This document shows positions 1 to 59,809 of a stretch of 59,809 nt of DNA, one piece after another. Made by a program: the position numbers and the translations under genes. This DNA comes from an uncultured Clostridia bacterium (GTDB taxonomy: Bacteria; Bacillota; Clostridia; Christensenellales; Borkfalkiaceae). Numbering within the stretch: the stretch's first letter is position 1; every line of letters starts with the position of its first letter. The notes beneath the pieces were generated by a model that was given only the letters and a program-made list of their open reading frames with translations, made no database searches and was not told the origin of the DNA. The stretch spans positions 1 through 59,809 of the forward strand of contig CALWCH010000008.1 in assembly GCA_944376335.1 (NCBI GenBank). The letters are read 5' to 3'.

Positions 1-1
1 T

Positions 2-223
2 GACTTCGCCGCCCGCTGGAAATCTTACTTCGAGATCGAAGCCAACAAGCAGTACATGCAGGACTACACCGCATTCATGCAGTCCTTCGTCCCCAACGAT
101 TACGGCTTTGTCGCAGCAACCGAAGAGCTCGTCAACGTCCTCAAGGTGCTCATGGCGCTCGAGAACCGCTGGACGGACAACGCCTGGACGCAGCTCTGCT
201 ACTATATCGAGGTCGTCGATTGA
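2..223 (+). CDS. C-terminal 73 residues of an unidentified protein (5' partial)
   Basis: An open frame enters from the left edge and stops with TGA at 221-223. The visible part is rich in aromatic and acidic residues (for example KSYFEIEANKQYMQDY and ENRWTDNAWTQLCYYIEVVD) with no motif I recognise. The codon choice matches the neighbouring genes, so it is probably a real gene tail. A hairpin follows about 20 bases after the stop. No function can be given from this fragment. Confidence 0.6.
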   Translation, partial: DFAARWKSYFEIEANKQYMQDYTAFMQSFVPNDYGFVAATEELVNVLKVLMALENRWTDNAWTQLCYYIEVVD

Positions 224-244
224 CCTTGTGAGCTTGTTTCTGCA

Positions 245-271
245 CGGCAGCGCCGGTTGTCGGCGCTGCCG
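245..271 (+). terminator. Hairpin after the partial gene, probable terminator
   Basis: A perfect 10-bp stem (245-254 with 262-271, CGGCAGCGCC arm) has a 7-nt loop. The downstream T run is interrupted (TCGCGCATTTGTTC), so termination may be weak or factor assisted. Confidence 0.5.
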
Positions 272-347
272 TCGCGCATTTGTTCGGCTTTTCCATGCCG
301 CAGCGCAAGGGACGGCATGAGAGAGAATTATACAATGGAGGTAATAT

Positions 348-3300
348 ATGACTAAGAGATTCAAGACAGCACTTGTGCTCTGCATGATGTTCTGCCTTAC
401 TCTGTTCTGTGCGGTATTTGCGGCGTGCAAGGACCCGGATGAACCCGCGCCTGATTCGTACACCGTCACCGTGCAGAACGAAGCGGGGGACCCCCTGTCC
501 GGCGTCATGATCCAGTTCTGCGTCGTCTTGGAGGATGGGGGCGAGGGATCGTGTTTCCCTGTCAAGACCCCGACTGATTCCAAGGGCGTCGTCAATTACA
601 CGCCCGAAGATATGACGGCCACCTATCATATCAAACCGCAGGATCAGACGAAGTACGACTTTGAGCCCGTCACGACGCAGGAAGGCGTGTATGAATATAC
701 GCTCGTCCTCACCGAGAAGGAAGAGCCCGATGACCCCGACGAACCCGTTGATCCCGACGCACCCGAGGGCGAAGAAACCTTCTATTCCTTCCTCGTACTC
801 GATGAGACGCTCGCTCCCGTAGAGGGTGCGGTGATCACCATCAACCGCGGCACGGGCGGCTCCGTCAACGGCGTCACGGATGCAAACGGCGAAGTCACCA
901 TCGGCCTCGGCTATTTCTCCGGCCAGCTTGGCGCGGGCGGCGAGCAGTCCTTCTGGTATGCGGCCGATGAGTACGTTGTGGACATCGATCCCCCCGTGGG
1001 CTATGAATACAGAGGGGATGCGATCGTGACCGGCGCCGATCCAGCCGTCGAGATAAGGATCCCTGTCGTGACCGTCGATACGTCCAAGAACTACGGCACC
1101 CACTCGATGGTGACGGCGATCATCTCCGACACCGAGGGCGGCGAATCTACGCCGCGCCGTGTCTCCATGTACACCATCGGCGCGGAGACCTACGACGTTC
1201 TCTTTGAGGACGAGAAAACGACTTCCCTCTACTACACCTTCCAGACGACGACGGCGGGCGCATATACGATCTCCGTTGTTGAGGACTCCCTTCCCGAGGG
1301 CGTCAGCGCCTACATTCAGGAAGTCAGCCCCTACGAGGCTGCAATGGGCTCCTTCTTCGTATTGCCCCGCGGCCCGCTCGATGAGAACGGCGACGTGATC
1401 GAGAATGCATCTTCGGTCGACTTCGAAGTCTCCGAAGAGCACGCGAAGGTCATCGAGTCCTCCACGCACACCTTCGTTGTCACGCTTGCAAGCGAGAGCA
1501 CCATCACCTATCCCGTTGAATTTGAGATCTCGGTGGTGCGCACGGGCGATCCCACGCCTCCTGCAACGAAGATCGATGTCATCATGGAGCCCGAAGCTCT
1601 TCCCGAGAAGGCTTATGAAGCACCCGTCGGCGTGCTCACGGAGTTCCCTCTGACCGATGCAGCCGGCAACGCGCTTACGATCGCCGAGATCACGCTCGTT
1701 CTCGACGAGGACGGCTACTACCGCATCGGCACCGCAGACGGCCCTTACCTTCTCGCAAAGATCGTCGGTGCATCCCGCTATATGGACGGCGACTTCCAGT
1801 TCGTCGAAGCGAGCGGCAACAAGAACCTGCACATTCCCGACAAGGTCACGGAAGAGAACACGCAGAATATCTACGACTACACGACGTTCATTGCTACGTA
1901 CTCCGATTATGCCAACGACGACGGCGTGGTGCTCGTCAACGAGGAGCTTCGTCACTTCCTCGAGCGCTATGTAGACTACCAGGGGGCAATGGGTCACTAC
2001 CAGGGCACCGTCGATGAGAGCGCTTACTGGCTCATCCCTTGCGGCTACTATCTTACGGAATCTGAGGAAGTCGACTACCGCAGTGAGCAGACGCAGCCCG
2101 CCGAGATCAACGGCACCGGCTTCTATCAGGTGACCATTCCCGCAGGCGGCACGGCATATATCCGTCTCAACGGCTTTGCGGGCTATGAAGTGACCGCGTT
2201 CAACGCCACGGGCATCGAGGCGTTCTACGGCGGCAGCGCTCAGCCCTACAGCGGCGAAGAGTTCTCCTTCCAGACGCAGCCCAACGGTCACGACGAGTAC
2301 TACACCACCTACTACACCGACTTCATGTTCTCCAATAAGACGGAAGCTTCGATCACGCTGCAGTTCTCTGTTGAGCAGGGCACCTTCGGCACGACGGCGA
2401 CCGATCCCTTCGAGGTCGTCGAGGGCGTCGTCATGGGCGTCAGCTACGACGGAAGCCCTCTCTACTACGCCTTCACGACAGAGACGGCAGGCCTCTACGC
2501 CATCCGCGCGTACGGCGAGCGCGATGAGGACGGCGAAGGGCAGAACCCCACCGTCGGCTATCCTGCAGCAGAGGGAACATTCAACGAGATACTCGGTTAC
2601 GGCACGGATGGTTTCCTCATCACGCTGCAGCTCCCTGCAGGCACCACCGTCTTCTCGTTTGGCTCGCAGCGCAGCGACGGCGCCAAGTACTCCTTCGCCA
2701 TCCAGAAGGTAGACGCCATCGAGGGCTCCGGTACTGCGGAAGATCCCTACATCATCAACAAAGAGGGCAACTTCGCACTCGCAGCGCCCATGATCGACGG
2801 CATCGTTGAAGACACCATCTACATCAAGGTCGAGGGCGGCGTTTCCTACAACCTCTCCGGTAACGACTTTAATTTCGGTACCTATCCTTCGCTTCAGTAT
2901 GTGGACGAGGACGGCTATAACATGAGCGTGGGTATGACGTCGGGCGGCACCGACCTCGATCCTGCGATCACGAACTACACGACGTCGACTCCCTTCATCG
3001 TCACCGTAAAGGAGGCGGAGGAAGGCACGGCATACAGACCCTTCGAGCTCACGATGGGCGGCCCTCAGGAAGTGGTGAGCGGCAAGTACTACACGATCAC
3101 CTTCGATGAGAGCGCGTTCTACACGATCTACACGACGAACGCTTACGCGACCGTTGAGATCAACGGCAGATATGTCGGTTCGGATACCCGCGGCTTCACC
3201 GCGAACATCGGCGGCACCGAGTTTGATATGGAGACGCTTGTCACCACCAAGCTTCCCGTCGAAGCAGGCGTTGCCTATACGATGTATTTCGGTTCCGACA

Positions 3301-4619
3301 GCGGCACTTCGGAGACCTTCTCCGTCTGGATCATCGAAGGCGAGCGCCCCGAATGGGATGCACCCGACAGCGGTGCGGGCACCGAGAGCGACCCTTACGT
3401 CATCTCCAAGCCTCTGACCTATCAGGCTGAGATCGCTGCAGGCGGCACCGTCTACTACTCCGTCAACAGCTCCGACCGCTTCACCGTCACGGTGGAAGAT
3501 GCTGCAAACGTGCAGGCAGTCTATGGCGGCGAGACCATCATCGCAGAGGACGGCGTCCTCACCTTCACGACCGAGGCAGACGGCGGCCTCATCGCCTTCT
3601 CCACGACGGACGGCGCGGCTGCGACCATCCTTGTCAGCCTCGAAGAGTATGTCGTTCAGGAGCCCATCGAAACGGAAGAGACCGAGCTTTCGGGCTATAA
3701 GCTCTCCGTCGGCAAGAACACCGTGCTTCCTATGGACGAAGCCGCATGGATGCCTACGCAGTACTACTTCGTTCCCGAGAAGTCGGGCGAGTATGAACTC
3801 TCCGTTGACGCAAACGCACAGATGGCATTCGATTACTACGGCAATTGGGGGTTAGATGTCTTGTATGTCTTCTCCGGTGAGCCCGTCGTCGTGCATCTCA
3901 ACGCAGGTCACGTCTACCCGTTCTACTCCTACGGCTATGCAGAGGGTACGTTCACGATCACGGAAGTCGACACGGCTTACAGCACCGTCAGCGATGATAC
4001 GGGTGCAGATCAGGAGAATGCCATCCTTCTCGGCGGTGCAAGCGGCATCGGCGTCTACGAAGTGACGGTCTCCTCCAACGCGACCATCTACTTCATGGTC
4101 CGCACCAACGGCGTTGTCCGCATCTCCGTTGCCGACACGACCCTCACGGGCACTGTGGTCAACGGCCAGGGCGAAGTTGATGAGACCGCCGATGGCTTCA
4201 CCTATGTGACGGCAGACCAGTTCGGCAACACCGTGACCTTCTCGCTGACCAACAGCACGAACGCTTCCGTCACGACGCTCATCTACGTGACGACCGATTA
4301 CACCATCACCGAGCCCGAAGAGGCGGCACCCGAAGGTACCCAGCTGTTTGTCGGCGACAATACGGTGACGACGACAGACGACGGCAATGAAACGATGTAC
4401 TACTTCGTCGCAGAGGAAGCCGGCACCTACACGTTCAGCTCCACGGACAGCAACTTGCTGGTGAACATCAATAACGGCAATGCCATGGTCATCCCTGCGG
4501 AAGATTTGGCAGAGGCTAAGTTGACGCTGGATGCAGGCGATACGGTGATCATCTCGGCTACGGACTACAACTGGGGCAGCACCGCAGGTGACTGCACGCT
4601 CACCATCGAAAAGGCGTAA
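348..4619 (+). CDS. Giant secreted lipoprotein with repeated beta-sandwich domains
   Basis: A 1423-residue exported protein. Residues 1-26 form a lipoprotein signal peptide ending in VFAAC, so Cys27 should be lipidated and the protein held on the outer membrane face. A carboxypeptidase-regulatory/Cna-B-like fold is suggested at about 35-125 (GDPLSGVMIQF) and again at 140-215 (PVEGAVITINRGTGG). The rest is repeated modules with the pattern YYF-E-AG-Y-, resembling bacterial pre-peptidase-like beta sandwiches, separated by G[TS][AE][ES]DPY linkers (near residues 800 and 1010). No enzyme motif, LPXTG or transmembrane tail is seen. The start is set by GGAGGT six bases before ATG. It is flanked by hairpins, so it is probably transcribed alone. 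A surface binding or adhesion role is only inference. Confidence 0.85.
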   Translation: MTKRFKTALVLCMMFCLTLFCAVFAACKDPDEPAPDSYTVTVQNEAGDPLSGVMIQFCVVLEDGGEGSCFPVKTPTDSKGVVNYTPEDMTATYHIKPQDQTKYDFEPVTTQEGVYEYTLVLTEKEEPDDPDEPVDPDAPEGEETFYSFLVLDETLAPVEGAVITINRGTGGSVNGVTDANGEVTIGLGYFSGQLGAGGEQSFWYAADEYVVDIDPPVGYEYRGDAIVTGADPAVEIRIPVVTVDTSKNYGTHSMVTAIISDTEGGESTPRRVSMYTIGAETYDVLFEDEKTTSLYYTFQTTTAGAYTISVVEDSLPEGVSAYIQEVSPYEAAMGSFFVLPRGPLDENGDVIENASSVDFEVSEEHAKVIESSTHTFVVTLASESTITYPVEFEISVVRTGDPTPPATKIDVIMEPEALPEKAYEAPVGVLTEFPLTDAAGNALTIAEITLVLDEDGYYRIGTADGPYLLAKIVGASRYMDGDFQFVEASGNKNLHIPDKVTEENTQNIYDYTTFIATYSDYANDDGVVLVNEELRHFLERYVDYQGAMGHYQGTVDESAYWLIPCGYYLTESEEVDYRSEQTQPAEINGTGFYQVTIPAGGTAYIRLNGFAGYEVTAFNATGIEAFYGGSAQPYSGEEFSFQTQPNGHDEYYTTYYTDFMFSNKTEASITLQFSVEQGTFGTTATDPFEVVEGVVMGVSYDGSPLYYAFTTETAGLYAIRAYGERDEDGEGQNPTVGYPAAEGTFNEILGYGTDGFLITLQLPAGTTVFSFGSQRSDGAKYSFAIQKVDAIEGSGTAEDPYIINKEGNFALAAPMIDGIVEDTIYIKVEGGVSYNLSGNDFNFGTYPSLQYVDEDGYNMSVGMTSGGTDLDPAITNYTTSTPFIVTVKEAEEGTAYRPFELTMGGPQEVVSGKYYTITFDESAFYTIYTTNAYATVEINGRYVGSDTRGFTANIGGTEFDMETLVTTKLPVEAGVAYTMYFGSDSGTSETFSVWIIEGERPEWDAPDSGAGTESDPYVISKPLTYQAEIAAGGTVYYSVNSSDRFTVTVEDAANVQAVYGGETIIAEDGVLTFTTEADGGLIAFSTTDGAAATILVSLEEYVVQEPIETEETELSGYKLSVGKNTVLPMDEAAWMPTQYYFVPEKSGEYELSVDANAQMAFDYYGNWGLDVLYVFSGEPVVVHLNAGHVYPFYSYGYAEGTFTITEVDTAYSTVSDDTGADQENAILLGGASGIGVYEVTVSSNATIYFMVRTNGVVRISVADTTLTGTVVNGQGEVDETADGFTYVTADQFGNTVTFSLTNSTNASVTTLIYVTTDYTITEPEEAAPEGTQLFVGDNTVTTTDDGNETMYYFVAEEAGTYTFSSTDSNLLVNINNGNAMVIPAEDLAEAKLTLDAGDTVIISATDYNWGSTAGDCTLTIEKA

Positions 4620-4672
4620 AACCCAAAACAACATCCTTGCCGAAGCATGAGCCGCGGCAGGATCGACCAAAG

Positions 4673-4703
4673 AGAAACGGAACTTCGGTTCCGTTTCTTT
4701 TTT
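4673..4703 (+). terminator. Rho-independent terminator of the giant lipoprotein gene
   Basis: A perfect stem (4673-4683 with 4688-4698, AGAAACGGAAC arm) has a TTCG tetraloop and is followed by TTTTTT. The bases from here to 4860 hold nothing I can identify. Confidence 0.9.
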
Positions 4704-4860
4704 ATGCGCCGCTTTCAAGCCCCCCGATAAACGCCCTTGCGCCTCGTCTCACGCTCTCGCACGCCGCCCTCGGGCAACACCTCACGGCGCGCCATATCGC
4801 CGCCATGCGCCGCCTCACGCCCTCCCGGCAGCCCTTTATCGGCACCAAATCGGCACAAAA

Positions 4861-4886
4861 AAAGAACTCCCCGCGGGGAGTTCTTT
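4861..4886 (-). terminator. Terminator of the redox membrane operon
   Basis: A perfect 12-bp stem (AAAGAACTCCCC with its complement) around a 2-nt centre. On the minus strand it is followed by a run of T and lies just after the stop codon of the ferredoxin/TlpA gene. Confidence 0.85.
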
Positions 4887-4896
4887 TCGATTCGGT

Positions 4897-6615
4897 TTAT
4901 TCTGCGAAGATCGCGTCGAGCGCGCCTTGCAGCTCCGCATAGATCTCTTCAGGAGAGCTTCCGAGCTTGCCCGTGCGCGAGTAGGCGATGGTGCCGTCGG
5001 GGTCGATGATGACGGTCACGGGGTACGCCTCGCGGCCGCCGTAGAGGTCGAACACGTCGCCGCGTTCCTCGCCGTTCTCGTCGAGCTGCACCTTATCCTC
5101 GGCAAAGTACTGTTCATCCCAGCCCATGTTTTCGAGATACTCCGCAAGGTCGGGCACGGAGGCCTGCTCCCACGTCGCACGCAGCGCCATGAATACGGCG
5201 GTGTCGGCGTGTTCCGCGGCAAAATCGAGCAGCGTGGGCAGTTCCTCGACGCACGGTCCGCAGGCGGTGTACCAGAAGTTGAGGATGATCGCCTTGCCCT
5301 CGCCCTCTTCGCCGACCGCCTCGGAGAGGGTGAATTCCTCGCCGTTCATGCGGGTGACGGTGAAGTCGGGAGCCGCGTCGCCCACCTCGCTGCCCACCGA
5401 CTGCGCGGCGTAGGCGTCGAAGAAGTTGTAGTAGACGAGCGCACCGATGAGCACCGCCGTCATGAGCACATAGACGACCGTCTTTAAGATGCTCGCCGCC
5501 TTGGGGCTGATGAAGGGGCGGGGCGCGGCGACCGCTGCCGTCTCGGCAGGTGCTTGCGTCTCAACGGGCGCTGTGTTCTGAGCAGTCCGAGCGGCGGTCA
5601 CGTTCTCGGAAGCGACTGCGTTCGCGGGCATGCCGCCCTGAGAGGCGCCGTCTGCGGCGGGCTGAAGCATGGAGCCGAGCGGAACTTTCGGGGGATCGAT
5701 CTCCGTCTCATTGGGGCGGACGAAGAGGGAAGAGCCCTTCCACGAGATCGCCTTCGCGGGGCATATGGAGATGCACTCGCCGCAGTTGATGCACTCATGG
5801 TCGCCCACCTTGCGGATGTCCATCTTGCAGTACGCCGTGCAGAGCCCGCAGTTGGTGCACTTGTTCTTGTCGAGCTTGACGCCGAGCAGGGCGATCTTGT
5901 TGAAGAAACCGTAGATGGCGCCGAGTGGGCAGAAGAAGCGGCAGAAGAAGCGGTAGATGAAGATGCTCCCCACGATGAACACGACGAGCAGCGCGAACTT
6001 CCAGGTAAACAGCGCGCCAAGCATATCATAGAGGTTGGCATTGTCGGGGTGAATGAGAAGGCTCACCGCGCCGCCCAGCGTGCCGGCGGGGCAGATGTAC
6101 TTGCAGAAGCCGGGCACGGGCAGGTTGTCCGCCGAAAATGCGATGGGCACGAGGATGACGAGCGCCACGAGCAGCACATACTTAAAGTAGGAGAGCACGC
6201 GCGTCACGCGGCTCTTCTTGAGCTTGGGCGTCTTGATCTTATGCGCAAGGTCCTGGCACAGCCCCAGCGGGCACAGGAAGCCGCACACCGTCCGCCCGAG
6301 CAGGATGCCGAGGAGCGCGAGGATGCCGACCACAAAGATGAGGGTGCTCACGCTGGAAGTTGCAAGCGCGTTCTGCAGCGAGCCCAAGGGGCAGGCGCCG
6401 ATCGCCCCGGGGCAGGAATAGCAGTTGAGCCCGGGCACACAGAAATTCTTGGTGGGGCCCGTGTAGATGCGGCCCGTCACAAAGCCCTTGATATTGGCGT
6501 TTGTGAGGAGCGCGGCATAAAGCTGAATGATCCTGCGGCGCGTCGGCATGTGATTTTTGAACCACCGCCCGACGGAGCAGAAGAAGCCGCCGATTTTTTT
6601 AAAGAATGTTTTCAT
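4897..6615 (-). CDS. NapH/YccM-like 4Fe-4S membrane protein fused to a TlpA-like redoxin
   Basis: 572 residues. The N-terminal part (about 1-300) is a polytopic membrane protein of the NapH/YccM ferredoxin type. It has CxxxCP motifs in loops (CGFLCPLG, CKYICPAG, CRFFCPLG) and two 4Fe-4S sites (CTNCGLCTAYC and CINCGECISIC, near 258-293). A proline/alanine-rich linker and another membrane helix (about 375-400) lead to an extracytoplasmic thioredoxin-fold domain (about 415-572) with the redox pair in TACGPC. The layout suggests electrons pass from cytoplasmic donors through Fe-S centres to an external thiol redoxin. It starts one base after the stop of 6617-7414, so the two are one operon. The electron-flow model is inference. 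Confidence 0.85.
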   Translation of the reverse strand: MKTFFKKIGGFFCSVGRWFKNHMPTRRRIIQLYAALLTNANIKGFVTGRIYTGPTKNFCVPGLNCYSCPGAIGACPLGSLQNALATSSVSTLIFVVGILALLGILLGRTVCGFLCPLGLCQDLAHKIKTPKLKKSRVTRVLSYFKYVLLVALVILVPIAFSADNLPVPGFCKYICPAGTLGGAVSLLIHPDNANLYDMLGALFTWKFALLVVFIVGSIFIYRFFCRFFCPLGAIYGFFNKIALLGVKLDKNKCTNCGLCTAYCKMDIRKVGDHECINCGECISICPAKAISWKGSSLFVRPNETEIDPPKVPLGSMLQPAADGASQGGMPANAVASENVTAARTAQNTAPVETQAPAETAAVAAPRPFISPKAASILKTVVYVLMTAVLIGALVYYNFFDAYAAQSVGSEVGDAAPDFTVTRMNGEEFTLSEAVGEEGEGKAIILNFWYTACGPCVEELPTLLDFAAEHADTAVFMALRATWEQASVPDLAEYLENMGWDEQYFAEDKVQLDENGEERGDVFDLYGGREAYPVTVIIDPDGTIAYSRTGKLGSSPEEIYAELQGALDAIFAE

Positions 6616-6616
6616 A

Positions 6617-7414
6617 TCAACCCAACCCGATGCACTCCGTGCAGATATTTACCGCCTTCAAAAAGACGTCGTTCATGCCGCCGCCCGCGATGCCGAATGC
6701 AATGAGCAGCACCGCCGCGATGAGCACGGCGAGCCGCACGGCAAGCAGCGTCCGCGGGGAGGCAAGCACCGCCGCAAAACGCGAGGGCTGCTTTTCCGCG
6801 GGGGGGATGCGCCCGCCCTCTCTGAGCAAGATCCTCGCCTGCGGCAGGACGCGCTTTGCCGAGACCGCATCAAACACCGTCGCGCCGATGAGGGAAAGAA
6901 AGGCAGCGGCGATGCAGGGGAGCGCGCTTCTCACGAGCCGCAGGATGGCCTCGTTGGGGTCGTCGGGATAGGCGGGGAGATTGAAGAGGAAGGCGGCTGC
7001 CACGCCCGCGCACACAAGGCAGACGGCAAGGCAGGCGATCCACACGATGGCGCGGACCTTTTTCTCCTTCTTCACGGCTGCAGCGGCGGCGAGGTATATC
7101 TCGCTCTCGCCCGTACCCGCCATGCCGACGAGGCGGGAAAGGGTGTTGCGCGGCTCGATGTGCGCCTTGAGCTTGGGCTTCTTGGGCAGAAAGATGAGCC
7201 AGAGGATGCCGCCCGCCGCAACGGCGGCGACCCACAGCCAGAAGGGGACCGCGATCTCGGAGCAGTGCTCGATGACGAGCTCGCGCGAATAGCCCTCCCC
7301 GCCGAAGTAGATATCCGCCGCCTGGGCGATGAACAGCGCCCCGACGATGACGGTAAAGACGGCGAGTACGATCCCGTACACAAGATGCAGACGGGGGATC
7401 CGTGTTTGCGTCAT
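6617..7414 (-). CDS. Membrane protein ending in a CD1871A-like CxxC motif
   Basis: 265 residues with about five hydrophobic helices. The last 35 residues (a helix, then AVNICTECIGLG at the very end) match the small CD1871A-family CxxC proteins usually encoded beside 4Fe-4S/redoxin genes in Clostridia; here the motif is the tail of a larger protein. The start is supported by GGAGG before ATG and a consensus promoter upstream. It is the first gene of a two-gene operon with the ferredoxin/TlpA fusion, suggesting that its terminal cysteine pair takes part in the same thiol electron path. Confidence 0.75.
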   Translation of the reverse strand: MTQTRIPRLHLVYGIVLAVFTVIVGALFIAQAADIYFGGEGYSRELVIEHCSEIAVPFWLWVAAVAAGGILWLIFLPKKPKLKAHIEPRNTLSRLVGMAGTGESEIYLAAAAAVKKEKKVRAIVWIACLAVCLVCAGVAAAFLFNLPAYPDDPNEAILRLVRSALPCIAAAFLSLIGATVFDAVSAKRVLPQARILLREGGRIPPAEKQPSRFAAVLASPRTLLAVRLAVLIAAVLLIAFGIAGGGMNDVFLKAVNICTECIGLG

Positions 7415-7472
7415 AATGCCTCCCTATGCCGCGCGGCAGAATGTCCTGCCCCGCGGAGAATGATACCTATAC

Positions 7473-7501
7473 ATTATAATATAGCAAGCCCGTCTTGTCA
7501 A
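7473..7501 (-). promoter_or_regulatory. Promoter of the redox membrane operon
   Basis: TTGACA (7501-7496), a 17-nt spacer and TATAAT (7478-7473) on the minus strand, about 60 bases before the ATG at 7414. Confidence 0.85.
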
Positions 7502-7617
7502 TGTATTTTGGAATGTGCTTTGCGTTCCGCACGCGCGCACCGCCGAACCTTAAAATAATTTTGATGAAGTCATAAGCAGAAGTTATTGCAGGATTTGCCC
7601 TCGGGGGCGAAGAATGA

Positions 7618-7646
7618 TTGACAACACCCCCGCAAATAAGTAAAAT
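7618..7646 (+). promoter_or_regulatory. Promoter of the second giant lipoprotein
   Basis: TTGACA at 7618-7623, a 17-nt spacer and TAAAAT at 7641-7646, about 40 bases before the ATG at 7687. It is divergent from the promoter at 7473-7501; the 116 bases between them hold no other recognisable feature. Confidence 0.85.
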
Positions 7647-7686
7647 AGATAGGTAAAACTCTTTTTATTCTGGAGGCATACACACG

Positions 7687-10539
7687 ATGAAGAAAATCGT
7701 TTTGGGTGCAGCTGCGCTCCTTGCGCTCGGTTTTGGCGTGCTCTGCGCCTGTACCGACCCGACGCCCGATCCCGGTCCCGGTCCCGGCCCCGGTCCCGGC
7801 CCCGGCCCCGGCCCCGGCCCCGATCCTTCGACGGATTTTTCCGAACAGCTCGAAGACTTTGCAATGCAGAATTGGTATTCCGTGGAGGGCGTGCTCGACT
7901 TCGCGGAGGGCACCTTCACGGGCGCCGAGTCCTTCTCCATCGACAACGTGACGGGCACGGAGAACGATACCCTCATCTCCGTCACGGCGGACGGCGTCGC
8001 CTATGAGCTTCAGCTCAACATCGACGGCGCGCTCGAAATGCGCAATGCCGAGACGGACGCGGTCTTCACCACCTTCATGGCGGAGGCATCCGCCTATTCG
8101 GGTGCATGGACGGAGGACGGCAACACGACCTACTATGTGCTCGTCTCGCCCGACCTCGACGAGGAGGGCTATTTCAGCTATCAGATGATCGCCCAGGGCA
8201 CTCTTCCCGTCGGCGAGCCCTCGCAGGCCGTCACCGTGTTCTCCTACGAGCAGGGCGCCGCATCGATGTTCTTCTATGTGCCCGAAGAGGACGTCTCCAT
8301 CTACTACACGGGTTCTACCGTCTATATGAGCCAGGGCTCCGACATGGCGGGCACCGCCATCGTGCCCTACACGGGCGTATTCTACGATACCTACTTGAAC
8401 GCAGGTATGGAGCCGCTCACCATCGACTTTGCCGCCAACACCCTCAACTATCAGGGAGAGGACGTTGCGTGCCAGGCGGGCTACGGCCTGTTCGGCGCGG
8501 GCATCTGGTTCCAGTATGAGGAGGGGTACTGTGCGCTCGTCTACGACTTCGACGGCACCCGCCTCTTCAGCGACAGCGGCAGCGAAGTGTACGCGCCCTA
8601 TACGAGCGATTGGCTCACGGGCAGCGAGGCGGGCGAGAACAGCTGGATCAACGCCTCCGACAGCTATGAGGTGAGCTTCGCCTCCGAGGAGAGCGTCACC
8701 TTCAATGGCACGGAGTACCCGCTCGAGCGCGCCGTCAGCGAGGGCGACCTCGTCTACACCTTCATGATGGACACGGAGGTCTACATCATCCGTCCCGTGG
8801 GCGGCAATTCCGACGTATTCCGTCTGGAGTCCGACGACCGCTATGCGGGCTACTACTTCCGCACCACAGCCGCGGAGAGCTTTGTCGGCTCCTTCACGAG
8901 CAATTCCGAGACGCTCATCATCGATGAGACCTACTTCATCACCATCGAGACGCTCGGCGAGAGCGACGACGCCTCGACGCAGGGCCTGTTTGCCTATCTT
9001 CCCGAACTGGGTGCCATCGCGCTCTCCTTCCAGCCCTTCGGCACGGGCGGCGCAACGCTCTATCTCACCGAAGTCAACGAGAGCGGCATCTATTGGACGC
9101 TCGCGGGCGACGACAACTATGTCATCTACATGACCTACTTCACCGAGGAATTTCTTCCCGAGGCGGTGGATATCTTCACCGAGGCGCTCAGCGACAGCGC
9201 CGAGGGCGACTACTTCACGATGGGCGGGGCGCAGCCCGTCGAGCTGAAGTTCGACTTCGAGAACGGCACCGCCGAACTCACCGGCTACGACACCTTCTAC
9301 TTCACCTGGGGCTACGGCTATATCACGAATCAGACCGCGCCCGACCTGTACGTCGAGCTCAGCAACGACCCCGGCCTCACGACGGGCACCTACGAATACG
9401 AGCGCATCCTGCTCATCCCCGCGTCCACCGGCCTTCAGGCGACCTTCTCCCTCGTGGAGGTCGACGCCGCCGCCGGAGTGGCGGAGATCGTCTCCGAACG
9501 GGAAGCGTTCTTTATCCCCAACAGCACCTTCGAAGAACTCAAGGGCATCAACTTCGTGTACGAGGGCGCGTTTGTCGACCAGACCATCGCCATCGACGAG
9601 GACGGCGTGCTCACCATCTCCACCTACGACCCTTCGTCAAACGGCACCGAGCTCATGCCCGCAGCGGCATACGACTACACGCTTGCGCTCACCGTCGACG
9701 AGGCAGGCACTGAGACGCTCACCATCCGCTATACGCTGAGCGACGACACCGAGGGCACCATCGTCGTCACCGACAGGCTGTATGCCGAGCTCGGCTCCTA
9801 TGTCTACAGCCATCCCGACTTCGCCGCGGCGGCGGGCACCTACTACGACGCAACGTATGCGAACTACCTCACGCTCTCCGTGCGGGGCGAGCTGAGCTAC
9901 AACGGCACCGCCGTCACGGTGAACGAGATCAGCTCTTCGGACGGCGCCGTCACGATCACCTATACGAGCGCGGGCGCGCAGCACACGGCAGTCTTTGCAG
10001 GCCGCACCGCAACGGTCGGCGATACGGCTTATAACAAAGTCACCTTCACGCCCGAGAGATTTATCGGAACGTTCGAAGTCGACGGGGCAAACATCTCCGT
10101 CACGCGCGCCGAGGGCGACGTCAACGACGCCTATTCGCTCGTCGCACAGATCAACGGCACGATCGCCGTCGCTTCCCGGGGATATTCTTCGGAAGGCCAG
10201 CAATACACCTTCAGCATCACCGACTTTGCAACCTTCCGCCGCATCACCTGTACGATGACGCTCAGCGGAGAAACCCTCACCGTTCAGGTGGGCGATGAGT
10301 CCGAAACGGTATCCGCCGCAAGCTGGGCATACACCGATTTCGCCTTCGAGGGCGAACAGGCTGTCGGCGATAAGGCGCTCACCTGCGTCGTCAAGAAGGG
10401 GGCTCCCATCTTCCTGCTCGACGGCGTGCAGTGCACGGGGTACGTCGTCTCCATCGACGCAGACGGCGCAGCGACCTTGCGTCTCACCTGCGGCGCCACG
10501 ACGATCACCCTGAAAGAGGGCGGCACGATCCTCGAATAA
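7687..10539 (+). CDS. Large lipoprotein with a Gly-Pro linker and repeated beta domains
   Basis: 950 residues. The signal peptide ends in VLCAC (Cys22 lipidated), followed at once by a Pro-Gly dipeptide tract (about residues 29-45) that would act as a stiff spacer from the membrane. The remainder is acidic and aromatic, with repeated units of roughly 90-120 residues carrying W/F-Y-G patterns such as FVGSF, YTGVFYD and FEGAFVD. These look like a tandem set of lipocalin- or beta-sandwich-like domains. No catalytic motif is visible. GGAGG lies upstream of ATG; a consensus promoter precedes it and a terminator follows. The function is unknown; surface ligand binding is inference. Confidence 0.85.
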   Translation: MKKIVLGAAALLALGFGVLCACTDPTPDPGPGPGPGPGPGPGPGPDPSTDFSEQLEDFAMQNWYSVEGVLDFAEGTFTGAESFSIDNVTGTENDTLISVTADGVAYELQLNIDGALEMRNAETDAVFTTFMAEASAYSGAWTEDGNTTYYVLVSPDLDEEGYFSYQMIAQGTLPVGEPSQAVTVFSYEQGAASMFFYVPEEDVSIYYTGSTVYMSQGSDMAGTAIVPYTGVFYDTYLNAGMEPLTIDFAANTLNYQGEDVACQAGYGLFGAGIWFQYEEGYCALVYDFDGTRLFSDSGSEVYAPYTSDWLTGSEAGENSWINASDSYEVSFASEESVTFNGTEYPLERAVSEGDLVYTFMMDTEVYIIRPVGGNSDVFRLESDDRYAGYYFRTTAAESFVGSFTSNSETLIIDETYFITIETLGESDDASTQGLFAYLPELGAIALSFQPFGTGGATLYLTEVNESGIYWTLAGDDNYVIYMTYFTEEFLPEAVDIFTEALSDSAEGDYFTMGGAQPVELKFDFENGTAELTGYDTFYFTWGYGYITNQTAPDLYVELSNDPGLTTGTYEYERILLIPASTGLQATFSLVEVDAAAGVAEIVSEREAFFIPNSTFEELKGINFVYEGAFVDQTIAIDEDGVLTISTYDPSSNGTELMPAAAYDYTLALTVDEAGTETLTIRYTLSDDTEGTIVVTDRLYAELGSYVYSHPDFAAAAGTYYDATYANYLTLSVRGELSYNGTAVTVNEISSSDGAVTITYTSAGAQHTAVFAGRTATVGDTAYNKVTFTPERFIGTFEVDGANISVTRAEGDVNDAYSLVAQINGTIAVASRGYSSEGQQYTFSITDFATFRRITCTMTLSGETLTVQVGDESETVSAASWAYTDFAFEGEQAVGDKALTCVVKKGAPIFLLDGVQCTGYVVSIDADGAATLRLTCGATTITLKEGGTILE
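7771..7821 (+). repeat. Hexanucleotide repeat encoding (Gly-Pro)n
   Basis: Tandem CCCGGT/CCCGGC units inside the lipoprotein gene encode the Gly-Pro spacer. Such a tract can change length by slippage in steps of two residues without a frameshift. Confidence 0.8.
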
Positions 10540-10546
10540 GACACGC

Positions 10547-10575
10547 GGCCCGCGGGAATCCCTGCGGGCCTTCTT
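10547..10575 (+). terminator. Terminator after the second giant lipoprotein
   Basis: A GGCCCGC stem with its complement (10547-10553 with 10564-10570) is followed by TTCTTT. No clear promoter is seen between it and the ABC transporter gene 29 bases further on. Confidence 0.7.
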
Positions 10576-10603
10576 TATACTATCAAGAATACAGGAGAGA
10601 ATT

Positions 10604-11524
10604 ATGAACATCATCCAAGCGGAGGGGCTATTTAAGTCCTACGGCGAGACGCACGCGGTGCGCGGGCTCACCTTTTCCGTCGAGCGCGGCAGCGTGTTCT
10701 CCTTCCTCGGCGTCAACGGCGCGGGCAAGAGCACGACCATCAACATCCTCTGCTCCATCCTTAAAAAAGATGCTGGCAGCGTGCGCATCGCGGGGTTCGA
10801 CCTCGATTCCGACCCCACCGAGATCAAGCGCCGCGTCGGCGTCGTCTTTCAAAAGACGGTGCTCGACGACAAACTCACCGTGCGCGAAAACCTTCTCACA
10901 CGCGCCGCCTTCTACGGCATTTCGGGAAAAGCGTGGAAGACCCGCCTTGCAGAACTTGAAGAGATGCTCTCCCTCGGGGACATCCTCGACCGCCCCTTCG
11001 GAAAGCTCAGCGGGGGGCAGCGGAGAAGGGCGGACATCGCGCGCGGGCTCATTCACACCCCCGAGCTGCTCTTTTTGGACGAGCCGACGACCGGGCTCGA
11101 CCCGCAGACCCGCCTCACCGTGTGGGAGACGGTGCAGCGCCTCCGCCGCGAGACGGGCATGACCGTCTTTCTCACCACCCACTACATGGAGGAGGCGGAC
11201 GGCGCAGACCGCGTGATGATCATCGACGAAGGCCAGATCGCCGCCGACGGCACCCCGCAATCGCTCAAAAACGCCTATTCGCACAGCTCTTTAAAGCTCT
11301 ACGGCGATACCGCCGCCCTCAAAGAGCAGCTCTCGGCCGCCAACATCGAGGCGCAGGAAGGGGAGAACTGCCTGCTCATTCCCTGTCAGAATGCCGACGA
11401 GGCAAAGGCGTTCCTCGCAAACTATCCCGCCCTTGCCGTCGACTTCGAGTTCGTCAAGGGCAGCATGGACGACGTCTTTTTAAACGTCACGGGGCGCAGG
11501 CTGCGGGGAGGGGAACAGGCATGA
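10604..11524 (+). CDS. ABC-2 type exporter ATP-binding protein (DrrA/CcmA-like)
   Basis: 306 residues with a complete nucleotide-binding domain: Walker A GVNGAGKS (36-43), Q-loop Gln83, signature LSGGQ (135-139), Walker B LLFLDEP (155-161) and switch His193. A C-terminal extension of about 90 residues follows, as in drug and polyketide exporters of the DrrA family. AGGAGAG precedes ATG. Its stop overlaps the start of the permease gene (ATGA), so the two should be made together. It energises export by the permease; the substrate cannot be read from sequence. Confidence 0.93.
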   Translation: MNIIQAEGLFKSYGETHAVRGLTFSVERGSVFSFLGVNGAGKSTTINILCSILKKDAGSVRIAGFDLDSDPTEIKRRVGVVFQKTVLDDKLTVRENLLTRAAFYGISGKAWKTRLAELEEMLSLGDILDRPFGKLSGGQRRRADIARGLIHTPELLFLDEPTTGLDPQTRLTVWETVQRLRRETGMTVFLTTHYMEEADGADRVMIIDEGQIAADGTPQSLKNAYSHSSLKLYGDTAALKEQLSAANIEAQEGENCLLIPCQNADEAKAFLANYPALAVDFEFVKGSMDDVFLNVTGRRLRGGEQA

Positions 11525-12423
11525 CGGCTCTTTGGGCGCTCACGATGCGCAACTTAAAAGTATTTCTGCGCGACAGGGCAAACGTTCTCTTCTCGCTCCT
11601 TGCCCCCCTCATCGTCTTGGGGCTCTACGTCCTCTTCATCGGGCGGATGCAGTCAGACGGCATCATCTCCGCGCTCTCCGAGTTCGGGGTGACGGCGGAC
11701 GACGCGGTGCAGGCGTTCAGCGACAGCTGGATGCTCTCGGGCGTCATGGCAACGACGTGCATCACCGTGCCCCTCTGCGCCTGCGGCATCATGGTGCAGG
11801 ACCGCATCAGGGGGGTCTCCGCGGACTTCCTCGCCTCGCCCGTGCCCTCGTGGGCGGCACCTGCAGCGTACTTTCTTTCCGTGTTTTTGGCGGGAGCCTG
11901 TATCTCGCTCATCGTGCTTGGCGTCTGCTTTTTATACATCGCCCTCTCGGGGAGCTGGCTTCTCTCCGTCACCGAGGTCTTCGCCGCCGTCGGCACCACG
12001 ATGCTTTCCGTCCTCGCCTCGTCGACCATGCTCGTCTTTCTCATCGGCTTTTTGAAGTCGGAGGGCGCGTTCACGGGCATCAACATCATCTTCGGCACGG
12101 TCATCGGCTTTCTCATCGGCGCGTACATTCCCGTCAGCTCCTTCCCCACCTGGGTGCAGTACATTACCCTCTTCGTGCCCGGGAGCTATTCCGCAGGCCT
12201 CTTCCGCGGCTTTTTGATGCAGGGCGCCATCGACGAAATGGCGAGCGTTGCCGGCGAGCCCTTTGCCGAGGCGCTTTCGGAGCAGTTCTCCGTGCGGCTC
12301 AACTTCTTCGGGAGCGAACTTCCCGCCTGGGGCGCCGCCGTCGTCCTCGCGGGCGTCGCGCTGCTCTTTGCAAGCTGCTTCGTCCTCGCTGCCTACCTCC
12401 GCGCTAAGAAGCACCGTATTTAA
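11521..12423 (+). CDS. ABC-2 type exporter permease
   Basis: 300 residues from the ATG that overlaps the upstream stop as ATGA; a longer in-frame extension to 11122 is only an overlap with the ATPase gene. About six hydrophobic helices are present, with the ABC-2 layout: first helix near 20-40, a cluster at 95-215 and a last one near 275. It partners the ATPase just upstream to form an exporter dimer. It lacks its own ribosome site apart from GGGGAGG in the end of the ATPase gene, supporting translational coupling. A strong hairpin follows. Confidence 0.92.
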   Translation: MTALWALTMRNLKVFLRDRANVLFSLLAPLIVLGLYVLFIGRMQSDGIISALSEFGVTADDAVQAFSDSWMLSGVMATTCITVPLCACGIMVQDRIRGVSADFLASPVPSWAAPAAYFLSVFLAGACISLIVLGVCFLYIALSGSWLLSVTEVFAAVGTTMLSVLASSTMLVFLIGFLKSEGAFTGINIIFGTVIGFLIGAYIPVSSFPTWVQYITLFVPGSYSAGLFRGFLMQGAIDEMASVAGEPFAEALSEQFSVRLNFFGSELPAWGAAVVLAGVALLFASCFVLAAYLRAKKHRI

Positions 12424-12436
12424 AAAAATATCAAAC

Positions 12437-12480
12437 GGCGCGCGGCGCGGGGCAAAGCCCTGCGCCGCGCGCCTTATTTT
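12437..12480. terminator. Bidirectional terminator between convergent genes
   Basis: A 12-bp GGCGCGCGGCGC stem with a GC-rich loop. TTATTTT follows on the plus strand and an A run (12422-12428) gives T on the minus strand, so it can serve both the ABC permease and the P-type ATPase genes. Confidence 0.8.
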
Positions 12481-12497
12481 ACACTTAACTCTTAACG

Positions 12498-15107
12498 TCA
12501 ATCGCTGTTGAAGAGATCGCACGCCCGCGTCAGGAAGCCCGAGACGGGGAAGGCGGCAAGCATGATGCACACGATATACATGATCTGCGAGAGGGTGAAG
12601 GAGACGTCTCCCCAGCCCGTATAGACGATATTGCCGAGCACGGGCACGCACATGATGACGATGCAGATGCCGAGGCTCCCGAAATAGACGAGCGAGCGCA
12701 GCAGGTTGAGGGGCTGCAGAATGCGATAGAGCATGACGATGCCCCCGAACGTCACGGCGAGCACCAACATCGGTTTGAAGTTGGAGCCGAACCCCGTCAC
12801 GGGCTGCATGGTGCCGATCGCCTCTCCCGCCTCATTCAAAACGGGGTTGCCCGCCTCGTCCAGAAGGGGCACAAAGGTGTCCTGCGTCAGGTAGATGTTC
12901 CCGAGGTGCACCGCAAGCACGCACAATAGCAGCGTCACCGCCCCCGGTACCGAGCGGGATAGGACGTACATCATAAAGTTGCCCTTGACGCGGTTGTTGT
13001 TGGGCTGCAGGGCGATGATAAAGGAAGGAATGGCCGCCACGAACATCTCAAAGAGGATGAGGTTGTTGGTCGTAAAGAAGTAGGGCACCTGCATAAAGAC
13101 GCAGAGGATGGCAAGGAACGCCGTAAACAGCGTCTTCATAATGTACAGCGACGCGCTGTTCTTGATGTTGTTGATGACCCGCCGCCCCTCGTTGACGACG
13201 GAGGGAAGGTTCATGAAGTTGTTGTTCATCAGCACGATGTGCGAGACGTTTCTCGCCGCCTCACTGCCCGAGGCGACCGAGATGGCACAGTCCGCCTCTT
13301 TTAAGGCGAGAATGTCGTTCACGCCGTCGCCCGTCATCGCCACCGTGTTGCCCTCCCGCTTGAGGGTGCGCACGAGGATGGCCTTCTGTTCGGGCGTCAC
13401 GCGGCCGAATACCGTGTATTCGTGCGCTACATTCTCCACCTCGATGTCGGTGAGCCCGTCGAGGGAGATATACTTCCCCGCCCCGGGCACGCCCGCACGG
13501 CGGGCAACTTCCGCAACGGTCACGGGGTTGTCGCCCGAGATGATGCGGATGCCCACGTCGTTCTCGCGGAACCACTTGAGCGTCTCCGTCGCCTCGGGGC
13601 GCAGGTTGTCGGCAAGGGTGATGAGGGCAATGGCGCGCGCCCCCGCAGGAACGGCCTCCCCCTCAATGGAGCCCGGGGCATGGGCGAGGGCGAGCACTCT
13701 CAGCCCCGATTGGGCATATTGCTTTACGATGCGTTCGATGCGCGCGGGCATGGGGCGGAGCACAAACTCGGGCGCGCCCATCACATAGGTGCCGTCCGAG
13801 CCGAACGTCACCGCCGAGAGCTTTCTCTTGGACGAGAAGGGCAGAACGGCGGTCGGCTGCAGCACGGATGTCGCGCCGAAGCGGTCTAAAAGGGCGATGG
13901 ACGTCTGATTGTTGTCGTCGAGGGCGGAGAGCATGCTCCCCATCACCTCGTCCACGGTGTATTCGGTCTCCGTCTCCAGGATCATGCAGTCGCTCACCGT
14001 CATCCTGCCGTCCGTGATGGTGCCCGTCTTGTCGAGGCATAAAACATTGACGCGCGCGAGCATTTCAAGGGAATAGAGGTCCTGCACCAGCGTCTGTTTC
14101 TTGCCCAGCCGCTGCACGCCCACTGCCATCGCAAGCGAGGTCAAGAGTAAGAGGCCCGAGGGGATCATGCCCACGATGATGGCGCTCGAGAGCTGAATGG
14201 TCTCCGAGATGCGGTCAAAGAGCTCCATTTCCTCCGACCCCAGCTGTTTCCAGTTGGTCCACGTCATCAGCCCCGCCACAATGACGATGAGGAGCGCAAT
14301 GGCGCGGATAAACAGGCGGATGGAGTTCATGATCTCCGAAGAGGGGCGCTTGTACTTCTTCGCCTTCGAAGTCAGCTTGTTGAGGTAGGTCGAGGCCCCG
14401 ACTTTGTCGGCGCGGACGCGGCAGGTGCCGCTCACCACGAAGGAGCCCGCATACAGCGTCTCGCCCTCGTGCTTCTTGACGGAGTCCGACTCGCCCGTGA
14501 GGAGCGATTCGTTGACCTCCGCGTTGCCGTCCAAGAGGATACAGTCGGCAGGCACCTGCTGGCCCGCCTCCAAACAGAGGATGTCGTCGAGGACGACCTC
14601 CTTGACGGGGATCTCGCTCTCCTTGCCGCCGCGTATCACCTTGACGGTGGAGGAAAGGAGCACGGCGAGCTTGTCGATCTGCTTCTTGGCGAGGATCTCC
14701 TGCACGATGCCGATGAGAAGGTTGGCTGTAAAGATGACGACGAAGAGGAACTGCGAGATGTCCGCCTTCGCGAAGATGAGCGCCGCCGCGACGAGCACGC
14801 ACAGAAGATTGAAGAAGGTGCAGATGTTGCCGATGAAGATGCTCGCGTACGACTTCGAATACCGCTTGTTGACGTCGTTGAATAAAAATTCGTTGAAGCG
14901 GCGCTCGACCTGCTCTTCCGAGAGCCCTTCCTCGGGCGCAGGGGAAAAGCGCTCCGTGTCCGCATCGGAGGGGAGCTTCTTGAGCTTTCTGAACTTTCGC
15001 ATCAGCTGCTGCCGGTGCTTGTTGGGCGCAGAGAGGCGGATGCCCCCGCGCTCCAAAAGGTGGGTAAAGAAGGTGCGGTTTTTGCCGGGTCTTTCGTCGT
15101 TTGGCAC
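12498..15107 (-). CDS. Cation-translocating P-type ATPase (CtpE/Exp7-like)
   Basis: 869 residues from a GTG start at 15107, chosen because GGGAGGG lies just upstream and the longer frame would begin before the promoter. It shows the actuator TGES (204-207), the phosphorylation loop DKTGT (359-363), a hinge with TGDGVND, and about ten membrane helices. The fourth helix carries IPSGLL where most cation pumps have PEGL, a variation that fits the CtpE/Exp7 branch, some of whose members are calcium pumps. The ion is not certain. It is monocistronic, with its own consensus promoter, and divergent from serS. Confidence 0.88.
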   Translation of the reverse strand: MPNDERPGKNRTFFTHLLERGGIRLSAPNKHRQQLMRKFRKLKKLPSDADTERFSPAPEEGLSEEQVERRFNEFLFNDVNKRYSKSYASIFIGNICTFFNLLCVLVAAALIFAKADISQFLFVVIFTANLLIGIVQEILAKKQIDKLAVLLSSTVKVIRGGKESEIPVKEVVLDDILCLEAGQQVPADCILLDGNAEVNESLLTGESDSVKKHEGETLYAGSFVVSGTCRVRADKVGASTYLNKLTSKAKKYKRPSSEIMNSIRLFIRAIALLIVIVAGLMTWTNWKQLGSEEMELFDRISETIQLSSAIIVGMIPSGLLLLTSLAMAVGVQRLGKKQTLVQDLYSLEMLARVNVLCLDKTGTITDGRMTVSDCMILETETEYTVDEVMGSMLSALDDNNQTSIALLDRFGATSVLQPTAVLPFSSKRKLSAVTFGSDGTYVMGAPEFVLRPMPARIERIVKQYAQSGLRVLALAHAPGSIEGEAVPAGARAIALITLADNLRPEATETLKWFRENDVGIRIISGDNPVTVAEVARRAGVPGAGKYISLDGLTDIEVENVAHEYTVFGRVTPEQKAILVRTLKREGNTVAMTGDGVNDILALKEADCAISVASGSEAARNVSHIVLMNNNFMNLPSVVNEGRRVINNIKNSASLYIMKTLFTAFLAILCVFMQVPYFFTTNNLILFEMFVAAIPSFIIALQPNNNRVKGNFMMYVLSRSVPGAVTLLLCVLAVHLGNIYLTQDTFVPLLDEAGNPVLNEAGEAIGTMQPVTGFGSNFKPMLVLAVTFGGIVMLYRILQPLNLLRSLVYFGSLGICIVIMCVPVLGNIVYTGWGDVSFTLSQIMYIVCIMLAAFPVSGFLTRACDLFNSD

Positions 15108-15149
15108 AGGTCCCTCCCGTTTCGGGGCGAACGCCCCATTCATACCATT

Positions 15150-15178
15150 ATTATACAGGGCGGCGGGCAAAAAGTCAA
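15150..15178 (-). promoter_or_regulatory. Promoter of the P-type ATPase gene
   Basis: TTGACT (15178-15173), a 17-nt spacer and TATAAT (15155-15150). Transcription should start near 15143, downstream of the first ATG of the long open frame, which supports the GTG start at 15107. Confidence 0.85.
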
Positions 15179-15228
15179 AGAAATTTTTTGCATGTCGCGC
15201 CTTCCCCGCGCAAAGCCTCGGGAAACGT

Positions 15229-15257
15229 TTGATTTTCATACAAATATGGTGTATAAT
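15229..15257 (+). promoter_or_regulatory. Promoter of serS
   Basis: TTGATT at 15229-15234, a 17-nt spacer and TATAAT at 15252-15257. Only about 22 leader bases remain before the ATG, so no T-box can fit. Confidence 0.85.
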
Positions 15258-15286
15258 AAGTGCGAACAACGTTTTAAGAGGCTACT

Positions 15287-16573
15287 ATGATCGATATCAA
15301 TCTCATCCGCACACAGCCCGAGCTCGTGCGCGAGAACATCCGCAAGAAATTTCAGGACAAAAAACTTCCCCTCGTCGACGAGGCGCTCTCGCTCGACGCC
15401 CGCCGCCGCGCCCTCACGCAGGAAGGGGACACTTTGCGCGCAAACCGCAACGCCCTCTCCAAGCAGATCGGGCTCTTGATGCGCGAGAAGAAGACGGAGG
15501 AAGCCGAGAAGGTCAAGGCGCAGGTGAATGCCGACGCCGCCCGCCTTGCAGAAATCGAAAAGGAGGAGACGGAAGTCTCCGCCCAGCTCAAAAAAGTGAT
15601 GATGTCCATTCCCAACATCATCTCCCCCGAAACGCCCATCGGCAAGGACGATTCTGAGAACGTCGAGGGCGAGCGCTTCTTGGAGCCCAAAATTCCCGAC
15701 TTCGAAGTTCCCTACCACCTCGACATTTTGGAAAAGCTCGACGGCATCGACATCGACAGCGCCCGCCGCACGAGCGGGCAGGGCTTCTACTATCTCACGG
15801 GCGACATCGCGCGCCTTCATTCCGCCGTGCTCGCCTATGCGCGCGACTTCATGATCGGCAAGGGCTTCACCTATGTCATCCCGCCCTTCATGATCCGCTC
15901 GGACGTCGTCTCGGGCGTCATGAGCTTCGAAGAGATGGACGGCATGATGTACAAGATCGAGGGCGAGGACCTCTACCTCATCGGTACGAGCGAGCACTCC
16001 ATGATCGGCCGCTTCATGGGGCAGACCATCGACGAGAGCAAACTCCCCTTAACGCTCACGAGCTATTCCCCCTGCTTCCGCAAGGAGAAGGGCGCGCACG
16101 GCCTCGAGGAGCGCGGCATCTACCGCATCCACCAGTTCGAAAAGCAGGAGATGATCGTCATCTGCAAGCCCGAAGAGAGCTGTGAGTGGTACGACAAGAT
16201 GTGGCACTACACCGTCGAGCTCTTCGTCTCCATGGGCATCCCCGTGCGCACGCTCGAGTGCTGCTCGGGCGATCTTGCCGACCTCAAATACCGCAGTGTA
16301 GACGTCGAGGCATGGAGCCCCCGCCAGAAGAAATACTTCGAAGTGGGGTCGTGCTCCAACCTCACCGACGCGCAGGCGCGCCGCCTCAATATCCGCTATA
16401 AGAGCGGCAAGGGCACGGCGTTTGCGCACACCCTCAACAACACCGTCGTCGCCCCGCCCCGCATGCTCATCGCCTTTGTCGAGAACCACCTCCGCGCGGA
16501 CGGCAGCGTCGAGATCCCCGAAGTACTCTGGCCCTACATGGGCGGGACCAAGGAGATTTCCGCAAAGAAGTAA
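15287..16573 (+). CDS. serS: Seryl-tRNA synthetase
   Basis: 428 residues, the usual length. Residues 1-110 form the charged antiparallel coiled coil that grips the long tRNA variable arm. The class II core follows, with motif 2 around CFRKEKGAHG...YRIHQFEKQEM (about 265-285) and motif 3 at PPRMLIAFVENH (about 393-404). It charges tRNA-Ser in the cytoplasm. The motif 2 loop (KGAHGLEERG) differs from the common bacterial AGAAGKDTRG form, so it may belong to a separate SerRS branch. The exonuclease gene begins eight bases after the stop, suggesting cotranscription. Confidence 0.95.
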   Translation: MIDINLIRTQPELVRENIRKKFQDKKLPLVDEALSLDARRRALTQEGDTLRANRNALSKQIGLLMREKKTEEAEKVKAQVNADAARLAEIEKEETEVSAQLKKVMMSIPNIISPETPIGKDDSENVEGERFLEPKIPDFEVPYHLDILEKLDGIDIDSARRTSGQGFYYLTGDIARLHSAVLAYARDFMIGKGFTYVIPPFMIRSDVVSGVMSFEEMDGMMYKIEGEDLYLIGTSEHSMIGRFMGQTIDESKLPLTLTSYSPCFRKEKGAHGLEERGIYRIHQFEKQEMIVICKPEESCEWYDKMWHYTVELFVSMGIPVRTLECCSGDLADLKYRSVDVEAWSPRQKKYFEVGSCSNLTDAQARRLNIRYKSGKGTAFAHTLNNTVVAPPRMLIAFVENHLRADGSVEIPEVLWPYMGGTKEISAKK

Positions 16574-16581
16574 CCCCCTGC

Positions 16582-17541
16582 ATGAAGTACGTTTTTTTCG
16601 ACATCGAATGTGCCTGCGTCTTCAAGAACACGGCAAAAATTTGCGCCTTCGGGTATGTCATCACGGATGAGAATTTCAACGTCCTTAAAAAAGAGGACAT
16701 CCTCATCGACCCGAAGGGCAAGTTTCACCTCACCGACCGCAAGGGCGGCGAGGGGCTCGTGCTCCCGTATGAATACGAGGACTTCAAAAAGCATCCCGCA
16801 TTCCCCGCCGAATATCCGCGCATCAAGGCGCTTTTGGAGGACAAGGACGCCATCGTCTTGGGCCACGCGACCATGAACGACGTCAACTATTTAAACTTGG
16901 AGACCAAGCGCTACCGCCTCCCCGCCTTCCGCTTCGACTTCTACGACACGCAGTTCTTCTACATGAACACCCGCTCGGAATACACCCGTCAAGTAGGCCT
17001 CGGCCCGATGGCGGAGGAGCTGGGCGTCAAGTTTGTTCCCCACCGCGCCGCCGACGACGCCTACGCCACCATGCGCGTGTGCAGCGTGCTCTGCGCCGAG
17101 GAACAGACGAATGTCATGGGCCTCGTCCGCCGCTACGGCATCCGCGCGGGCAGGATCGGGGGCTATCAGATAAAGCCGTTGAGCTCCGTCGGGCTCAAGG
17201 CATACTTAAAAGAGCGCGACGAAGAGCGCGAGCGCCACGCGAAAGCGCACGAAGAATTTTACCGCTTCGTCAACAAGAAGATGCACCAGCGCCGCCCCAA
17301 GGGGGGCTCGCTCGAAGGAAAAGTGTTCTGCTTTTCCAAAGATATCGAGGACGACGTGGAGATCTCCCGCCGCCTCGTTGCCGCCATCTACGATTCGGGC
17401 GGCAAATACACCTCGCACCCCACCGAGTGCAACGTCTACATCGCCCGCGGCGAGGGCGGCCTGCGCTTCCAAAACGCGCTCACGGCGGGCGCGGCGTACA
17501 TCCCGCTCGAGCGCCTCACGGGCGCACTTGAAACCTCTTGA
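16582..17541 (+). CDS. DEDD 3'-5' exonuclease with a C-terminal BRCT-like domain
   Basis: 319 residues. Exo I is FDIEC (Asp7, Glu9), Exo II GHATMNDVNYL (about 94-104) and Exo III HRAADDAYATM (about 154-164), the DnaQ-like catalytic set that binds two metal ions. After a charged linker (205-240), residues 243-319 (GSLEGKVFCFSKDIEDD, then GGKYTSHPTECNVYIA) resemble a BRCT domain, a phosphopeptide- or DNA-end-binding fold. Together they suggest a repair or RNA/DNA trimming enzyme. It follows serS by eight bases with no strong ribosome site, so translation may be coupled. Confidence 0.8.
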   Translation: MKYVFFDIECACVFKNTAKICAFGYVITDENFNVLKKEDILIDPKGKFHLTDRKGGEGLVLPYEYEDFKKHPAFPAEYPRIKALLEDKDAIVLGHATMNDVNYLNLETKRYRLPAFRFDFYDTQFFYMNTRSEYTRQVGLGPMAEELGVKFVPHRAADDAYATMRVCSVLCAEEQTNVMGLVRRYGIRAGRIGGYQIKPLSSVGLKAYLKERDEERERHAKAHEEFYRFVNKKMHQRRPKGGSLEGKVFCFSKDIEDDVEISRRLVAAIYDSGGKYTSHPTECNVYIARGEGGLRFQNALTAGAAYIPLERLTGALETS

Positions 17542-17548
17542 CCTCACG

Positions 17549-17575
17549 GGCAGCCGCATGGCTGCCTTCTTTTTT
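17549..17575 (+). terminator. Terminator of the serS-exonuclease unit
   Basis: GGCAGCC stem, GCAT loop and its complement (17549-17566), then TTCTTTTTT. Confidence 0.88.
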
Positions 17576-17607
17576 GTGAGAAGGGCACGCTTGCCCGAAG
17601 GAGACCT

Positions 17608-18906
17608 ATGCAAGAGCTTCCCCAAGCCTTCCTCACCCGCATGCAGGGGGAGACGGACTTTCCCGCCTTTTTGCAAAGTTACAGTGAGCCCGCCCTCCAC
17701 GGCGTGCGCGTCAACGCGCTCAAACTCTCTTCGGAGGCGTTCCTATCGCTTTCTCCCTTCCTCTTAGACGGCGAAGTGCCGTGGGAGCCGCTCGGCTTCT
17801 ACACCCCCGAAGCGCGCGTCGGGGCATACATCGAGCACTTTGCAGGCCTTTTTTACAGTCAGGAGCCCTCGGCAATGTGCGCCGCCCCGCTCTTAGAGGT
17901 GAAGCCCTTTGAGCGCGTCCTCGACCTCTGCGCCGCCCCGGGCGGCAAGACGACGCAGCTCGCCTCGGCGATGAAAGGAGAGGGGATCCTCGTCGCCAAC
18001 GAGGTGATGCCCGACCGCGCCCGCATCTTGAGCCAGAACGTCGAGCGCATGGGCGTCAAAAACTGCGCCGTCATCTCCTGCCCCACGGCGGAGCTTGCCA
18101 AGGCGCTCCCCGCCTATTTCGACAAAGTCCTCGTCGACGCCCCCTGCTCGGGCGAGGGGATGTTCCGAAAGGACGAGAACGCCCGCGCGGAGTGGAGCGA
18201 GGAAGCTGTCTCCCGCTGCATCGCCCGCCAAAAAGAAATTTTAGAGGACGCGGCGAAGCTCTTAAAGCCGGGCGGCCGCATGGTGTATTCGACGTGCACC
18301 TTCTCCCGCGGCGAAAACGAGGGGCAAATGGAAGAGTTCCTTAATCGCCACCCCGAATTTATTCTTCTCGAGCAGCACCGCCTCATGCCGCATGAAGTAA
18401 AAGGGGAGGGGCACTTCGCGGCGCTCCTCGAAAAGCGTTCGGAGACGGACGAGCCGCACTTCAAACCCTTCCCCGTCCGAAGAGACGCTGAAGCCGAGAA
18501 GGCTTGGCGCGAATTTTCCTCGGGCTACTTCACAAAAGCCCCCGAAGGAACTTTGACAACGCTCCCCGACGGCAGAATATTCCTTCTCCCCGACGCACTT
18601 CCCGCCCTCCCCGGCCGCGTGCTGCGCGCAGGGGTAGAGCTCGGCGAATACAACGGCAAGCGCTTTACGCCCGCCCACGCCCTTGCGATGAGCGTCAAAC
18701 GGGGCGATGTCACCAACTTTGTCTCCCTCTCCCGCGCGGAAGCCGCAGCCTTTCTTCGCGGCGAGCAGCTCGATGCGCCCCCCGAAGCGGCGGACGGCTG
18801 GTGCGCCGTCGGCTTCGGCGACTACCCCTTAGGCGTCGGCAAGTGCGTGGGGGAAGCCCTCAAAAACCATCTCCCCAAGGGCCTCCGCGCCGCCAAACCC
18901 CTCTAA
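17608..18906 (+). CDS. RsmF/YebU-like rRNA cytosine-C5 methyltransferase
   Basis: 432 residues. The NOL1/NOP2/Sun core shows the SAM loop DLCAAPGGKTTQLA (about 108-121), motif IV DAPCSGEGMF with one catalytic cysteine (about 173-182) and motif VI YSTCTFS with the nucleophile (about 230-236). The last 120 residues form the extra RNA-binding/PUA-like module of the RsmF group. It should methylate C5 of a cytosine in 16S rRNA; the exact position is not readable. AAGGAGA precedes ATG. Confidence 0.88.
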   Translation: MQELPQAFLTRMQGETDFPAFLQSYSEPALHGVRVNALKLSSEAFLSLSPFLLDGEVPWEPLGFYTPEARVGAYIEHFAGLFYSQEPSAMCAAPLLEVKPFERVLDLCAAPGGKTTQLASAMKGEGILVANEVMPDRARILSQNVERMGVKNCAVISCPTAELAKALPAYFDKVLVDAPCSGEGMFRKDENARAEWSEEAVSRCIARQKEILEDAAKLLKPGGRMVYSTCTFSRGENEGQMEEFLNRHPEFILLEQHRLMPHEVKGEGHFAALLEKRSETDEPHFKPFPVRRDAEAEKAWREFSSGYFTKAPEGTLTTLPDGRIFLLPDALPALPGRVLRAGVELGEYNGKRFTPAHALAMSVKRGDVTNFVSLSRAEAAAFLRGEQLDAPPEAADGWCAVGFGDYPLGVGKCVGEALKNHLPKGLRAAKPL

Positions 18907-18923
18907 CTTCATATCGACGCGCG

Positions 18924-18954
18924 GCGGCGGGCCATTCGGCCCGCCGCTCTTGTC
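18924..18954 (+). terminator. Terminator of the RNA methyltransferase gene
   Basis: A perfect 10-bp GCGGCGGGCC stem with an ATTC loop (18924-18947), followed by TCTTGTCT. Confidence 0.8.
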
Positions 18955-18994
18955 TATCCCAAGCACACTCCATGTGCTCAACGGTTTTTTATTC

Positions 18995-19045
18995 ATCAAA
19001 ACAACTAAGAAAGCATATAAGTATTGACGCCTTTGAAAAATTATA
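18995..19045 (+). repeat. Imperfect direct repeat, left copy (51 bp)
   Basis: Matches 19900-19950 at 42 of 51 positions, including the block GTATTGACGCCT. The right copy is the working promoter of the Fic gene. Here the -10 equivalent is TTATTT, so this copy looks like a decayed promoter. It sits at the 3' end of the protease gene and marks one edge of an AT-rich island. Confidence 0.75.
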
Positions 19046-19046
19046 T

Positions 19047-19814
19047 TTATTTTTGGTCGGCGGCATCATTTAAGGCTTTTGTCCTCTTTACGCCTATCAG
19101 CCAAAACGCAACTGCGGTTGCCGTCATAATTATGACTCCCGCAATAAGTACGACATTTAGCTTTAATACGAAAGATGACATCAAAACATTTATAAGTCCG
19201 TGAAATAGCATGCAGAGGGGAATATTTCCGGAGCGTTCATATATTATTCCCAGCCAAAAACAGAGAAATACTCCCAAAGTCGCCTGCAACCAAAAAGGTA
19301 TCGATTGATTTGGATGCCCTTCGATAAACCAAAGGGGAAGATGCCAAAGCGCCCATATCGCGCCGCAGGCAAGAGCAGCAAGGGGAAATGATAATTTCTT
19401 TGCTAAATAAGGCTGCAACACGCCGCGCCAGCCAAGTTCTTCCTCGCCGCCGTAAATAAATGTAGAGCCGAGCAATGTAATAAAAAAGTTGAGAGCCGTC
19501 ATCTGAGGATTCCATTCCATAGACGAAAGTCCAAAAGTCAAGACTGCCAAAGCAACGAATAGAACAAATATCCATATCCCGTGTTGTTTATACGAAAATA
19601 AAAATTTTTTCAACGAGCTGAAATAATGTTTTCTTTCAATGCACAACAGTGCCGAAATGGCCGGACCAAAATTACCAATTATATATATGATGGTCGTTAA
19701 AACATCCCCATACACAAAATCGGTGTAAGCAACAAGCGCAGCCACACACCACCAACAGCTGTATGTTATGGCAAAAGCAATTATAATGTATCTAATGACT
19801 ATTTTTATGTTCAT
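19047..19814 (-). CDS. CPBP-family intramembrane metalloprotease
   Basis: 255 residues from the ATG at 19814; the longer frame would start upstream of the promoter. About seven or eight membrane helices carry the family motifs: EEELGWRG (catalytic Glu pair and Arg), HLPLWF and HGLINV (metal-binding His). These CAAX/Abi-type proteases act in the membrane, and bacterial members include bacteriocin-immunity and phage-defence proteins. The gene is clearly AT-richer than its surroundings and lies between two imperfect copies of a 51-bp sequence, suggesting transfer. The -10 box ends six bases before ATG, so the mRNA may be leaderless. Confidence 0.82.
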   Translation of the reverse strand: MNIKIVIRYIIIAFAITYSCWWCVAALVAYTDFVYGDVLTTIIYIIGNFGPAISALLCIERKHYFSSLKKFLFSYKQHGIWIFVLFVALAVLTFGLSSMEWNPQMTALNFFITLLGSTFIYGGEEELGWRGVLQPYLAKKLSFPLAALACGAIWALWHLPLWFIEGHPNQSIPFWLQATLGVFLCFWLGIIYERSGNIPLCMLFHGLINVLMSSFVLKLNVVLIAGVIIMTATAVAFWLIGVKRTKALNDAADQK

Positions 19815-19820
19815 ATAAGT

Positions 19821-19849
19821 ATTATAGCACAAACATAAAATTATGTCAT
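19821..19849 (-). promoter_or_regulatory. Promoter of the CPBP protease, leaderless arrangement
   Basis: ATGACA (19849-19844), 17-nt spacer and TATAAT (19826-19821). The expected start site falls on or beside the ATG at 19814. Confidence 0.6.
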
Positions 19850-19899
19850 CCTCTTTTCTATACCAGCTCACGCCACGATGCCAAATAGAATTGAAACAT

Positions 19900-19950
19900 A
19901 TCAAAACAATCAAGTAAACATACAGGTATTGACGCCTCTGAGAAATTATG
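19900..19950 (+). repeat. Imperfect direct repeat, right copy (51 bp)
   Basis: Partner of 18995-19045 (42/51 identical, 905 bases apart). It contains the -35 box of the Fic promoter and ends just before its -10 box. Confidence 0.75.
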
Positions 19951-19957
19951 CTATAAT
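19929..19957 (+). promoter_or_regulatory. Promoter of the Fic gene
   Basis: TTGACG at 19929-19934, 17-nt spacer and TATAAT at 19952-19957. It excludes the in-frame upstream ATG at 19878. Confidence 0.82.
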
Positions 19958-19985
19958 AGGGATAAGTAAGATCATGAGGTCAATT

Positions 19986-20972
19986 ATGGATAAATATGTT
20001 CCGCCCTACGACATTACCGAAGAGATGCTGGAATTAACATCGGAAATCACGGAAGATCTGGGAAAGCTCAGCAATGTAAACGATTTGGAAAGACTGCCGC
20101 GTCTGCGCAGAGTAAACCGCATCAAGTCCATTCAATCGTCGCTCGCCATCGAAAACAACACGCTCTCTCTGGAGCAGGTAACGGACGTTATAAACGGCAA
20201 GCGCGTTTTAGGCCCGCAGGACGATATCCTCGCCGTAAAAAACGCATTCGCCGTCTATAAGATGCTTCCCTCTCTCGATCCGTTCTCTTTGGACGATCTG
20301 AAGAAAGCACACGGCGTGATGATGAACGGGCTTGTCGAAGGCGCGGGCGAACTGCGCACAAGCTCTGTCGGCGTTATAAATGAACAGGGAAAAGTCATTC
20401 ACGTTGCGCCGCCGCACGGTATGGTGAAGGGACTTATGGAACAGCTGTTCGATTGGCTGAAGTCGAGCAAGACGCAAATGCTCATTCGTTCGAGCATATT
20501 CCACTATGAATTTGAATTTATCCACCCATTTATGGACGGTAACGGCAGAACGGGAAGGTTATGGCAGACGGCACTGCTCGCAAGTTGGAAGCCGATATTT
20601 GAATGGATCCCTGTCGAGAGCATCATCAAAGATCATCAGCAGGAATATTATCGCGCGATCGGGCTTTCGACGGCGGAAGGCAAATCAAACCGCTTCATCC
20701 TGTTCATGCTCGGCGTCATCAAAAAAGCGGTATCCGAACTTGCAAGGGATACTCGCAATCATCAGAGCCATATCAGCAATCAGATCAAAGCACTGATGTC
20801 TGTCATCGAAACCTACCCCATGTCCGCCGTGGAACTGATGGAAAAACTCGGTTTAAAGTCGCGCGTGACGTTCCGAAAAAATTATATACAACCGGCATTG
20901 GAAGCCGGGCTCATTGCCATGACAGATCCCGATACCCCGACGAATCGCAATCAAAGATATTATAAGGTCTGA
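19986..20972 (+). CDS. Fic family protein, class II autoinhibited
   Basis: 328 residues. I chose the ATG at 19986 because GAGGT lies five bases upstream and the promoter at 19929-19957 excludes the earlier start. It has the full Fic active-site loop HPFMDGNGRTGR (180-191), so AMP transfer to a protein hydroxyl is expected. An N-terminal inhibitory helix matches [ST]xxxE[GN] (Ser52 to Asn57, SLAIEN), which keeps the enzyme off until the Glu moves. A C-terminal winged-helix-like part (about 250-328) may bind DNA or the target. AT-rich like the neighbouring protease and unlike the rest of the window. No separate antitoxin is seen. Confidence 0.9.
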   Translation: MDKYVPPYDITEEMLELTSEITEDLGKLSNVNDLERLPRLRRVNRIKSIQSSLAIENNTLSLEQVTDVINGKRVLGPQDDILAVKNAFAVYKMLPSLDPFSLDDLKKAHGVMMNGLVEGAGELRTSSVGVINEQGKVIHVAPPHGMVKGLMEQLFDWLKSSKTQMLIRSSIFHYEFEFIHPFMDGNGRTGRLWQTALLASWKPIFEWIPVESIIKDHQQEYYRAIGLSTAEGKSNRFILFMLGVIKKAVSELARDTRNHQSHISNQIKALMSVIETYPMSAVELMEKLGLKSRVTFRKNYIQPALEAGLIAMTDPDTPTNRNQRYYKV

Positions 20973-21170
20973 GCATTTTACGATCATAAAGGAGAAGATT
21001 TCACAATATTTACGGAAATAATTCAATTAAAAAAATATCGGTATATGATATTAAAATTCTTTATACAAAGACTGAGTGTAAAACGTACGGCATACTAAAA
21101 GTAAAAGTGTCCATAATTCTAAACGAATGGAGTATTTTTTTAATACCACATCGGCAAAAGCCTATTTTTG

Positions 21171-21200
21171 AACCCCCGGACGATCCGGGGGTTCTCTTTA
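21171..21200 (+). terminator. Terminator downstream of the Fic gene
   Basis: A perfect 9-bp AACCCCCGG stem (21171-21179 with 21185-21193), then CTCTTTA. The AT-rich bases between the Fic stop (20972) and here contain no gene I can support. Confidence 0.75.
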
Positions 21201-21203
21201 GCC

Positions 21204-21235
21204 AAAAAAAGAGGCTCCCCGTCGGGAACCTCTTT
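21204..21235 (-). terminator. Terminator of the third giant lipoprotein
   Basis: A 12-bp stem with one mismatch (21208-21219 with 21224-21235). On the minus strand it ends in seven T, just after the stop at 21246. Confidence 0.85.
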
Positions 21236-21245
21236 GTTTCAGACC

Positions 21246-24200
21246 TTAGTCGTTGTAAGGATCGTTTTCATCCTTGGGCGTCTCGGTTTTTTCGGGCTTC
21301 TCTTCCTTCTTGGGCGACTTTCTCACCTGAGGGGGAAGGGGACGCACCACGGGCGTGCTCTCTGCCTTGATGCGCTGCTTGCGGCTGCGCTTCTCGAGCG
21401 CACGTCTCACGATGACGAGCACGATCACGGCAACCAGCACGACTGCAAGCACACCCGAGGAGATGAGCAGCCAGACGTTGTTGTCCGTCGTGGTCGTCGT
21501 GTCCGTATCGCTGTCCGTGTCGTCGCCGCCGAGGTCATCCGCTTCCACGGTCACATCGGTCGCCGTGTAGTCGAGGAAGAAGGAGTAGGCGGGGCTGCCC
21601 GTTGCAAGGCCGTTGCTGTCATCCCAGTAGAGGTAGACAAGCTGTTCGGAGTAGCCGGACTGCGCATAGGAACCGTAGGGATTGCCGAGCTCGTCCTCAT
21701 CCTGCGTCGCGTCGTAGCGCATGTAGCTCGTCGCGTCGTAGAAGGTGAAGGTGTAGTAGAGGGCAACGGCGGAGTCCTCGATGTTGTCGTCCTCGCCAAT
21801 GCCGGCAGCCTGCTTGATCTCGTCAAGCGCCTCATCGCGGAGCGTATCGTAGTCGCTCGTCGATTCGTTCGCATAGTTGTCGAAGATGACATAGCTGCCC
21901 GCGGGGTTCTTTTCGGAGCCGTCGCGCGAACCGCTCCACACTTCCAGGCGGTAGCTCTTCGCGTCGCTGCCCGCGCGGAGGTAGAAGCTCACGTCCACCC
22001 ACTCGCCCGCGGCAGCCGCGCCGTCGATCTCAATGACCGCAGAGGGGAGCGCCGTGTTCCTGAAGTCGTAACGGGTGATGTTCTCGCCGTCCGCCTCGGT
22101 GGGAAGGCAGGTGACTTCGGTGGAGTAGGTGTCCGTCTCCAAATCGTAGTAGGCGTACGTCTTGCCGTCATGCACCCAGAAGGCAATGGTGCCGTCCTTC
22201 GTCACATAGTGGCCTTCGTCGTCGGTGTCGTAGTTATAAAGGTTCGCGTAGTAAGTGCCGCTCGTGTCTCCCACGCGGGTATAGAGCCCGTTGTCGCCGA
22301 GGGTAAAGAGAACGTCGGTGTCCTCGTCGAAGTCCTCATCGGCGGGGTCGATGCGGCAGATGTTGCCGTCGTCGTCATACCAATAGGTGACGAGAGGGGT
22401 GTCGATGGAGAGGGCAGAGCCCATTGCCGAGGACTCGGTCGTATCCGTAAGGATGATATACGCCTTGGCGTCCTCGGAGAGGCGCACGCGCATGGAGACG
22501 CGCTGAGCGCTGTCTGCCGAGAGCGAGATGTCGTCCGAGATAAAGCCGTAGGACGCCTCTTCGCCGTTTGCGATCACAAGCGGGCGGTTGGCGTTCCCGA
22601 AGAGGCTCGTCCACCATTCGTCGCCGTCAGAGGCATAGGCGTTGAGGATGCTTCTCCACGCTTCCTCGGAGGCGTAGTAGTTGTCCGCATACTCTGCATC
22701 GAGAAGGCCCGCATACACATTTTCGGGCTTGACGTTGGAGACGCCGCCCTCGGGCATCACCGCCGTGCTGCCGCCCAAAGTGCCCGTAAAGGAAGCGGGC
22801 AGGGCGGGGCGGTGCTCGATGTCGCCGCGCGCCGTCACCGAAACTTCGTCAAAGGCGCTCGTGTTGTCGGCTCTCCCCGTCAAAGAGACCTTCACCGCGC
22901 GGTCGCCCGTCGATGCGTAGCTGTATTCCGTGCGCGTCAAAGGCTTGGTCTCAAAGTTGGTGAAGGCGGCATAGCCGTCCGAATAGTCATAGCGTTCGGA
23001 GGAGACGATGCTCGTCGGGCCGTAGGTAAACTCGATGTGACAGGTCTTCTCTTCGTCCGTGTCATTTTCAAGGAAGAAGAAGCACTGCACCCAGCCGTCG
23101 TAAATATCCTTGTTCTCGTCGTCGATGTCGACGGTATCGACGGTGTTGGAGTCGAACGCGGTGAGGGAGGTGCGGTTCTCGCCGTCCACGAGCGTCGCAT
23201 TCGCGCCCGTAAGGCCGTTTGCGATCTCGCTCGTCTTCGCAAAGAAGGAGACGAGCATCCTTTCGCCTGCGGCAAGGGTGATGTCGCCCGTCTTCGCGGT
23301 GTAAGCGGCGCCGTTCGCGGAAAGGAGCATCAAGATGTCCCCGTCCTCGCCGAAGGGATAATTTTCGTCAAGGTCGTTCTTATAGACGTTCTGCAGATAG
23401 CGGTTTTCGCTTGCCGCCATCTCCGAAAGGGGAAGCAGCGCCTTCACGTTCTCGTCGCTGTCGCCCAAAGAGGAATGGATGCTCTCGGAGGTGTACGTCT
23501 TGCTGCCCGAAACTTCGCTCGTGAGCGAGAAGGCAACGTCGTCAAGCAGAGATGCCGCCGCATCGAAGCCCGCATACAGGTCAAGCGCAAAGGTGCTGCC
23601 CGTCACGGTGTCCATATCGAAGATCTTCTCGTCCTCCAGGGAGTTGACCGTGCAGGTGTTCCACTCGTCGGAGTACGCCTCTTCGTATGCCTCGGCCGTG
23701 ATGACCTCGCACGCAACGTCGTCGAAGAAGGCATAGCCATTGACGTTCTCATAGCGGTCGGAGGAAGTGCCCTGGCCGAGGCCGAGGACAACGGTAAAGG
23801 TGGTCTCTGCAAAGGTGCTCGCGCGCACATACACGGTGTATTCCTGCCACTCGCCCTTTGTATTGATGTTCTTGATCTGCATCTGGTCGAGCGTCGTGCC
23901 GCCCACGGTGTTGGTGATGCCGATATAGGCGCCGCCGCGCTGCGTCACTTCCGTCGACTCGTTCTCGGAGTAGTAGTGCTCAAGGTTGTCCGTGCGCACC
24001 CAAACGGAGAGCTTTGCCGCCGTCCCCGCAGAAAGGGTGATGGTCGTGCTCGAGGTGTAGCGCTGTGCCGTGCCGAGGACGTTCTCGCTCGTCCTCCTGT
24101 TGTGGATCATGAGGACGCTCGTCTCGTCGTCCGCCACGCCCTCGTGCAGCGTGATGCCGTCCTGCCCGAGATCCTCTGCAAGATACTGCACGTCCTCGAA

Positions 24201-24746
24201 TTCCACGGAATAGCTGTAGTCTTGAAAGAGCTCCGCCTCTGCGGAATCGCTGTCGAGGTCGTCGATCTCATCCTCATAGATGGTGAGGAAGTTGAGGCGG
24301 TCGTATGCGGAGACGTTTTCATCCTCCCAGTGCGCGACGGCCTCGGCGATGGACTCAAACGTCGTCACTTCCTCGTCGTCCTTCGTATAGGTCCTAAAGG
24401 GGTAGCCGCCCGTGCGCGTATAGTAAGCCCAGTCAGCCGTGTTGATGATGCCCGAGGACGTATCCGAGGTGGGCGAACCCGCCGTAAACGACCAGTTTGT
24501 GGGCGAATTGATGACGCCGTGCCTGTCGATGAGCTCTTCAACGTCCTTGTCGGAATAAAATTCAAAGTTGCCGTTTCTGAGGAGCTGCGTATCGGTGGCG
24601 GAGACGGTCGTGTCCTCGTCCTCCGGATCCTCGGTGTCCTCCGTGCAGGCGGTGAGGATGCCCATGGAGAGCGTCGTCGCGACCGTGAGCGAGAGCACGG
24701 ACAAGACGTATTTTCTCCACGTTTCCTTGCGATTGTTTTTAGCCAT
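21246..24746 (-). CDS. Giant lipoprotein with a second, C-terminal membrane anchor
   Basis: 1166 residues. The signal peptide ends in ILTAC (Cys34), so a lipid anchor is expected. Yet residues of about 1088-1112 form a strong membrane helix (WLLISSGVLAVVLVAVIVLV) followed by a basic, proline- and lysine-rich cytoplasmic tail of about 50 residues. The extracellular part begins with a carbohydrate-binding-like block (LLRNGNFEF, SPTNWSF) and has several jelly-roll-like repeats with FFDDVACEV, WVQCFFFLEN and WVDVSFYLRAG patterns. No catalytic motif is evident. AAGGGTG lies before ATG; consensus promoter upstream, terminator downstream. A glycan-binding surface role is inference. Confidence 0.85.
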   Translation of the reverse strand: MAKNNRKETWRKYVLSVLSLTVATTLSMGILTACTEDTEDPEDEDTTVSATDTQLLRNGNFEFYSDKDVEELIDRHGVINSPTNWSFTAGSPTSDTSSGIINTADWAYYTRTGGYPFRTYTKDDEEVTTFESIAEAVAHWEDENVSAYDRLNFLTIYEDEIDDLDSDSAEAELFQDYSYSVEFEDVQYLAEDLGQDGITLHEGVADDETSVLMIHNRRTSENVLGTAQRYTSSTTITLSAGTAAKLSVWVRTDNLEHYYSENESTEVTQRGGAYIGITNTVGGTTLDQMQIKNINTKGEWQEYTVYVRASTFAETTFTVVLGLGQGTSSDRYENVNGYAFFDDVACEVITAEAYEEAYSDEWNTCTVNSLEDEKIFDMDTVTGSTFALDLYAGFDAAASLLDDVAFSLTSEVSGSKTYTSESIHSSLGDSDENVKALLPLSEMAASENRYLQNVYKNDLDENYPFGEDGDILMLLSANGAAYTAKTGDITLAAGERMLVSFFAKTSEIANGLTGANATLVDGENRTSLTAFDSNTVDTVDIDDENKDIYDGWVQCFFFLENDTDEEKTCHIEFTYGPTSIVSSERYDYSDGYAAFTNFETKPLTRTEYSYASTGDRAVKVSLTGRADNTSAFDEVSVTARGDIEHRPALPASFTGTLGGSTAVMPEGGVSNVKPENVYAGLLDAEYADNYYASEEAWRSILNAYASDGDEWWTSLFGNANRPLVIANGEEASYGFISDDISLSADSAQRVSMRVRLSEDAKAYIILTDTTESSAMGSALSIDTPLVTYWYDDDGNICRIDPADEDFDEDTDVLFTLGDNGLYTRVGDTSGTYYANLYNYDTDDEGHYVTKDGTIAFWVHDGKTYAYYDLETDTYSTEVTCLPTEADGENITRYDFRNTALPSAVIEIDGAAAAGEWVDVSFYLRAGSDAKSYRLEVWSGSRDGSEKNPAGSYVIFDNYANESTSDYDTLRDEALDEIKQAAGIGEDDNIEDSAVALYYTFTFYDATSYMRYDATQDEDELGNPYGSYAQSGYSEQLVYLYWDDSNGLATGSPAYSFFLDYTATDVTVEADDLGGDDTDSDTDTTTTTDNNVWLLISSGVLAVVLVAVIVLVIVRRALEKRSRKQRIKAESTPVVRPLPPQVRKSPKKEEKPEKTETPKDENDPYND

Positions 24747-24763
24747 ATAACACCCTTTTTAAA

Positions 24764-24792
24764 GTTATACTCGGGCAAAGGAAGCTTTTCAA
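24764..24792 (-). promoter_or_regulatory. Promoter of the third giant lipoprotein
   Basis: TTGAAA (24792-24787), a 17-nt spacer and TATAAC (24769-24764), about 18 bases before the ATG at 24746. Confidence 0.75.
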
Positions 24793-24950
24793 AGAGAGCC
24801 CCTTCAGCCCATTCTTGCAATAGCACTATTTTACAAGAAATCGCGCCGAGAGGCAAGCATTTCTGCATGAAAACGCGAAAAAAGGGGTAATTTTTTTTGA
24901 ACGCTCACAAACTGATAAAAATCGGGCGCAAATGCCCGAAGGGGGGCAGC

Positions 24951-25310
24951 ATGCCAAAAATCAACAAAAGAGCCTGTCTTATGGGCGGAGCCGCCGTGGG
25001 GGCGGTAAACGGCCTTCTCGGCGGGGGAGGGGGGATGCTCGCCGTGCCCATCCTTCAAAGGGCGGGGCTCTGTGAGCGCGCCGCCCATGCGACGGCCATC
25101 GCCGTCATCGCGCCCGCCTCGCTCATAAGCGGCCTCGTCTATCTCTTTATGGGGCTCGTGCCCCTCTCCCTGCTCACTCCCGTCGCCCTTGGCGTCTTTT
25201 TCGGGGGAATTTTGGGCGCAAAGCTCTTAAACACCCTCCCCCTAAAGGCCATTTCCCTTCTCTTCGAGCTCATAATGCTCACAGCCGGCGTGCGGCTCCT
25301 GCTTCCATGA
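24951..25310 (+). CDS. TSUP (TauE/SafE) permease, N-terminal half
   Basis: 119 residues from the ATG at 24951 (AAGGGGGG upstream); an earlier in-frame start at 24897 lacks a ribosome site. Four hydrophobic segments and the glycine-rich motif GAVNGLLGGGGGMLAVP are typical of one half of a TSUP anion exporter. The stop overlaps the next start (ATGA), and the next gene is the matching second half. The family exports sulfite, sulfoacetate or related organic anions; the substrate here is unknown. Confidence 0.82.
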   Translation: MPKINKRACLMGGAAVGAVNGLLGGGGGMLAVPILQRAGLCERAAHATAIAVIAPASLISGLVYLFMGLVPLSLLTPVALGVFFGGILGAKLLNTLPLKAISLLFELIMLTAGVRLLLP

Positions 25311-25684
25311 GCTTCTATCTCTACTTTCTCTCGGGGCTCATAGGCGGGGTGCTCGGCGGCATGGGGATGGGCGGGGGAACGGCGCTCATCCCGCTTCTAA
25401 CGCTGCTCCTTCGCGTGCCGCAGGCGGCGGCGCAGGGGGCGAACCTTCTCTCCTTCTTCCCGATGGCGCTCTTCGCCCTGCAAATGCACTTTAAAAGCGG
25501 GCTTATCAAAAAGGACGGTCTTCCCCTTCTCATCCTGCCCGCGCTCGTCCTCTCCGCCGCGGGCGCCCTTGCTGCAGGGGCGCTTCCCGCCCTTCTTCTT
25601 CGCCGTGCCTTCGGGGCGCTTCTGGTCTTTCTTTCACTTGCAGGCCTCGTCAAAAGGATAAAAGCGGGGCGGCGGGGCGCATAA
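25307..25684 (+). CDS. TSUP (TauE/SafE) permease, C-terminal half
   Basis: 125 residues with four hydrophobic segments and the second glycine motif GGVLGGMGMGGGTALIPLL, mirroring the upstream gene. Full-length TSUP proteins (about 250 residues) carry both halves in one chain; here they are separate genes with ATGA overlap, each with its own intact reading frame. They likely form a heterodimer. The frame ends with a basic tail (KRIKAGRRGA). Confidence 0.82.
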   Translation: MSFYLYFLSGLIGGVLGGMGMGGGTALIPLLTLLLRVPQAAAQGANLLSFFPMALFALQMHFKSGLIKKDGLPLLILPALVLSAAGALAAGALPALLLRRAFGALLVFLSLAGLVKRIKAGRRGA

Positions 25685-25731
25685 AAGGGCAAAAATCTTA
25701 AAGAAAAGGGAAATAATTTTCCAAAAGGGTA

Positions 25732-25760
25732 TAGACAAAACGCCGTTCCTGTGTTAAAAT
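25732..25760 (+). promoter_or_regulatory. Promoter of the ppx-maf-mreB-like operon
   Basis: TAGACA at 25732-25737, a 17-nt spacer and TAAAAT at 25755-25760. It gives a leader of about 107 bases in which I see no clear regulatory structure. Confidence 0.7.
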
Positions 25761-25873
25761 GGGCACAGTAAGATTTGGAATAAGAATGGGTCTTTATTTA
25801 TATTCCGTCACATTCCGCGCGGAGAGCCATCCGCACGGCGTCTTACGATTCTACTTGGAAAGGACGGAACCAA

Positions 25874-27388
25874 ATGGAAAAATTAGGTATCATCGACCTT
25901 GGCTCCAATTCCGCTCGGCTCGTCATCGTCAACCTCTTTCAGGACGGTTACTTCATGGTGGAGGACGAGATCAAAGAGAGCGTCCGCCTCGGTCAGGACA
26001 TGGACCGCGACGGCTTCTTAAAACCCCAGCGCGTTGCGGAGACCATCAAAACGCTTAAAATGTTCAAACGCCTCTCGGAGGCGTCCAAAGTAGACCGCAT
26101 CATCCCCGTGGCGACTGCGGCAGTCCGCCATGCCAAAAATCAGCGGTCCTTCCTCGATGAAATTCAGGCAACGTGCGGCCTCAAGCTGCGCGTCCTCTCG
26201 GAAGAGGAGGAGGCGACCCTCGTCTACCGCGGCGTCATCAACTCGATGGACGTGCCCAAGGGCATCATCCTGGAGATCGGCGGCGGCAGCACCAAGATCG
26301 TCTACTACAACCGCCGCACCGTGCTGCACTATGCAACGCTGGGCTTCGGCGCGGTCACGCTCACCGACCTCTTCGCCGACGACGGCGTCTCCCCCGAGGA
26401 GCAGACCCAAAAGATCGAGGAATTCTTCACCGAGCAGTTCAAGAAAATAGACTGGCTCTCGGAAGTCGAGCCCGACACGCAGATGATCGGCGTGGGCGGC
26501 ACCTTCCGCAACCTCTATAAAATCAACCGCCTCGTCAGGAAGTACCCCTTAAGCATCGTGCACAACTACTCCTTCGCAACGGACGACTTTATTTCCGTGT
26601 ACGAGACCATCCGCGTCCTCGACGTCGAAAAGCGCAAGCGCATCCGCGGGCTCTCTCCGAGCCGTGCCGACATCATGCCGGCGGCGCTCGCCATCGTCAA
26701 GTCTTTTTTGGACTATCTCCACATCGAAAACTTCCTCATCAGCGGCTCGGGCCTTCGCGAGGGCATTATGTTCAACCAGGCCGTTCCTCAGACGGAGGAA
26801 CGCCCGCTCTCCGATGTTTTGGGCTACTCTTTGAGCACGCTCGCCAAGTACTACGGCTGCGACGAGGCGCACGTCGAGCACGTCGTCAAGCTCTCCATCC
26901 AGCTCTTCAAGCAGCTGAGGGTGCTGCACAAGTTCCCGCGCGTCTATCTGAAAGTTCTCAAGATCGCGGCGAGCCTGCACGACTGCGGCAAGCGCGTCCG
27001 CTACTACAACAACCAGCAGCACAGCCGCTATATCATCCTCAATTCGCCCATCTACGGCGCGACGCACCGCGAGATCGTTCTCGCCGCCTTCGTCGCGGGC
27101 TGCCACACCAAGGAGGACCTCGCTTCCTCCGATTGGGCGCGGTTTAAGGACATCGTGGGCGAGGACGACGTGGAGATCGTCAGAAAACTCGGCGTCCTTC
27201 TTCGCATCGCGGAGAGTTTGGACAGGAGCGGCCAGGGCATGGTCACGGGCATCAACTGCGACGTCTTGGGCGACAGCGTCATCATGAAGACGGAAGTCAT
27301 CGGCGACGCCACGCTGGAGATCAGCCAGGCGCTCAAGGCCAACGCCGACTTCAAGCGCACCTTCAAGAAAAATCTGGAGATCCTGTGA
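25874..27388 (+). CDS. Ppx/GppA-family phosphatase with a C-terminal HD domain
   Basis: 504 residues. The N-terminal half is the actin/Hsp70-like exopolyphosphatase fold: IIDLGSNSARLVI (6-18), then EIGGGSTKIVYY (about 134-145) and GVGGTFRNL. From about 310 an HD-type helical domain follows (LHDCGKRVRYYNNQQHS). The enzyme should remove phosphate from polyphosphate or from guanosine pentaphosphate, linking it to the stringent response. It starts a three-gene operon; its stop overlaps the GTG of maf. Confidence 0.9.
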   Translation: MEKLGIIDLGSNSARLVIVNLFQDGYFMVEDEIKESVRLGQDMDRDGFLKPQRVAETIKTLKMFKRLSEASKVDRIIPVATAAVRHAKNQRSFLDEIQATCGLKLRVLSEEEEATLVYRGVINSMDVPKGIILEIGGGSTKIVYYNRRTVLHYATLGFGAVTLTDLFADDGVSPEEQTQKIEEFFTEQFKKIDWLSEVEPDTQMIGVGGTFRNLYKINRLVRKYPLSIVHNYSFATDDFISVYETIRVLDVEKRKRIRGLSPSRADIMPAALAIVKSFLDYLHIENFLISGSGLREGIMFNQAVPQTEERPLSDVLGYSLSTLAKYYGCDEAHVEHVVKLSIQLFKQLRVLHKFPRVYLKVLKIAASLHDCGKRVRYYNNQQHSRYIILNSPIYGATHREIVLAAFVAGCHTKEDLASSDWARFKDIVGEDDVEIVRKLGVLLRIAESLDRSGQGMVTGINCDVLGDSVIMKTEVIGDATLEISQALKANADFKRTFKKNLEIL

Positions 27389-27939
27389 AGTTTCTTCTCG
27401 CCAGCAATTCCCCGCGCCGCCGCGAACTTTTGGGGGAAGTCATCCCCTCGTTCGAGGTCGTGCCCTCCCGCTATCAAGAGGTGGGGCTTTTGGGCGAAGG
27501 GGGGAGCGAGCGCGCCCTTCGCTTTGCAGTCGGCAAGGCGGAAGAGGTATTTTCCCGCTTCCCCGATGCCGCCGTCCTCGGCGCGGACACCGTCGTCGAG
27601 CTTGAGGGCAACATTTTAGGAAAACCCAAAGACAGGGCGGAGGCATACGCAATGCTCCGCGCTTTAAGCGGCAAGACGCACTCCGTCCTCTCCGGAGTGT
27701 GCCTTGTCACGCCCGAGGGAAAGCGCCTTGGCGTCGAAGAGGCCCTCGTCACCTTCCGCTCCCTTTCGGACGAGGAAATTTCAGCATACATCGATACGGG
27801 CTCGCCCATGGACAAGGCGGGCGCCTACGGCATTCAGGACAGCGGCTTTGTCAAAGAATGTTCGGGCAGTTATTCCTGCGTCGTGGGGCTCCCCCTCGAA
27901 CGCGTGCGTGAATATTGTAAGGAGTTGCACTTATGTTAA
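27385..27939 (+). CDS. maf: Maf-family nucleotide pyrophosphatase
   Basis: 184 residues from a GTG start overlapping the upstream stop (GTGA), with GGAG nine bases before. Family motifs: SNSPRRRELL (7-16), GADTVV (about 66-71), GKPKDRAEAY and the Asp/Lys of SPMDKAGAYGIQ. Maf proteins hydrolyse nucleoside triphosphates, often modified ones, and affect septum formation. It overlaps the next gene by seven bases; maf next to an mreB-type gene is a common Firmicutes arrangement. Confidence 0.92.
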   Translation: MKFLLASNSPRRRELLGEVIPSFEVVPSRYQEVGLLGEGGSERALRFAVGKAEEVFSRFPDAAVLGADTVVELEGNILGKPKDRAEAYAMLRALSGKTHSVLSGVCLVTPEGKRLGVEEALVTFRSLSDEEISAYIDTGSPMDKAGAYGIQDSGFVKECSGSYSCVVGLPLERVREYCKELHLC

Positions 27940-28919
27940 AACTTGCCATCGACTTCGGCACTTCGGTGACGAAGATCTACAAGCTCGGCAGCGGCATCGT
28001 GCTCGCCGAGGCGACATGCGTCACCGTCCAGAAGGACACGGGCGAAATTCGCGCCTTCGGCAACGAAGCCAAGCGCCTTTTGGGCAAAACGGCCTCGGAG
28101 ACGGACGTCTGCTTCCCCGTCTACGAGGGGGAGATCGTCTCCGAACGCCTCGCGGGCGCCCTCCTCGAATACTTCCTCCGCAAGGTCGTAAAAAGGGGCA
28201 CCGCCGTCGAGGCGCTCTTCTGCGTTCCCTGCGGCTATCGCGTGGAATCGCGCGAGAAGGTGTACCGCGTCGCCAAGGCGGCGGGCATCAGCCGCGTCAA
28301 CTTTGCCGAGACGCCCTTTCTGAGCGTCCTCGGCCAGGACGTGCCCCTCTCGGAGAGCAACCCCGTCTTTGCCATCGACATCGGCGCGGGCGTCACGTCG
28401 ATTGCGGCATTCTCGCTCGACGGCATCATCGCGGGCCTTTCGATGAACGTCGGCGGCAGCAATATGGACGTGCACATCATCGACCACATTGCCGACACCT
28501 TCGCCCTCAAGATCGGCTCTTTGACGAGCGAAAAGCTCAAAAATACCGTCGGCAGCCTCATCGAGGACGACAATCAGAGCACCATCATCAACGGGCGCGA
28601 CTTGAAAACGGGCCGCCCGCGCTCGGTCTCCGTCTCCTCGGCAGACATCGTCTTCCCCATCAAGGTATATATCGACAAGATCGCCGAGTACGCCGAGCTC
28701 GTCCTAAAGAAGCTCCCCGCAGAGGTCTCGGCGGCGATGCTCAAGAACGGGCTGTACCTCTCGGGCGGCGTGTGCAACATCGCAGGTCTCGCGGAGTATA
28801 TGTCGAATAAGCTCCAGATGGAGGCGCACCTTTCGGGAGACCCGCAGATGGCGGTCGTCCTCGGCGGGGGAAGGGCAGTCGGCAACCCCGCGCTCCTGCG
28901 CCGCATCCGTCTGGAATAA
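27933..28919 (+). CDS. Divergent MreB-like actin-family protein
   Basis: 328 residues. Actin-fold signatures: phosphate 1 DFGTSVTKIY (7-16), the segment VPCGYRVESREKVYRVAKAAG (near 95-115) in MreB position, phosphate 2 IDIGAGVTSIAAF (about 149-161) and adenosine loop LSGGVCNIAGLAEYM (about 274-288). It should polymerise on the membrane and guide cell-wall synthesis. Phosphate 1 reads DFGT-VTKIY rather than the MreB DLGTANTLVY, so it is a divergent member. No mreC or mreD follows; a terminator does. Confidence 0.82.
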   Translation: MLKLAIDFGTSVTKIYKLGSGIVLAEATCVTVQKDTGEIRAFGNEAKRLLGKTASETDVCFPVYEGEIVSERLAGALLEYFLRKVVKRGTAVEALFCVPCGYRVESREKVYRVAKAAGISRVNFAETPFLSVLGQDVPLSESNPVFAIDIGAGVTSIAAFSLDGIIAGLSMNVGGSNMDVHIIDHIADTFALKIGSLTSEKLKNTVGSLIEDDNQSTIINGRDLKTGRPRSVSVSSADIVFPIKVYIDKIAEYAELVLKKLPAEVSAAMLKNGLYLSGGVCNIAGLAEYMSNKLQMEAHLSGDPQMAVVLGGGRAVGNPALLRRIRLE

Positions 28920-28952
28920 TTTACATATTTTGTAGATAATAACCTCCCATGG

Positions 28953-29005
28953 CACAAGATTTTGTGGTGAAAGTATTTTTCATCGGAAAATCTTGTGTCT
29001 TTTTA
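28953..29005 (+). terminator. Terminator of the ppx-maf-mreB-like operon
   Basis: An 11-bp CACAAGATTTT stem (28953-28963 with 28987-28997), then TCTTTTT. Confidence 0.85.
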
Positions 29006-29006
29006 C

Positions 29007-29035
29007 TTGACAGCGTACAACTTCTATGGTATAGT
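29007..29035 (+). promoter_or_regulatory. Promoter of the pfl operon
   Basis: TTGACA at 29007-29012, 17-nt spacer and TATAGT at 29030-29035. RNA should begin near 29042, right at the first helix of the riboswitch. Confidence 0.88.
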
Positions 29036-29044
29036 GGTACCACT

Positions 29045-29118
29045 CTACGGCGACTGACGAATTGGCGGAGCACCGCGTGAAACCGTAGGGGGCACGAAAG
29101 CCGTTTCGTCTGGGCAGC
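29045..29118 (+). promoter_or_regulatory. ZTP (pfl-motif) riboswitch aptamer
   Basis: P1 is CTACGG/CCGTAG (29045-29050 with 29083-29088). Inside it is the class-typical GACTGACGAA (29052-29061) and a P2 hairpin GCGG-AGCA-CCGC (29065-29076). The 3' domain carries CGTCTGGGCA (29107-29116). GACG (29056-29059) can form the pseudoknot with CGTC (29107-29110); the more usual pair in this class is GGCG/CGCC, so pairing is kept despite base change. ZTP riboswitches sense the purine/folate stress nucleotide ZTP/ZMP and were first named for their link to pfl genes, which is what follows here. The segment after P2 (GTGAAACCG) departs from the consensus I remember. Confidence 0.75.
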
Positions 29119-29154
29119 ACTCTTTGGGTAGGGTACTGCCCTTTCCTGTTCTTT
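29112..29154 (+). terminator. Riboswitch-controlled terminator (expression platform)
   Basis: GGGCAG (29112-29117) pairs with CTGCCC (29136-29141), followed by TTTCCTGTTCTTT. The left arm is the conserved GGGCA of the aptamer, so ligand-bound aptamer and terminator exclude each other; ligand should turn the operon on. Confidence 0.75.
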
Positions 29155-29202
29155 CGGGGCATTTCGGGCGAATTCGGCGGCATACTAAAAGGGGAGGCAC
29201 AT

Positions 29203-29940
29203 ATGACGGGTCGCATCCATTCCTATGAATCTTTCGGCACGGTGGACGGCCCGGGCATCCGCTTCGTGGTATTCTTTCAGGGCTGCCCCATGCGCTGTAA
29301 GTACTGCCACAATCCCGATACCTGGAACGTGCACGGCGGAAGAGAGGTCACGGCAGAGGAAGTCACCCGCGAGGCGCTCAAATACAGGAGCTACTTCGGG
29401 GAACGCGGCGGCGTCACGGCGACGGGCGGCGAGCCCATGCTCCAACTTGCCTTCCTCACCGAACTCTTTACCCTCTTAAAGAAGAAGGGCATAAACACCT
29501 GCCTCGATACGTCCGCAGCCACCTTCCCCGCGGACAAGGACGCCGACACAAGCGCCTTCGACGCGCTGCTCGCCGTCACCGACCTCGTGCTTTTGGATAT
29601 CAAGCACATCGATGAGGAGGCACACCGCTCCCTCACGGGCATGACGGGCGCGCACGCAAGGGCATTTGCAGAGTATCTCTCCGAGCGCGGCAAGCCCATG
29701 TGGATCCGCCACGTCCTCGTGCCCGGGCTCACGGACGACGACGAGGCACTTTATCGCCTCCGCGCCTTTATCGACACCTTAAAGACGGTGGAAAAGGTGG
29801 AAGTGCTCCCTTATCACACGCTGGGTGCCGCAAAATACGCCTCTCTCGGCATCGGGTACCCCTTAAAGGGCGTGCGTCCGCCGACCTCGGAGCGCATTCA
29901 AAACGCCAAAAACATTCTCTTAAAAGGAGGCAAGGCATGA
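29203..29940 (+). CDS. pflA: Pyruvate formate-lyase activating enzyme
   Basis: 245 residues. A radical-SAM enzyme with CPMRCKYC (CxxxCxxC, about 29-36) binding the 4Fe-4S cluster, preceded by the typical ESFGTVDGPGIRFVVFFQGC. It makes the glycyl radical on the partner, here a separate small protein (32323-32559). GGGGAGG lies before ATG. Its stop overlaps the thioredoxin-like gene (ATGA). Confidence 0.95.
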   Translation: MTGRIHSYESFGTVDGPGIRFVVFFQGCPMRCKYCHNPDTWNVHGGREVTAEEVTREALKYRSYFGERGGVTATGGEPMLQLAFLTELFTLLKKKGINTCLDTSAATFPADKDADTSAFDALLAVTDLVLLDIKHIDEEAHRSLTGMTGAHARAFAEYLSERGKPMWIRHVLVPGLTDDDEALYRLRAFIDTLKTVEKVEVLPYHTLGAAKYASLGIGYPLKGVRPPTSERIQNAKNILLKGGKA

Positions 29941-30215
29941 TCGAACTTTTAGAAGTGAGCGGCGAGAGCTGCGCCAACTGCTTTTCGCTGATGCCCATCC
30001 TGCACCGCCTCGCCGCCGCAAAAAATATCCCCCTCCGCCATCTTGAACTGACGGAGGGCACCCGAGCGGAGGCGGAAAAGTATCAAATCGACCGCGTGCC
30101 CACCGTGCTCGTCTTAAAGGACGGCGAACCCGTGGCGCGCTGCACAGGCTTTCAGCCCGAGGAAATTCTCTCCCTGTGGCTGAACGCAAAAATCGAAGAA
30201 GCGCGGGCAAAGTGA
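29937..30215 (+). CDS. Small thioredoxin-like protein in the pfl operon
   Basis: 92 residues from the ATG overlapping the pflA stop. Thioredoxin-fold signs: CANC redox pair (residues 12-15) in [13 protein letters not shown], the cis-Pro loop VPTVLVL (about 53-59) and [10 protein letters not shown]. It is short, so probably a minimal thioredoxin-like disulfide reductase. Its place between the activase and the lyase, with overlapping start, suggests it keeps the Cys pair of PflB or the Fe-S enzyme reduced; that role is inference. Confidence 0.82.
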
Positions 30216-30243
30216 GCCGCGCATATACCAAAAGGAGGCCGAT

Positions 30244-32304
30244 ATGACGGCAAAAGAATGGACTGAAAACAACTTCGAGGGGGCATGGCGCTCCTTCGAG
30301 CCCGGCAAGTGGAGCCAAGACGAAGTGGACGTGCGCGACTTCATTCAGCGCAACTATACCCCCTACGAGGGCGACGGAAGTTTCCTCGCCCCCGCCACCG
30401 AGGCGACCAAGAAGCTTTGGGACATCGTGATGGACTACAGTAAGAAGGAGCGCGAGCGCGGCGGCGTGTACGATGCGGATACGTCCATCGTCTCCACCGT
30501 TGCAAGCCACAAGGCGGGGTATTTCGACAAGTCTCTCGAAAAGATCGTGGGGCTCCAGACGGACGCGCCCTTCAAACGCGCTCTGCAGCCCTTCGGCGGC
30601 ATCCGCATGGCGGAGGAAGCCCTCGAGATGTACGGCTACCACATCGACCCGCAGATAAAATATATCTTCACGCACTACAGAAAGACGCACAACGACGGCG
30701 TGTACGACGCCTACACCCCCGAAATGCGCCGTGCGCGCTCCGCGCACATCTTAACGGGACTGCCCGACACCTACGGCCGCGGCCGCATCGTGGGCGATTA
30801 TCGCCGCGTCGCCCTCTACGGCGTCGATTACCTCATTCAAAAGCGCGAGGAAGATAAGCTCCTCATCGACGGCGACATGACCTCCGACCGCATCCGCGAC
30901 AGAGAGGAAGTCTCCGAGCAAATTAAAGCGTTGAAGGCGCTCAAGGCGATGGCATCGGAGTACGGCTTCGACATCTCCCGCCCCGCAGAGAGCGCGCAGG
31001 AGGCCATCCAATGGCTGTACTTCGGCTATCTCGCCGCCGTCAAGGATCAGAACGGCGCGGCGATGAGCATCGGCAGAAACTCCACCTTCCTCGATATCTA
31101 TATCGAGCGCGACCTTCAGGAGGGCAAACTCACCGAAACCGAGGCGCAGGAGCTTATTGACCACTTCGTCATGAAGCTGCGCGTCGTCAAGTTCATGCGC
31201 ATCAAAGAGTATAACGAGCTCTTCAGCGGCGACCCGACTTGGGTCACCGAGAGCATCGGCGGCATGGGCGTGGACGGCAGGACGCTCGTCACCAAAAACA
31301 GCTTCCGCATCCTGCACACGCTCAAAAACCTCGGCCCCGCGCCCGAGCCCAACCTCACCGTCCTCTGGTCCAAGCGCCTGCCCGCGGGCTTCAAGCGCTT
31401 CTGCGCCGAGGTCTCCATCGAGACGAGCGCCATCCAGTACGAGAGCGACGATCTGATGCGCCCCGAGATGGGCGACGACTACTGCATCGCCTGCTGCGTC
31501 TCGAGCATGCGCGTCGGCAAGGACATGCAGTTCTTCGGCGCGCGCGCAAATCTTGCAAAGTGCCTCTTATACGCCATCAACGGCGGCAAAGACGAGCTCA
31601 TGAAGGACAAAAAGACGGGTCTTCCCATGCAGGTCTCCCCCGAATACGCGCCCATCCTCGGCGACGGCCCCCTCGACTTCAAGGAAGTCATGCGCAAGTA
31701 CGAACAGATGATGAGCTGGCTCGCCCGCCTCTATGTCAACACGCTCAACCTCATCCACTATATGCACGATAAGTACTGCTACGAGGCGCTCGAAATGGCA
31801 CTCCACGACGTCTCCGTCCGCCGCTTCTTCGCCACGGGCATCGCAGGGCTTTCGTGCGCGGCGGACAGCTTATCCGCCATCAAATACGCCAAGGTCTACC
31901 CCATCCGCAACGAAGAGGGCATCGTCACCGATTTCCGCATCGAGGGCGACTACCCCAAGTACGGCAACAACGACGATCGGGCCGACGAGCTCGCCGTCTG
32001 GATCGTCAAGACGTTCATGAACAAAATAAAGTCCGTTCCCACCTACCGCGAGTCCGTGCCCACGATGTCCATCCTCACCATCACGTCCAACGTCGTCTAT
32101 GGCAAAAAGACGGGCAACACGCCGGACGGCAGAAGGGCGGGCGAACCCCTCGCCCCGGGCGCCAACCCCATGCACGGGAGAGACAGTAACGGCGCGCTCG
32201 CCTCGCTTGAGTCGGTCGCCAAACTTCCCTATGACTACGCCCGAGACGGCATCTCCAACACCTTCTCGGTGACCCGCCGTTCGCTCGGCAAAGACGAAGA
32301 CTAA
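30244..32304 (+). CDS. pflB: Pyruvate formate-lyase catalytic subunit lacking the glycyl-radical domain
   Basis: 686 residues against about 760 for the normal enzyme. The thiol catalytic pair is present at Cys417-Cys418 (YCIACCVSS), and [24 protein letters not shown] and the tail [17 protein letters not shown] match PFL. The chain stops exactly where the C-terminal glycyl-radical domain should begin (after the LGKDDE position), with TAA in frame. The missing domain is encoded 19 bases on as its own gene with its own AAGGAG. The complex should turn pyruvate and CoA into acetyl-CoA and formate under anaerobic conditions. Confidence 0.93.
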
Positions 32305-32322
32305 TAATAAGGAGAAACTACC

Positions 32323-32559
32323 ATGAGTAAGCAACAGACGGAAAACCTTGTCAATATGCTGGATGCGTACGTCGCAGACGGCGGCTATCATCTCAACGTC
32401 AACGTGTTCGACCGCGAGACGCTCCTCGACGCGCAGAAGCACCCCGAAAAGTACCCCCAGCTCACCGTCCGCGTGAGCGGGTATGCGGTCAACTTCATCA
32501 AGCTCACCAAGGAGCAGCAGGACGACGTCATCGCAAGGACGATTCATGAAAAAATGTGA
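32323..32559 (+). CDS. Separate glycyl-radical domain of pyruvate formate-lyase (GrcA-like)
   Basis: 78 residues. It aligns with the last part of full-length [36 protein letters not shown] and the ending of the form [12 protein letters not shown]. The radical-bearing glycine is Gly53 in RVSGYAV. ATG is preceded by AAGGAG eight bases upstream, and the intergenic gap carries two stops, so this is not a sequencing frameshift. It resembles the E. coli stress protein GrcA (YfiD), but here the main enzyme has no glycine of its own, so this protein should be essential for activity. Confidence 0.92.
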
Positions 32560-32575
32560 CAAAATTCACGAATAG

Positions 32576-32895
32576 GTTCACGCAAATCTTTTTGCAAAGG
32601 CAAAAATCTTTGCCGTGATGTTTAGGGAAAACGCCGCCGCGCAGCGCTTTGCTATGCGGCGGCTCGTTTTCCCTTTTTGCGCGAGTTTTAGGGGCTTACG
32701 ATTTAGCTCGCGCAAATTCACCCTTTCCCCCGAAAGCGCAAGTATGCGCAAATTGGGGCCTGCTGCGCAAAAGCGCGGTTTTGCTTGCAGAGTTTATTTA
32801 TGATGCCGCTCCGCAAAAGTGTGATTTTGCTCGCGGCAGTCATTTGGGGAAGCTGCGCAGGGTAACCCTGCTCGCGGCAGTAAATTTTAATTCAC
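32576..32895 (+). repeat. Structured intergenic element, copy E1
   Basis: This starts 17 bases after the glycyl-radical gene, in its orientation. In order: GTTCAC; hairpin HP0 (32582-32613) closed by GTGA; HP1 (32624-32674), which also works as a terminator; HP2 (32676-32685 with 32707-32716) with loop TTTTAGGGGCTTACGATTTA; a junction (about 32719-32758) with small hairpin GCGCA-AGTA-TGCGC; then three tandem double-stem units (32760-32790, 32804-32838, 32853-32880) with inner stems GCAAAA/TTTTGC or GCAGGG/CCCTGC. The same order occurs at 43352-43668, and part of it on the minus strand at 44395-44609, with different but still paired stems. No gene lies in this 390-base gap. Confidence 0.7.
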
Positions 32896-32912
32896 GCAAA
32901 TCTTAAAGAAGG

Positions 32913-32944
32913 GCGCCGCCCGCGCAGTAATGCGCGGGCGGCGC
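32913..32944 (-). terminator. Terminator of the XRE regulator operon
   Basis: A perfect 14-bp GCGCCGCCCGCGCA stem with GTAA loop; on the minus strand TTCTTTAAG follows. It lies just after the stop at 32951. Confidence 0.75.
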
Positions 32945-32950
32945 TCCATA

Positions 32951-33190
32951 TTATATTATAATTTTCACCACTGTTCCGTCCGCGCTCTCAATATCCACAA
33001 GCGTCAGCCGGCCGTTTTGCTGCTTATACTGTTTGAGCGCGCGCCTCACTTCCCGCCCGTGCGCCTTCAAAAAAGCGGCGAACTCCGCGTCCTTGCTGCC
33101 GAGCGCCCTGCGGGCGATCAAAAGGCACAGCCCGAGGGGCAGGTGCAGCGAAAGCTTCACGCCCTCCCCGCGTATCTTGACGGCTGCCAT
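32951..33190 (-). CDS. Small protein similar to the C-terminal domain of the upstream XRE regulator
   Basis: 79 residues from the ATG that overlaps the regulator stop (TGATG). The pattern VKLSLHLPLGLCLLI then VDIESADGTVVKIII repeats that of the regulator (VNINLPFALMEVFL and VDITSADGDIVEIVV), so it looks like a free copy of the regulator sensory domain. It may pair with the regulator to tune it; that is inference. I cannot name the domain family. Confidence 0.65.
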   Translation of the reverse strand: MAAVKIRGEGVKLSLHLPLGLCLLIARRALGSKDAEFAAFLKAHGREVRRALKQYKQQNGRLTLVDIESADGTVVKIII

Positions 33191-33678
33191 CACTCCACCA
33201 CAATTTCAACGATGTCGCCGTCCGCCGAGGTGATGTCGACGAGTTTCCCCACAACGCCCGCCTTCACAAGCTCCAAGAGCTTTGCAAAGTCAATGTTCTT
33301 TAAAACTTCGCCCTTTTCGCCGTCCACGGTAAAGGGGAGCTTGCCGTCCTTTAAAAAGACTTCCATGAGCGCAAACGGCAAATTGATGTTCACCTTATCC
33401 CCCTCGTGCGAGAGGACGCGCATCCTCAGCGTCAGTTTGTTGATATCCACGAGTTTGGTGTCCACGGCGATCGGCTTTTTCTCGACGCCCAAGAGCTCGT
33501 CAACGGAGACGCCGAAGATCTCCGCAAGGCGGGGCAGCAGCGAGATGTCGGGCGCGGTGAGCCCATTCTCCCACTTGCTCACCGCCTGCGCGCTCACCGA
33601 GCACAGCTCGGCAAGCCCCTCCTGCGTCAGCCCCTTCTGCTTCCGAAAGTATGCAATGCGTTCAGCTAAAGTGTTCAT
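33190..33678 (-). CDS. XRE-family transcriptional regulator
   Basis: 162 residues. Residues 5-62 are a Cro/C1-type helix-turn-helix (RIAYFRKQKGLTQEGLAEL, QAVSKWENG, PDISLLPRLAEIFGVSVDELL). The C-terminal half (about 75-162) has a beta-rich domain with LRMRVLSHEGDKVNINLP and VDITSADGDIVEIVVE. AAGGAGAG lies before ATG. It forms an operon with the small protein downstream. Three CAAC-N-GTTG palindromes at 33765-33816, upstream of its promoter region, are likely operators for self-regulation. Confidence 0.85.
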   Translation of the reverse strand: MNTLAERIAYFRKQKGLTQEGLAELCSVSAQAVSKWENGLTAPDISLLPRLAEIFGVSVDELLGVEKKPIAVDTKLVDINKLTLRMRVLSHEGDKVNINLPFALMEVFLKDGKLPFTVDGEKGEVLKNIDFAKLLELVKAGVVGKLVDITSADGDIVEIVVE

Positions 33679-33764
33679 TTTTTCTCTCCTTGTGTTGAAA
33701 TCGGAGCGGCATCACCCGCTTCCTGCCTCTATTTTAGGGCAAAAAACGGCAAAATTCCAGCGAC

Positions 33765-33816
33765 CAACCGTTGAACCCCCTCAACCAAGCGTTGTTTTTT
33801 CTGCAACCGTCGGTTG
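33765..33816. promoter_or_regulatory. Three CAAC-N-GTTG palindromes, probable operator
   Basis: CAACCGTTG (33765-33773), CAACCAAGCGTTG (33782-33794) and CAACCGTCGGTTG (33804-33816); centres are 19 and 21-22 bases apart, about two helical turns. They sit upstream of the XRE gene (a TAAAAT -10-like box at 33733-33738 on the minus strand). An alternative reading is a terminator hairpin for the PfoR-like gene, since CTCAACC and GGTTGAG arms can also pair. Confidence 0.55.
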
Positions 33817-33830
33817 AGAGGGGGCGTTTT

Positions 33831-35063
33831 TCACAGTTTTAAGGTCAAATCGCCGTACTTGATGATCTTGAGCTTGCGGAAGAGCTCCCCGAAGGCGAGC
33901 GTCAAGAGGGCGGGCAGCACAAAGCAGAAGAGCACCACCCACAGAATGGTCAGCCACACATTGCAGCCCTGCGCGCCGATCATCTCAAACAGCATGTCGA
34001 TGGGCCCCACGAGCCCCGCCGTGCCCATGCCGCTCCCCGTGCGCGTTGCAAAGAGGCCCAAGGTTTCCGTGCCGTTGGGCAAAAGCACGGAGACCGTTCC
34101 CAAGATCGCCGAGGAAATGATGGGCGGCACAAAGAGGACGGGCTTTTTAAAGACGTTGGGGATCTGCAGCATGGACGTGCCCAGCCCCTGCGCCACAAAG
34201 CCGCCCCAGCGGTTCTCGCGGAAGCTCATCGCGGCAAAGCCCATCATCTGGCAGCAGCAGCCGACGACCGCCGCCCCCGCCGCCACGCCCGAGAGCCCGA
34301 TGGAGATGCCGATGGCCGCCGACGAAATGGGCAGCGTCAGCGCCACGCCCATCACCACGGCAACGATGAGCCCCGTCACCGCCGCGGCGACCGTCGAGAG
34401 CGAGGCCGCCCATGCAATAAAGTTGCCAAGCTCGGTTAAAGCGAGCGACACGGGGTACCCGACCCCGATGCCGAACAGCGCACCGCCCGCCAGCCCCACA
34501 AGGGGCGTGACGAGGATATCGACGCGCGTCCTTCCCGCCACGAGGGAGGAGAGCGTCATCGCCGCAAACGCGCCCACAAATGCGCCCATGGGGTCTCCCG
34601 CCGAGGCGAGCGAGATAGAGAATGCCGCGCCGCTCTCCATGGAGCTTTGAATTCCCGCAATGACCGCCTGCGCGTACGAGCCGATCATGCCCGCCGCCAC
34701 GGCAGACGCGACGACGAGCGGCTGCGTCTTCTTCAGCTTTAAGCACACGCCCACGCCGATGCCCGCGCCCATCGCAATTTGCGCGACTTTCCCCACGGCC
34801 TCCAAGGCTAAGCCAAACCAATTGTTTCCCGCCTTGTCGATGAGGCTGCCGATCTGCCAGAGAATGGTGCCTGCAATCAGCGTCGCAAAGAGGCCCAAGG
34901 CCATGCCGCTCATGCCGTCGATAAACACGTAATTTAAGAGCCACTTCAGCTTTTCGCCCGCGCCCTTGCACTCTTTGAGCGTCATCTCCGAGAGCTTTTT
35001 CTTGGGCGCGCTTGCCGTCTTCTCGGCGGCTGCCGAAATTTCGGCGGGGGATTTTTCTTCCAT
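33831..35063 (-). CDS. PfoR-like PTS_EIIC_2 family membrane protein
   Basis: 410 residues from the ATG at 35063 (AAGGAGAG upstream); the longer frame would include the leader RNA. Ten or so hydrophobic helices rich in glycine and alanine. The segments GYPVSLALTELG, ENRWGGFVAQGLGTSML and RTGSGMGTAGLVGPID fit the PTS_EIIC_2/PfoR family, known from a clostridial toxin regulator locus. It may be a stand-alone sugar or nucleotide permease component; no EIIA or EIIB gene is nearby. A structured leader upstream suggests control by attenuation. Confidence 0.78.
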   Translation of the reverse strand: MEEKSPAEISAAAEKTASAPKKKLSEMTLKECKGAGEKLKWLLNYVFIDGMSGMALGLFATLIAGTILWQIGSLIDKAGNNWFGLALEAVGKVAQIAMGAGIGVGVCLKLKKTQPLVVASAVAAGMIGSYAQAVIAGIQSSMESGAAFSISLASAGDPMGAFVGAFAAMTLSSLVAGRTRVDILVTPLVGLAGGALFGIGVGYPVSLALTELGNFIAWAASLSTVAAAVTGLIVAVVMGVALTLPISSAAIGISIGLSGVAAGAAVVGCCCQMMGFAAMSFRENRWGGFVAQGLGTSMLQIPNVFKKPVLFVPPIISSAILGTVSVLLPNGTETLGLFATRTGSGMGTAGLVGPIDMLFEMIGAQGCNVWLTILWVVLFCFVLPALLTLAFGELFRKLKIIKYGDLTLKL

Positions 35064-35090
35064 TTTCTTCTCTCCTTCGAGGAAAGCAAG

Positions 35091-35151
35091 GCCCCGAAGC
35101 CAAGGTGTACGGCTTCGGGGCAGGGCGAATGTTGTTTTTAACAAGCCGTAC
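35091..35151 (-). promoter_or_regulatory. Attenuator-like leader of the PfoR-like gene
   Basis: On the minus strand, GTACGGCTT (35151-35143) can pair with AAGCCGTAC (35115-35107). The second segment is also part of an 11-bp hairpin, GCCCCGAAGCC/GGCTTCGGGGC (35121-35111 with 35101-35091), followed by CTTGCTTTCCT. The two folds exclude each other, as in an antiterminator/terminator switch. I do not recognise an aptamer class. Confidence 0.55.
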
Positions 35152-35178
35152 ATTCTACGCTTTTCTCTGTTTTTCCCT

Positions 35179-35207
35179 ATGATAGCCCTTCGCGCGCCCC
35201 TTGTCAA
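35179..35207 (-). promoter_or_regulatory. Promoter of the PfoR-like gene
   Basis: TTGACA (35207-35202), 17-nt spacer and TATCAT (35184-35179), giving a leader of about 110 bases. Confidence 0.78.
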
Positions 35208-35256
35208 GCAAATTCACCCAAAAAGGAGAATGTGCCCGAAAATCGGCAAAAAGCAG

Positions 35257-35285
35257 TTGTAAGATGCGCAAAGGTGTGCTATAAT
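35257..35285 (+). promoter_or_regulatory. Promoter upstream of the phospholipase C-like gene
   Basis: TTGTAA at 35257-35262, 17-nt spacer and TATAAT at 35280-35285, giving a leader of about 150 bases. A second -10-like box, TATACT, lies at 35417-35422. Confidence 0.7.
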
Positions 35286-35444
35286 TTCCTTTGTGAACAA
35301 GTTTTGCGCCGCCCGTTCGCCGCAAAATCGGCGCCCACAGCGCAAAGAAAGCACCTTTTTACATTCTTTTTACGCCTTTTAGACGAAAAATCTGCGAAAT
35401 TTTGCGCGCCGTGCGCTATACTCAAAGAAAAATCGGGAGAGCCT

Positions 35445-36233
35445 ATGCCCGCGAACTACGCACACATCACCTTCGGGCGGGAAGTTTTAACCTCCCTTCC
35501 CGCGCCCATTCAGAATACCATCGAGGAGCACTTCGACGCCTTCGCGCTCGGCGTGCACGGCCCCGACCCGCTCTTCTACTATCACCCGCTTGAAAAGAAC
35601 GAGGTCAACGCGCTCGGCCACAAGCTGCACTTCGAGGAAGCCGCGCCCTTCTTCGCGCGAGCCAAGGAAATTTTCGAAATGCGCGGAAAGAGGGGAGAGG
35701 ACAAAGCGTATCTTTACGGGTATCTCTGTCACTTCGCGCTCGACAGCACCGCCCACCCCCTCATCGCCGCGTGCCTCTCCCGTTCGCTCTCGCTCACCCA
35801 CGAAAGGACGGAGTCCTCCTTCGACCGCCTTCTTTTGGAGCGGGAGGGCAAGGACCCTCTCAAAACCGATCTCGTCGCGCACATTCACCCCTCAAAGGAG
35901 CTTGCCGAGCTTTCCGCGGCGTACTATCTCATCCCGCCGAAGCGGACGAAGAAGGCTATAAAGTCCATCCTCTTCTACAGCAGCATCCTCCGCGCGCCGC
36001 ATATGCATAAGCGCAAATTTCTTCTCTTCGCCCTTCGGTTCGTCAAAAAGCCGCACATCGGCGACATGATGATCCCTTTCGAAAAGGACGAGCGCTGTAA
36101 CGATATCGATCAGGAGCTCACGGAGGCCTACAATGCGGCGCTCCCCAAGGCGAAGGAGCTCATTGTATCCTACGAGAACTATCTGAACGGGGCGGGGGAA
36201 TTGAGCCCGCTTCTCAACAGAAACTATGAATAA
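35445..36233 (+). CDS. Zinc-dependent phospholipase C family protein
   Basis: 262 residues from the ATG at 35445 (GGGAGA upstream). Histidine/aspartate-rich motifs of the family are visible: YAHITFGREVL at the start, ALGVHGPDPLFYYHP (about 32-46), the helix LYGYLCHFALDSTAHPLI (about 91-108) and VAHIHPSKEL. These would bind the zinc cluster. There is no signal peptide, so it is probably cytoplasmic, as in the short clostridial members often called hypothetical. It is followed by an MFS gene 16 bases on, likely one operon. Confidence 0.82.
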   Translation: MPANYAHITFGREVLTSLPAPIQNTIEEHFDAFALGVHGPDPLFYYHPLEKNEVNALGHKLHFEEAAPFFARAKEIFEMRGKRGEDKAYLYGYLCHFALDSTAHPLIAACLSRSLSLTHERTESSFDRLLLEREGKDPLKTDLVAHIHPSKELAELSAAYYLIPPKRTKKAIKSILFYSSILRAPHMHKRKFLLFALRFVKKPHIGDMMIPFEKDERCNDIDQELTEAYNAALPKAKELIVSYENYLNGAGELSPLLNRNYE

Positions 36234-36248
36234 AACAGGAGTGTCACT

Positions 36249-37583
36249 ATGAGTGAGGCAAAGGCCGCCAAACAGCGGCAAGTCAATCCCTACAAACGAA
36301 AAGAGCTCGCGTGGATCTTATACGACGTGGGCAACTCGGCATTCACGCTGCTTGCAAGCACGATCCTGCCCATCTACTTCAACTATCTCGCCGTTTCAGG
36401 CGGGTTGAGCGCGCCGACCGCCACGTCTTATTTGGCCTTTGCAACAGCCGCTGCCACGCTGTGCGTCGCCGTCCTTTCGCCCATCTTGGGCTCGTTTGCC
36501 GACGACGTCGGGCGAAAGAAACCGCTCTTCTTCTTCACCGCCGTCTTAGGCGTCTTGGGCTGCGCGGCGCTCGGCATCCCGATGAGCTGGATCGCCTTCC
36601 TCGCCGTGTTCGTCGTCACCAAGATCATCTATTCGGTCTCCCTCGTCTTCTACGATGCGATGCTCACCGACGTCACTTCCCCCGAGCGGCTGGATATGGT
36701 CTCCGCAAAGGGCTATGCCTTCGGCTACATCGGCAGCTGTATTCCCTTCCTCTTAAGCGTCGTCCTCATCCTTCTCACCGACCTTCCGATGACCGTCTCC
36801 CTGCCCGTCGCATGCCTTCTCAACGCGCTGTGGTGGTTCGGCTTCACCCTGCCCTTAACGCGGGAATACGAGCAGACGCACTTCATCCGCCGCTCCAAGA
36901 ACACCGTGCGCGGGAGTTTTAAGCGCCTCTTCTCGTGTTTCTCCAAGGAAAACCACCTTCCCAACCGCAAGGGCATTATTCTCTTCCTCGTCGCCTTCTT
37001 CCTCTACATCGACGGCGTCTACACCGTCATCGACATGGCAACCTCCTTCGGCACCGCCTTGGGCTTCGAGCCGGAGTCTCTCCTCATCGCCCTGCTCTTA
37101 ACGCAGATCATCGCCTTCCCGTCCGCCATCGCCTTCGGCAAGCTCGCCTCGAAAGTCAGGAACGACCTTCTCATCTTCATCTGCGTCATCGCCTACACGG
37201 GCGTGGGCATCTTTGCGGTATTCATGACGCAGAGTTGGCAGTTCTGGGTGCTCGCGTGCGTCGTCGGCCTCTTCCAAGGGGGCGTACAGGCGCTTTCGCG
37301 CTCCTACTTCGCGCAGATCATCCCTGCCGAGCAATCGGGGTTGCTCTTCGGCATCCTCGATATCTTCGGCAAGGGCGCGGCGTTCATCGGAACGCTTCTC
37401 GTCGGCGTCGTCACGCGGGCGACGGGCTCCGTCAACATGGGCGCACTGCCCATCGTCGCCCTCTTCGTGCTCGGCCTCGTCGCCCTCGTCTTTGCAGCGA
37501 AGGAGAACAGAAAGTTCCTCTTCACCAAGGCGCAGCAGCCCGCGGAGCCGTCCGCTCCCGCCGAGCCTCCCCAAGCAGAGTAA
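36249..37583 (+). CDS. MFS transporter, UMF1/Atg22-like
   Basis: 444 residues with about twelve membrane helices. The beginning ELAWILYDVGNSAFTLL is the signature of the UMF1 (Atg22-related) branch of the major facilitator superfamily, and GSFADDVGRKKPL is the loop 2-3 motif. A second-half match is LFQGGVQALSRSYFAQIIP. The tail is proline/alanine rich. The branch includes amino-acid effluxers; the substrate is unknown. AGGAGTG lies before ATG. Confidence 0.88.
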   Translation: MSEAKAAKQRQVNPYKRKELAWILYDVGNSAFTLLASTILPIYFNYLAVSGGLSAPTATSYLAFATAAATLCVAVLSPILGSFADDVGRKKPLFFFTAVLGVLGCAALGIPMSWIAFLAVFVVTKIIYSVSLVFYDAMLTDVTSPERLDMVSAKGYAFGYIGSCIPFLLSVVLILLTDLPMTVSLPVACLLNALWWFGFTLPLTREYEQTHFIRRSKNTVRGSFKRLFSCFSKENHLPNRKGIILFLVAFFLYIDGVYTVIDMATSFGTALGFEPESLLIALLLTQIIAFPSAIAFGKLASKVRNDLLIFICVIAYTGVGIFAVFMTQSWQFWVLACVVGLFQGGVQALSRSYFAQIIPAEQSGLLFGILDIFGKGAAFIGTLLVGVVTRATGSVNMGALPIVALFVLGLVALVFAAKENRKFLFTKAQQPAEPSAPAEPPQAE

Positions 37584-37601
37584 CTTCCAAATCATGTTAA
37601 G

Positions 37602-37661
37602 GGCGCGGAGCAAATTTGCTCCGCGCCTTTAAATTTGCGCCGCGGCACATTGCCGCGGCGC
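37602..37661. terminator. Two hairpins between convergent genes
   Basis: A perfect 13-bp stem without loop (37602-37614 with 37615-37627) followed by TTT, then an 11-bp GCGCCGCGGCA stem with CAT loop (37637-37661) and TTTCT. They separate the MFS gene from the EF-G-like gene. Confidence 0.75.
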
Positions 37662-37686
37662 TTTCTCATACCAATATCCAATAGCG

Positions 37687-39738
37687 TTATGCCCTTGCCT
37701 GCTGCACGGCCTGCACCACGGTTTCGGGCGCCTGCTCATAGCGGGCAAACGTCTCCGAGAAGCGGCCTCTGCCCTGTGTCATCGACCTCAGCGCCGTCGC
37801 ATACGTCAGAATTTCGCTCTTGGGCGCCTCCGCCGTAATGACCTGCATATCCTCCTGCGTGTCCATGCCGAGGATGCGCCCGCGCCGCTTATTGAGGTCG
37901 CCCATCACGTCGCCCACATACTGCTCGGGCACGACGATGCGAAGACGGGAGAGCGGCTCCAAAAGGGCGGGTGAGGCGTTCTTGAGCCCCTCCTTAAAGG
38001 CAATTTCGGCAGCCGACTTAAACGCTGCTTCCGACGAGTCGACATCGTGATAGCTCCCGTCATAGAGGACGGCCTTCAAACGGATCACGGGGTAGCCCGC
38101 CAGCACGCCGTGGGGCAGGCACTCCGTAAGCCCCTTCTCAACGGCGGGAATGTACTGCTTGGGCACCGTGCCGCCGACGACTTCCTCTGCAAACTCAAAG
38201 TCCTTCTCGCAGGGCTCAAAGCGGATCTTGCAGTGGCCGTACTGCCCGTGGCCGCCCGTCTGCTTCTTATACTTGCCCTCCGCGTTTGCGACTTTCCGGA
38301 TGGTCTCCTTATACGCAATGGCGGGGGTGCGGAAGTCAGCCTCCGCGCCGAACTTCGCCTTCAGCTTCTTGTTGATCACGTCAAGATGCACTTCGCCCTG
38401 GCCGCCCGCGAGCGTCTCGCCCGTGTCGTGGTCCTTGACGACGACAAAGCTCTTGTCCTCCTCCGAAAGCCTTGCAAGCCCGGAGAACACCTTGTCCTCG
38501 GTGCCGCGCACCTTCGCATAGACGGCCATATAGAGCACGGGGTGGGGGAAGGGGATGGGGTCGAAGCGGACGGGCGCTGCCGCATCGCACAGCGTGTCGC
38601 AGGTGCCCGTATTCTGCAGCTTGTTCACGGCGCCGATGTCGCCCGCCCTGAGCTCATTCACCGGCGTCTGCTTCTTGCCGCTCACAAGATAGATGGTGTT
38701 GATGCGCTCTTCCGTGCCCGTGTTGGGGTTCAAGACGGTCATGCCCGTCTTGAGTACCCCGCGGCACACACGAAGATAGTTGAGCTTGCCCACGAAGGGG
38801 TCAACGGCGGTCTTAAAGACCTGCGCCGCGAAGGGGGCGTCCTCGTCGCAGCCGATGCCGACGACGGTGTCTTTATTGAGGTCGAGCGCGGGCGATTCCG
38901 CACGCTCGGCGGCCTCGGGCAGGTACTTCACGATCTCGTTCATCAAATTGATAACGCCCTTGTTCTGCAAAGCGCTTCCCGCCATTACGGGAATGACGTT
39001 GATGTTGTAAATGCCCTTGCGGATGCCGTGGATGATGTCCTCGCGCGAGAGCTGGCCGTCCTCGAAGTATTTTTCGAGCAGCACGTCGTCGTTCTCGGCG
39101 GCGGCCTCCATCAGAGAGAGGCGCATCTCGTCGAAGTCGCGGCGGTACATATCGGGCACGGGAATTTCCTCGGGCCCCGTATTGGTGAAGCGGTATGCCT
39201 TCTCGGTGAGGGCATTCACGTTGCCCGTCATCTTGCTCCCTTCCATCATGGGGATCTGGATGGGCGCTATTTTATTCTTATACTTCTCCTGGAGCGCGCG
39301 CACGGTGCCGTGGTAGTCTGCGTTCTCCTTGTCCATGCCGTTGATAAAGATGATGAGCGGCTTCTTGGCTCTCAGGCACTGGCCGATCGCCTTCTCCGCG
39401 CCCACGGTGAGCGTGCCGTTCGCACCCATCACCACGATCGCCGCGCCGCATGCGCGCATCGCCTCGTTGACTTCGCCCTCGAAGTCATAAAATCCGGGGC
39501 AGTCCAAAAGGTTGATCTTCACGTCCTTCCACGTCGTATAGGCAACGGAGAGGGAAACGGACATCTTGCGCGCGATCTCCTGCTCGTCGAAATCGGAAAC
39601 GGTGGTGCCCGCATCCACCTTGCCCATGCGCTCGATGGCGCCCCCGTTGAAGAGGATGGCCTCGGTCAAAGTGGTCTTGCCCTCGCCGCTGTGCCCGACG
39701 ATGGCGATGTTGCGGATATTTTTTGCAGATACGCTCAT
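37687..39738 (-). CDS. EF-G-like translational GTPase
   Basis: 683 residues from the ATG at 39738, chosen for AAGGAG nine bases upstream. G motifs: G1 GHSGEGKT (15-22), G3 DCPGF and G4 NGMDKE in place of NKxD. Domains II-V follow with GGQGEVHLDVI and the domain IV segment GGHGQYGHCKI. This belongs to the EF-G-like paralogue group found beside ordinary FusA in Clostridia; the housekeeping fusA normally lies in the rpsL-rpsG cluster. Likely a ribosome-acting GTPase of unsettled role. Monocistronic. Confidence 0.88.
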   Translation of the reverse strand: MSVSAKNIRNIAIVGHSGEGKTTLTEAILFNGGAIERMGKVDAGTTVSDFDEQEIARKMSVSLSVAYTTWKDVKINLLDCPGFYDFEGEVNEAMRACGAAIVVMGANGTLTVGAEKAIGQCLRAKKPLIIFINGMDKENADYHGTVRALQEKYKNKIAPIQIPMMEGSKMTGNVNALTEKAYRFTNTGPEEIPVPDMYRRDFDEMRLSLMEAAAENDDVLLEKYFEDGQLSREDIIHGIRKGIYNINVIPVMAGSALQNKGVINLMNEIVKYLPEAAERAESPALDLNKDTVVGIGCDEDAPFAAQVFKTAVDPFVGKLNYLRVCRGVLKTGMTVLNPNTGTEERINTIYLVSGKKQTPVNELRAGDIGAVNKLQNTGTCDTLCDAAAPVRFDPIPFPHPVLYMAVYAKVRGTEDKVFSGLARLSEEDKSFVVVKDHDTGETLAGGQGEVHLDVINKKLKAKFGAEADFRTPAIAYKETIRKVANAEGKYKKQTGGHGQYGHCKIRFEPCEKDFEFAEEVVGGTVPKQYIPAVEKGLTECLPHGVLAGYPVIRLKAVLYDGSYHDVDSSEAAFKSAAEIAFKEGLKNASPALLEPLSRLRIVVPEQYVGDVMGDLNKRRGRILGMDTQEDMQVITAEAPKSEILTYATALRSMTQGRGRFSETFARYEQAPETVVQAVQQARA

Positions 39739-39903
39739 GGGTATCATCTCCTTGTGAATGATTCGGCGGCTCAAATCAAATTGCCGTCTATTCCATTATA
39801 TCGTACTTTCCAAAAAAATCAAGGGGGAGAGGAAAAATAATTTCCCGATTTGTGAAAATATTGCAGATTTTCGGGCCAAATTGACGGATATTTTGCGCGC
39901 CCC

Positions 39904-39932
39904 TTGACATTTCCGCCCGTATGTTCTATAAT
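39904..39932 (+). promoter_or_regulatory. Promoter of the LRR lipoprotein
   Basis: TTGACA at 39904-39909, 17-nt spacer, TATAAT at 39927-39932. Confidence 0.88.
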
Positions 39933-39962
39933 AAGAGCGGTTTTTCCAAGGAGGAAGCGGCT

Positions 39963-41183
39963 ATGACGATACGGAGCACGGGATATTGTCTGTTGGCGGC
40001 CGCCCTTCTCTTGCTTGCAGGCTGCGGGGAAGCGGAGCACCGCCACGAGATCGCGTATGTTCCCGAGGTGCCTCCCACCTGCACAGAGACGGGGCTTGCC
40101 GGCCATTGGGCGTGCAAAACGTGCGGGGAGACCTTCTCGGACGAAAACGGGGAAATGCCCGCCGATCCCGAGGTGCTCGAGCCCTTCGACCATAATTTTG
40201 TCCGCGAAGAGGTAAAGAGGGCGGCTTGCGAAGCAGAGGGCCTCGCCCTTCTCACCTGCCTGCGCTGCGGCGAAGAGGAGCAAGAAGTCCTTCCCGCCAC
40301 GGGGCACCTCTTCGGCTCATGGGAGTGCACCTCATCTCCGGGATGTGAAACGCCGGGGGAGGAATCGCGCACCTGCGTCTATTGCAGCAAGGCCGAAACG
40401 CGCCCGCTCGCCCCCGCCGGCCATACATACGGGAAAGACAACGTCTGTATCCGCTGCACGGCGGAACTGCTCCCCTCGCCCGGGCTCGCCTATGCCCCCA
40501 TCACGGGGGAGGACGGCAACCTTGCGGGCTATTCCGTCTCCATAGGCACCTCTTCCGCAACGGAGATCGTCATCGCGCCCTACTACGAGGGCTTGCCCGT
40601 CCTCGCCGTGGAAAAGGCGGGCTTTCAAAACAGCGTCATCACGGCATTCACCGCGTATGCAACGCTCGAGGACGTCGGCGAGGACGCCTTCCGCGGCTGT
40701 ATCTTCCTTGCGGAGATCTCCCTGCCAAACGGCGTTAAAACGGTGGGGGAGGGCGCCTTCTTCGGCTGTTCAAGCGTCACATCGCTCACGCTCGGAAGCT
40801 CTCTCGAACGCATCGGAAGCACGTCCTTTTTCAACCTTCAGTCCCTCAAAAGCATCGCGGTGCACGAGGAAAACGCCTGCTTCTCGGGGGAGGGCGGCTG
40901 CCTTATCGAACGGGCAACGGGCAAACTCATTTTGGGCTCTGCCGCGAGCACTATCCCCGAAACCGTCACCGAGATCTGCGACTTCGCTTTCTACAACAAT
41001 TCGGGCATCCAAGCGGCGGTCATCCCCCAAAGCGTCACGCGGATCGGCGTGGGCGCGTTCTCGGGCTGTACCTCCCTTCGCGAATTTACCTACAAGGGCA
41101 GCGCGGAGGCGTGGGAGCAGGTCGAAAAGGGGGCAAGCTGGCGCGACCATGCCGCATTCACCGACGTAACATTTGCGGGCTGA
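39963..41183 (+). CDS. Lipoprotein with CxxC repeats and BspA-like leucine-rich repeats
   Basis: 406 residues from the ATG at 39963 (AAGGAGGAAG upstream). The signal peptide ends in LLAGC (Cys21). Residues of about 25-165 contain four short repeats, each with a cysteine pair (WACKTCG, LTCLRCG, RTCVYCS, NVCIRCT) and flanking H/GH-x-Y/F, a pattern common in clostridial surface proteins. Residues 230-400 are LRR_5/BspA-type repeats (GEDAFRGCIFLAEISLP, GEGAFFGCSSVTSLTL, GVGAFSGCTSLREF). The predicted location is the cell surface; ligand unknown. Its own promoter and terminator make it monocistronic. Confidence 0.88.
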   Translation: MTIRSTGYCLLAAALLLLAGCGEAEHRHEIAYVPEVPPTCTETGLAGHWACKTCGETFSDENGEMPADPEVLEPFDHNFVREEVKRAACEAEGLALLTCLRCGEEEQEVLPATGHLFGSWECTSSPGCETPGEESRTCVYCSKAETRPLAPAGHTYGKDNVCIRCTAELLPSPGLAYAPITGEDGNLAGYSVSIGTSSATEIVIAPYYEGLPVLAVEKAGFQNSVITAFTAYATLEDVGEDAFRGCIFLAEISLPNGVKTVGEGAFFGCSSVTSLTLGSSLERIGSTSFFNLQSLKSIAVHEENACFSGEGGCLIERATGKLILGSAASTIPETVTEICDFAFYNNSGIQAAVIPQSVTRIGVGAFSGCTSLREFTYKGSAEAWEQVEKGASWRDHAAFTDVTFAG

Positions 41184-41197
41184 GCCCGAAAAAAACA

Positions 41198-41222
41198 GAG
41201 GCGGACATCAATCGTCCGCCTC
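41198..41222. terminator. Bidirectional terminator overlapping the end of the TtcA-like gene
   Basis: A 9-bp GAGGCGGAC stem (41198-41206 with 41214-41222). CTTTC follows on the plus strand. On the minus strand a seven-T run follows, so the hairpin overlaps the last five codons of the minus gene. Confidence 0.8.
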
Positions 41223-42065
41223 TTTCGCCGTCCTCTCTTCGTAAAGTTCGTCAAACGCATATTTCTTCCCGCCCGCCTTGAGCCCGGGGAAGGTGTCGAG
41301 GCACACCGCGTGGAGGGCGGTGAAGAGATTGTCCTCGATCTGCGGATCCTTCGCCTTCAAGTTATTTATAAGTTCCTTCATCTCCTGCCGTTTGGAGCAG
41401 CCCTCGTCAAAGGCGGCGCGCTCGGTGAAGCGGCAGGCACAGCGGATAAATTCAAGCTTGTTGTACTTCGCCCACGCGACGATGTCGTCCTCCTTCACGC
41501 AGTAGAGGGGGCGCACAAGCTCCATGCCTTCAAAGTTTCGGCTCTTTATTTTGGGCATCATGCCCTGCAATTGCGCGCCGTAGAACATGCCGATGAGCGT
41601 CGTCTCGATGACGTCGTTTAAGTGATGCCCCAGCGCGATCTTATTGCACCCCAGCTCCTTCGCCTTCGCGTAGAGGTGCCCCCGCCGCATGCGCGCGCAC
41701 AGATAGCAGGGCGAATTTTCCACGCTGTCCGCCGCCGCAAAGATGTCCGAGGAGAACACGGTAAGGGGCAGCTCCAGCGTCTTTGCATTCTCTATGATGC
41801 GGTTCTTGTTTGCCTCGTTGTATCCGGGGTCCATCGCAAGAAAGACGAGCTCAAAGCGCCTCTCGCCGTATCTTTGCAAAAGCTCCATAAGCTTTGCGAG
41901 CAGCATGCTGTCCTTCCCGCCCGAAATGCACACGGCGATCCTGTCGCCCTCTTCTACGAGCGAATAGCGCTTGACCGCCTCGATGAAGGGGTGCCAAAGC
42001 TGTTTTCTGAATTTTTTTACGATGCTGCGCTCGATCTCCCCGCAGCGGGAAAGCGGTCTTGCCAT
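41208..42065 (-). CDS. TtcA-like tRNA 2-thiolation PP-loop ATPase
   Basis: 285 residues from the ATG at 42065; the earlier ATG overlaps the -10 box. The PP-loop SGGKDS activates a tRNA base with ATP. A CYLCARMRRG pair, the downstream Cys of RCACRF and LGHHLNDVIETTL are typical of the TtcA/TuiA family, which binds a 4Fe-4S cluster and makes 2-thiocytidine (position 32) in tRNA. Substrate choice within the family is uncertain. No ribosome site is visible and the -10 box ends nine bases before ATG, suggesting a leaderless mRNA. Confidence 0.82.
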   Translation of the reverse strand: MARPLSRCGEIERSIVKKFRKQLWHPFIEAVKRYSLVEEGDRIAVCISGGKDSMLLAKLMELLQRYGERRFELVFLAMDPGYNEANKNRIIENAKTLELPLTVFSSDIFAAADSVENSPCYLCARMRRGHLYAKAKELGCNKIALGHHLNDVIETTLIGMFYGAQLQGMMPKIKSRNFEGMELVRPLYCVKEDDIVAWAKYNKLEFIRCACRFTERAAFDEGCSKRQEMKELINNLKAKDPQIEDNLFTALHAVCLDTFPGLKAGGKKYAFDELYEERTAKEADD

Positions 42066-42074
42066 AGCGGGGAA

Positions 42075-42103
42075 AGCATAGCGCATTTTTACAAAATTGT
42101 CAA
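42075..42103 (-). promoter_or_regulatory. Promoter of the TtcA-like gene
   Basis: TTGACA (42103-42098), 17-nt spacer and TATGCT (42080-42075). The expected start site is within a few bases of the ATG. Confidence 0.7.
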
Positions 42104-42132
42104 TGTATTTTGCCGTTGTGCCTCGTTCCCGC

Positions 42133-42161
42133 TTGCATTTTGGGGCGATGGGTGCTATAGT
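42133..42161 (+). promoter_or_regulatory. Promoter of the SLC13-like permease
   Basis: TTGCAT at 42133-42138, 17-nt spacer and TATAGT at 42156-42161. Confidence 0.72.
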
Positions 42162-42208
42162 ATAGCCGCCCTTTTGGGAGTTCGCGGCTTGCGCCGCAGG
42201 GAGAGAAT

Positions 42209-43351
42209 ATGGAAAGTACGCGCACGCAGCGCTTTTTGCACATGGCGGGGCATCTCGCCAAAAATAACGTCGTACTCATCGTCGCCGTCGTCGCGGCGGC
42301 AGTCACCTGTTTCTTCGTGCCGTTCGACGAGGAATACCTTGGCTACTTCGATTGGAGCACGCTCGCCTGTCTCTTTTCAACGCTCGCCGTCGTCGCCGCG
42401 TTCAAAAATATCCGCTTCTTCGTCTGGCTGGCAGACCTCATCGTGCGCCGCTTCAAGAATATGCGCAACATTGCCCTCGCGCTCGTCTTTGTCACCTTCT
42501 TCGGCTCGATGGTCATGGCGAACGACATGGCGCTCGTCACCTTCCTGCCCCTCGGCTACTTCGTGCTCGACTCCTGCGGCAAGAAAAAGCAGATGGCGTT
42601 CGTCTTTATCATGCAGAACATCGCCGCCAACCTCGGCGGCATGCTCACCCCCTTCGGCAACCCGCAGAATTTGTATCTCTATTCCTATTTCTCTATCCCG
42701 ACGGGCGAATTCTTCACCATCATGGCGCTTCCCTTTGCGGCGGCATTCGTGATGATCTTAGGGGTCTGCCTCTTTGTAAAGCCCGAGCCCGCAGAGCTCA
42801 AAGGCGTGCCCGAAAGGGCGCCCTCCTTATGGCGCTCCGCCGTCTACGGCCTTTTATTCGCACTCTCCCTTCTCATCGTGTTCCGCGTCTTTCCGTATTA
42901 TTACGGCCTCGCCGCCGTCATCCTCGCCCTGCTCATTTTAGATTGGCGCGCCCTTGTGCATGTCGATTATTCCCTGCTCTTAACCTTCTGCGCCTTCTTC
43001 GTCTTTTCGGGGAATTTAGCCCGCATCCCCGCGGTGGAACAAACGCTCGGCGCACTCGTCGAGAAGGACCCGCTCGCCGTCGGCGTTTTGTCCTGTCAAG
43101 TGATTTCGAATGTGCCCTCGTCGGTGCTGCTTTCCAAGTTTACGGAGAACTACCCCGCCCTTCTCATCGCCGTGAACGCGGGCGGCCTCGGCACACCCAT
43201 TGCCTCGCTTGCGAGCCTCATCACGCTGAACACCTACCGCCGCATGCTCCCCGGGCAGACGGGAAAATACATCATAAAATTTCTTCTTTATAACTTCGCC
43301 TTTTTGCTCGTCCTCGTGGGCGTGGGATATTTGACGCTACTTCTGTTTTAG
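42209..43351 (+). CDS. SLC13/ArsB-NhaD superfamily permease
   Basis: 380 residues with about ten hydrophobic helices. MANDMALVTFLPLGYFVLD and GGMLTPFGNPQNLYLY form the first conserved half; SNVPSSVLLSKFT and GGLGTPIASLASLI form the second. These paired motifs mark the ion-transporter superfamily (NhaD, ArsB, DASS). Substrates in the family are dicarboxylates, arsenite or Na+/H+; none can be fixed here. CAGGGAGAG lies before ATG. The stop is followed at once by structured element E2. Confidence 0.85.
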   Translation: MESTRTQRFLHMAGHLAKNNVVLIVAVVAAAVTCFFVPFDEEYLGYFDWSTLACLFSTLAVVAAFKNIRFFVWLADLIVRRFKNMRNIALALVFVTFFGSMVMANDMALVTFLPLGYFVLDSCGKKKQMAFVFIMQNIAANLGGMLTPFGNPQNLYLYSYFSIPTGEFFTIMALPFAAAFVMILGVCLFVKPEPAELKGVPERAPSLWRSAVYGLLFALSLLIVFRVFPYYYGLAAVILALLILDWRALVHVDYSLLLTFCAFFVFSGNLARIPAVEQTLGALVEKDPLAVGVLSCQVISNVPSSVLLSKFTENYPALLIAVNAGGLGTPIASLASLITLNTYRRMLPGQTGKYIIKFLLYNFAFLLVLVGVGYLTLLLF

Positions 43352-43668
43352 GTTCACACATTTTTCCGCGAACTGACGCGGAAAAATGTCGTGAGTGGAG
43401 AAAAACCCAATGCACGCTTCGCTGACATTCGGTTTTTCTCGATGGCGCGCGGATGGCAACAATCAGAATGCGCGCCATCTCACTTTTCCGCAGAAGCCCT
43501 AAGCATAGGGCAAATTGAGTCCTTCAGCGGAGGGGAACCCTCCTCGAAGCATGATTTTAGAACGGCGGGAGGGCAACCCTCCTTGCAGAATTATTTTAGG
43601 AAGCAGTTGTTTGTTTGGCGAATCACTGCGCAAAAGCGTGGTTTTGCTTGCAGAGTTCATTTAGGGAA
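43352..43668 (+). repeat. Structured intergenic element, copy E2
   Basis: It begins one base after the permease stop, in the permease orientation. Parts in order: GTTCAC; HP0 (43358-43370 with 43377-43389) closed by GTGA; HP1 GAGAAAAACC/GGTTTTTCTC (43398-43440); HP2 GATGGCGCGC/GCGCGCCATC (43441-43479); a junction with small hairpin GCCCTA-AGCA-TAGGGC (43496-43511) then CAAATTGAG; then double-stem units at about 43522-43549, 43565-43588 and 43625-43655, with inner stems GGAGGG/CCCTCC twice and GCAAAA/TTTTGC once. HP2, junction hairpin and inner stems differ from E1 in sequence but keep pairing. Confidence 0.7.
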
Positions 43669-43733
43669 CGCCCGTCAGTTGACGAGCGTTTGCGATTTCA
43701 TCGTATCATCGTAAAAATATTTTTCCTGAATGG

Positions 43734-43762
43734 TTGACACTTTTAGAATTTGGTGATAAAAT
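43734..43762 (+). promoter_or_regulatory. Promoter of the putative antitoxin RNA
   Basis: TTGACA at 43734-43739, 17-nt spacer, TAAAAT at 43757-43762; RNA start near 43768. Confidence 0.82.
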
Positions 43763-43767
43763 AAAGG

Positions 43768-43860
43768 AGCAACAGAGGGATACCGTTCAGCGGTTAGCCC
43801 GAGTTCATGTAAAAATAACCGACCTCGAGGTTACCGAATTCTAAGGGCGGTTATTTTTTT
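43768..43860 (+). ncRNA. Putative type I antitoxin RNA
   Basis: About 93 nt from the promoter start to a terminator hairpin (AAATAACCG at 43813-43821 with CGGTTATTT at 43848-43856, then T). The hairpin contains the palindrome ACCTCGAGGT, and its 3' arm overlaps the end of the opposing small ORF. Its 5' end (AGCAACAGAG, then GCGGTTAGCCC) nearly repeats the 5' end of the convergent transcript. No open frame with a ribosome site is present. By layout it is a cis-antisense RNA acting on the 3' end of the small mRNA. Confidence 0.62.
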
Positions 43861-43955
43861 ATAATCAAATAGATTTTGTCCTTTGTTACTCTAAAAGAGA
43901 TGACAATGCCTTCTTCCACCAAAAGCTGAAGAAGGTACAGGATAAACAAATCCAT
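43851..43955 (-). CDS. 34-residue putative type I toxin peptide
   Basis: Too short for ordinary gene calling. ATG at 43955 follows AAGGGGGTGATC, a very strong ribosome site. The peptide starts MDLFILYLLQLLVEEGIVIS and ends in a basic KDKIYLIIKK, so it has a short hydrophobic stretch and a positive tail. It has its own consensus promoter (44038-44066), a leader of about 75 bases and a terminator shared with the convergent RNA. A membrane-active toxin of the TxpA/Bsr kind is inferred from layout, not from a named family match. Confidence 0.65.
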   Translation of the reverse strand: MDLFILYLLQLLVEEGIVISFRVTKDKIYLIIKK

Positions 43956-44037
43956 AAGATCACCCCCTTATAAGGAAATTACTCATAATTTCCCCCAAGG
44001 GGCTAACCGCCTACGGCTTCTCTGTTGCTTAGCTCTT

Positions 44038-44066
44038 ATTATAGCATAAAAAAACGCAATCGTCAA
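44038..44066 (-). promoter_or_regulatory. Promoter of the putative toxin mRNA
   Basis: TTGACG (44066-44061), 17-nt spacer and TATAAT (44043-44038); start near 44031, giving RNA beginning GCTAAGCAACAGAG. Confidence 0.82.
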
Positions 44067-44100
44067 TAAGTTCGCGAAAATTTTTAAGTTTACGAACCGG

Positions 44101-44185
44101 CAATACACCGCCGCGCAGTTGCGCGGCGGTGCTTTCCTCAAATCACGACATTTTTCCGCGTCAGTTCGCGGAAAAATGTGTGAAC
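44101..44185 (-). repeat. Structured intergenic element, copy E4 (5' part only)
   Basis: On the minus strand: GTTCAC, HP0 with the same arms as E2/E3 (ACATTTTTCCGCG), GTGATTTGAGG and a 12-bp CACCGCCGCGCA hairpin in the HP1 position. HP2 and the tandem units are missing. It lies just upstream of the toxin promoter. Confidence 0.6.
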
Positions 44186-44349
44186 TGATCGGCGGGGATA
44201 CTTCGCGCAAAGGGCGGCAGCGCTTTTTTCGGGCTTTTTCGCGTGCGCTCGTGCCATCGCTGCGCGATGGGGCGCCCCAAGGGCACCTATCCCCATGCCG
44301 GGGAAAGCGCTCTCTCCGGCAATACACTGCCGCGCGTTTGCGCGGCAGT

Positions 44350-44366
44350 GTGCACCCGGCGGGGAT
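44350..44366 (+). repeat. 17-base copy of the tRNA-Arg 3' end
   Basis: GTGCACCCGGCGGGGAT is identical to 44717-44733, inside the tRNA-Arg gene (acceptor and T-stem). The following ATACTTCG recurs after GGCGGGG at 44191-44205. It may be a trace of past integration at the tRNA. Confidence 0.5.
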
Positions 44367-44394
44367 ACTTCGTGCCGAGCGAAACGACATTATA

Positions 44395-46565
<2,171 letters not shown>

Positions 46566-46571
<6 letters not shown>

Positions 46572-46595
46572 AAATCATCTCACCCGTCCATAACC
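46566..46595 (+). promoter_or_regulatory. Putative forespore (sigma F/G type) promoter of spoIIR
   Basis: GTATA at 46566-46570, 18 bases, then CATAACC at 46589-46595. The same GTATA-N18-CATAA arrangement occurs before the SpoIIQ-like gene (53382-53411). In B. subtilis spoIIR is sigma F dependent. Confidence 0.55.
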
Positions 46596-46621
46596 TTCGC
46601 GAAAACAAGCGGAGGTTTTTT
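46592..46621 (+). terminator. Terminator of mnmA-grpB whose 3' arm holds the spoIIR ribosome site
   Basis: AACCTTCGC (46592-46600) pairs with GCGGAGGTT (46609-46617, one G-T), then TTTTT. GGAGGT in the 3' arm is the only ribosome site for the ATG at 46623. RNA started from the promoter at 46566-46595 would begin inside the hairpin and leave the site free. Confidence 0.7.
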
Positions 46622-46622
46622 C

Positions 46623-47147
46623 ATGAAAAAGTTCTTTCTCTGCACCCTTCTTTCGGCGCTTCTCTTCGGGCTCGTCTTTACCTTCGGCAACACGGGTAAA
46701 GCGGAGGACCCCGCTTCCTACCTGCGTCTCCACATCCGCGCCAACTCCAATTCGGAGGAGGACCAAGCCGTCAAATACCTCGTGCGCGATGCGCTCACCG
46801 CCTGGCTCACGCCCCTCGTCGCGGAGGCGGGCAGCAAGCAGGAAGCGCTCTCCCTCGTTCAGAGCAATCTCGACGAAGCGGAGCGCATCGCCGAAGCCGT
46901 CCTCCTTCAAAACGGCTTTTCGTACGGTGCGGAGGCAAAGCTCACGAAAGAAGAGTTCCCCACGCGCGTCTACGAGGGCGCGACCCTCCCCGCAGGCGTG
47001 TACGACGCCTTCATCCTGGAGCTCGGCGAGGGCGCGGGCGACAACTGGTGGTGCGTCGTCTATCCGCCCCTCTGCTTTGCGGGCGGGGAGACGGATATCG
47101 TCTACAAGAGCAAAATTTTAGAGATCATCCGCGCCTTCTTTGCATAA
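46623..47147 (+). CDS. spoIIR: Stage II sporulation protein R
   Basis: 174 residues. A signal-like helix at 4-22 is followed by the family core [19 protein letters not shown] (34-52), [22 protein letters not shown] and [13 protein letters not shown]. SpoIIR is made in the forespore, exported to the space between the membranes and triggers processing of pro-sigma E in the mother cell. It marks the organism as a likely spore former. Followed by sleB and ypeB. Confidence 0.93.
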
Positions 47148-47187
47148 AAGCCGCCCCTTTTACAGACATTGTCTGTGGGAGGAAATC

Positions 47188-47904
47188 ATGAAGAAGCAAT
47201 TACTCATCGGGGCGCTGGCGCTCGCGCTCACCTTCGGGGCGGTGTGCCCCGCGGCGGCAGCCGCGTGCGCGTCCGCATCCGTTTCGGAAGAGGCCGTCTT
47301 AGCGGCAGTCCTTCGGCAGGGCTCCACGGGCGGCGAGGTCAAGGAGGTGCAGCGCCGTCTCAAGAATTGGGGCTACTATTCGGGCGCGGTGGACGGCATC
47401 TTCGGCTCGGGCACAAGGAAGGCGGTCATCTCCTTTCAGAAGAAGAACGGTCTCACGGCGGACGGCATCGTGGGCAAGGCGACGTATAAGGCGCTCGGCA
47501 TGACGGATTCATACAACGCCCTTGTAAACGGCTCATCCTCGGGCGGGGCGAGCTCGTCCGACCTCTATCTTCTCGCCAAGACCATCTACGCCGAGGGCCG
47601 CGGCGAACCCTACACGGGGCAGGTCGCCATCGGCGCGGTGATCTTAAACAGGGTGAGAAGCTCGTCCTTCCCCAACACGGTGGCGGGCGTCGTCTATCAG
47701 CCGGGCGCCTTCACGGCGGTCTCGGACGGGCAGATCAATTTAGAGCCCAACCAGACGGCGTACAACGCCGCGCGGGACGCACTCGGCGGCTGGGACCCTT
47801 CTTACGGGAGCCTCTACTACTACAACCCCGCCATCGCGACGAGCTCGTGGATCTTTTCCCGCCCGACCGTCACGGTGATCGGCAATCACGTCTTTGCAAA
47901 ATAA
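47188..47904 (+). CDS. sleB: Spore cortex-lytic enzyme SleB
   Basis: 238 residues from the ATG at 47188 (GGGAGGAAAT upstream). A signal peptide (1-27, AAAACA) is followed by a peptidoglycan-binding domain (about 45-105, [20 protein letters not shown]) and a Hydrolase_2 transglycosylase domain (about 125-238, [23 protein letters not shown]) with the catalytic Glu in YAEGRGE. It degrades spore cortex during germination. YpeB, needed for its stability in B. subtilis, follows in an operon. Confidence 0.93.
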
Positions 47905-47917
47905 AAGGAGGGAGCTT

Positions 47918-49522
47918 ATGGACGAAAACATTTCAAGCGGCGCCGAGAAGGTGGAGCGCATCGCCGCTGAGGAAGCGGAACGGCGGCATGCCGACGAGCG
48001 CGTGGAAGCCGCCAAGGCGCGGGAGCGCGCCGCCCTCGAAGCGGCAGAGGGGCAGGAGGCAAAACAGCGCCAAAAGGCGCAGGAAAAGAAGCAGAACCTT
48101 GCGGAACGGGCAGTGCGCCGCGAGGAACGGGAAGAGGAGCGCATGCAGAAGATGCAGGCGCGGGAAGAAAAGCGCGAAAAGAGGCGCAAGGAGCGCAAAC
48201 AGCGCGGCTCGGGCGGCGTGGGCGGCTGGATCGCGGCGGTCGTCTCACTCGGCGTTGCCTGTCTCACGCTGGCGGCGGTCGTCACGGCGGGCAGCTATCG
48301 CATGCAGGAGCTGGAAGGGCGCATGGAGAGCGCCGCGCAGGAACTTGTCTTTGAGATGGCGGAAGCGTCCGAGGCAATGGATATGAGCCTTGCAAAATTG
48401 CGCGTCTCGGAAGGCAGGAGCGAACAGCGCCGCCTCTTAACGGAACTTGCCGTCAATTGCGCCCTCTTCGAGAGTGCGCTCGAAAAACTCCCCTTAAATG
48501 AGAGCGAGAGCCGCGAACTCTCTTCCTTTATCAACCGCACGGGCGCGTACGCAAAGCTGCTCTTGGAGCGGCTGAACGCGGGCGGTACCCTTCAGGAGCG
48601 CGAGGCGGCGACGCTCGACTATCTCCACGCCGTCAACGCACGGCTGCTCTCAGCCTTGGGCGAGGCGGAGCATCACCTCTCCCGCGAGGAACTTGCCGCC
48701 TTCTTCAAGGGGGAGCACGAGGGCATGCACGCCGCCTTTGAAGAGATGGCTGCCTTCACGAAAACGGAAGGGGAGGGGCTCGTCGAGCCGCCCTTCGCGG
48801 GGGCGGGCAACGTGCACGAAAACCGCCTTTCGGGGGGTGATCTCACCGAGAAGGAAGCCGTCGAACGCGCCAAGCAGTATCTGAGCGGCTATCACATTCA
48901 GGAAGCGCATTGCACGGGGGAGGCGCGCCTCGGGGATGCCGTTCTCTTCAGCATCGCCCTCTCGGACGGGGAGACGCAATACGACTGCGCCATCGCAAAA
49001 AAGGACGGCTCGCTCGTCTACTTCTCGGCGGCAGCCGCCTGCGGGGAGCAGAACTTCGACCTCGAGGCCTGTAAAGCCCTCGCCCTCAACTTCCTCAAAG
49101 ACATCGGCATCAAAAATGTCGAGGCAGTTTGGGCGTCCGAGGCGGGCGGCACCGCAGAGCTTGCCTTCGTGCCCGTACAGGAGAACGTCCGCCTCTATTC
49201 CGACCTCGTCCGCGTCCGCGTGTGCGAGAGCGAAGGCCGCGTCGTCGGCGTCGATGCCGTGCAGTACCGCCTCAACCACAGGGAGCGTACCCTCAAAAGC
49301 GCAAAGAGCGCGGAAGCCATCGGGGCGTATCTCTCGCCCCGCCTCACGGTGGAGGCGGCGCACCTCGCCCTTATCCCCTTCGGCAGGGAAGAACGTCTCG
49401 CCTACGAATTTTCCTGCACCTTCGGGGAAGAGCAGTTTATCGCCTTTCTCGATGCCGTAAGCGGCGAAGAACTCGCCCTCTTCGAAGTCTTGTCGGGCGA
49501 GGGCGGCAGCTTTTTCAGATGA
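47918..49522 (+). CDS. ypeB: Germination protein YpeB with an unusual N-terminal charged extension
   Basis: 534 residues from the ATG at 47918 (AAAGGAGGG upstream). Residues 1-98 are almost entirely Glu/Arg/Lys/Ala, predicted coiled coil, followed by one membrane helix (about 101-125). The outer part has a helical region and PepSY-like modules near the C-terminus (YSDLVRVRVCESEGRVVGVDAVQY and similar). YpeB protects and places SleB in the spore. Known YpeB proteins begin close to the membrane helix, so the long cytoplasmic coiled coil is odd. Confidence 0.85.
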   Translation: MDENISSGAEKVERIAAEEAERRHADERVEAAKARERAALEAAEGQEAKQRQKAQEKKQNLAERAVRREEREEERMQKMQAREEKREKRRKERKQRGSGGVGGWIAAVVSLGVACLTLAAVVTAGSYRMQELEGRMESAAQELVFEMAEASEAMDMSLAKLRVSEGRSEQRRLLTELAVNCALFESALEKLPLNESESRELSSFINRTGAYAKLLLERLNAGGTLQEREAATLDYLHAVNARLLSALGEAEHHLSREELAAFFKGEHEGMHAAFEEMAAFTKTEGEGLVEPPFAGAGNVHENRLSGGDLTEKEAVERAKQYLSGYHIQEAHCTGEARLGDAVLFSIALSDGETQYDCAIAKKDGSLVYFSAAAACGEQNFDLEACKALALNFLKDIGIKNVEAVWASEAGGTAELAFVPVQENVRLYSDLVRVRVCESEGRVVGVDAVQYRLNHRERTLKSAKSAEAIGAYLSPRLTVEAAHLALIPFGREERLAYEFSCTFGEEQFIAFLDAVSGEELALFEVLSGEGGSFFR

Positions 49523-49544
49523 GCCCCCGCAAAGGCAGCGTTTT

Positions 49545-49588
49545 GGGGCGGCGGCGGGCAAATGCCCGCCGCCGCCCCGTAAAATTTT
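49545..49588 (+). terminator. Terminator of sleB-ypeB
   Basis: A perfect 16-bp stem (49545-49560 with 49563-49578) with a 2-nt loop, then GTAAAATTTT. Confidence 0.85.
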
Positions 49589-49589
49589 A

Positions 49590-49634
49590 GGCGCGCGGAA
49601 AGTCCTTGACTTTCCGCGCGCCAAGCCATATAAT
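49590..49634 (+). promoter_or_regulatory. prmA promoter embedded in a 14-bp palindrome
   Basis: TTGACT at 49606-49611, 17-nt spacer and TATAAT at 49629-49634. The -35 box lies at the loop of a perfect inverted repeat (49590-49603 with 49609-49622). The start site should fall on or next to the ATG at 49642. Confidence 0.75.
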
Positions 49635-49641
49635 AAAGGCT

Positions 49642-50586
49642 ATGAAATACATCGAACTCACCGTACATACCGCCACCGAGGGGAGCGAGCTCGTCGCCGA
49701 CGCGATGTGGGCGTACTCTCCCTACGGCGTCACCGTCTGCGACGCGCAGGACGCCGCCGCCCTTGCAAAGGACAGTACCGTCTTCTGGGACTATATGGAC
49801 GACAGCGTGGAGACGAAGAACCGCGACGTCCTCGTCAAGTGCTATTTGGAGCCCGCCGAAGCGGACGAGAAGATCAAGCTCATCTTAAATGAGATATCCT
49901 CCCGCAAGCAGCTCTCCGAAGGGCTCATCGACTTCGGCACGCTCGAAGACACCAAGCGCGTCATCGAGGGCGACGACTGGATCGACGTTTGGAAAAAGCA
50001 CTTCCGCCCCATCCATTTGGGGCGCATCGTCGTCGTGCCCGAGTGGATCGACTACACAAAGGAGGCGGGCGAACACGTCGTCCTGCTCGATTCTAACATG
50101 GCATTCGGCACGGGCGAACACGAGACGACCTCGATGTGCGTCGAACTTCTGCAAGAGTACTTAAAGGAAGGGGATACCGTGCTCGACGTCGGCTGCGGCA
50201 GCGGCATTTTGGGCATCGCCGCGGCAAAGCTGGGGGCAAAGCGCTGCTATCTCTCCGATTTGGACCCCATCGCCGTCGAAAGCGCCGAACACAACTGCGC
50301 CTTAAACAACGTCGAGGACGTGACGCGCGTCACGCTTTCCGACCTTCTTTCGGAGTCCTCCGTCACGGCAGACATCATCCTCGCCAACATCACCGCGGAA
50401 GTTCTCTCCCTTCTCGCGCCCTCCATCCCCGCGCACTTGAAGGCGGGCGGCACGCTCATTTTGAGCGGCATCATCGAAAGCAGGCTTGCGCTCGTCAAAG
50501 AAAAATACGCCGCCGTCGGGCTTTCCCTCAAGCAAGAGCACCGCAAGGGCGAATGGTACGCGCTCGTCTTCTCGCGGGAGGCTTAA
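49642..50586 (+). CDS. prmA: Ribosomal protein L11 methyltransferase
   Basis: 314 residues. The N-terminal domain recognises L11; the SAM-binding core has MAFGTGEHETTSMC (about 153-166), VLDVGCGSGILGIAAAKLG (about 180-198) and the NPPY-like motif ILANITAEVL. It trimethylates L11, whose gene rplK is also in this window 9 kb downstream. Promoter and start codon are only seven bases apart. The next gene begins at the base after the stop. Confidence 0.95.
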   Translation: MKYIELTVHTATEGSELVADAMWAYSPYGVTVCDAQDAAALAKDSTVFWDYMDDSVETKNRDVLVKCYLEPAEADEKIKLILNEISSRKQLSEGLIDFGTLEDTKRVIEGDDWIDVWKKHFRPIHLGRIVVVPEWIDYTKEAGEHVVLLDSNMAFGTGEHETTSMCVELLQEYLKEGDTVLDVGCGSGILGIAAAKLGAKRCYLSDLDPIAVESAEHNCALNNVEDVTRVTLSDLLSESSVTADIILANITAEVLSLLAPSIPAHLKAGGTLILSGIIESRLALVKEKYAAVGLSLKQEHRKGEWYALVFSREA

Positions 50587-51303
50587 ATGGCTGCCCCCAA
50601 GCGATTTTTCGTCGAACATATTTCCGAGGAAGTGACTTTAACGGGCGAGGAATTCCGCCACGCCTCGCAGGTGCTGCGCTTAAAAGTGGGCGACGAAGTC
50701 ACCCTCTTGGATGGCAGCGGGTATGAATATTCCGCCGTCATCGCAAGCGCCCAAAAGCGGGAGATGCTGCTCTCCGTCCGCGAAGGGCACCTCTCTTCCC
50801 GCGAACCCAAAACAAACGTCACCCTTCTCTTCGGGGCGCTCAAAGGGGATAAGTCCGAGCTCGTCGTCCAAAAGGCGGTGGAGCTGGGCGTTGCGAAAAT
50901 CGGGCTCTTTTTATCCCGCTTTAGCTCCGTCTCCTTCGGGGAGAACAAATTAGAGAGGCTCAACCGCGTTGCCAAGGAGGCCGCCAAGCAGTGCCTTCGC
51001 GCCCGCGTGCCCGAAATTGCGCTCTACAATGACCTTCCAAGCGCCCTTGCCTCCGCGCAAACGGCGCAAAACAAGCTGTTTGCCTGTGAGTTTTTGGAGA
51101 GCGGCAGCCCCCCGCCCCTCACCCTCTCGGGGGAGACGGCGCTCGTCATCGGCAGCGAGGGCGGCTTCTCGCGCGAGGAATACGAAGAGGCGCTCGCCCT
51201 CGGCTTTCAAGGCGTTACCCTCGGCAGCCGCATCCTGCGCGCCGAGACGGCTTCGATCGCCCTTCTCTCCGTCGCCATGCGCGCATTGGGGGAATGGGCA
51301 TGA
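50587..51303 (+). CDS. rsmE: 16S rRNA (uracil1498-N3)-methyltransferase
   Basis: 238 residues. It begins immediately after the prmA stop. An N-terminal PUA-like domain (RFFVEHISEE...GEEFRHASQVLRLKVGD) precedes a SPOUT/trefoil-knot domain with IGSEGGFSREEYEEAL and LGSRILRAETA, the SAM-binding knot. prmA-rsmE-mtaB order is common in Firmicutes. The stop overlaps mtaB (ATGA). Confidence 0.94.
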   Translation: MAAPKRFFVEHISEEVTLTGEEFRHASQVLRLKVGDEVTLLDGSGYEYSAVIASAQKREMLLSVREGHLSSREPKTNVTLLFGALKGDKSELVVQKAVELGVAKIGLFLSRFSSVSFGENKLERLNRVAKEAAKQCLRARVPEIALYNDLPSALASAQTAQNKLFACEFLESGSPPPLTLSGETALVIGSEGGFSREEYEEALALGFQGVTLGSRILRAETASIALLSVAMRALGEWA

Positions 51304-52520
51304 AGGCGTGCGTCTTTACCCTCGGCTGCAAGCTCAACGAGGTGGAGAGCGCCTCCCTCATGAGCGGCCTCGAAGCCCTCGGCTATGAGACGACGGAGGA
51401 GCTCGGCCCTGCCGATCTCTACATCTTAAACACCTGCGCCGTCACGCGCGAGGCGGAAAAAAAGAGCCGCCAGGCGGTCGCCCGTATGCGCAAATTTAAC
51501 CCCGATGCCCCCGTCCTCGTCACGGGCTGTGCCGCGGAGCACCACGCCGAAGATTTTTATAAGCGCGAGGGCGTCGTCCTCGTCACGGGCGCGCAAGGGA
51601 AAGGCAAACTTTTATCCCTTTTGGGGAAAGAGGGCATCTTCGTCGAGCCCGAGTGCGGCATGGGGGAACTTCCCGCGCCCAAGCAGACGAAAACGCGCGC
51701 GTACCTGCGCATTCAGGACGGCTGCAACCGCTTCTGCTCCTACTGCCTCATCCCGTACCTTCGCGGCCGCTCCCGCTCCCGTTCAAAGGAGAAAATTTTA
51801 GCGGAAGCCCTCGCCTCTCCCGCCAAGGAGATCGTCTTAACAGGCGTGGATATCTCCGACTATCACGACGGCGACACAAATTTAGCGGGCCTTCTCCGTT
51901 ACTTAAAGGACGTGCCCGCGCGCATCCGCCTCGGCTCCGTCGAGGAGAGCGCCGTCACGGACGAACTGCTTTCCGCCATGCAGGCGGGCAATTTCATGCC
52001 CCACTTCCATCTCTCCCTGCAGAGCGGCTCCAACGACATTTTGCGCGCCATGAACCGCCGCTACACCCGCGAGGAATACCTCTCGGCCTGCCGAAAAATT
52101 TACGCCGCTTTCCCCGACGCCGCCATTTCGACGGATATCATCGTCGGCTTCCCCGGGGAGACGGAAGAAAACTTCCTCGATTCCATTTCCATTATAAGGG
52201 AAGCAGGCTTTTCCCGCGTACACGTCTTTCCCTTCTCCCCGCGCGAGGGCACCGTCGCTGCAAAGAAGCCCGACCTTCCCGCCCCCCTCAAGCACGAGCG
52301 CGTGCAGCGCCTCATAAAAGAGGCACAAAAGGCCGAGGAAACTTACCTTTCCCGCTTTGTCGGCAGCGAGAGCGAAGTTTTATTCGAAGCGGACGGCGGC
52401 TATACGCCCAACTACCTTCGCGTCTATGCCGAGGGCGCAAAAGAGGGGAGCTTATGGCGCGTCCGTCTCACGGGGCGCGAAAAGGACGGGCTCAAGGCCC
52501 AACTTCTCAAAGAAATCTGA
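51300..52520 (+). CDS. mtaB: tRNA t6A37 methylthiotransferase
   Basis: 406 residues from the ATG overlapping the rsmE stop; an ATG six bases earlier is possible. The N-terminal UPF0004 domain carries the three cysteines of one Fe-S cluster (LGCKLN, NTCAVT, TGCAAEH). The radical-SAM motif is CNRFCSYC (about 143-150), followed by IPYLRGRSRSR. A TRAM-like tail ends the protein. It converts t6A to ms2t6A at position 37 of tRNAs reading ANN codons. Confidence 0.94.
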   Translation: MKACVFTLGCKLNEVESASLMSGLEALGYETTEELGPADLYILNTCAVTREAEKKSRQAVARMRKFNPDAPVLVTGCAAEHHAEDFYKREGVVLVTGAQGKGKLLSLLGKEGIFVEPECGMGELPAPKQTKTRAYLRIQDGCNRFCSYCLIPYLRGRSRSRSKEKILAEALASPAKEIVLTGVDISDYHDGDTNLAGLLRYLKDVPARIRLGSVEESAVTDELLSAMQAGNFMPHFHLSLQSGSNDILRAMNRRYTREEYLSACRKIYAAFPDAAISTDIIVGFPGETEENFLDSISIIREAGFSRVHVFPFSPREGTVAAKKPDLPAPLKHERVQRLIKEAQKAEETYLSRFVGSESEVLFEADGGYTPNYLRVYAEGAKEGSLWRVRLTGREKDGLKAQLLKEI

Positions 52521-52533
52521 ATAGGAGGTCATT

Positions 52534-52866
52534 ATGGATAACTGTATTTTCTGCAAAATTATCGCGGGGGAAATTCCTTCCGCAAAAGTGTATGAGGACG
52601 AGGAAATGCTCGTATTTCGTGACATCGAGCCCAAGGCCAAGGTGCACCTTCTCTGCGTGCCCAAAGCGCACTTTGCGTATCTCTCCGACGCGGACGAAGA
52701 AAAGGCGGCGCTCATCGGCAGGATGCTGCAAAAGGTGGGCGCGCACTATCACGAGTGGGGGCTGGAAGCGGGCTACCGCGTCGTCATCAACCAGGGCGAG
52801 AACGCGGGGCAGACTGTCATGCACCTGCACATGCACCTTCTGGGCGGCGAGACGCTCGGTTGGTAA
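52534..52866 (+). CDS. HIT-family (HinT-like) nucleotide hydrolase
   Basis: 110 residues. CIFCKIIAGEIPSAKVYEDE at the start and HLHMHLLGG (about 97-105) give the histidine triad; the usual length for the group. It hydrolyses adenosine phosphoramidates such as aminoacyl-AMP. Last gene of the prmA operon; a hairpin terminator follows. Confidence 0.94.
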   Translation: MDNCIFCKIIAGEIPSAKVYEDEEMLVFRDIEPKAKVHLLCVPKAHFAYLSDADEEKAALIGRMLQKVGAHYHEWGLEAGYRVVINQGENAGQTVMHLHMHLLGGETLGW

Positions 52867-52908
52867 ATTTTTCCTCCAAGAATAAAACTTCATCGCATTG
52901 TCAAACAT

Positions 52909-52937
52909 CTCCCCGAAGCCGTTCGGGGAGGTTTTTT
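52909..52937 (+). terminator. Terminator of the prmA operon whose 3' arm holds the next ribosome site
   Basis: A 9-bp CTCCCCGAA stem with GCCG loop (52909-52930), then GTTTTTT ending at the base before ATG 52938. GGGGAGG in the 3' arm is the only ribosome site for that gene, the same design as before spoIIR. Confidence 0.7.
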
Positions 52938-53363
52938 ATGCAAAAACGCGTTTTCAAGGGCGTCAAGCTCGCCCTCACGCTGCTTTTATGCGCGCTTTCG
53001 GCGGCAATGCTCTTCTTCCTTCGCCATGCGCCCGCCTTTTCGGGGGGAGAGTCCTACACCCTCGCCCTCGGGCAAAGCTCTTCCGCGCAGATGCTCACCC
53101 TTAAGTCTCCGCCCCTCGTCCTTCCCCAAGGCGTAGAGGGCGAAAGCTGCGTCTACGAGGGCGACAGGGCGCAGGAACTTCTCACCGCCTTCCGCGCGCG
53201 CGTCCTCTTTACGGAAGAGGCGGCAGACACCGTAAGCTATTACTGTTTCTCCCCCTTCCTCGGCGAGGGGCTTCTCGTCAACGGCGCATACGTCAATCTC
53301 CACATCGCGGCGGGGGAGGGGCGCACCGCCGTCGGCACGCCCGTCATCTTCGGCGGCTTTTGA
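52938..53363 (+). CDS. Exported small protein of unknown function (weakly YwmB-like)
   Basis: 141 residues from the ATG at 52938. One membrane helix or signal sequence at 8-30, then an extracytoplasmic domain. The ending, YYCFSPFLGEGLLVNGAYVN then LHIAAGEG and TAVGTPVIFGGF, recalls the end of YwmB-type proteins found near sporulation genes, but the likeness is weak. Its ribosome site is buried in the terminator hairpin just upstream, so expression probably needs a transcript that starts inside or after that hairpin. Confidence 0.65.
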   Translation: MQKRVFKGVKLALTLLLCALSAAMLFFLRHAPAFSGGESYTLALGQSSSAQMLTLKSPPLVLPQGVEGESCVYEGDRAQELLTAFRARVLFTEEAADTVSYYCFSPFLGEGLLVNGAYVNLHIAAGEGRTAVGTPVIFGGF

Positions 53364-53381
53364 AAATTTTTTCAAAGCGAG

Positions 53382-53411
53382 GTATAAAACGGGGCACGCC
53401 CGCCCATAATC
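53382..53411 (+). promoter_or_regulatory. Putative forespore promoter of the SpoIIQ-like gene
   Basis: GTATA at 53382-53386, 18 bases, CATAATC at 53405-53411; same spacing as upstream of spoIIR. In B. subtilis spoIIQ is transcribed by sigma F. Confidence 0.55.
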
Positions 53412-53430
53412 GGGCAAACCGGAGGACATT

Positions 53431-54048
53431 ATGAACGAAAAAGGCATGACCATCCAACAGAAGAAAATTCTCTATTCCGTGCTGGCGGGCGTGGGGGCGC
53501 TGCTGCTTATCGCCGCCATCGTGCTCACCGTCGTGTTTGCGACGCGGAACGACGACATGGCAGTCGACCCGCCCCCCGTCGTCACCCCGGACGATGACGA
53601 CGACAAGGAGCCCGAAGAGCCCACGGACGCCGACGTCTCCTTTGTGCTGCCCGTTTCGGGCGCATGCTCGGAGTACGGCGCCATCTACTTCAACGAGACG
53701 CTCGGCACCATCTACCGCCACAACGCCGTCGACTTTGCGGCCGCGGAGGGCGAAGAGGTCGTCTGCATCGCAGAGGGCACCGTCACGGAAGTCAGCCTCT
53801 CGGAAGAGCTCGGCAACCTTGTCACCGTCGACCACGGCGAGGGCCTTGTGAGCACTTATCGCTTTGTGGAGCCCAAAGAGGGGCTGAAAGCCGGCGATAA
53901 TCTTGCAAAGGGCGACATTTTGGGCACCGTCGCCGCTCCCTACGGCACGGAGGCGCACGGCGGCGCGCACCTTCACTTCGAGCTCTCCCTCAACGGGGAA
54001 GTCATCGACCCCGCCGACCGTCTCGATCTCACGTTGGAAGAAAAATAA
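53431..54048 (+). CDS. SpoIIQ-like M23 (LytM) membrane protein
   Basis: 205 residues. One membrane helix (about 13-36), an acidic linker (VTPDDDDDKEPEEPT) and a LytM domain (about 68-195). The metal residues look complete: His and Asp in RHNAVDFAA and the HxH of AHLHFEL. In B. subtilis SpoIIQ one metal ligand is lost, while clostridial SpoIIQ keeps them; this protein fits the second type. It would line the forespore membrane and pair with SpoIIIAH. GGAGG lies before ATG. Family assignment by layout and context. Confidence 0.78.
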   Translation: MNEKGMTIQQKKILYSVLAGVGALLLIAAIVLTVVFATRNDDMAVDPPPVVTPDDDDDKEPEEPTDADVSFVLPVSGACSEYGAIYFNETLGTIYRHNAVDFAAAEGEEVVCIAEGTVTEVSLSEELGNLVTVDHGEGLVSTYRFVEPKEGLKAGDNLAKGDILGTVAAPYGTEAHGGAHLHFELSLNGEVIDPADRLDLTLEEK

Positions 54049-54089
54049 AGCACTCTTTTGAAAACTTACCAAAGACGGCCCCCCTTCAA

Positions 54090-54123
54090 GGCGGCGCTCC
54101 CCGTGAGCGCCGCCGTTTTATCT
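54090..54123 (+). terminator. Terminator of the SpoIIQ-like gene
   Basis: A 9-bp GGCGGCGCT stem (54090-54098 with 54106-54114), then GTTTTATCTT. Confidence 0.8.
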
Positions 54124-54193
54124 TATTTATCGTATAATTTTTATGCGGGGAGAGAAATTATGATTATGGCGATAACTTTTTTCTCAAAAGCTA

Positions 54194-54222
54194 TTGACAG
54201 AACTGTGATTTTGTTGTAAAAT
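54194..54222 (+). promoter_or_regulatory. Promoter of the fourth giant lipoprotein
   Basis: TTGACA at 54194-54199, 17-nt spacer and TAAAAT at 54217-54222. Confidence 0.88.
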
Positions 54223-54279
54223 TATGATAACCACGCAAAACAAGTGGAAAAAAATCTCTAATAGGGGGAATTGAACATC

Positions 54280-57200
54280 ATGAAGAAGCTCAAAATTGCT
54301 TTGAGCCTTATCTTCGCGCTCACGTTTTCGCTCTTCCTCGTCGCCTGCGGCGGCGGTAACAAGGAAGTCACCGACATCGAGCTCGAAGGTATGACCACAG
54401 AGTTCAAAGAGGGCGAAGCCTTCACCACGGGCGATCTCGTCGTCACGGTTTACTACCGCGGCTCCGACGAACCCGTCGTGCTCGAGGCAGGTCAATACGA
54501 GGTAGACAGCTCCGCATACAAGGCCGAGAGCGCCGGCACCTACCAGATCATTATCACGCCCGAGCAGACGCCCGCAGAGGGTGCGCAGCCCGTCACGCGG
54601 TCCTACGAGGTCACGGTCGACCACAACTGGACGGACAACGGCGACGGCACGTTCACCTGCCAGTGCGGCGCAAAGCGCGAGAGTTTCTCGGGTCTCACCG
54701 ATACCATCGAAACAACGGCCTGGGGCAATCCCGCAACGCTCACCGAAGTGTCCGAGCAGTCTCCCGCAACCGCTCCCATCGCGGGCGAGAACCACGTCAG
54801 CTACGGCTCCCTCGTTGCAGGCCAGTCCAAGGCACTCACCTTAAAGATCCTTTCGGTCGATACCGGCTCCGATTGGAACACGCCCCTCATGGGTATCCGC
54901 AACGGCGCGGACGGCGTTCTTCCCCGTGAAGACAACTGGGTCATCGCAACGGCGGCGGGCTTCGTCGCCCCTTGGGGTACGTCCACGGGCTATTCCGCAA
55001 CGCTCGGCACCGCTACCACCGCGAGCACGGAGTGGGAAGTCTTCACCCGCGGCACGGATTGGGATGCAAAAGATATCGAAGGCGGCACCATCGTCGTCAC
55101 CTACGACTACTCGCTCGACAGCATCATGACCATCCGCCACGCACTCACCAAGGCCGATGGCACCGAGATCGAGCTCATCTATTCCATCAAACTTCCCGAC
55201 GCGGCATACGAGATCGTCGCCTACGGCGAGAAGTGCACCTATCAGGTCACCAATATTGAGTCCGTCATGAACCGCGAGGTCACCGGCCTCAAAGCAACGC
55301 CTCCTACGGCCACCGTTCAGCCCGAAGGCAAGATGTTCGACACCGCGGGCATCACCACGGAAGCCAGCATGAGCGCCGGCAGCCCCGTCGTCAACTCCTA
55401 TAACGCATACGCTTATATCGACGTCGTCACCGCGAACGAGGACGGCACCACCACGACGACGCCCACGAGAGTAAACCTCTCCACCGAGCCTCTCCAGGCA
55501 GGCATGTACGACTTCAATGTCGAGTTCGCGGGCGAAGTCTACTACTTCACCTCGGACGGCACGGCAGACGGCACCGACCTTATCACCGTCATTCCCAGCG
55601 AATTTACGGCAGTCGGCACGTCCGCAGTCTCCAAGGGCGGCGTCGTGTTCGATGCTCCCGAAGCCTCCTTCGACTATGCAGTCAACGCTGCAAAGGACGG
55701 CATCGTCATCAACGGCAGCGGCCAGGCAGGCATGCTCACCGCAGAGCAGCAGGCAGCGCTCGATACCGACGCCTCCGCATTCGTCGCATTCAAGATCTCC
55801 AGCCTTGCCGAAGGCGTCACGGCAGTCTCCGTCAACGGCGGCTACGCAGCGCTCAACGGCAGCGTCATCGACGTTGTCCTTCCTCTCGGCAGCAGCTACA
55901 CCCTCACCATCTCCGCGGGCGAGACGGTCGTGCAGGAAGCCACCATCGACCTCTCCGCAGTCACCGCTCCTACGGCGGGCGCCTATATCGCCAAATCCGA
56001 CTTCACGCTGGATGCAGGCGGTACCTACACCGTCGTCTACACCGGCCTTTCCAATGTCGGTTCGCTCCAGCTCTTCACGGGCGGCGTGCGCGACACCGTC
56101 AAAGAGGTCCAGGATGCGATCGCGGCCGATGGCCAATACACCGCACTCAACGGCCAGCTCTATATCAACTCCGTCGAGGAAACCGCAGAGGGTCTCGAGG
56201 TCGTCTACGAAGTCGCACCGCCTCAGATCGTCAACCTCTCCGCAAGCAACGCGTTCCGCTCGGTCGAAGTGAGAGATGCCGACGGCGAGACCCTCGTCGC
56301 TCAGACGCTCTACTACAACATGACCTTCAGCGAGAACCCTTCGGGCTCCTACGCGAAGATCGGCGACAACACCGTCGTCTACGTCTCGCGCGACATGATG
56401 TATGTCATCAAGGGCGTCACGGGCGAATCCGTCGACGGCAACCTTGAGTACACCGACCTCTTCATCGACGCAACGCTCAACATCCAGAACAAGGCCGGCG
56501 AGTCCTACGACGTCTCCGTCTCCACCTCTGCCGACGGCACCGTAGCCGATGCATCGAACGTCATCACGTCCAGCGTTGACTCTACCGCAAAGGTCGTCTC
56601 GATCGGCAACGTCAACGACACGACCGACTACGATTACGGCGCACTCATCATGTATCAGTTCTCCGTCACGCTGCTCGGCCTTCGTACCGAAGACAACGCC
56701 GCAACGTACTACTTCACGGCGAACGAGGACACCGAGAACGGTCAGGAGATCTACACGATCTACACCGTCACCGGCAACGAGATCGAGGCCAAGGAAGTCA
56801 CGCCTACCGGCGAGCGTTCCGAAATGCAGGCATTCAGCTGCGTGCAGGACGGCATCTACGCTTACACCGACGAGAACGGCTTCATCTACGGCTCGCTTAT
56901 CACTCCCGCAACGGGCGTGCATACCTGGGGCGAGGAGACCGACGGCGTTGCTACCTGCGAAGTCTGCGGCGCAACCAAGGAAACGGTCGCGATCGACGAG
57001 AACTCCTACTATGAGATCGTCCTTCTCTCCGTTGCAAGCTCCGAGATCATTCCCAACACCGATACTGCAGACGGTTGGGAGCCTTGGGTTCCTATGGGCG
57101 ATAGAGCGGTTCAGAGCGACTTCGCGATCATGTATTCGTGGACGAACACGAGAGATCCGAACTGGTATCAGGATATCGTTCTCGAGCTTACGGACGGCAC

Positions 57201-58098
57201 CCTCTACTTCGACATGAACTTCCTTCTTGGCGCGAACGCATGGGGCGAGCTTGCTACCAGCGTTACCGCTCATACCACGACGGCGACGCTCAACGGCGAG
57301 ACTGCTACCGTTCCCGCACAGCCCACGACCGATTCGTTTGCCGGCAAATATACCGCGAAGATGGTCCGCATCGGCGATACGCTCACGGTCACGCAGGTTG
57401 CCGTTCTTGATAGCGGCGACGTTTGGGAAGTTGTCGACGTGTTTACCGGCTTCACGACGGCAGTCGACCTTACCGCAAGAGTGACGGGCAACCCTTACTG
57501 GGTGGACGACCTCAGAGTTACGGTCGGCGAAGTCAAGACCGTTACGACGACCGACCTCAAGCTCGGCGCAGAGGACAACTCCACGGCTTATACCGAGGAT
57601 AAACCTCTTTGGACGGGTTCGATCGACTACGGCCAGAAGATCATTGTCAGCGGTACCGCAACCTCTTCGGGCGCAGGTGTTTGGAATGGACCGCTTCCTT
57701 ACCTTTGGACGGGTGACACGGCAGGTCTCAACTTCCGCCCCGACAACTGGATCAACGGCGCGGCAGACGATCAGGCGACCGTCGCAGCAATGAACTTCAC
57801 CATTACGAAGGTTTGGCAGGGCTTCACTCCCGCAAGCGCGAATACCTCGAGCACCGGCGGTGATTGGGTCGCCTCGCTCGTCGAGTACTACAACAAGGGC
57901 GCGTTCGACTGCACCTTAGCATGGGATTACACCAGCGCAGATGTGATCGTTGTTACCGTTCAGTTCGCTTGGGAAGATGCTACCTTCAATCAGAGATATG
58001 AAGTACGGGCAACCGAGGGCGAACTTCTCGACACCTACTCGATCGGTCTCGGCGTTGACTGCGCATACTTCAACGTCACCCAGATGATCACTGAGTAA
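54280..58098 (+). CDS. Giant lipoprotein with an Ig-like N-terminal domain
   Basis: 1272 residues from the ATG at 54280 (AGGGGGAA upstream). The signal peptide ends in FLVAC (Cys23). A bacterial Ig-like domain (about 30-105, VTDIELEGMTTEFKEGEAF) comes first, then a CQCG knuckle (FTCQCGAKR, about 127-135). Two large beta modules (about 145-330 and 950-1270) share WGEL/GTSTGYSA, MGIRNGADG and RPDNWI patterns and look like duplicated jelly-roll domains. A second cysteine knuckle (ATCEVCGATKE) lies near 893. No catalytic motif or cell-wall sorting signal. Its own promoter and terminator. Likely a surface ligand-binding protein; inference. Confidence 0.85.
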   Translation: MKKLKIALSLIFALTFSLFLVACGGGNKEVTDIELEGMTTEFKEGEAFTTGDLVVTVYYRGSDEPVVLEAGQYEVDSSAYKAESAGTYQIIITPEQTPAEGAQPVTRSYEVTVDHNWTDNGDGTFTCQCGAKRESFSGLTDTIETTAWGNPATLTEVSEQSPATAPIAGENHVSYGSLVAGQSKALTLKILSVDTGSDWNTPLMGIRNGADGVLPREDNWVIATAAGFVAPWGTSTGYSATLGTATTASTEWEVFTRGTDWDAKDIEGGTIVVTYDYSLDSIMTIRHALTKADGTEIELIYSIKLPDAAYEIVAYGEKCTYQVTNIESVMNREVTGLKATPPTATVQPEGKMFDTAGITTEASMSAGSPVVNSYNAYAYIDVVTANEDGTTTTTPTRVNLSTEPLQAGMYDFNVEFAGEVYYFTSDGTADGTDLITVIPSEFTAVGTSAVSKGGVVFDAPEASFDYAVNAAKDGIVINGSGQAGMLTAEQQAALDTDASAFVAFKISSLAEGVTAVSVNGGYAALNGSVIDVVLPLGSSYTLTISAGETVVQEATIDLSAVTAPTAGAYIAKSDFTLDAGGTYTVVYTGLSNVGSLQLFTGGVRDTVKEVQDAIAADGQYTALNGQLYINSVEETAEGLEVVYEVAPPQIVNLSASNAFRSVEVRDADGETLVAQTLYYNMTFSENPSGSYAKIGDNTVVYVSRDMMYVIKGVTGESVDGNLEYTDLFIDATLNIQNKAGESYDVSVSTSADGTVADASNVITSSVDSTAKVVSIGNVNDTTDYDYGALIMYQFSVTLLGLRTEDNAATYYFTANEDTENGQEIYTIYTVTGNEIEAKEVTPTGERSEMQAFSCVQDGIYAYTDENGFIYGSLITPATGVHTWGEETDGVATCEVCGATKETVAIDENSYYEIVLLSVASSEIIPNTDTADGWEPWVPMGDRAVQSDFAIMYSWTNTRDPNWYQDIVLELTDGTLYFDMNFLLGANAWGELATSVTAHTTTATLNGETATVPAQPTTDSFAGKYTAKMVRIGDTLTVTQVAVLDSGDVWEVVDVFTGFTTAVDLTARVTGNPYWVDDLRVTVGEVKTVTTTDLKLGAEDNSTAYTEDKPLWTGSIDYGQKIIVSGTATSSGAGVWNGPLPYLWTGDTAGLNFRPDNWINGAADDQATVAAMNFTITKVWQGFTPASANTSSTGGDWVASLVEYYNKGAFDCTLAWDYTSADVIVVTVQFAWEDATFNQRYEVRATEGELLDTYSIGLGVDCAYFNVTQMITE

Positions 58099-58140
58099 CT
58101 CAAAACAACACAACTTCAAAAGTTGTAAACACGAAAGGGG

Positions 58141-58171
58141 GCTCCCGCTCGCGCGGGGGCTCTCTTTTTTT
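58141..58171 (+). terminator. Terminator of the fourth giant lipoprotein
   Basis: GCTCCCGC (58141-58148) with GCGGGGGC (58153-58160, one G-T), then TCTCTTTTTTT. Confidence 0.85.
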
Positions 58172-58265
58172 GTGTGCGGCAACAGGGCGCGGGGGGAGGA
58201 CGGTCACGCTTTGCCGTTCTGCGTCATAATTTTCTCAAAATTCCTTAACTTCCTTTCAAAATCGA

Positions 58266-58294
58266 TTGACAAGCCCCACAAAGTGTGGTAAACT
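58266..58294 (+). promoter_or_regulatory. Promoter of the rpmG-secE-nusG cluster
   Basis: TTGACA at 58266-58271, 17-nt spacer and TAAACT at 58289-58294. Confidence 0.8.
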
Positions 58295-58345
58295 TCCGTT
58301 GTATCCTCGGAAGGGGGTAATTTTTTTGTATGGAGTTTAATTCGC

Positions 58346-58510
58346 ATGGCTACCAAATCCACGAGAATGAAGATCACGTTTGAGTGCACGGAGTGCAAGA
58401 ACAGAAATTACGACAGCTTCAAGAATAAGCGCAACGACCCGGACCGTCTCCAGCTCAAGAAGTACTGCCCCGTCTGCAAGAAGCACACCGTTCACAAGGA
58501 ATCTAAGTAA
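58346..58510 (+). CDS. rpmG: 50S ribosomal protein L33
   Basis: 54 residues, too short for many gene callers. It begins [20 protein letters not shown] and has a second pair in YCPVCKKHT, so this is the zinc-binding C+ form of L33. Organisms often also carry a zinc-free copy used under zinc shortage; only this one is in the window. First gene of the cluster. Confidence 0.94.
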
Positions 58511-58546
58511 ATTTCGCGCGCTCTTTCGCGCATCGGAGTAAAGAGA

Positions 58547-58837
58547 ATGCAAAAGTCCAAAGACCGCACCGAACAGACGAAAGACGTCAAAAAGCAGGAC
58601 GCGCCCAAGAAGGCACCCAAAAAGGGGGAAAAGAAGCCCAACATCTTCGTCCGCATGGGCAGAAAGATCAAGGAGACCTTCTCCGAGCTCAAGCGCGTCA
58701 CCTGGCCCACGCTTCCGCAGGCCCTCAAATCGACGAGCGTCGTCATCGTCATCGTGCTCATCTTCCTCATCGTCATCACGGCCATCAACTTCGGTTTATC
58801 CGAACTTCTGCAGCTTCTTACCAATCTGGGGGCATAA
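58547..58837 (+). CDS. secE: Preprotein translocase subunit SecE
   Basis: 96 residues. A basic N-terminal tail (about 1-35), the conserved amphipathic segment FSELKRVTWPT (about 45-55) and a single membrane helix (about 63-88). SecE clamps the SecY channel. CGGAG lies before ATG, and nusG follows four bases after the stop. Confidence 0.93.
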   Translation: MQKSKDRTEQTKDVKKQDAPKKAPKKGEKKPNIFVRMGRKIKETFSELKRVTWPTLPQALKSTSVVIVIVLIFLIVITAINFGLSELLQLLTNLGA

Positions 58838-58840
58838 GCG

Positions 58841-59410
58841 ATGGCTACGACGGACACCGAACCTAAGTGGTACATCCTTCATACCTACTCTGGCTATGAA
58901 TCGATGGTCAAGGACAGCCTCCTTCGTCTCATCGAAAACAACAACTTAAGCGACAGCATCGTCGACGTCAAGATCCCCACCGAGCAGACCATCGAGGAAA
59001 AGGCGAACGGCAAAAAGAAGGTCGTCGAGCGCAAGCTCCTTCCCTGCTACGTCTTCATCAAAATGGTCTATTCCAACCAGCTTTGGTACCTCGTCACCAA
59101 CACGCGCGGCGTCACCGGCTTCTGCGGCCCGCAGGGCCGTCCCATTCCCATGCGCGAGGATGAGATCCGCCGCATGCGCCTCGAGGAGTACGTCTCCGAC
59201 GCCGACTTTAAGGTGGGCGACCATGTCGCCATCGACAACGGCCCCTTGGAGGGCTTCGACGGCACCATCGTCGAGCTCAACGACGAGACGCAGCACGCCA
59301 AGGTGGATATCCTCATGTTCGGCAGGCAGCAGGAAGTCGAAGTCGAGTACATCCAGATGCGCAAGATGCCCGAAGGCGCTGCGCCCGAAAAGGCGGAAGA
59401 AGATACCTGA
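58841..59410 (+). CDS. nusG: Transcription termination/antitermination factor NusG
   Basis: 189 residues. The NGN domain opens with KWYILHTYSGYESMVKDSL and contains ERKLLPCYVFIKM; the C-terminal KOW domain begins KVGDHVAIDNGPLEGFDGTI. NusG binds RNA polymerase and couples it to Rho or the ribosome. Translationally close to secE (four-base gap). Confidence 0.96.
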   Translation: MATTDTEPKWYILHTYSGYESMVKDSLLRLIENNNLSDSIVDVKIPTEQTIEEKANGKKKVVERKLLPCYVFIKMVYSNQLWYLVTNTRGVTGFCGPQGRPIPMREDEIRRMRLEEYVSDADFKVGDHVAIDNGPLEGFDGTIVELNDETQHAKVDILMFGRQQEVEVEYIQMRKMPEGAAPEKAEEDT

Positions 59411-59416
59411 TTTTGC

Positions 59417-59497
59417 GAAAAAGCCCTGTACGGGTTTTTCGATATAACGTGGGAGAGACGGCAAATCTTACATCGCAGCCGCCTTGCAAGTACCACG
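59417..59497 (+). promoter_or_regulatory. Structured leader between nusG and rplK
   Basis: A hairpin GAAAAA...TTTTTC (59417-59440) could attenuate transcription, and CGTGG (59448-59452) pairs with CCACG (59493-59497) to enclose a small structured RNA. Position before rplK fits an autoregulatory leader of the L11/L1 operon. Both readings are tentative. Confidence 0.4.
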
Positions 59498-59513
59498 AAC
59501 ACGGAGGAACAAT

Positions 59514-59809
59514 ATGGCTAAAAAGATCACTGCGGTAGTCAAACTTCAGCTCCCTGCAGGGAAAGCGACTCCCGGTCCCCCTGTCGGTTCCACGCTCGGC
59601 CCGCACGGGATCAACATCCCCGGTTTCACCAAGGAATTCAATGCGAAGACCGCCGGTCAGGAGGGGCTCATCATCCCCGTCGTCATGACCATCTACCAGG
59701 ACCGTTCGTTCACGTTCGTCCTCAAGACGCCTCCCGCTCCCGTCCTCATCAAGAAGGCGCTGGGGCTCGAGACTGCTTCGGCTACGCCCAACAAGGTGAA
59801 GGTCGGCAA
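59514..59809 (+). CDS. rplK: 50S ribosomal protein L11 (3' partial)
   Basis: The first 98 codons are visible before the window ends. [20 protein letters not shown] then [20 protein letters not shown] is the L11 N-terminal domain, substrate of PrmA encoded at 49642. GGAGGA precedes ATG. The L11-rRNA region binds elongation factors and RelA. Confidence 0.96.

Follow-up and report, generated by a model that had tools for sequence, protein, structure and literature searches.

A large, labile family of hairpin-rich repeats in a gut-bacterial group

The element E1, at nt 32576–32895 of the window (the whole stretch of 59,809 nt that was analysed), belongs to a large, labile family of hairpin-rich repeats in a gut-bacterial group. 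This description is well supported, and the family is apparently undescribed, as far as literature and database searches reach. On balance, E1 is probably one copy of a set of non-coding, modular, mobile palindromic DNA repeats, a BIME/BOX-like mosaic that is anchored at stop codons in the Gallimonas lineage. The window is contig C8 of genome G000, an assembly of 1.75 Mb in 44 contigs that is 86% complete. The layout first proposed for E1 (GTTCAC-HP0-GTGA, HP1, HP2, a junction hairpin and then tandem units) was borne out on re-reading, the units being three hairpins. Its proposed bounds were right as to the presence of an element, but the repeat extends to about nt 32904, where it takes in part of a further HP0. 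The parts of E1 and its borders are as follows.

32564–32575, plus strand: remnant of an older HP0, ATTCACGAATAG, immediately 5' of E1 and shorter than the HP0 fragment at the other end (from the sequence)
32576–32895, plus strand: E1, a type-A element carrying unit hairpins (its own genome gives 65 BLAST matches; orthologue at the same site of G034)
32578–32618, plus strand: HP0 of E1, palindrome TCACG...CGTGA (HP0 descriptor; helix 1 of the 45-copy alignment)
32624–32674, plus strand: HP1 of E1 (fold; helices 2 and 3 of the same alignment)
32676–32716, plus strand: HP2 of E1, with a conserved asymmetric loop around AGGGGCTT (fold; helix 4)
32736–32749, plus strand: junction hairpin GCGCA-AGTA-TGCGC, followed by AAATTGGGG (sequence; helix 5)
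32760–32880, plus strand: three tandem unit hairpins whose paired arms differ (repeat family D4 for the first two; fold)
32890–32904, plus strand: fragment of another HP0, closing the E1 array on its 3' side (similar fragment in G034)
32911–32946, plus strand: terminator-like hairpin 3' of the array (similar hairpin in G034)

The last of these is likely to be the native terminator-like hairpin of the locus. E1 starts 16 nt 3' of the stop codon of a 78-aa gene (nt 32323–32559, plus strand) and is followed by an 80-aa ORF on the minus strand (nt 32951–33193), which has no Pfam match. A protein-coding role for E1 was rejected, as the ORFs of at least 40 aa that overlie it measure just 41–85 aa and the codon-usage gene caller predicts none of them.

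The genes upstream show a split pyruvate formate-lyase. A 686-aa part (nt 30244–32304) stops inside the glycine-radical domain, at PF01228 positions 2–49, and the 78-aa gene supplies PF01228 positions 51–106 with the RVSGYAV stretch of that domain. The two-gene split is found in all 13 genomes in which the gap could be read; in three of these, repeat elements separate the halves. A ZMP/ZTP riboswitch lies at nt 29040–29122, upstream of a radical-SAM gene and pflB. Prior reports touching on split pyruvate formate-lyase reportedly include GrcA/spare-part work.

The genomes used throughout are incomplete assemblies. In a BLAST search of G000 with E1, 61 of the 65 matches had midpoints outside predicted genes. 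When the search covered 101 genomes (its own and relatives), 44 matched, 43 within the genus and one in another family. A covariance model built from 45 type-A copies was run on 101 genomes of the genus of Candidatus Gallimonas, taken as a sample, and matched 82 of them, with at least 24 scored copies in each of eight genomes. The same model matched 24 of 396 genomes sampled from the order; these belong to the same genus, to three other genera of the family, presumably Borkfalkiaceae, and, with one genome each, to two other families, the weakest being genus g40, matched only at 4.8e-4, and G297 of another family, with a short match at 2.5e-4. Absence from all other genomes, named beforehand as an outcome that would count against E1, did not hold when relatives were searched for E1-type copies, which were found in the genus and in further genera. 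A pattern scan of named genomes returned 18 stretches, each of which came from Candidatus Gallimonas caecicola or from MAGs of uncultured Clostridia, and the same scan of viral contigs returned none. That no named family matches E1, as the original prediction had it, stands in so far as no Rfam 15 family reaches its gathering threshold over the repeats (there are sub-threshold matches only, e.g. Leu_leader over E4 with 29.9 of 50 bits), but the kind of element is known: BIME/REP and BOX are likewise mosaics of palindromic repeats. Among the literature matches listed there was no account of such repeats in Gallimonas.

The order of the modules is constant: HP0, HP1, HP2, junction hairpin and unit hairpins. 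In all, 79 distinct full cores were collected. Three types of middle part were distinguished: A (like E1 and E3), B (like E2) and C (frequent in G034), which have HP0, the junction hairpin and the units in common. A further module, D (the CAGCACGGTGTGCTG hairpin), occurs within arrays, and some arrays close with a terminator-like hairpin, AACGCC...GGCGTTTT. In other genera the order is kept with different letters, and the HP2 loop retains a similar core. These descriptions, like all assignments of types A–D and of filled or empty sites, were made by eye. The predicted recurrence of the E1 order elsewhere in the window was found in every case:

43352–43668, plus strand: E2, a type-B element with units, beginning directly after the TAG of a CitMHS-like gene
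44395–44609, minus strand: E3, a type-A body with a type-B HP0 (sequence comparison in the window)
44101–44185, minus strand: E4, a truncated copy with HP0 and part of HP1 (97% identical to E3 over 66 nt)

Of the loops said to be shared by E1 and E3, the HP2 loop AGGGGCTT is indeed common to both, but E2 is of a different subtype (GATGGCAACAATCAG) and the HP0 of E3 is of the E2 type. At the site of E2, G001 is without an element and G034 has one of another type. The region at nt 43734–44066 may hold a type I toxin-antitoxin pair, with a 34-aa ORF (nt 43851–43955, minus strand) behind a promoter-like site, a convergent promoter-like site on the plus strand and shared GCAACAGAG...GGTTAGCCC stretches (by eye). 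This region has no Pfam or NCBIfam match, and its match to BsrG is weak and sub-threshold (18.6 of 55 bits).

Most copies that are first in their array and have a same-strand gene upstream begin at or close to its stop codon. The HP0 descriptor, which requires TCAC or TCGC and CGTGA/CGCGA and misses other feet, found 130 distinct HP0 in the loci searched. Of these, 87 are first in their array and 70 of the 87 have a same-strand gene upstream, genes having been called by a simple codon-usage script whose start positions are unreliable. In 51 of the 70 the HP0 starts -1 to 6 nt from the stop codon, a count that describes the copies and not the genomes, the loci having been chosen for holding copies. 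Outside the 70 stand the 17 first HP0 whose upstream gene is on the opposite strand or missing, the 43 later HP0 and loci L170–L197. The stop codons at the 51 copies (TAA 25, TGA 17, TAG 9; compared with 21, 18 and 2 in the 41 predicted genes of the window) are of several kinds, so no single codon is the target. Two copies, C6:35780 and C6:16753, lie inside gene ends and provide the last codons. In a later set of 19 copies, five of the 15 from genera g42 and g39 are at a stop codon (L179, L180, L184, L187, L188), as is one of two from distant species of the genus (L196); three copies lie 43, 133 and 253 nt 3' of a gene, and ten have no predicted same-strand upstream gene within the short stretches read. 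The peak at stop codons could be the result of selection rather than targeting.

Placement of this kind also speaks for another explanation, which we regard as rather doubtful: that the repeats are a structured RNA of mRNA 3' ends, acting in stability, ribosome pausing or termination, which has spread because it is useful and in which selection sees the folded RNA. The copies are oriented as the upstream gene in the 51 of 70 cases at a stop codon. The plus strand of E1 has a stable RNA fold (z -5.2, better than all 100 dinucleotide shuffles), and loops are conserved as stems change; the junction loops GTGA and HP0 loops TTCG presumably resemble stable RNA tetraloops. A consensus scan counted six terminator-like sites around E1 against 1.1 in shuffled sequence, and some arrays close with the terminator-like module seen by eye. 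Around E2–E4, however, such sites are not in excess (2, against 2.6 in shuffles), and no Rfam family covers the repeats. Folded as DNA, the minus strand of E1 gives z -6.5, again better than all 100 dinucleotide shuffles.

The pairing itself is strongly maintained. Alignment A1 comprises 45 type-A rows, chosen from the 79 distinct cores and related to one another, and has 40 pairs. In it 98.4% of 1787 cells pair, 28 of the 40 pairs change on both sides, and there are 264 double-changed cells. A shuffle control (500 shuffles) gave means of 82.0% paired cells, 17.7 pairs and 69.9 double-changed cells (sd 6.5), and sliding the pairs by 1–3 columns gave at most 53.3% paired cells and 18–52 double-changed cells. 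Both sides have changed in 12 of the 15 pairs of HP0 (99.4% of its cells paired), in eight of nine pairs of HP2 and in three of five pairs of the junction hairpin. The observation that corresponding stems differ but still pair is in this way confirmed over 45 copies; the covariation it implied is displayed by the 45-copy alignment, but the four copies in the window would alone have been insufficient as proof.

Whether such pairing is held in DNA or in RNA can be judged from the mismatches, as G-U disturbs an RNA fold less than A-C does, while DNA pairing tolerates neither. The non-Watson-Crick cells among the 1787 of A1 are 14 G-T, 16 A-C and 13 others. A wide HP0 set has 4 G-T against 16 A-C, the 27 junction hairpins of the cores have two of each, and a wider junction-hairpin set, which includes some chance matches, has ten of each. 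The HP2 segments run against a DNA-level reading, with 26 G-T against 14 A-C in a count in which the helix was extended into the loop. The tRNAs of the same loci, taken as a control, show 11 G-T and no A-C in 146 pairs, although there are only seven of them and ARAGORN itself favours G-T. Since G-T and A-C are equally rare, the pairing seems to be held in DNA and not as a classical RNA. It is moderately supported that pairing is kept at the DNA level, either by recognition of a folded single strand or by template-switch repair of palindromes. Of the two possibilities originally put forward, a structured RNA or a structure-dependent mobile repeat, the second fits better, because pairing is maintained and copies come and go between species, and RNA as the main cause is unsupported by the mismatches (14 against 16 in A1, 4 against 16 in the wide HP0 set). 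If the DNA-level reading is right, strong covariation alone is no proof of a structured RNA; the two readings can be told apart by setting G-T against A-C mismatches, and this comparison could be extended to other candidate RNA motifs with several copies per genome.

The comings and goings of copies are seen when sites are compared between relatives. The E1 site is filled and orthologous in G034, the nearest relative of G000 (87% over 3.3 kb), and in G001, the next nearest, it holds an element of different make. The gene is also present in eleven more relatives from the genus, and the sequence read downstream of it, up to 620 nt, held no element in any of them. When E1 and 13 further sites of G000 were considered, those that could be aligned (by eye) were filled in 11 of 12 cases in G034, in 3 of 11 in G001 and in none of 17 in G004, G028, G039 and G022 together. 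These four genomes have copies elsewhere (15, at least 24, 21 and 8, respectively). Hot-spots were rejected as the cause of shared occupancy, since filling declines with the distance of the relative; a more likely history is ancestral insertion, with later replacement or with a new element inserted in front. G000 and G034 share 11 filled sites; at seven of them the first element, though it lies at the same point, is of a different type in the two genomes, which simple inheritance of a single insertion leaves unexplained. Both the empty orthologous sites (0 of 17) and the differing types argue against the structured-RNA explanation.

Further traces of insertion were found at single sites. Two sites of G000 (C28:2752 and C21:6644) have an HP0 fragment only. 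Behind the gene at C10:42566, which we take to be tsf (EF-Ts) from its C-terminus and its neighbour, a type-A element of G000 precedes a type-C element, and the type-C element is first in G034. The gap between pflB and the 78-aa gene, in the 13 readable genomes (these include G015, with ambiguous content, and leave out G023), measures 11–33 nt in eight, is filled in three (G028, G004 and G018) and has a remnant in G011; in G018 (L057) it is occupied by two elements in opposite orientation (by eye). The module-D hairpin has 21 matches, of which 16 are uninterrupted and two are something else; the remaining three, all of them in G000, are interrupted by a type-A element. Both junctions are kept in two of the three, with TTG on either side of about 220 nt of inserted sequence, at one target only. 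The TTG flanks may be microhomology, and the interruptions may represent one event that was then copied on. Among the matches listed by a general empty-site search, many were repeat-against-repeat matches and not insertions, and only the module-D and tsf cases were used from it. Remnants of an older HP0 stand in front of newer ones at E1, C3:47840 and C20:20318, indicating repeated events at one place, and in four loci (L101, L103, L099, L082) an element restarts within another. One copy (L022, G000:C18:9018–9216) is flanked by a 27-nt direct repeat consisting of the ribosome-binding site and start of the next gene. Together, the lability of the family, with copies gained or lost between species, is well supported.

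Restarting elements, together with repeated and inverted pairs, are also what passive palindromes could give, in which one arm serves as the template for repair of the other during replication, so that mutation bias keeps the stems complementary, and duplication and recombination spread the copies, with neither recognition nor function. The stems are close to perfect, G-T and A-C cells being few, which is in keeping with this; no mover tested tracks the copies, and template switching at quasipalindromes is reported in E. coli (PMC7202029). Arm repair, however, would not conserve loops and linkers, and these are conserved; the similar HP2 loop core in other genera (by eye) and the anchoring at stop codons are likewise left unexplained, and we hold this explanation to be distinctly improbable.

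None of the enzymes considered clearly tracks the copies. The Y1 transposase (Y1_Tnp, PF01797) occurs in 15 of 61 genus genomes and does not track the copies: among nine copy-rich genomes, all incomplete assemblies, it is absent from six (G034, G004, G001, G005, G474, G250) and present in G000, G018 and G352. In the four Y1 loci that were read there was no match to E1–E3. The REP foot GTAG occurs near the 5' foot in 3 of 130 HP0 (2.3%, against a background of 1.6%), and CTAC at the 3' side in none of the 130. A Y1 transposase or RAYT was rejected as mover on these grounds. The idea of a REP/RAYT or IS200/IS605-type system, in which such an enzyme moves the repeats, draws on the hairpins, the intergenic mosaic arrays and a nearness to stop codons resembling that of part of the E. 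coli REPs (passages of PMC12306157); given the enzyme's absence from copy-rich genomes, the foot that is not enriched and the unmatched Y1 loci, it is already disfavoured and very unlikely indeed. Two other candidates were set aside: a group II intron or retroelement derivative (reverse transcriptase, RVT_1, in 10 of 61 genus genomes, and not in G000, G034, G028 or G018), and an IS110 or bridge-RNA element (IS110 recombinase above the cut-off in three of 61 genomes, G055, G015 and G034). Several copy-rich genomes lack these enzymes. Tyrosine recombinases are present at 1–8 per genome in all 16 genomes checked, and their numbers, with all subfamilies taken together, do not differ clearly between the nine copy-rich and the seven copy-free ones.

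For the mobile DNA repeat favoured here, the following course is proposed. The hairpins would be read as single-stranded DNA, at a replication fork or in a transcription bubble, by some factor for which the conserved loops and the TTCAC/GTGA foot serve as recognition marks. The whole cassette from HP0 to a unit (about 220 nt) would then be copied to another place, immediately downstream of the end of a gene. Since no transposase family tested tracks the copies, movement would be due to an unrecognised recombinase or to host replication with template switching. The inserted hairpins would begin the 3' end of the mRNA and might there slow down ribosomes or shield the transcript, in the way reported for E. 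coli REPs near stop codons. A more far-reaching proposal, which is speculative and in our view unlikely, is that the repeats make up a mobile DNA class that is new: single-stranded cassettes of several hairpins, recognised by their loops, delivered specifically behind translation stops by a mover outside the known transposase types, and serving as exchangeable 3' ends of host genes. If the favoured reading is right, the family offers a large natural data set on how bacterial interspersed palindromes move when no known transposase tracks them, and on why they settle behind stop codons. The arrays also matter for assembly: contigs C34 and C23 of G034 end in a gene flank just before such a site.

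Of the known systems, the REP/BIME/REPIN repeats of enterobacteria and pseudomonads are likewise intergenic palindromes in mosaic arrays. The arms of REPIN hairpins show compensatory changes (passages of PMC3116915), and part of the E. coli REPs lie 1–20 nt from the end of an ORF, those near stop codons being reported to stall ribosomes (both from passages of PMC12306157). Unlike them, the unit here is a multi-hairpin cassette of about 220 nt in constant order, and the GTAG foot and Y1 gene of the RAYT-borne repeats are, respectively, not enriched and not in step with the copies. Bacterial MITEs (ERIC/IRU, Correia/NEMIS, RUP and the Rickettsia palindromic elements) are small folded repeats that may also be fused to genes, as described in passages of PMC2229807, and the copies C6:35780 and C6:16753 form gene ends in the same manner. 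MITEs have one stem joining their ends, whereas the present repeats have several separate hairpins; inverted repeats of at least 20 nt are absent between the ends of E1, and its ends are unpaired in both RNA and DNA folds. The target site duplication of MITEs has a possible counterpart here only in the TTG flanks of one target, in module D. The BOX elements of Streptococcus pneumoniae (boxA-boxB(n)-boxC) are modular, vary in the number of inner units, are inserted into other repeats and have predicted folded transcripts (passages of PMC3049150). Compared by layout only, they resemble the present family in modularity, variable inner units and nesting; anchoring at stop codons is not among the features given in the passages of PMC3049150, and the repeats described here span several genera. 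The present repeats are not filed as REP, as an IS110 derivative or under an Rfam family, because the defining features that were tested for these were lacking, nor are they assigned to the MITEs, whose terminal and target repeats have no clear counterpart in them; by analogy, the way they work is that of the BIME/REP and BOX kinds, being mosaic, intergenic, palindromic, nested and close to stop codons.
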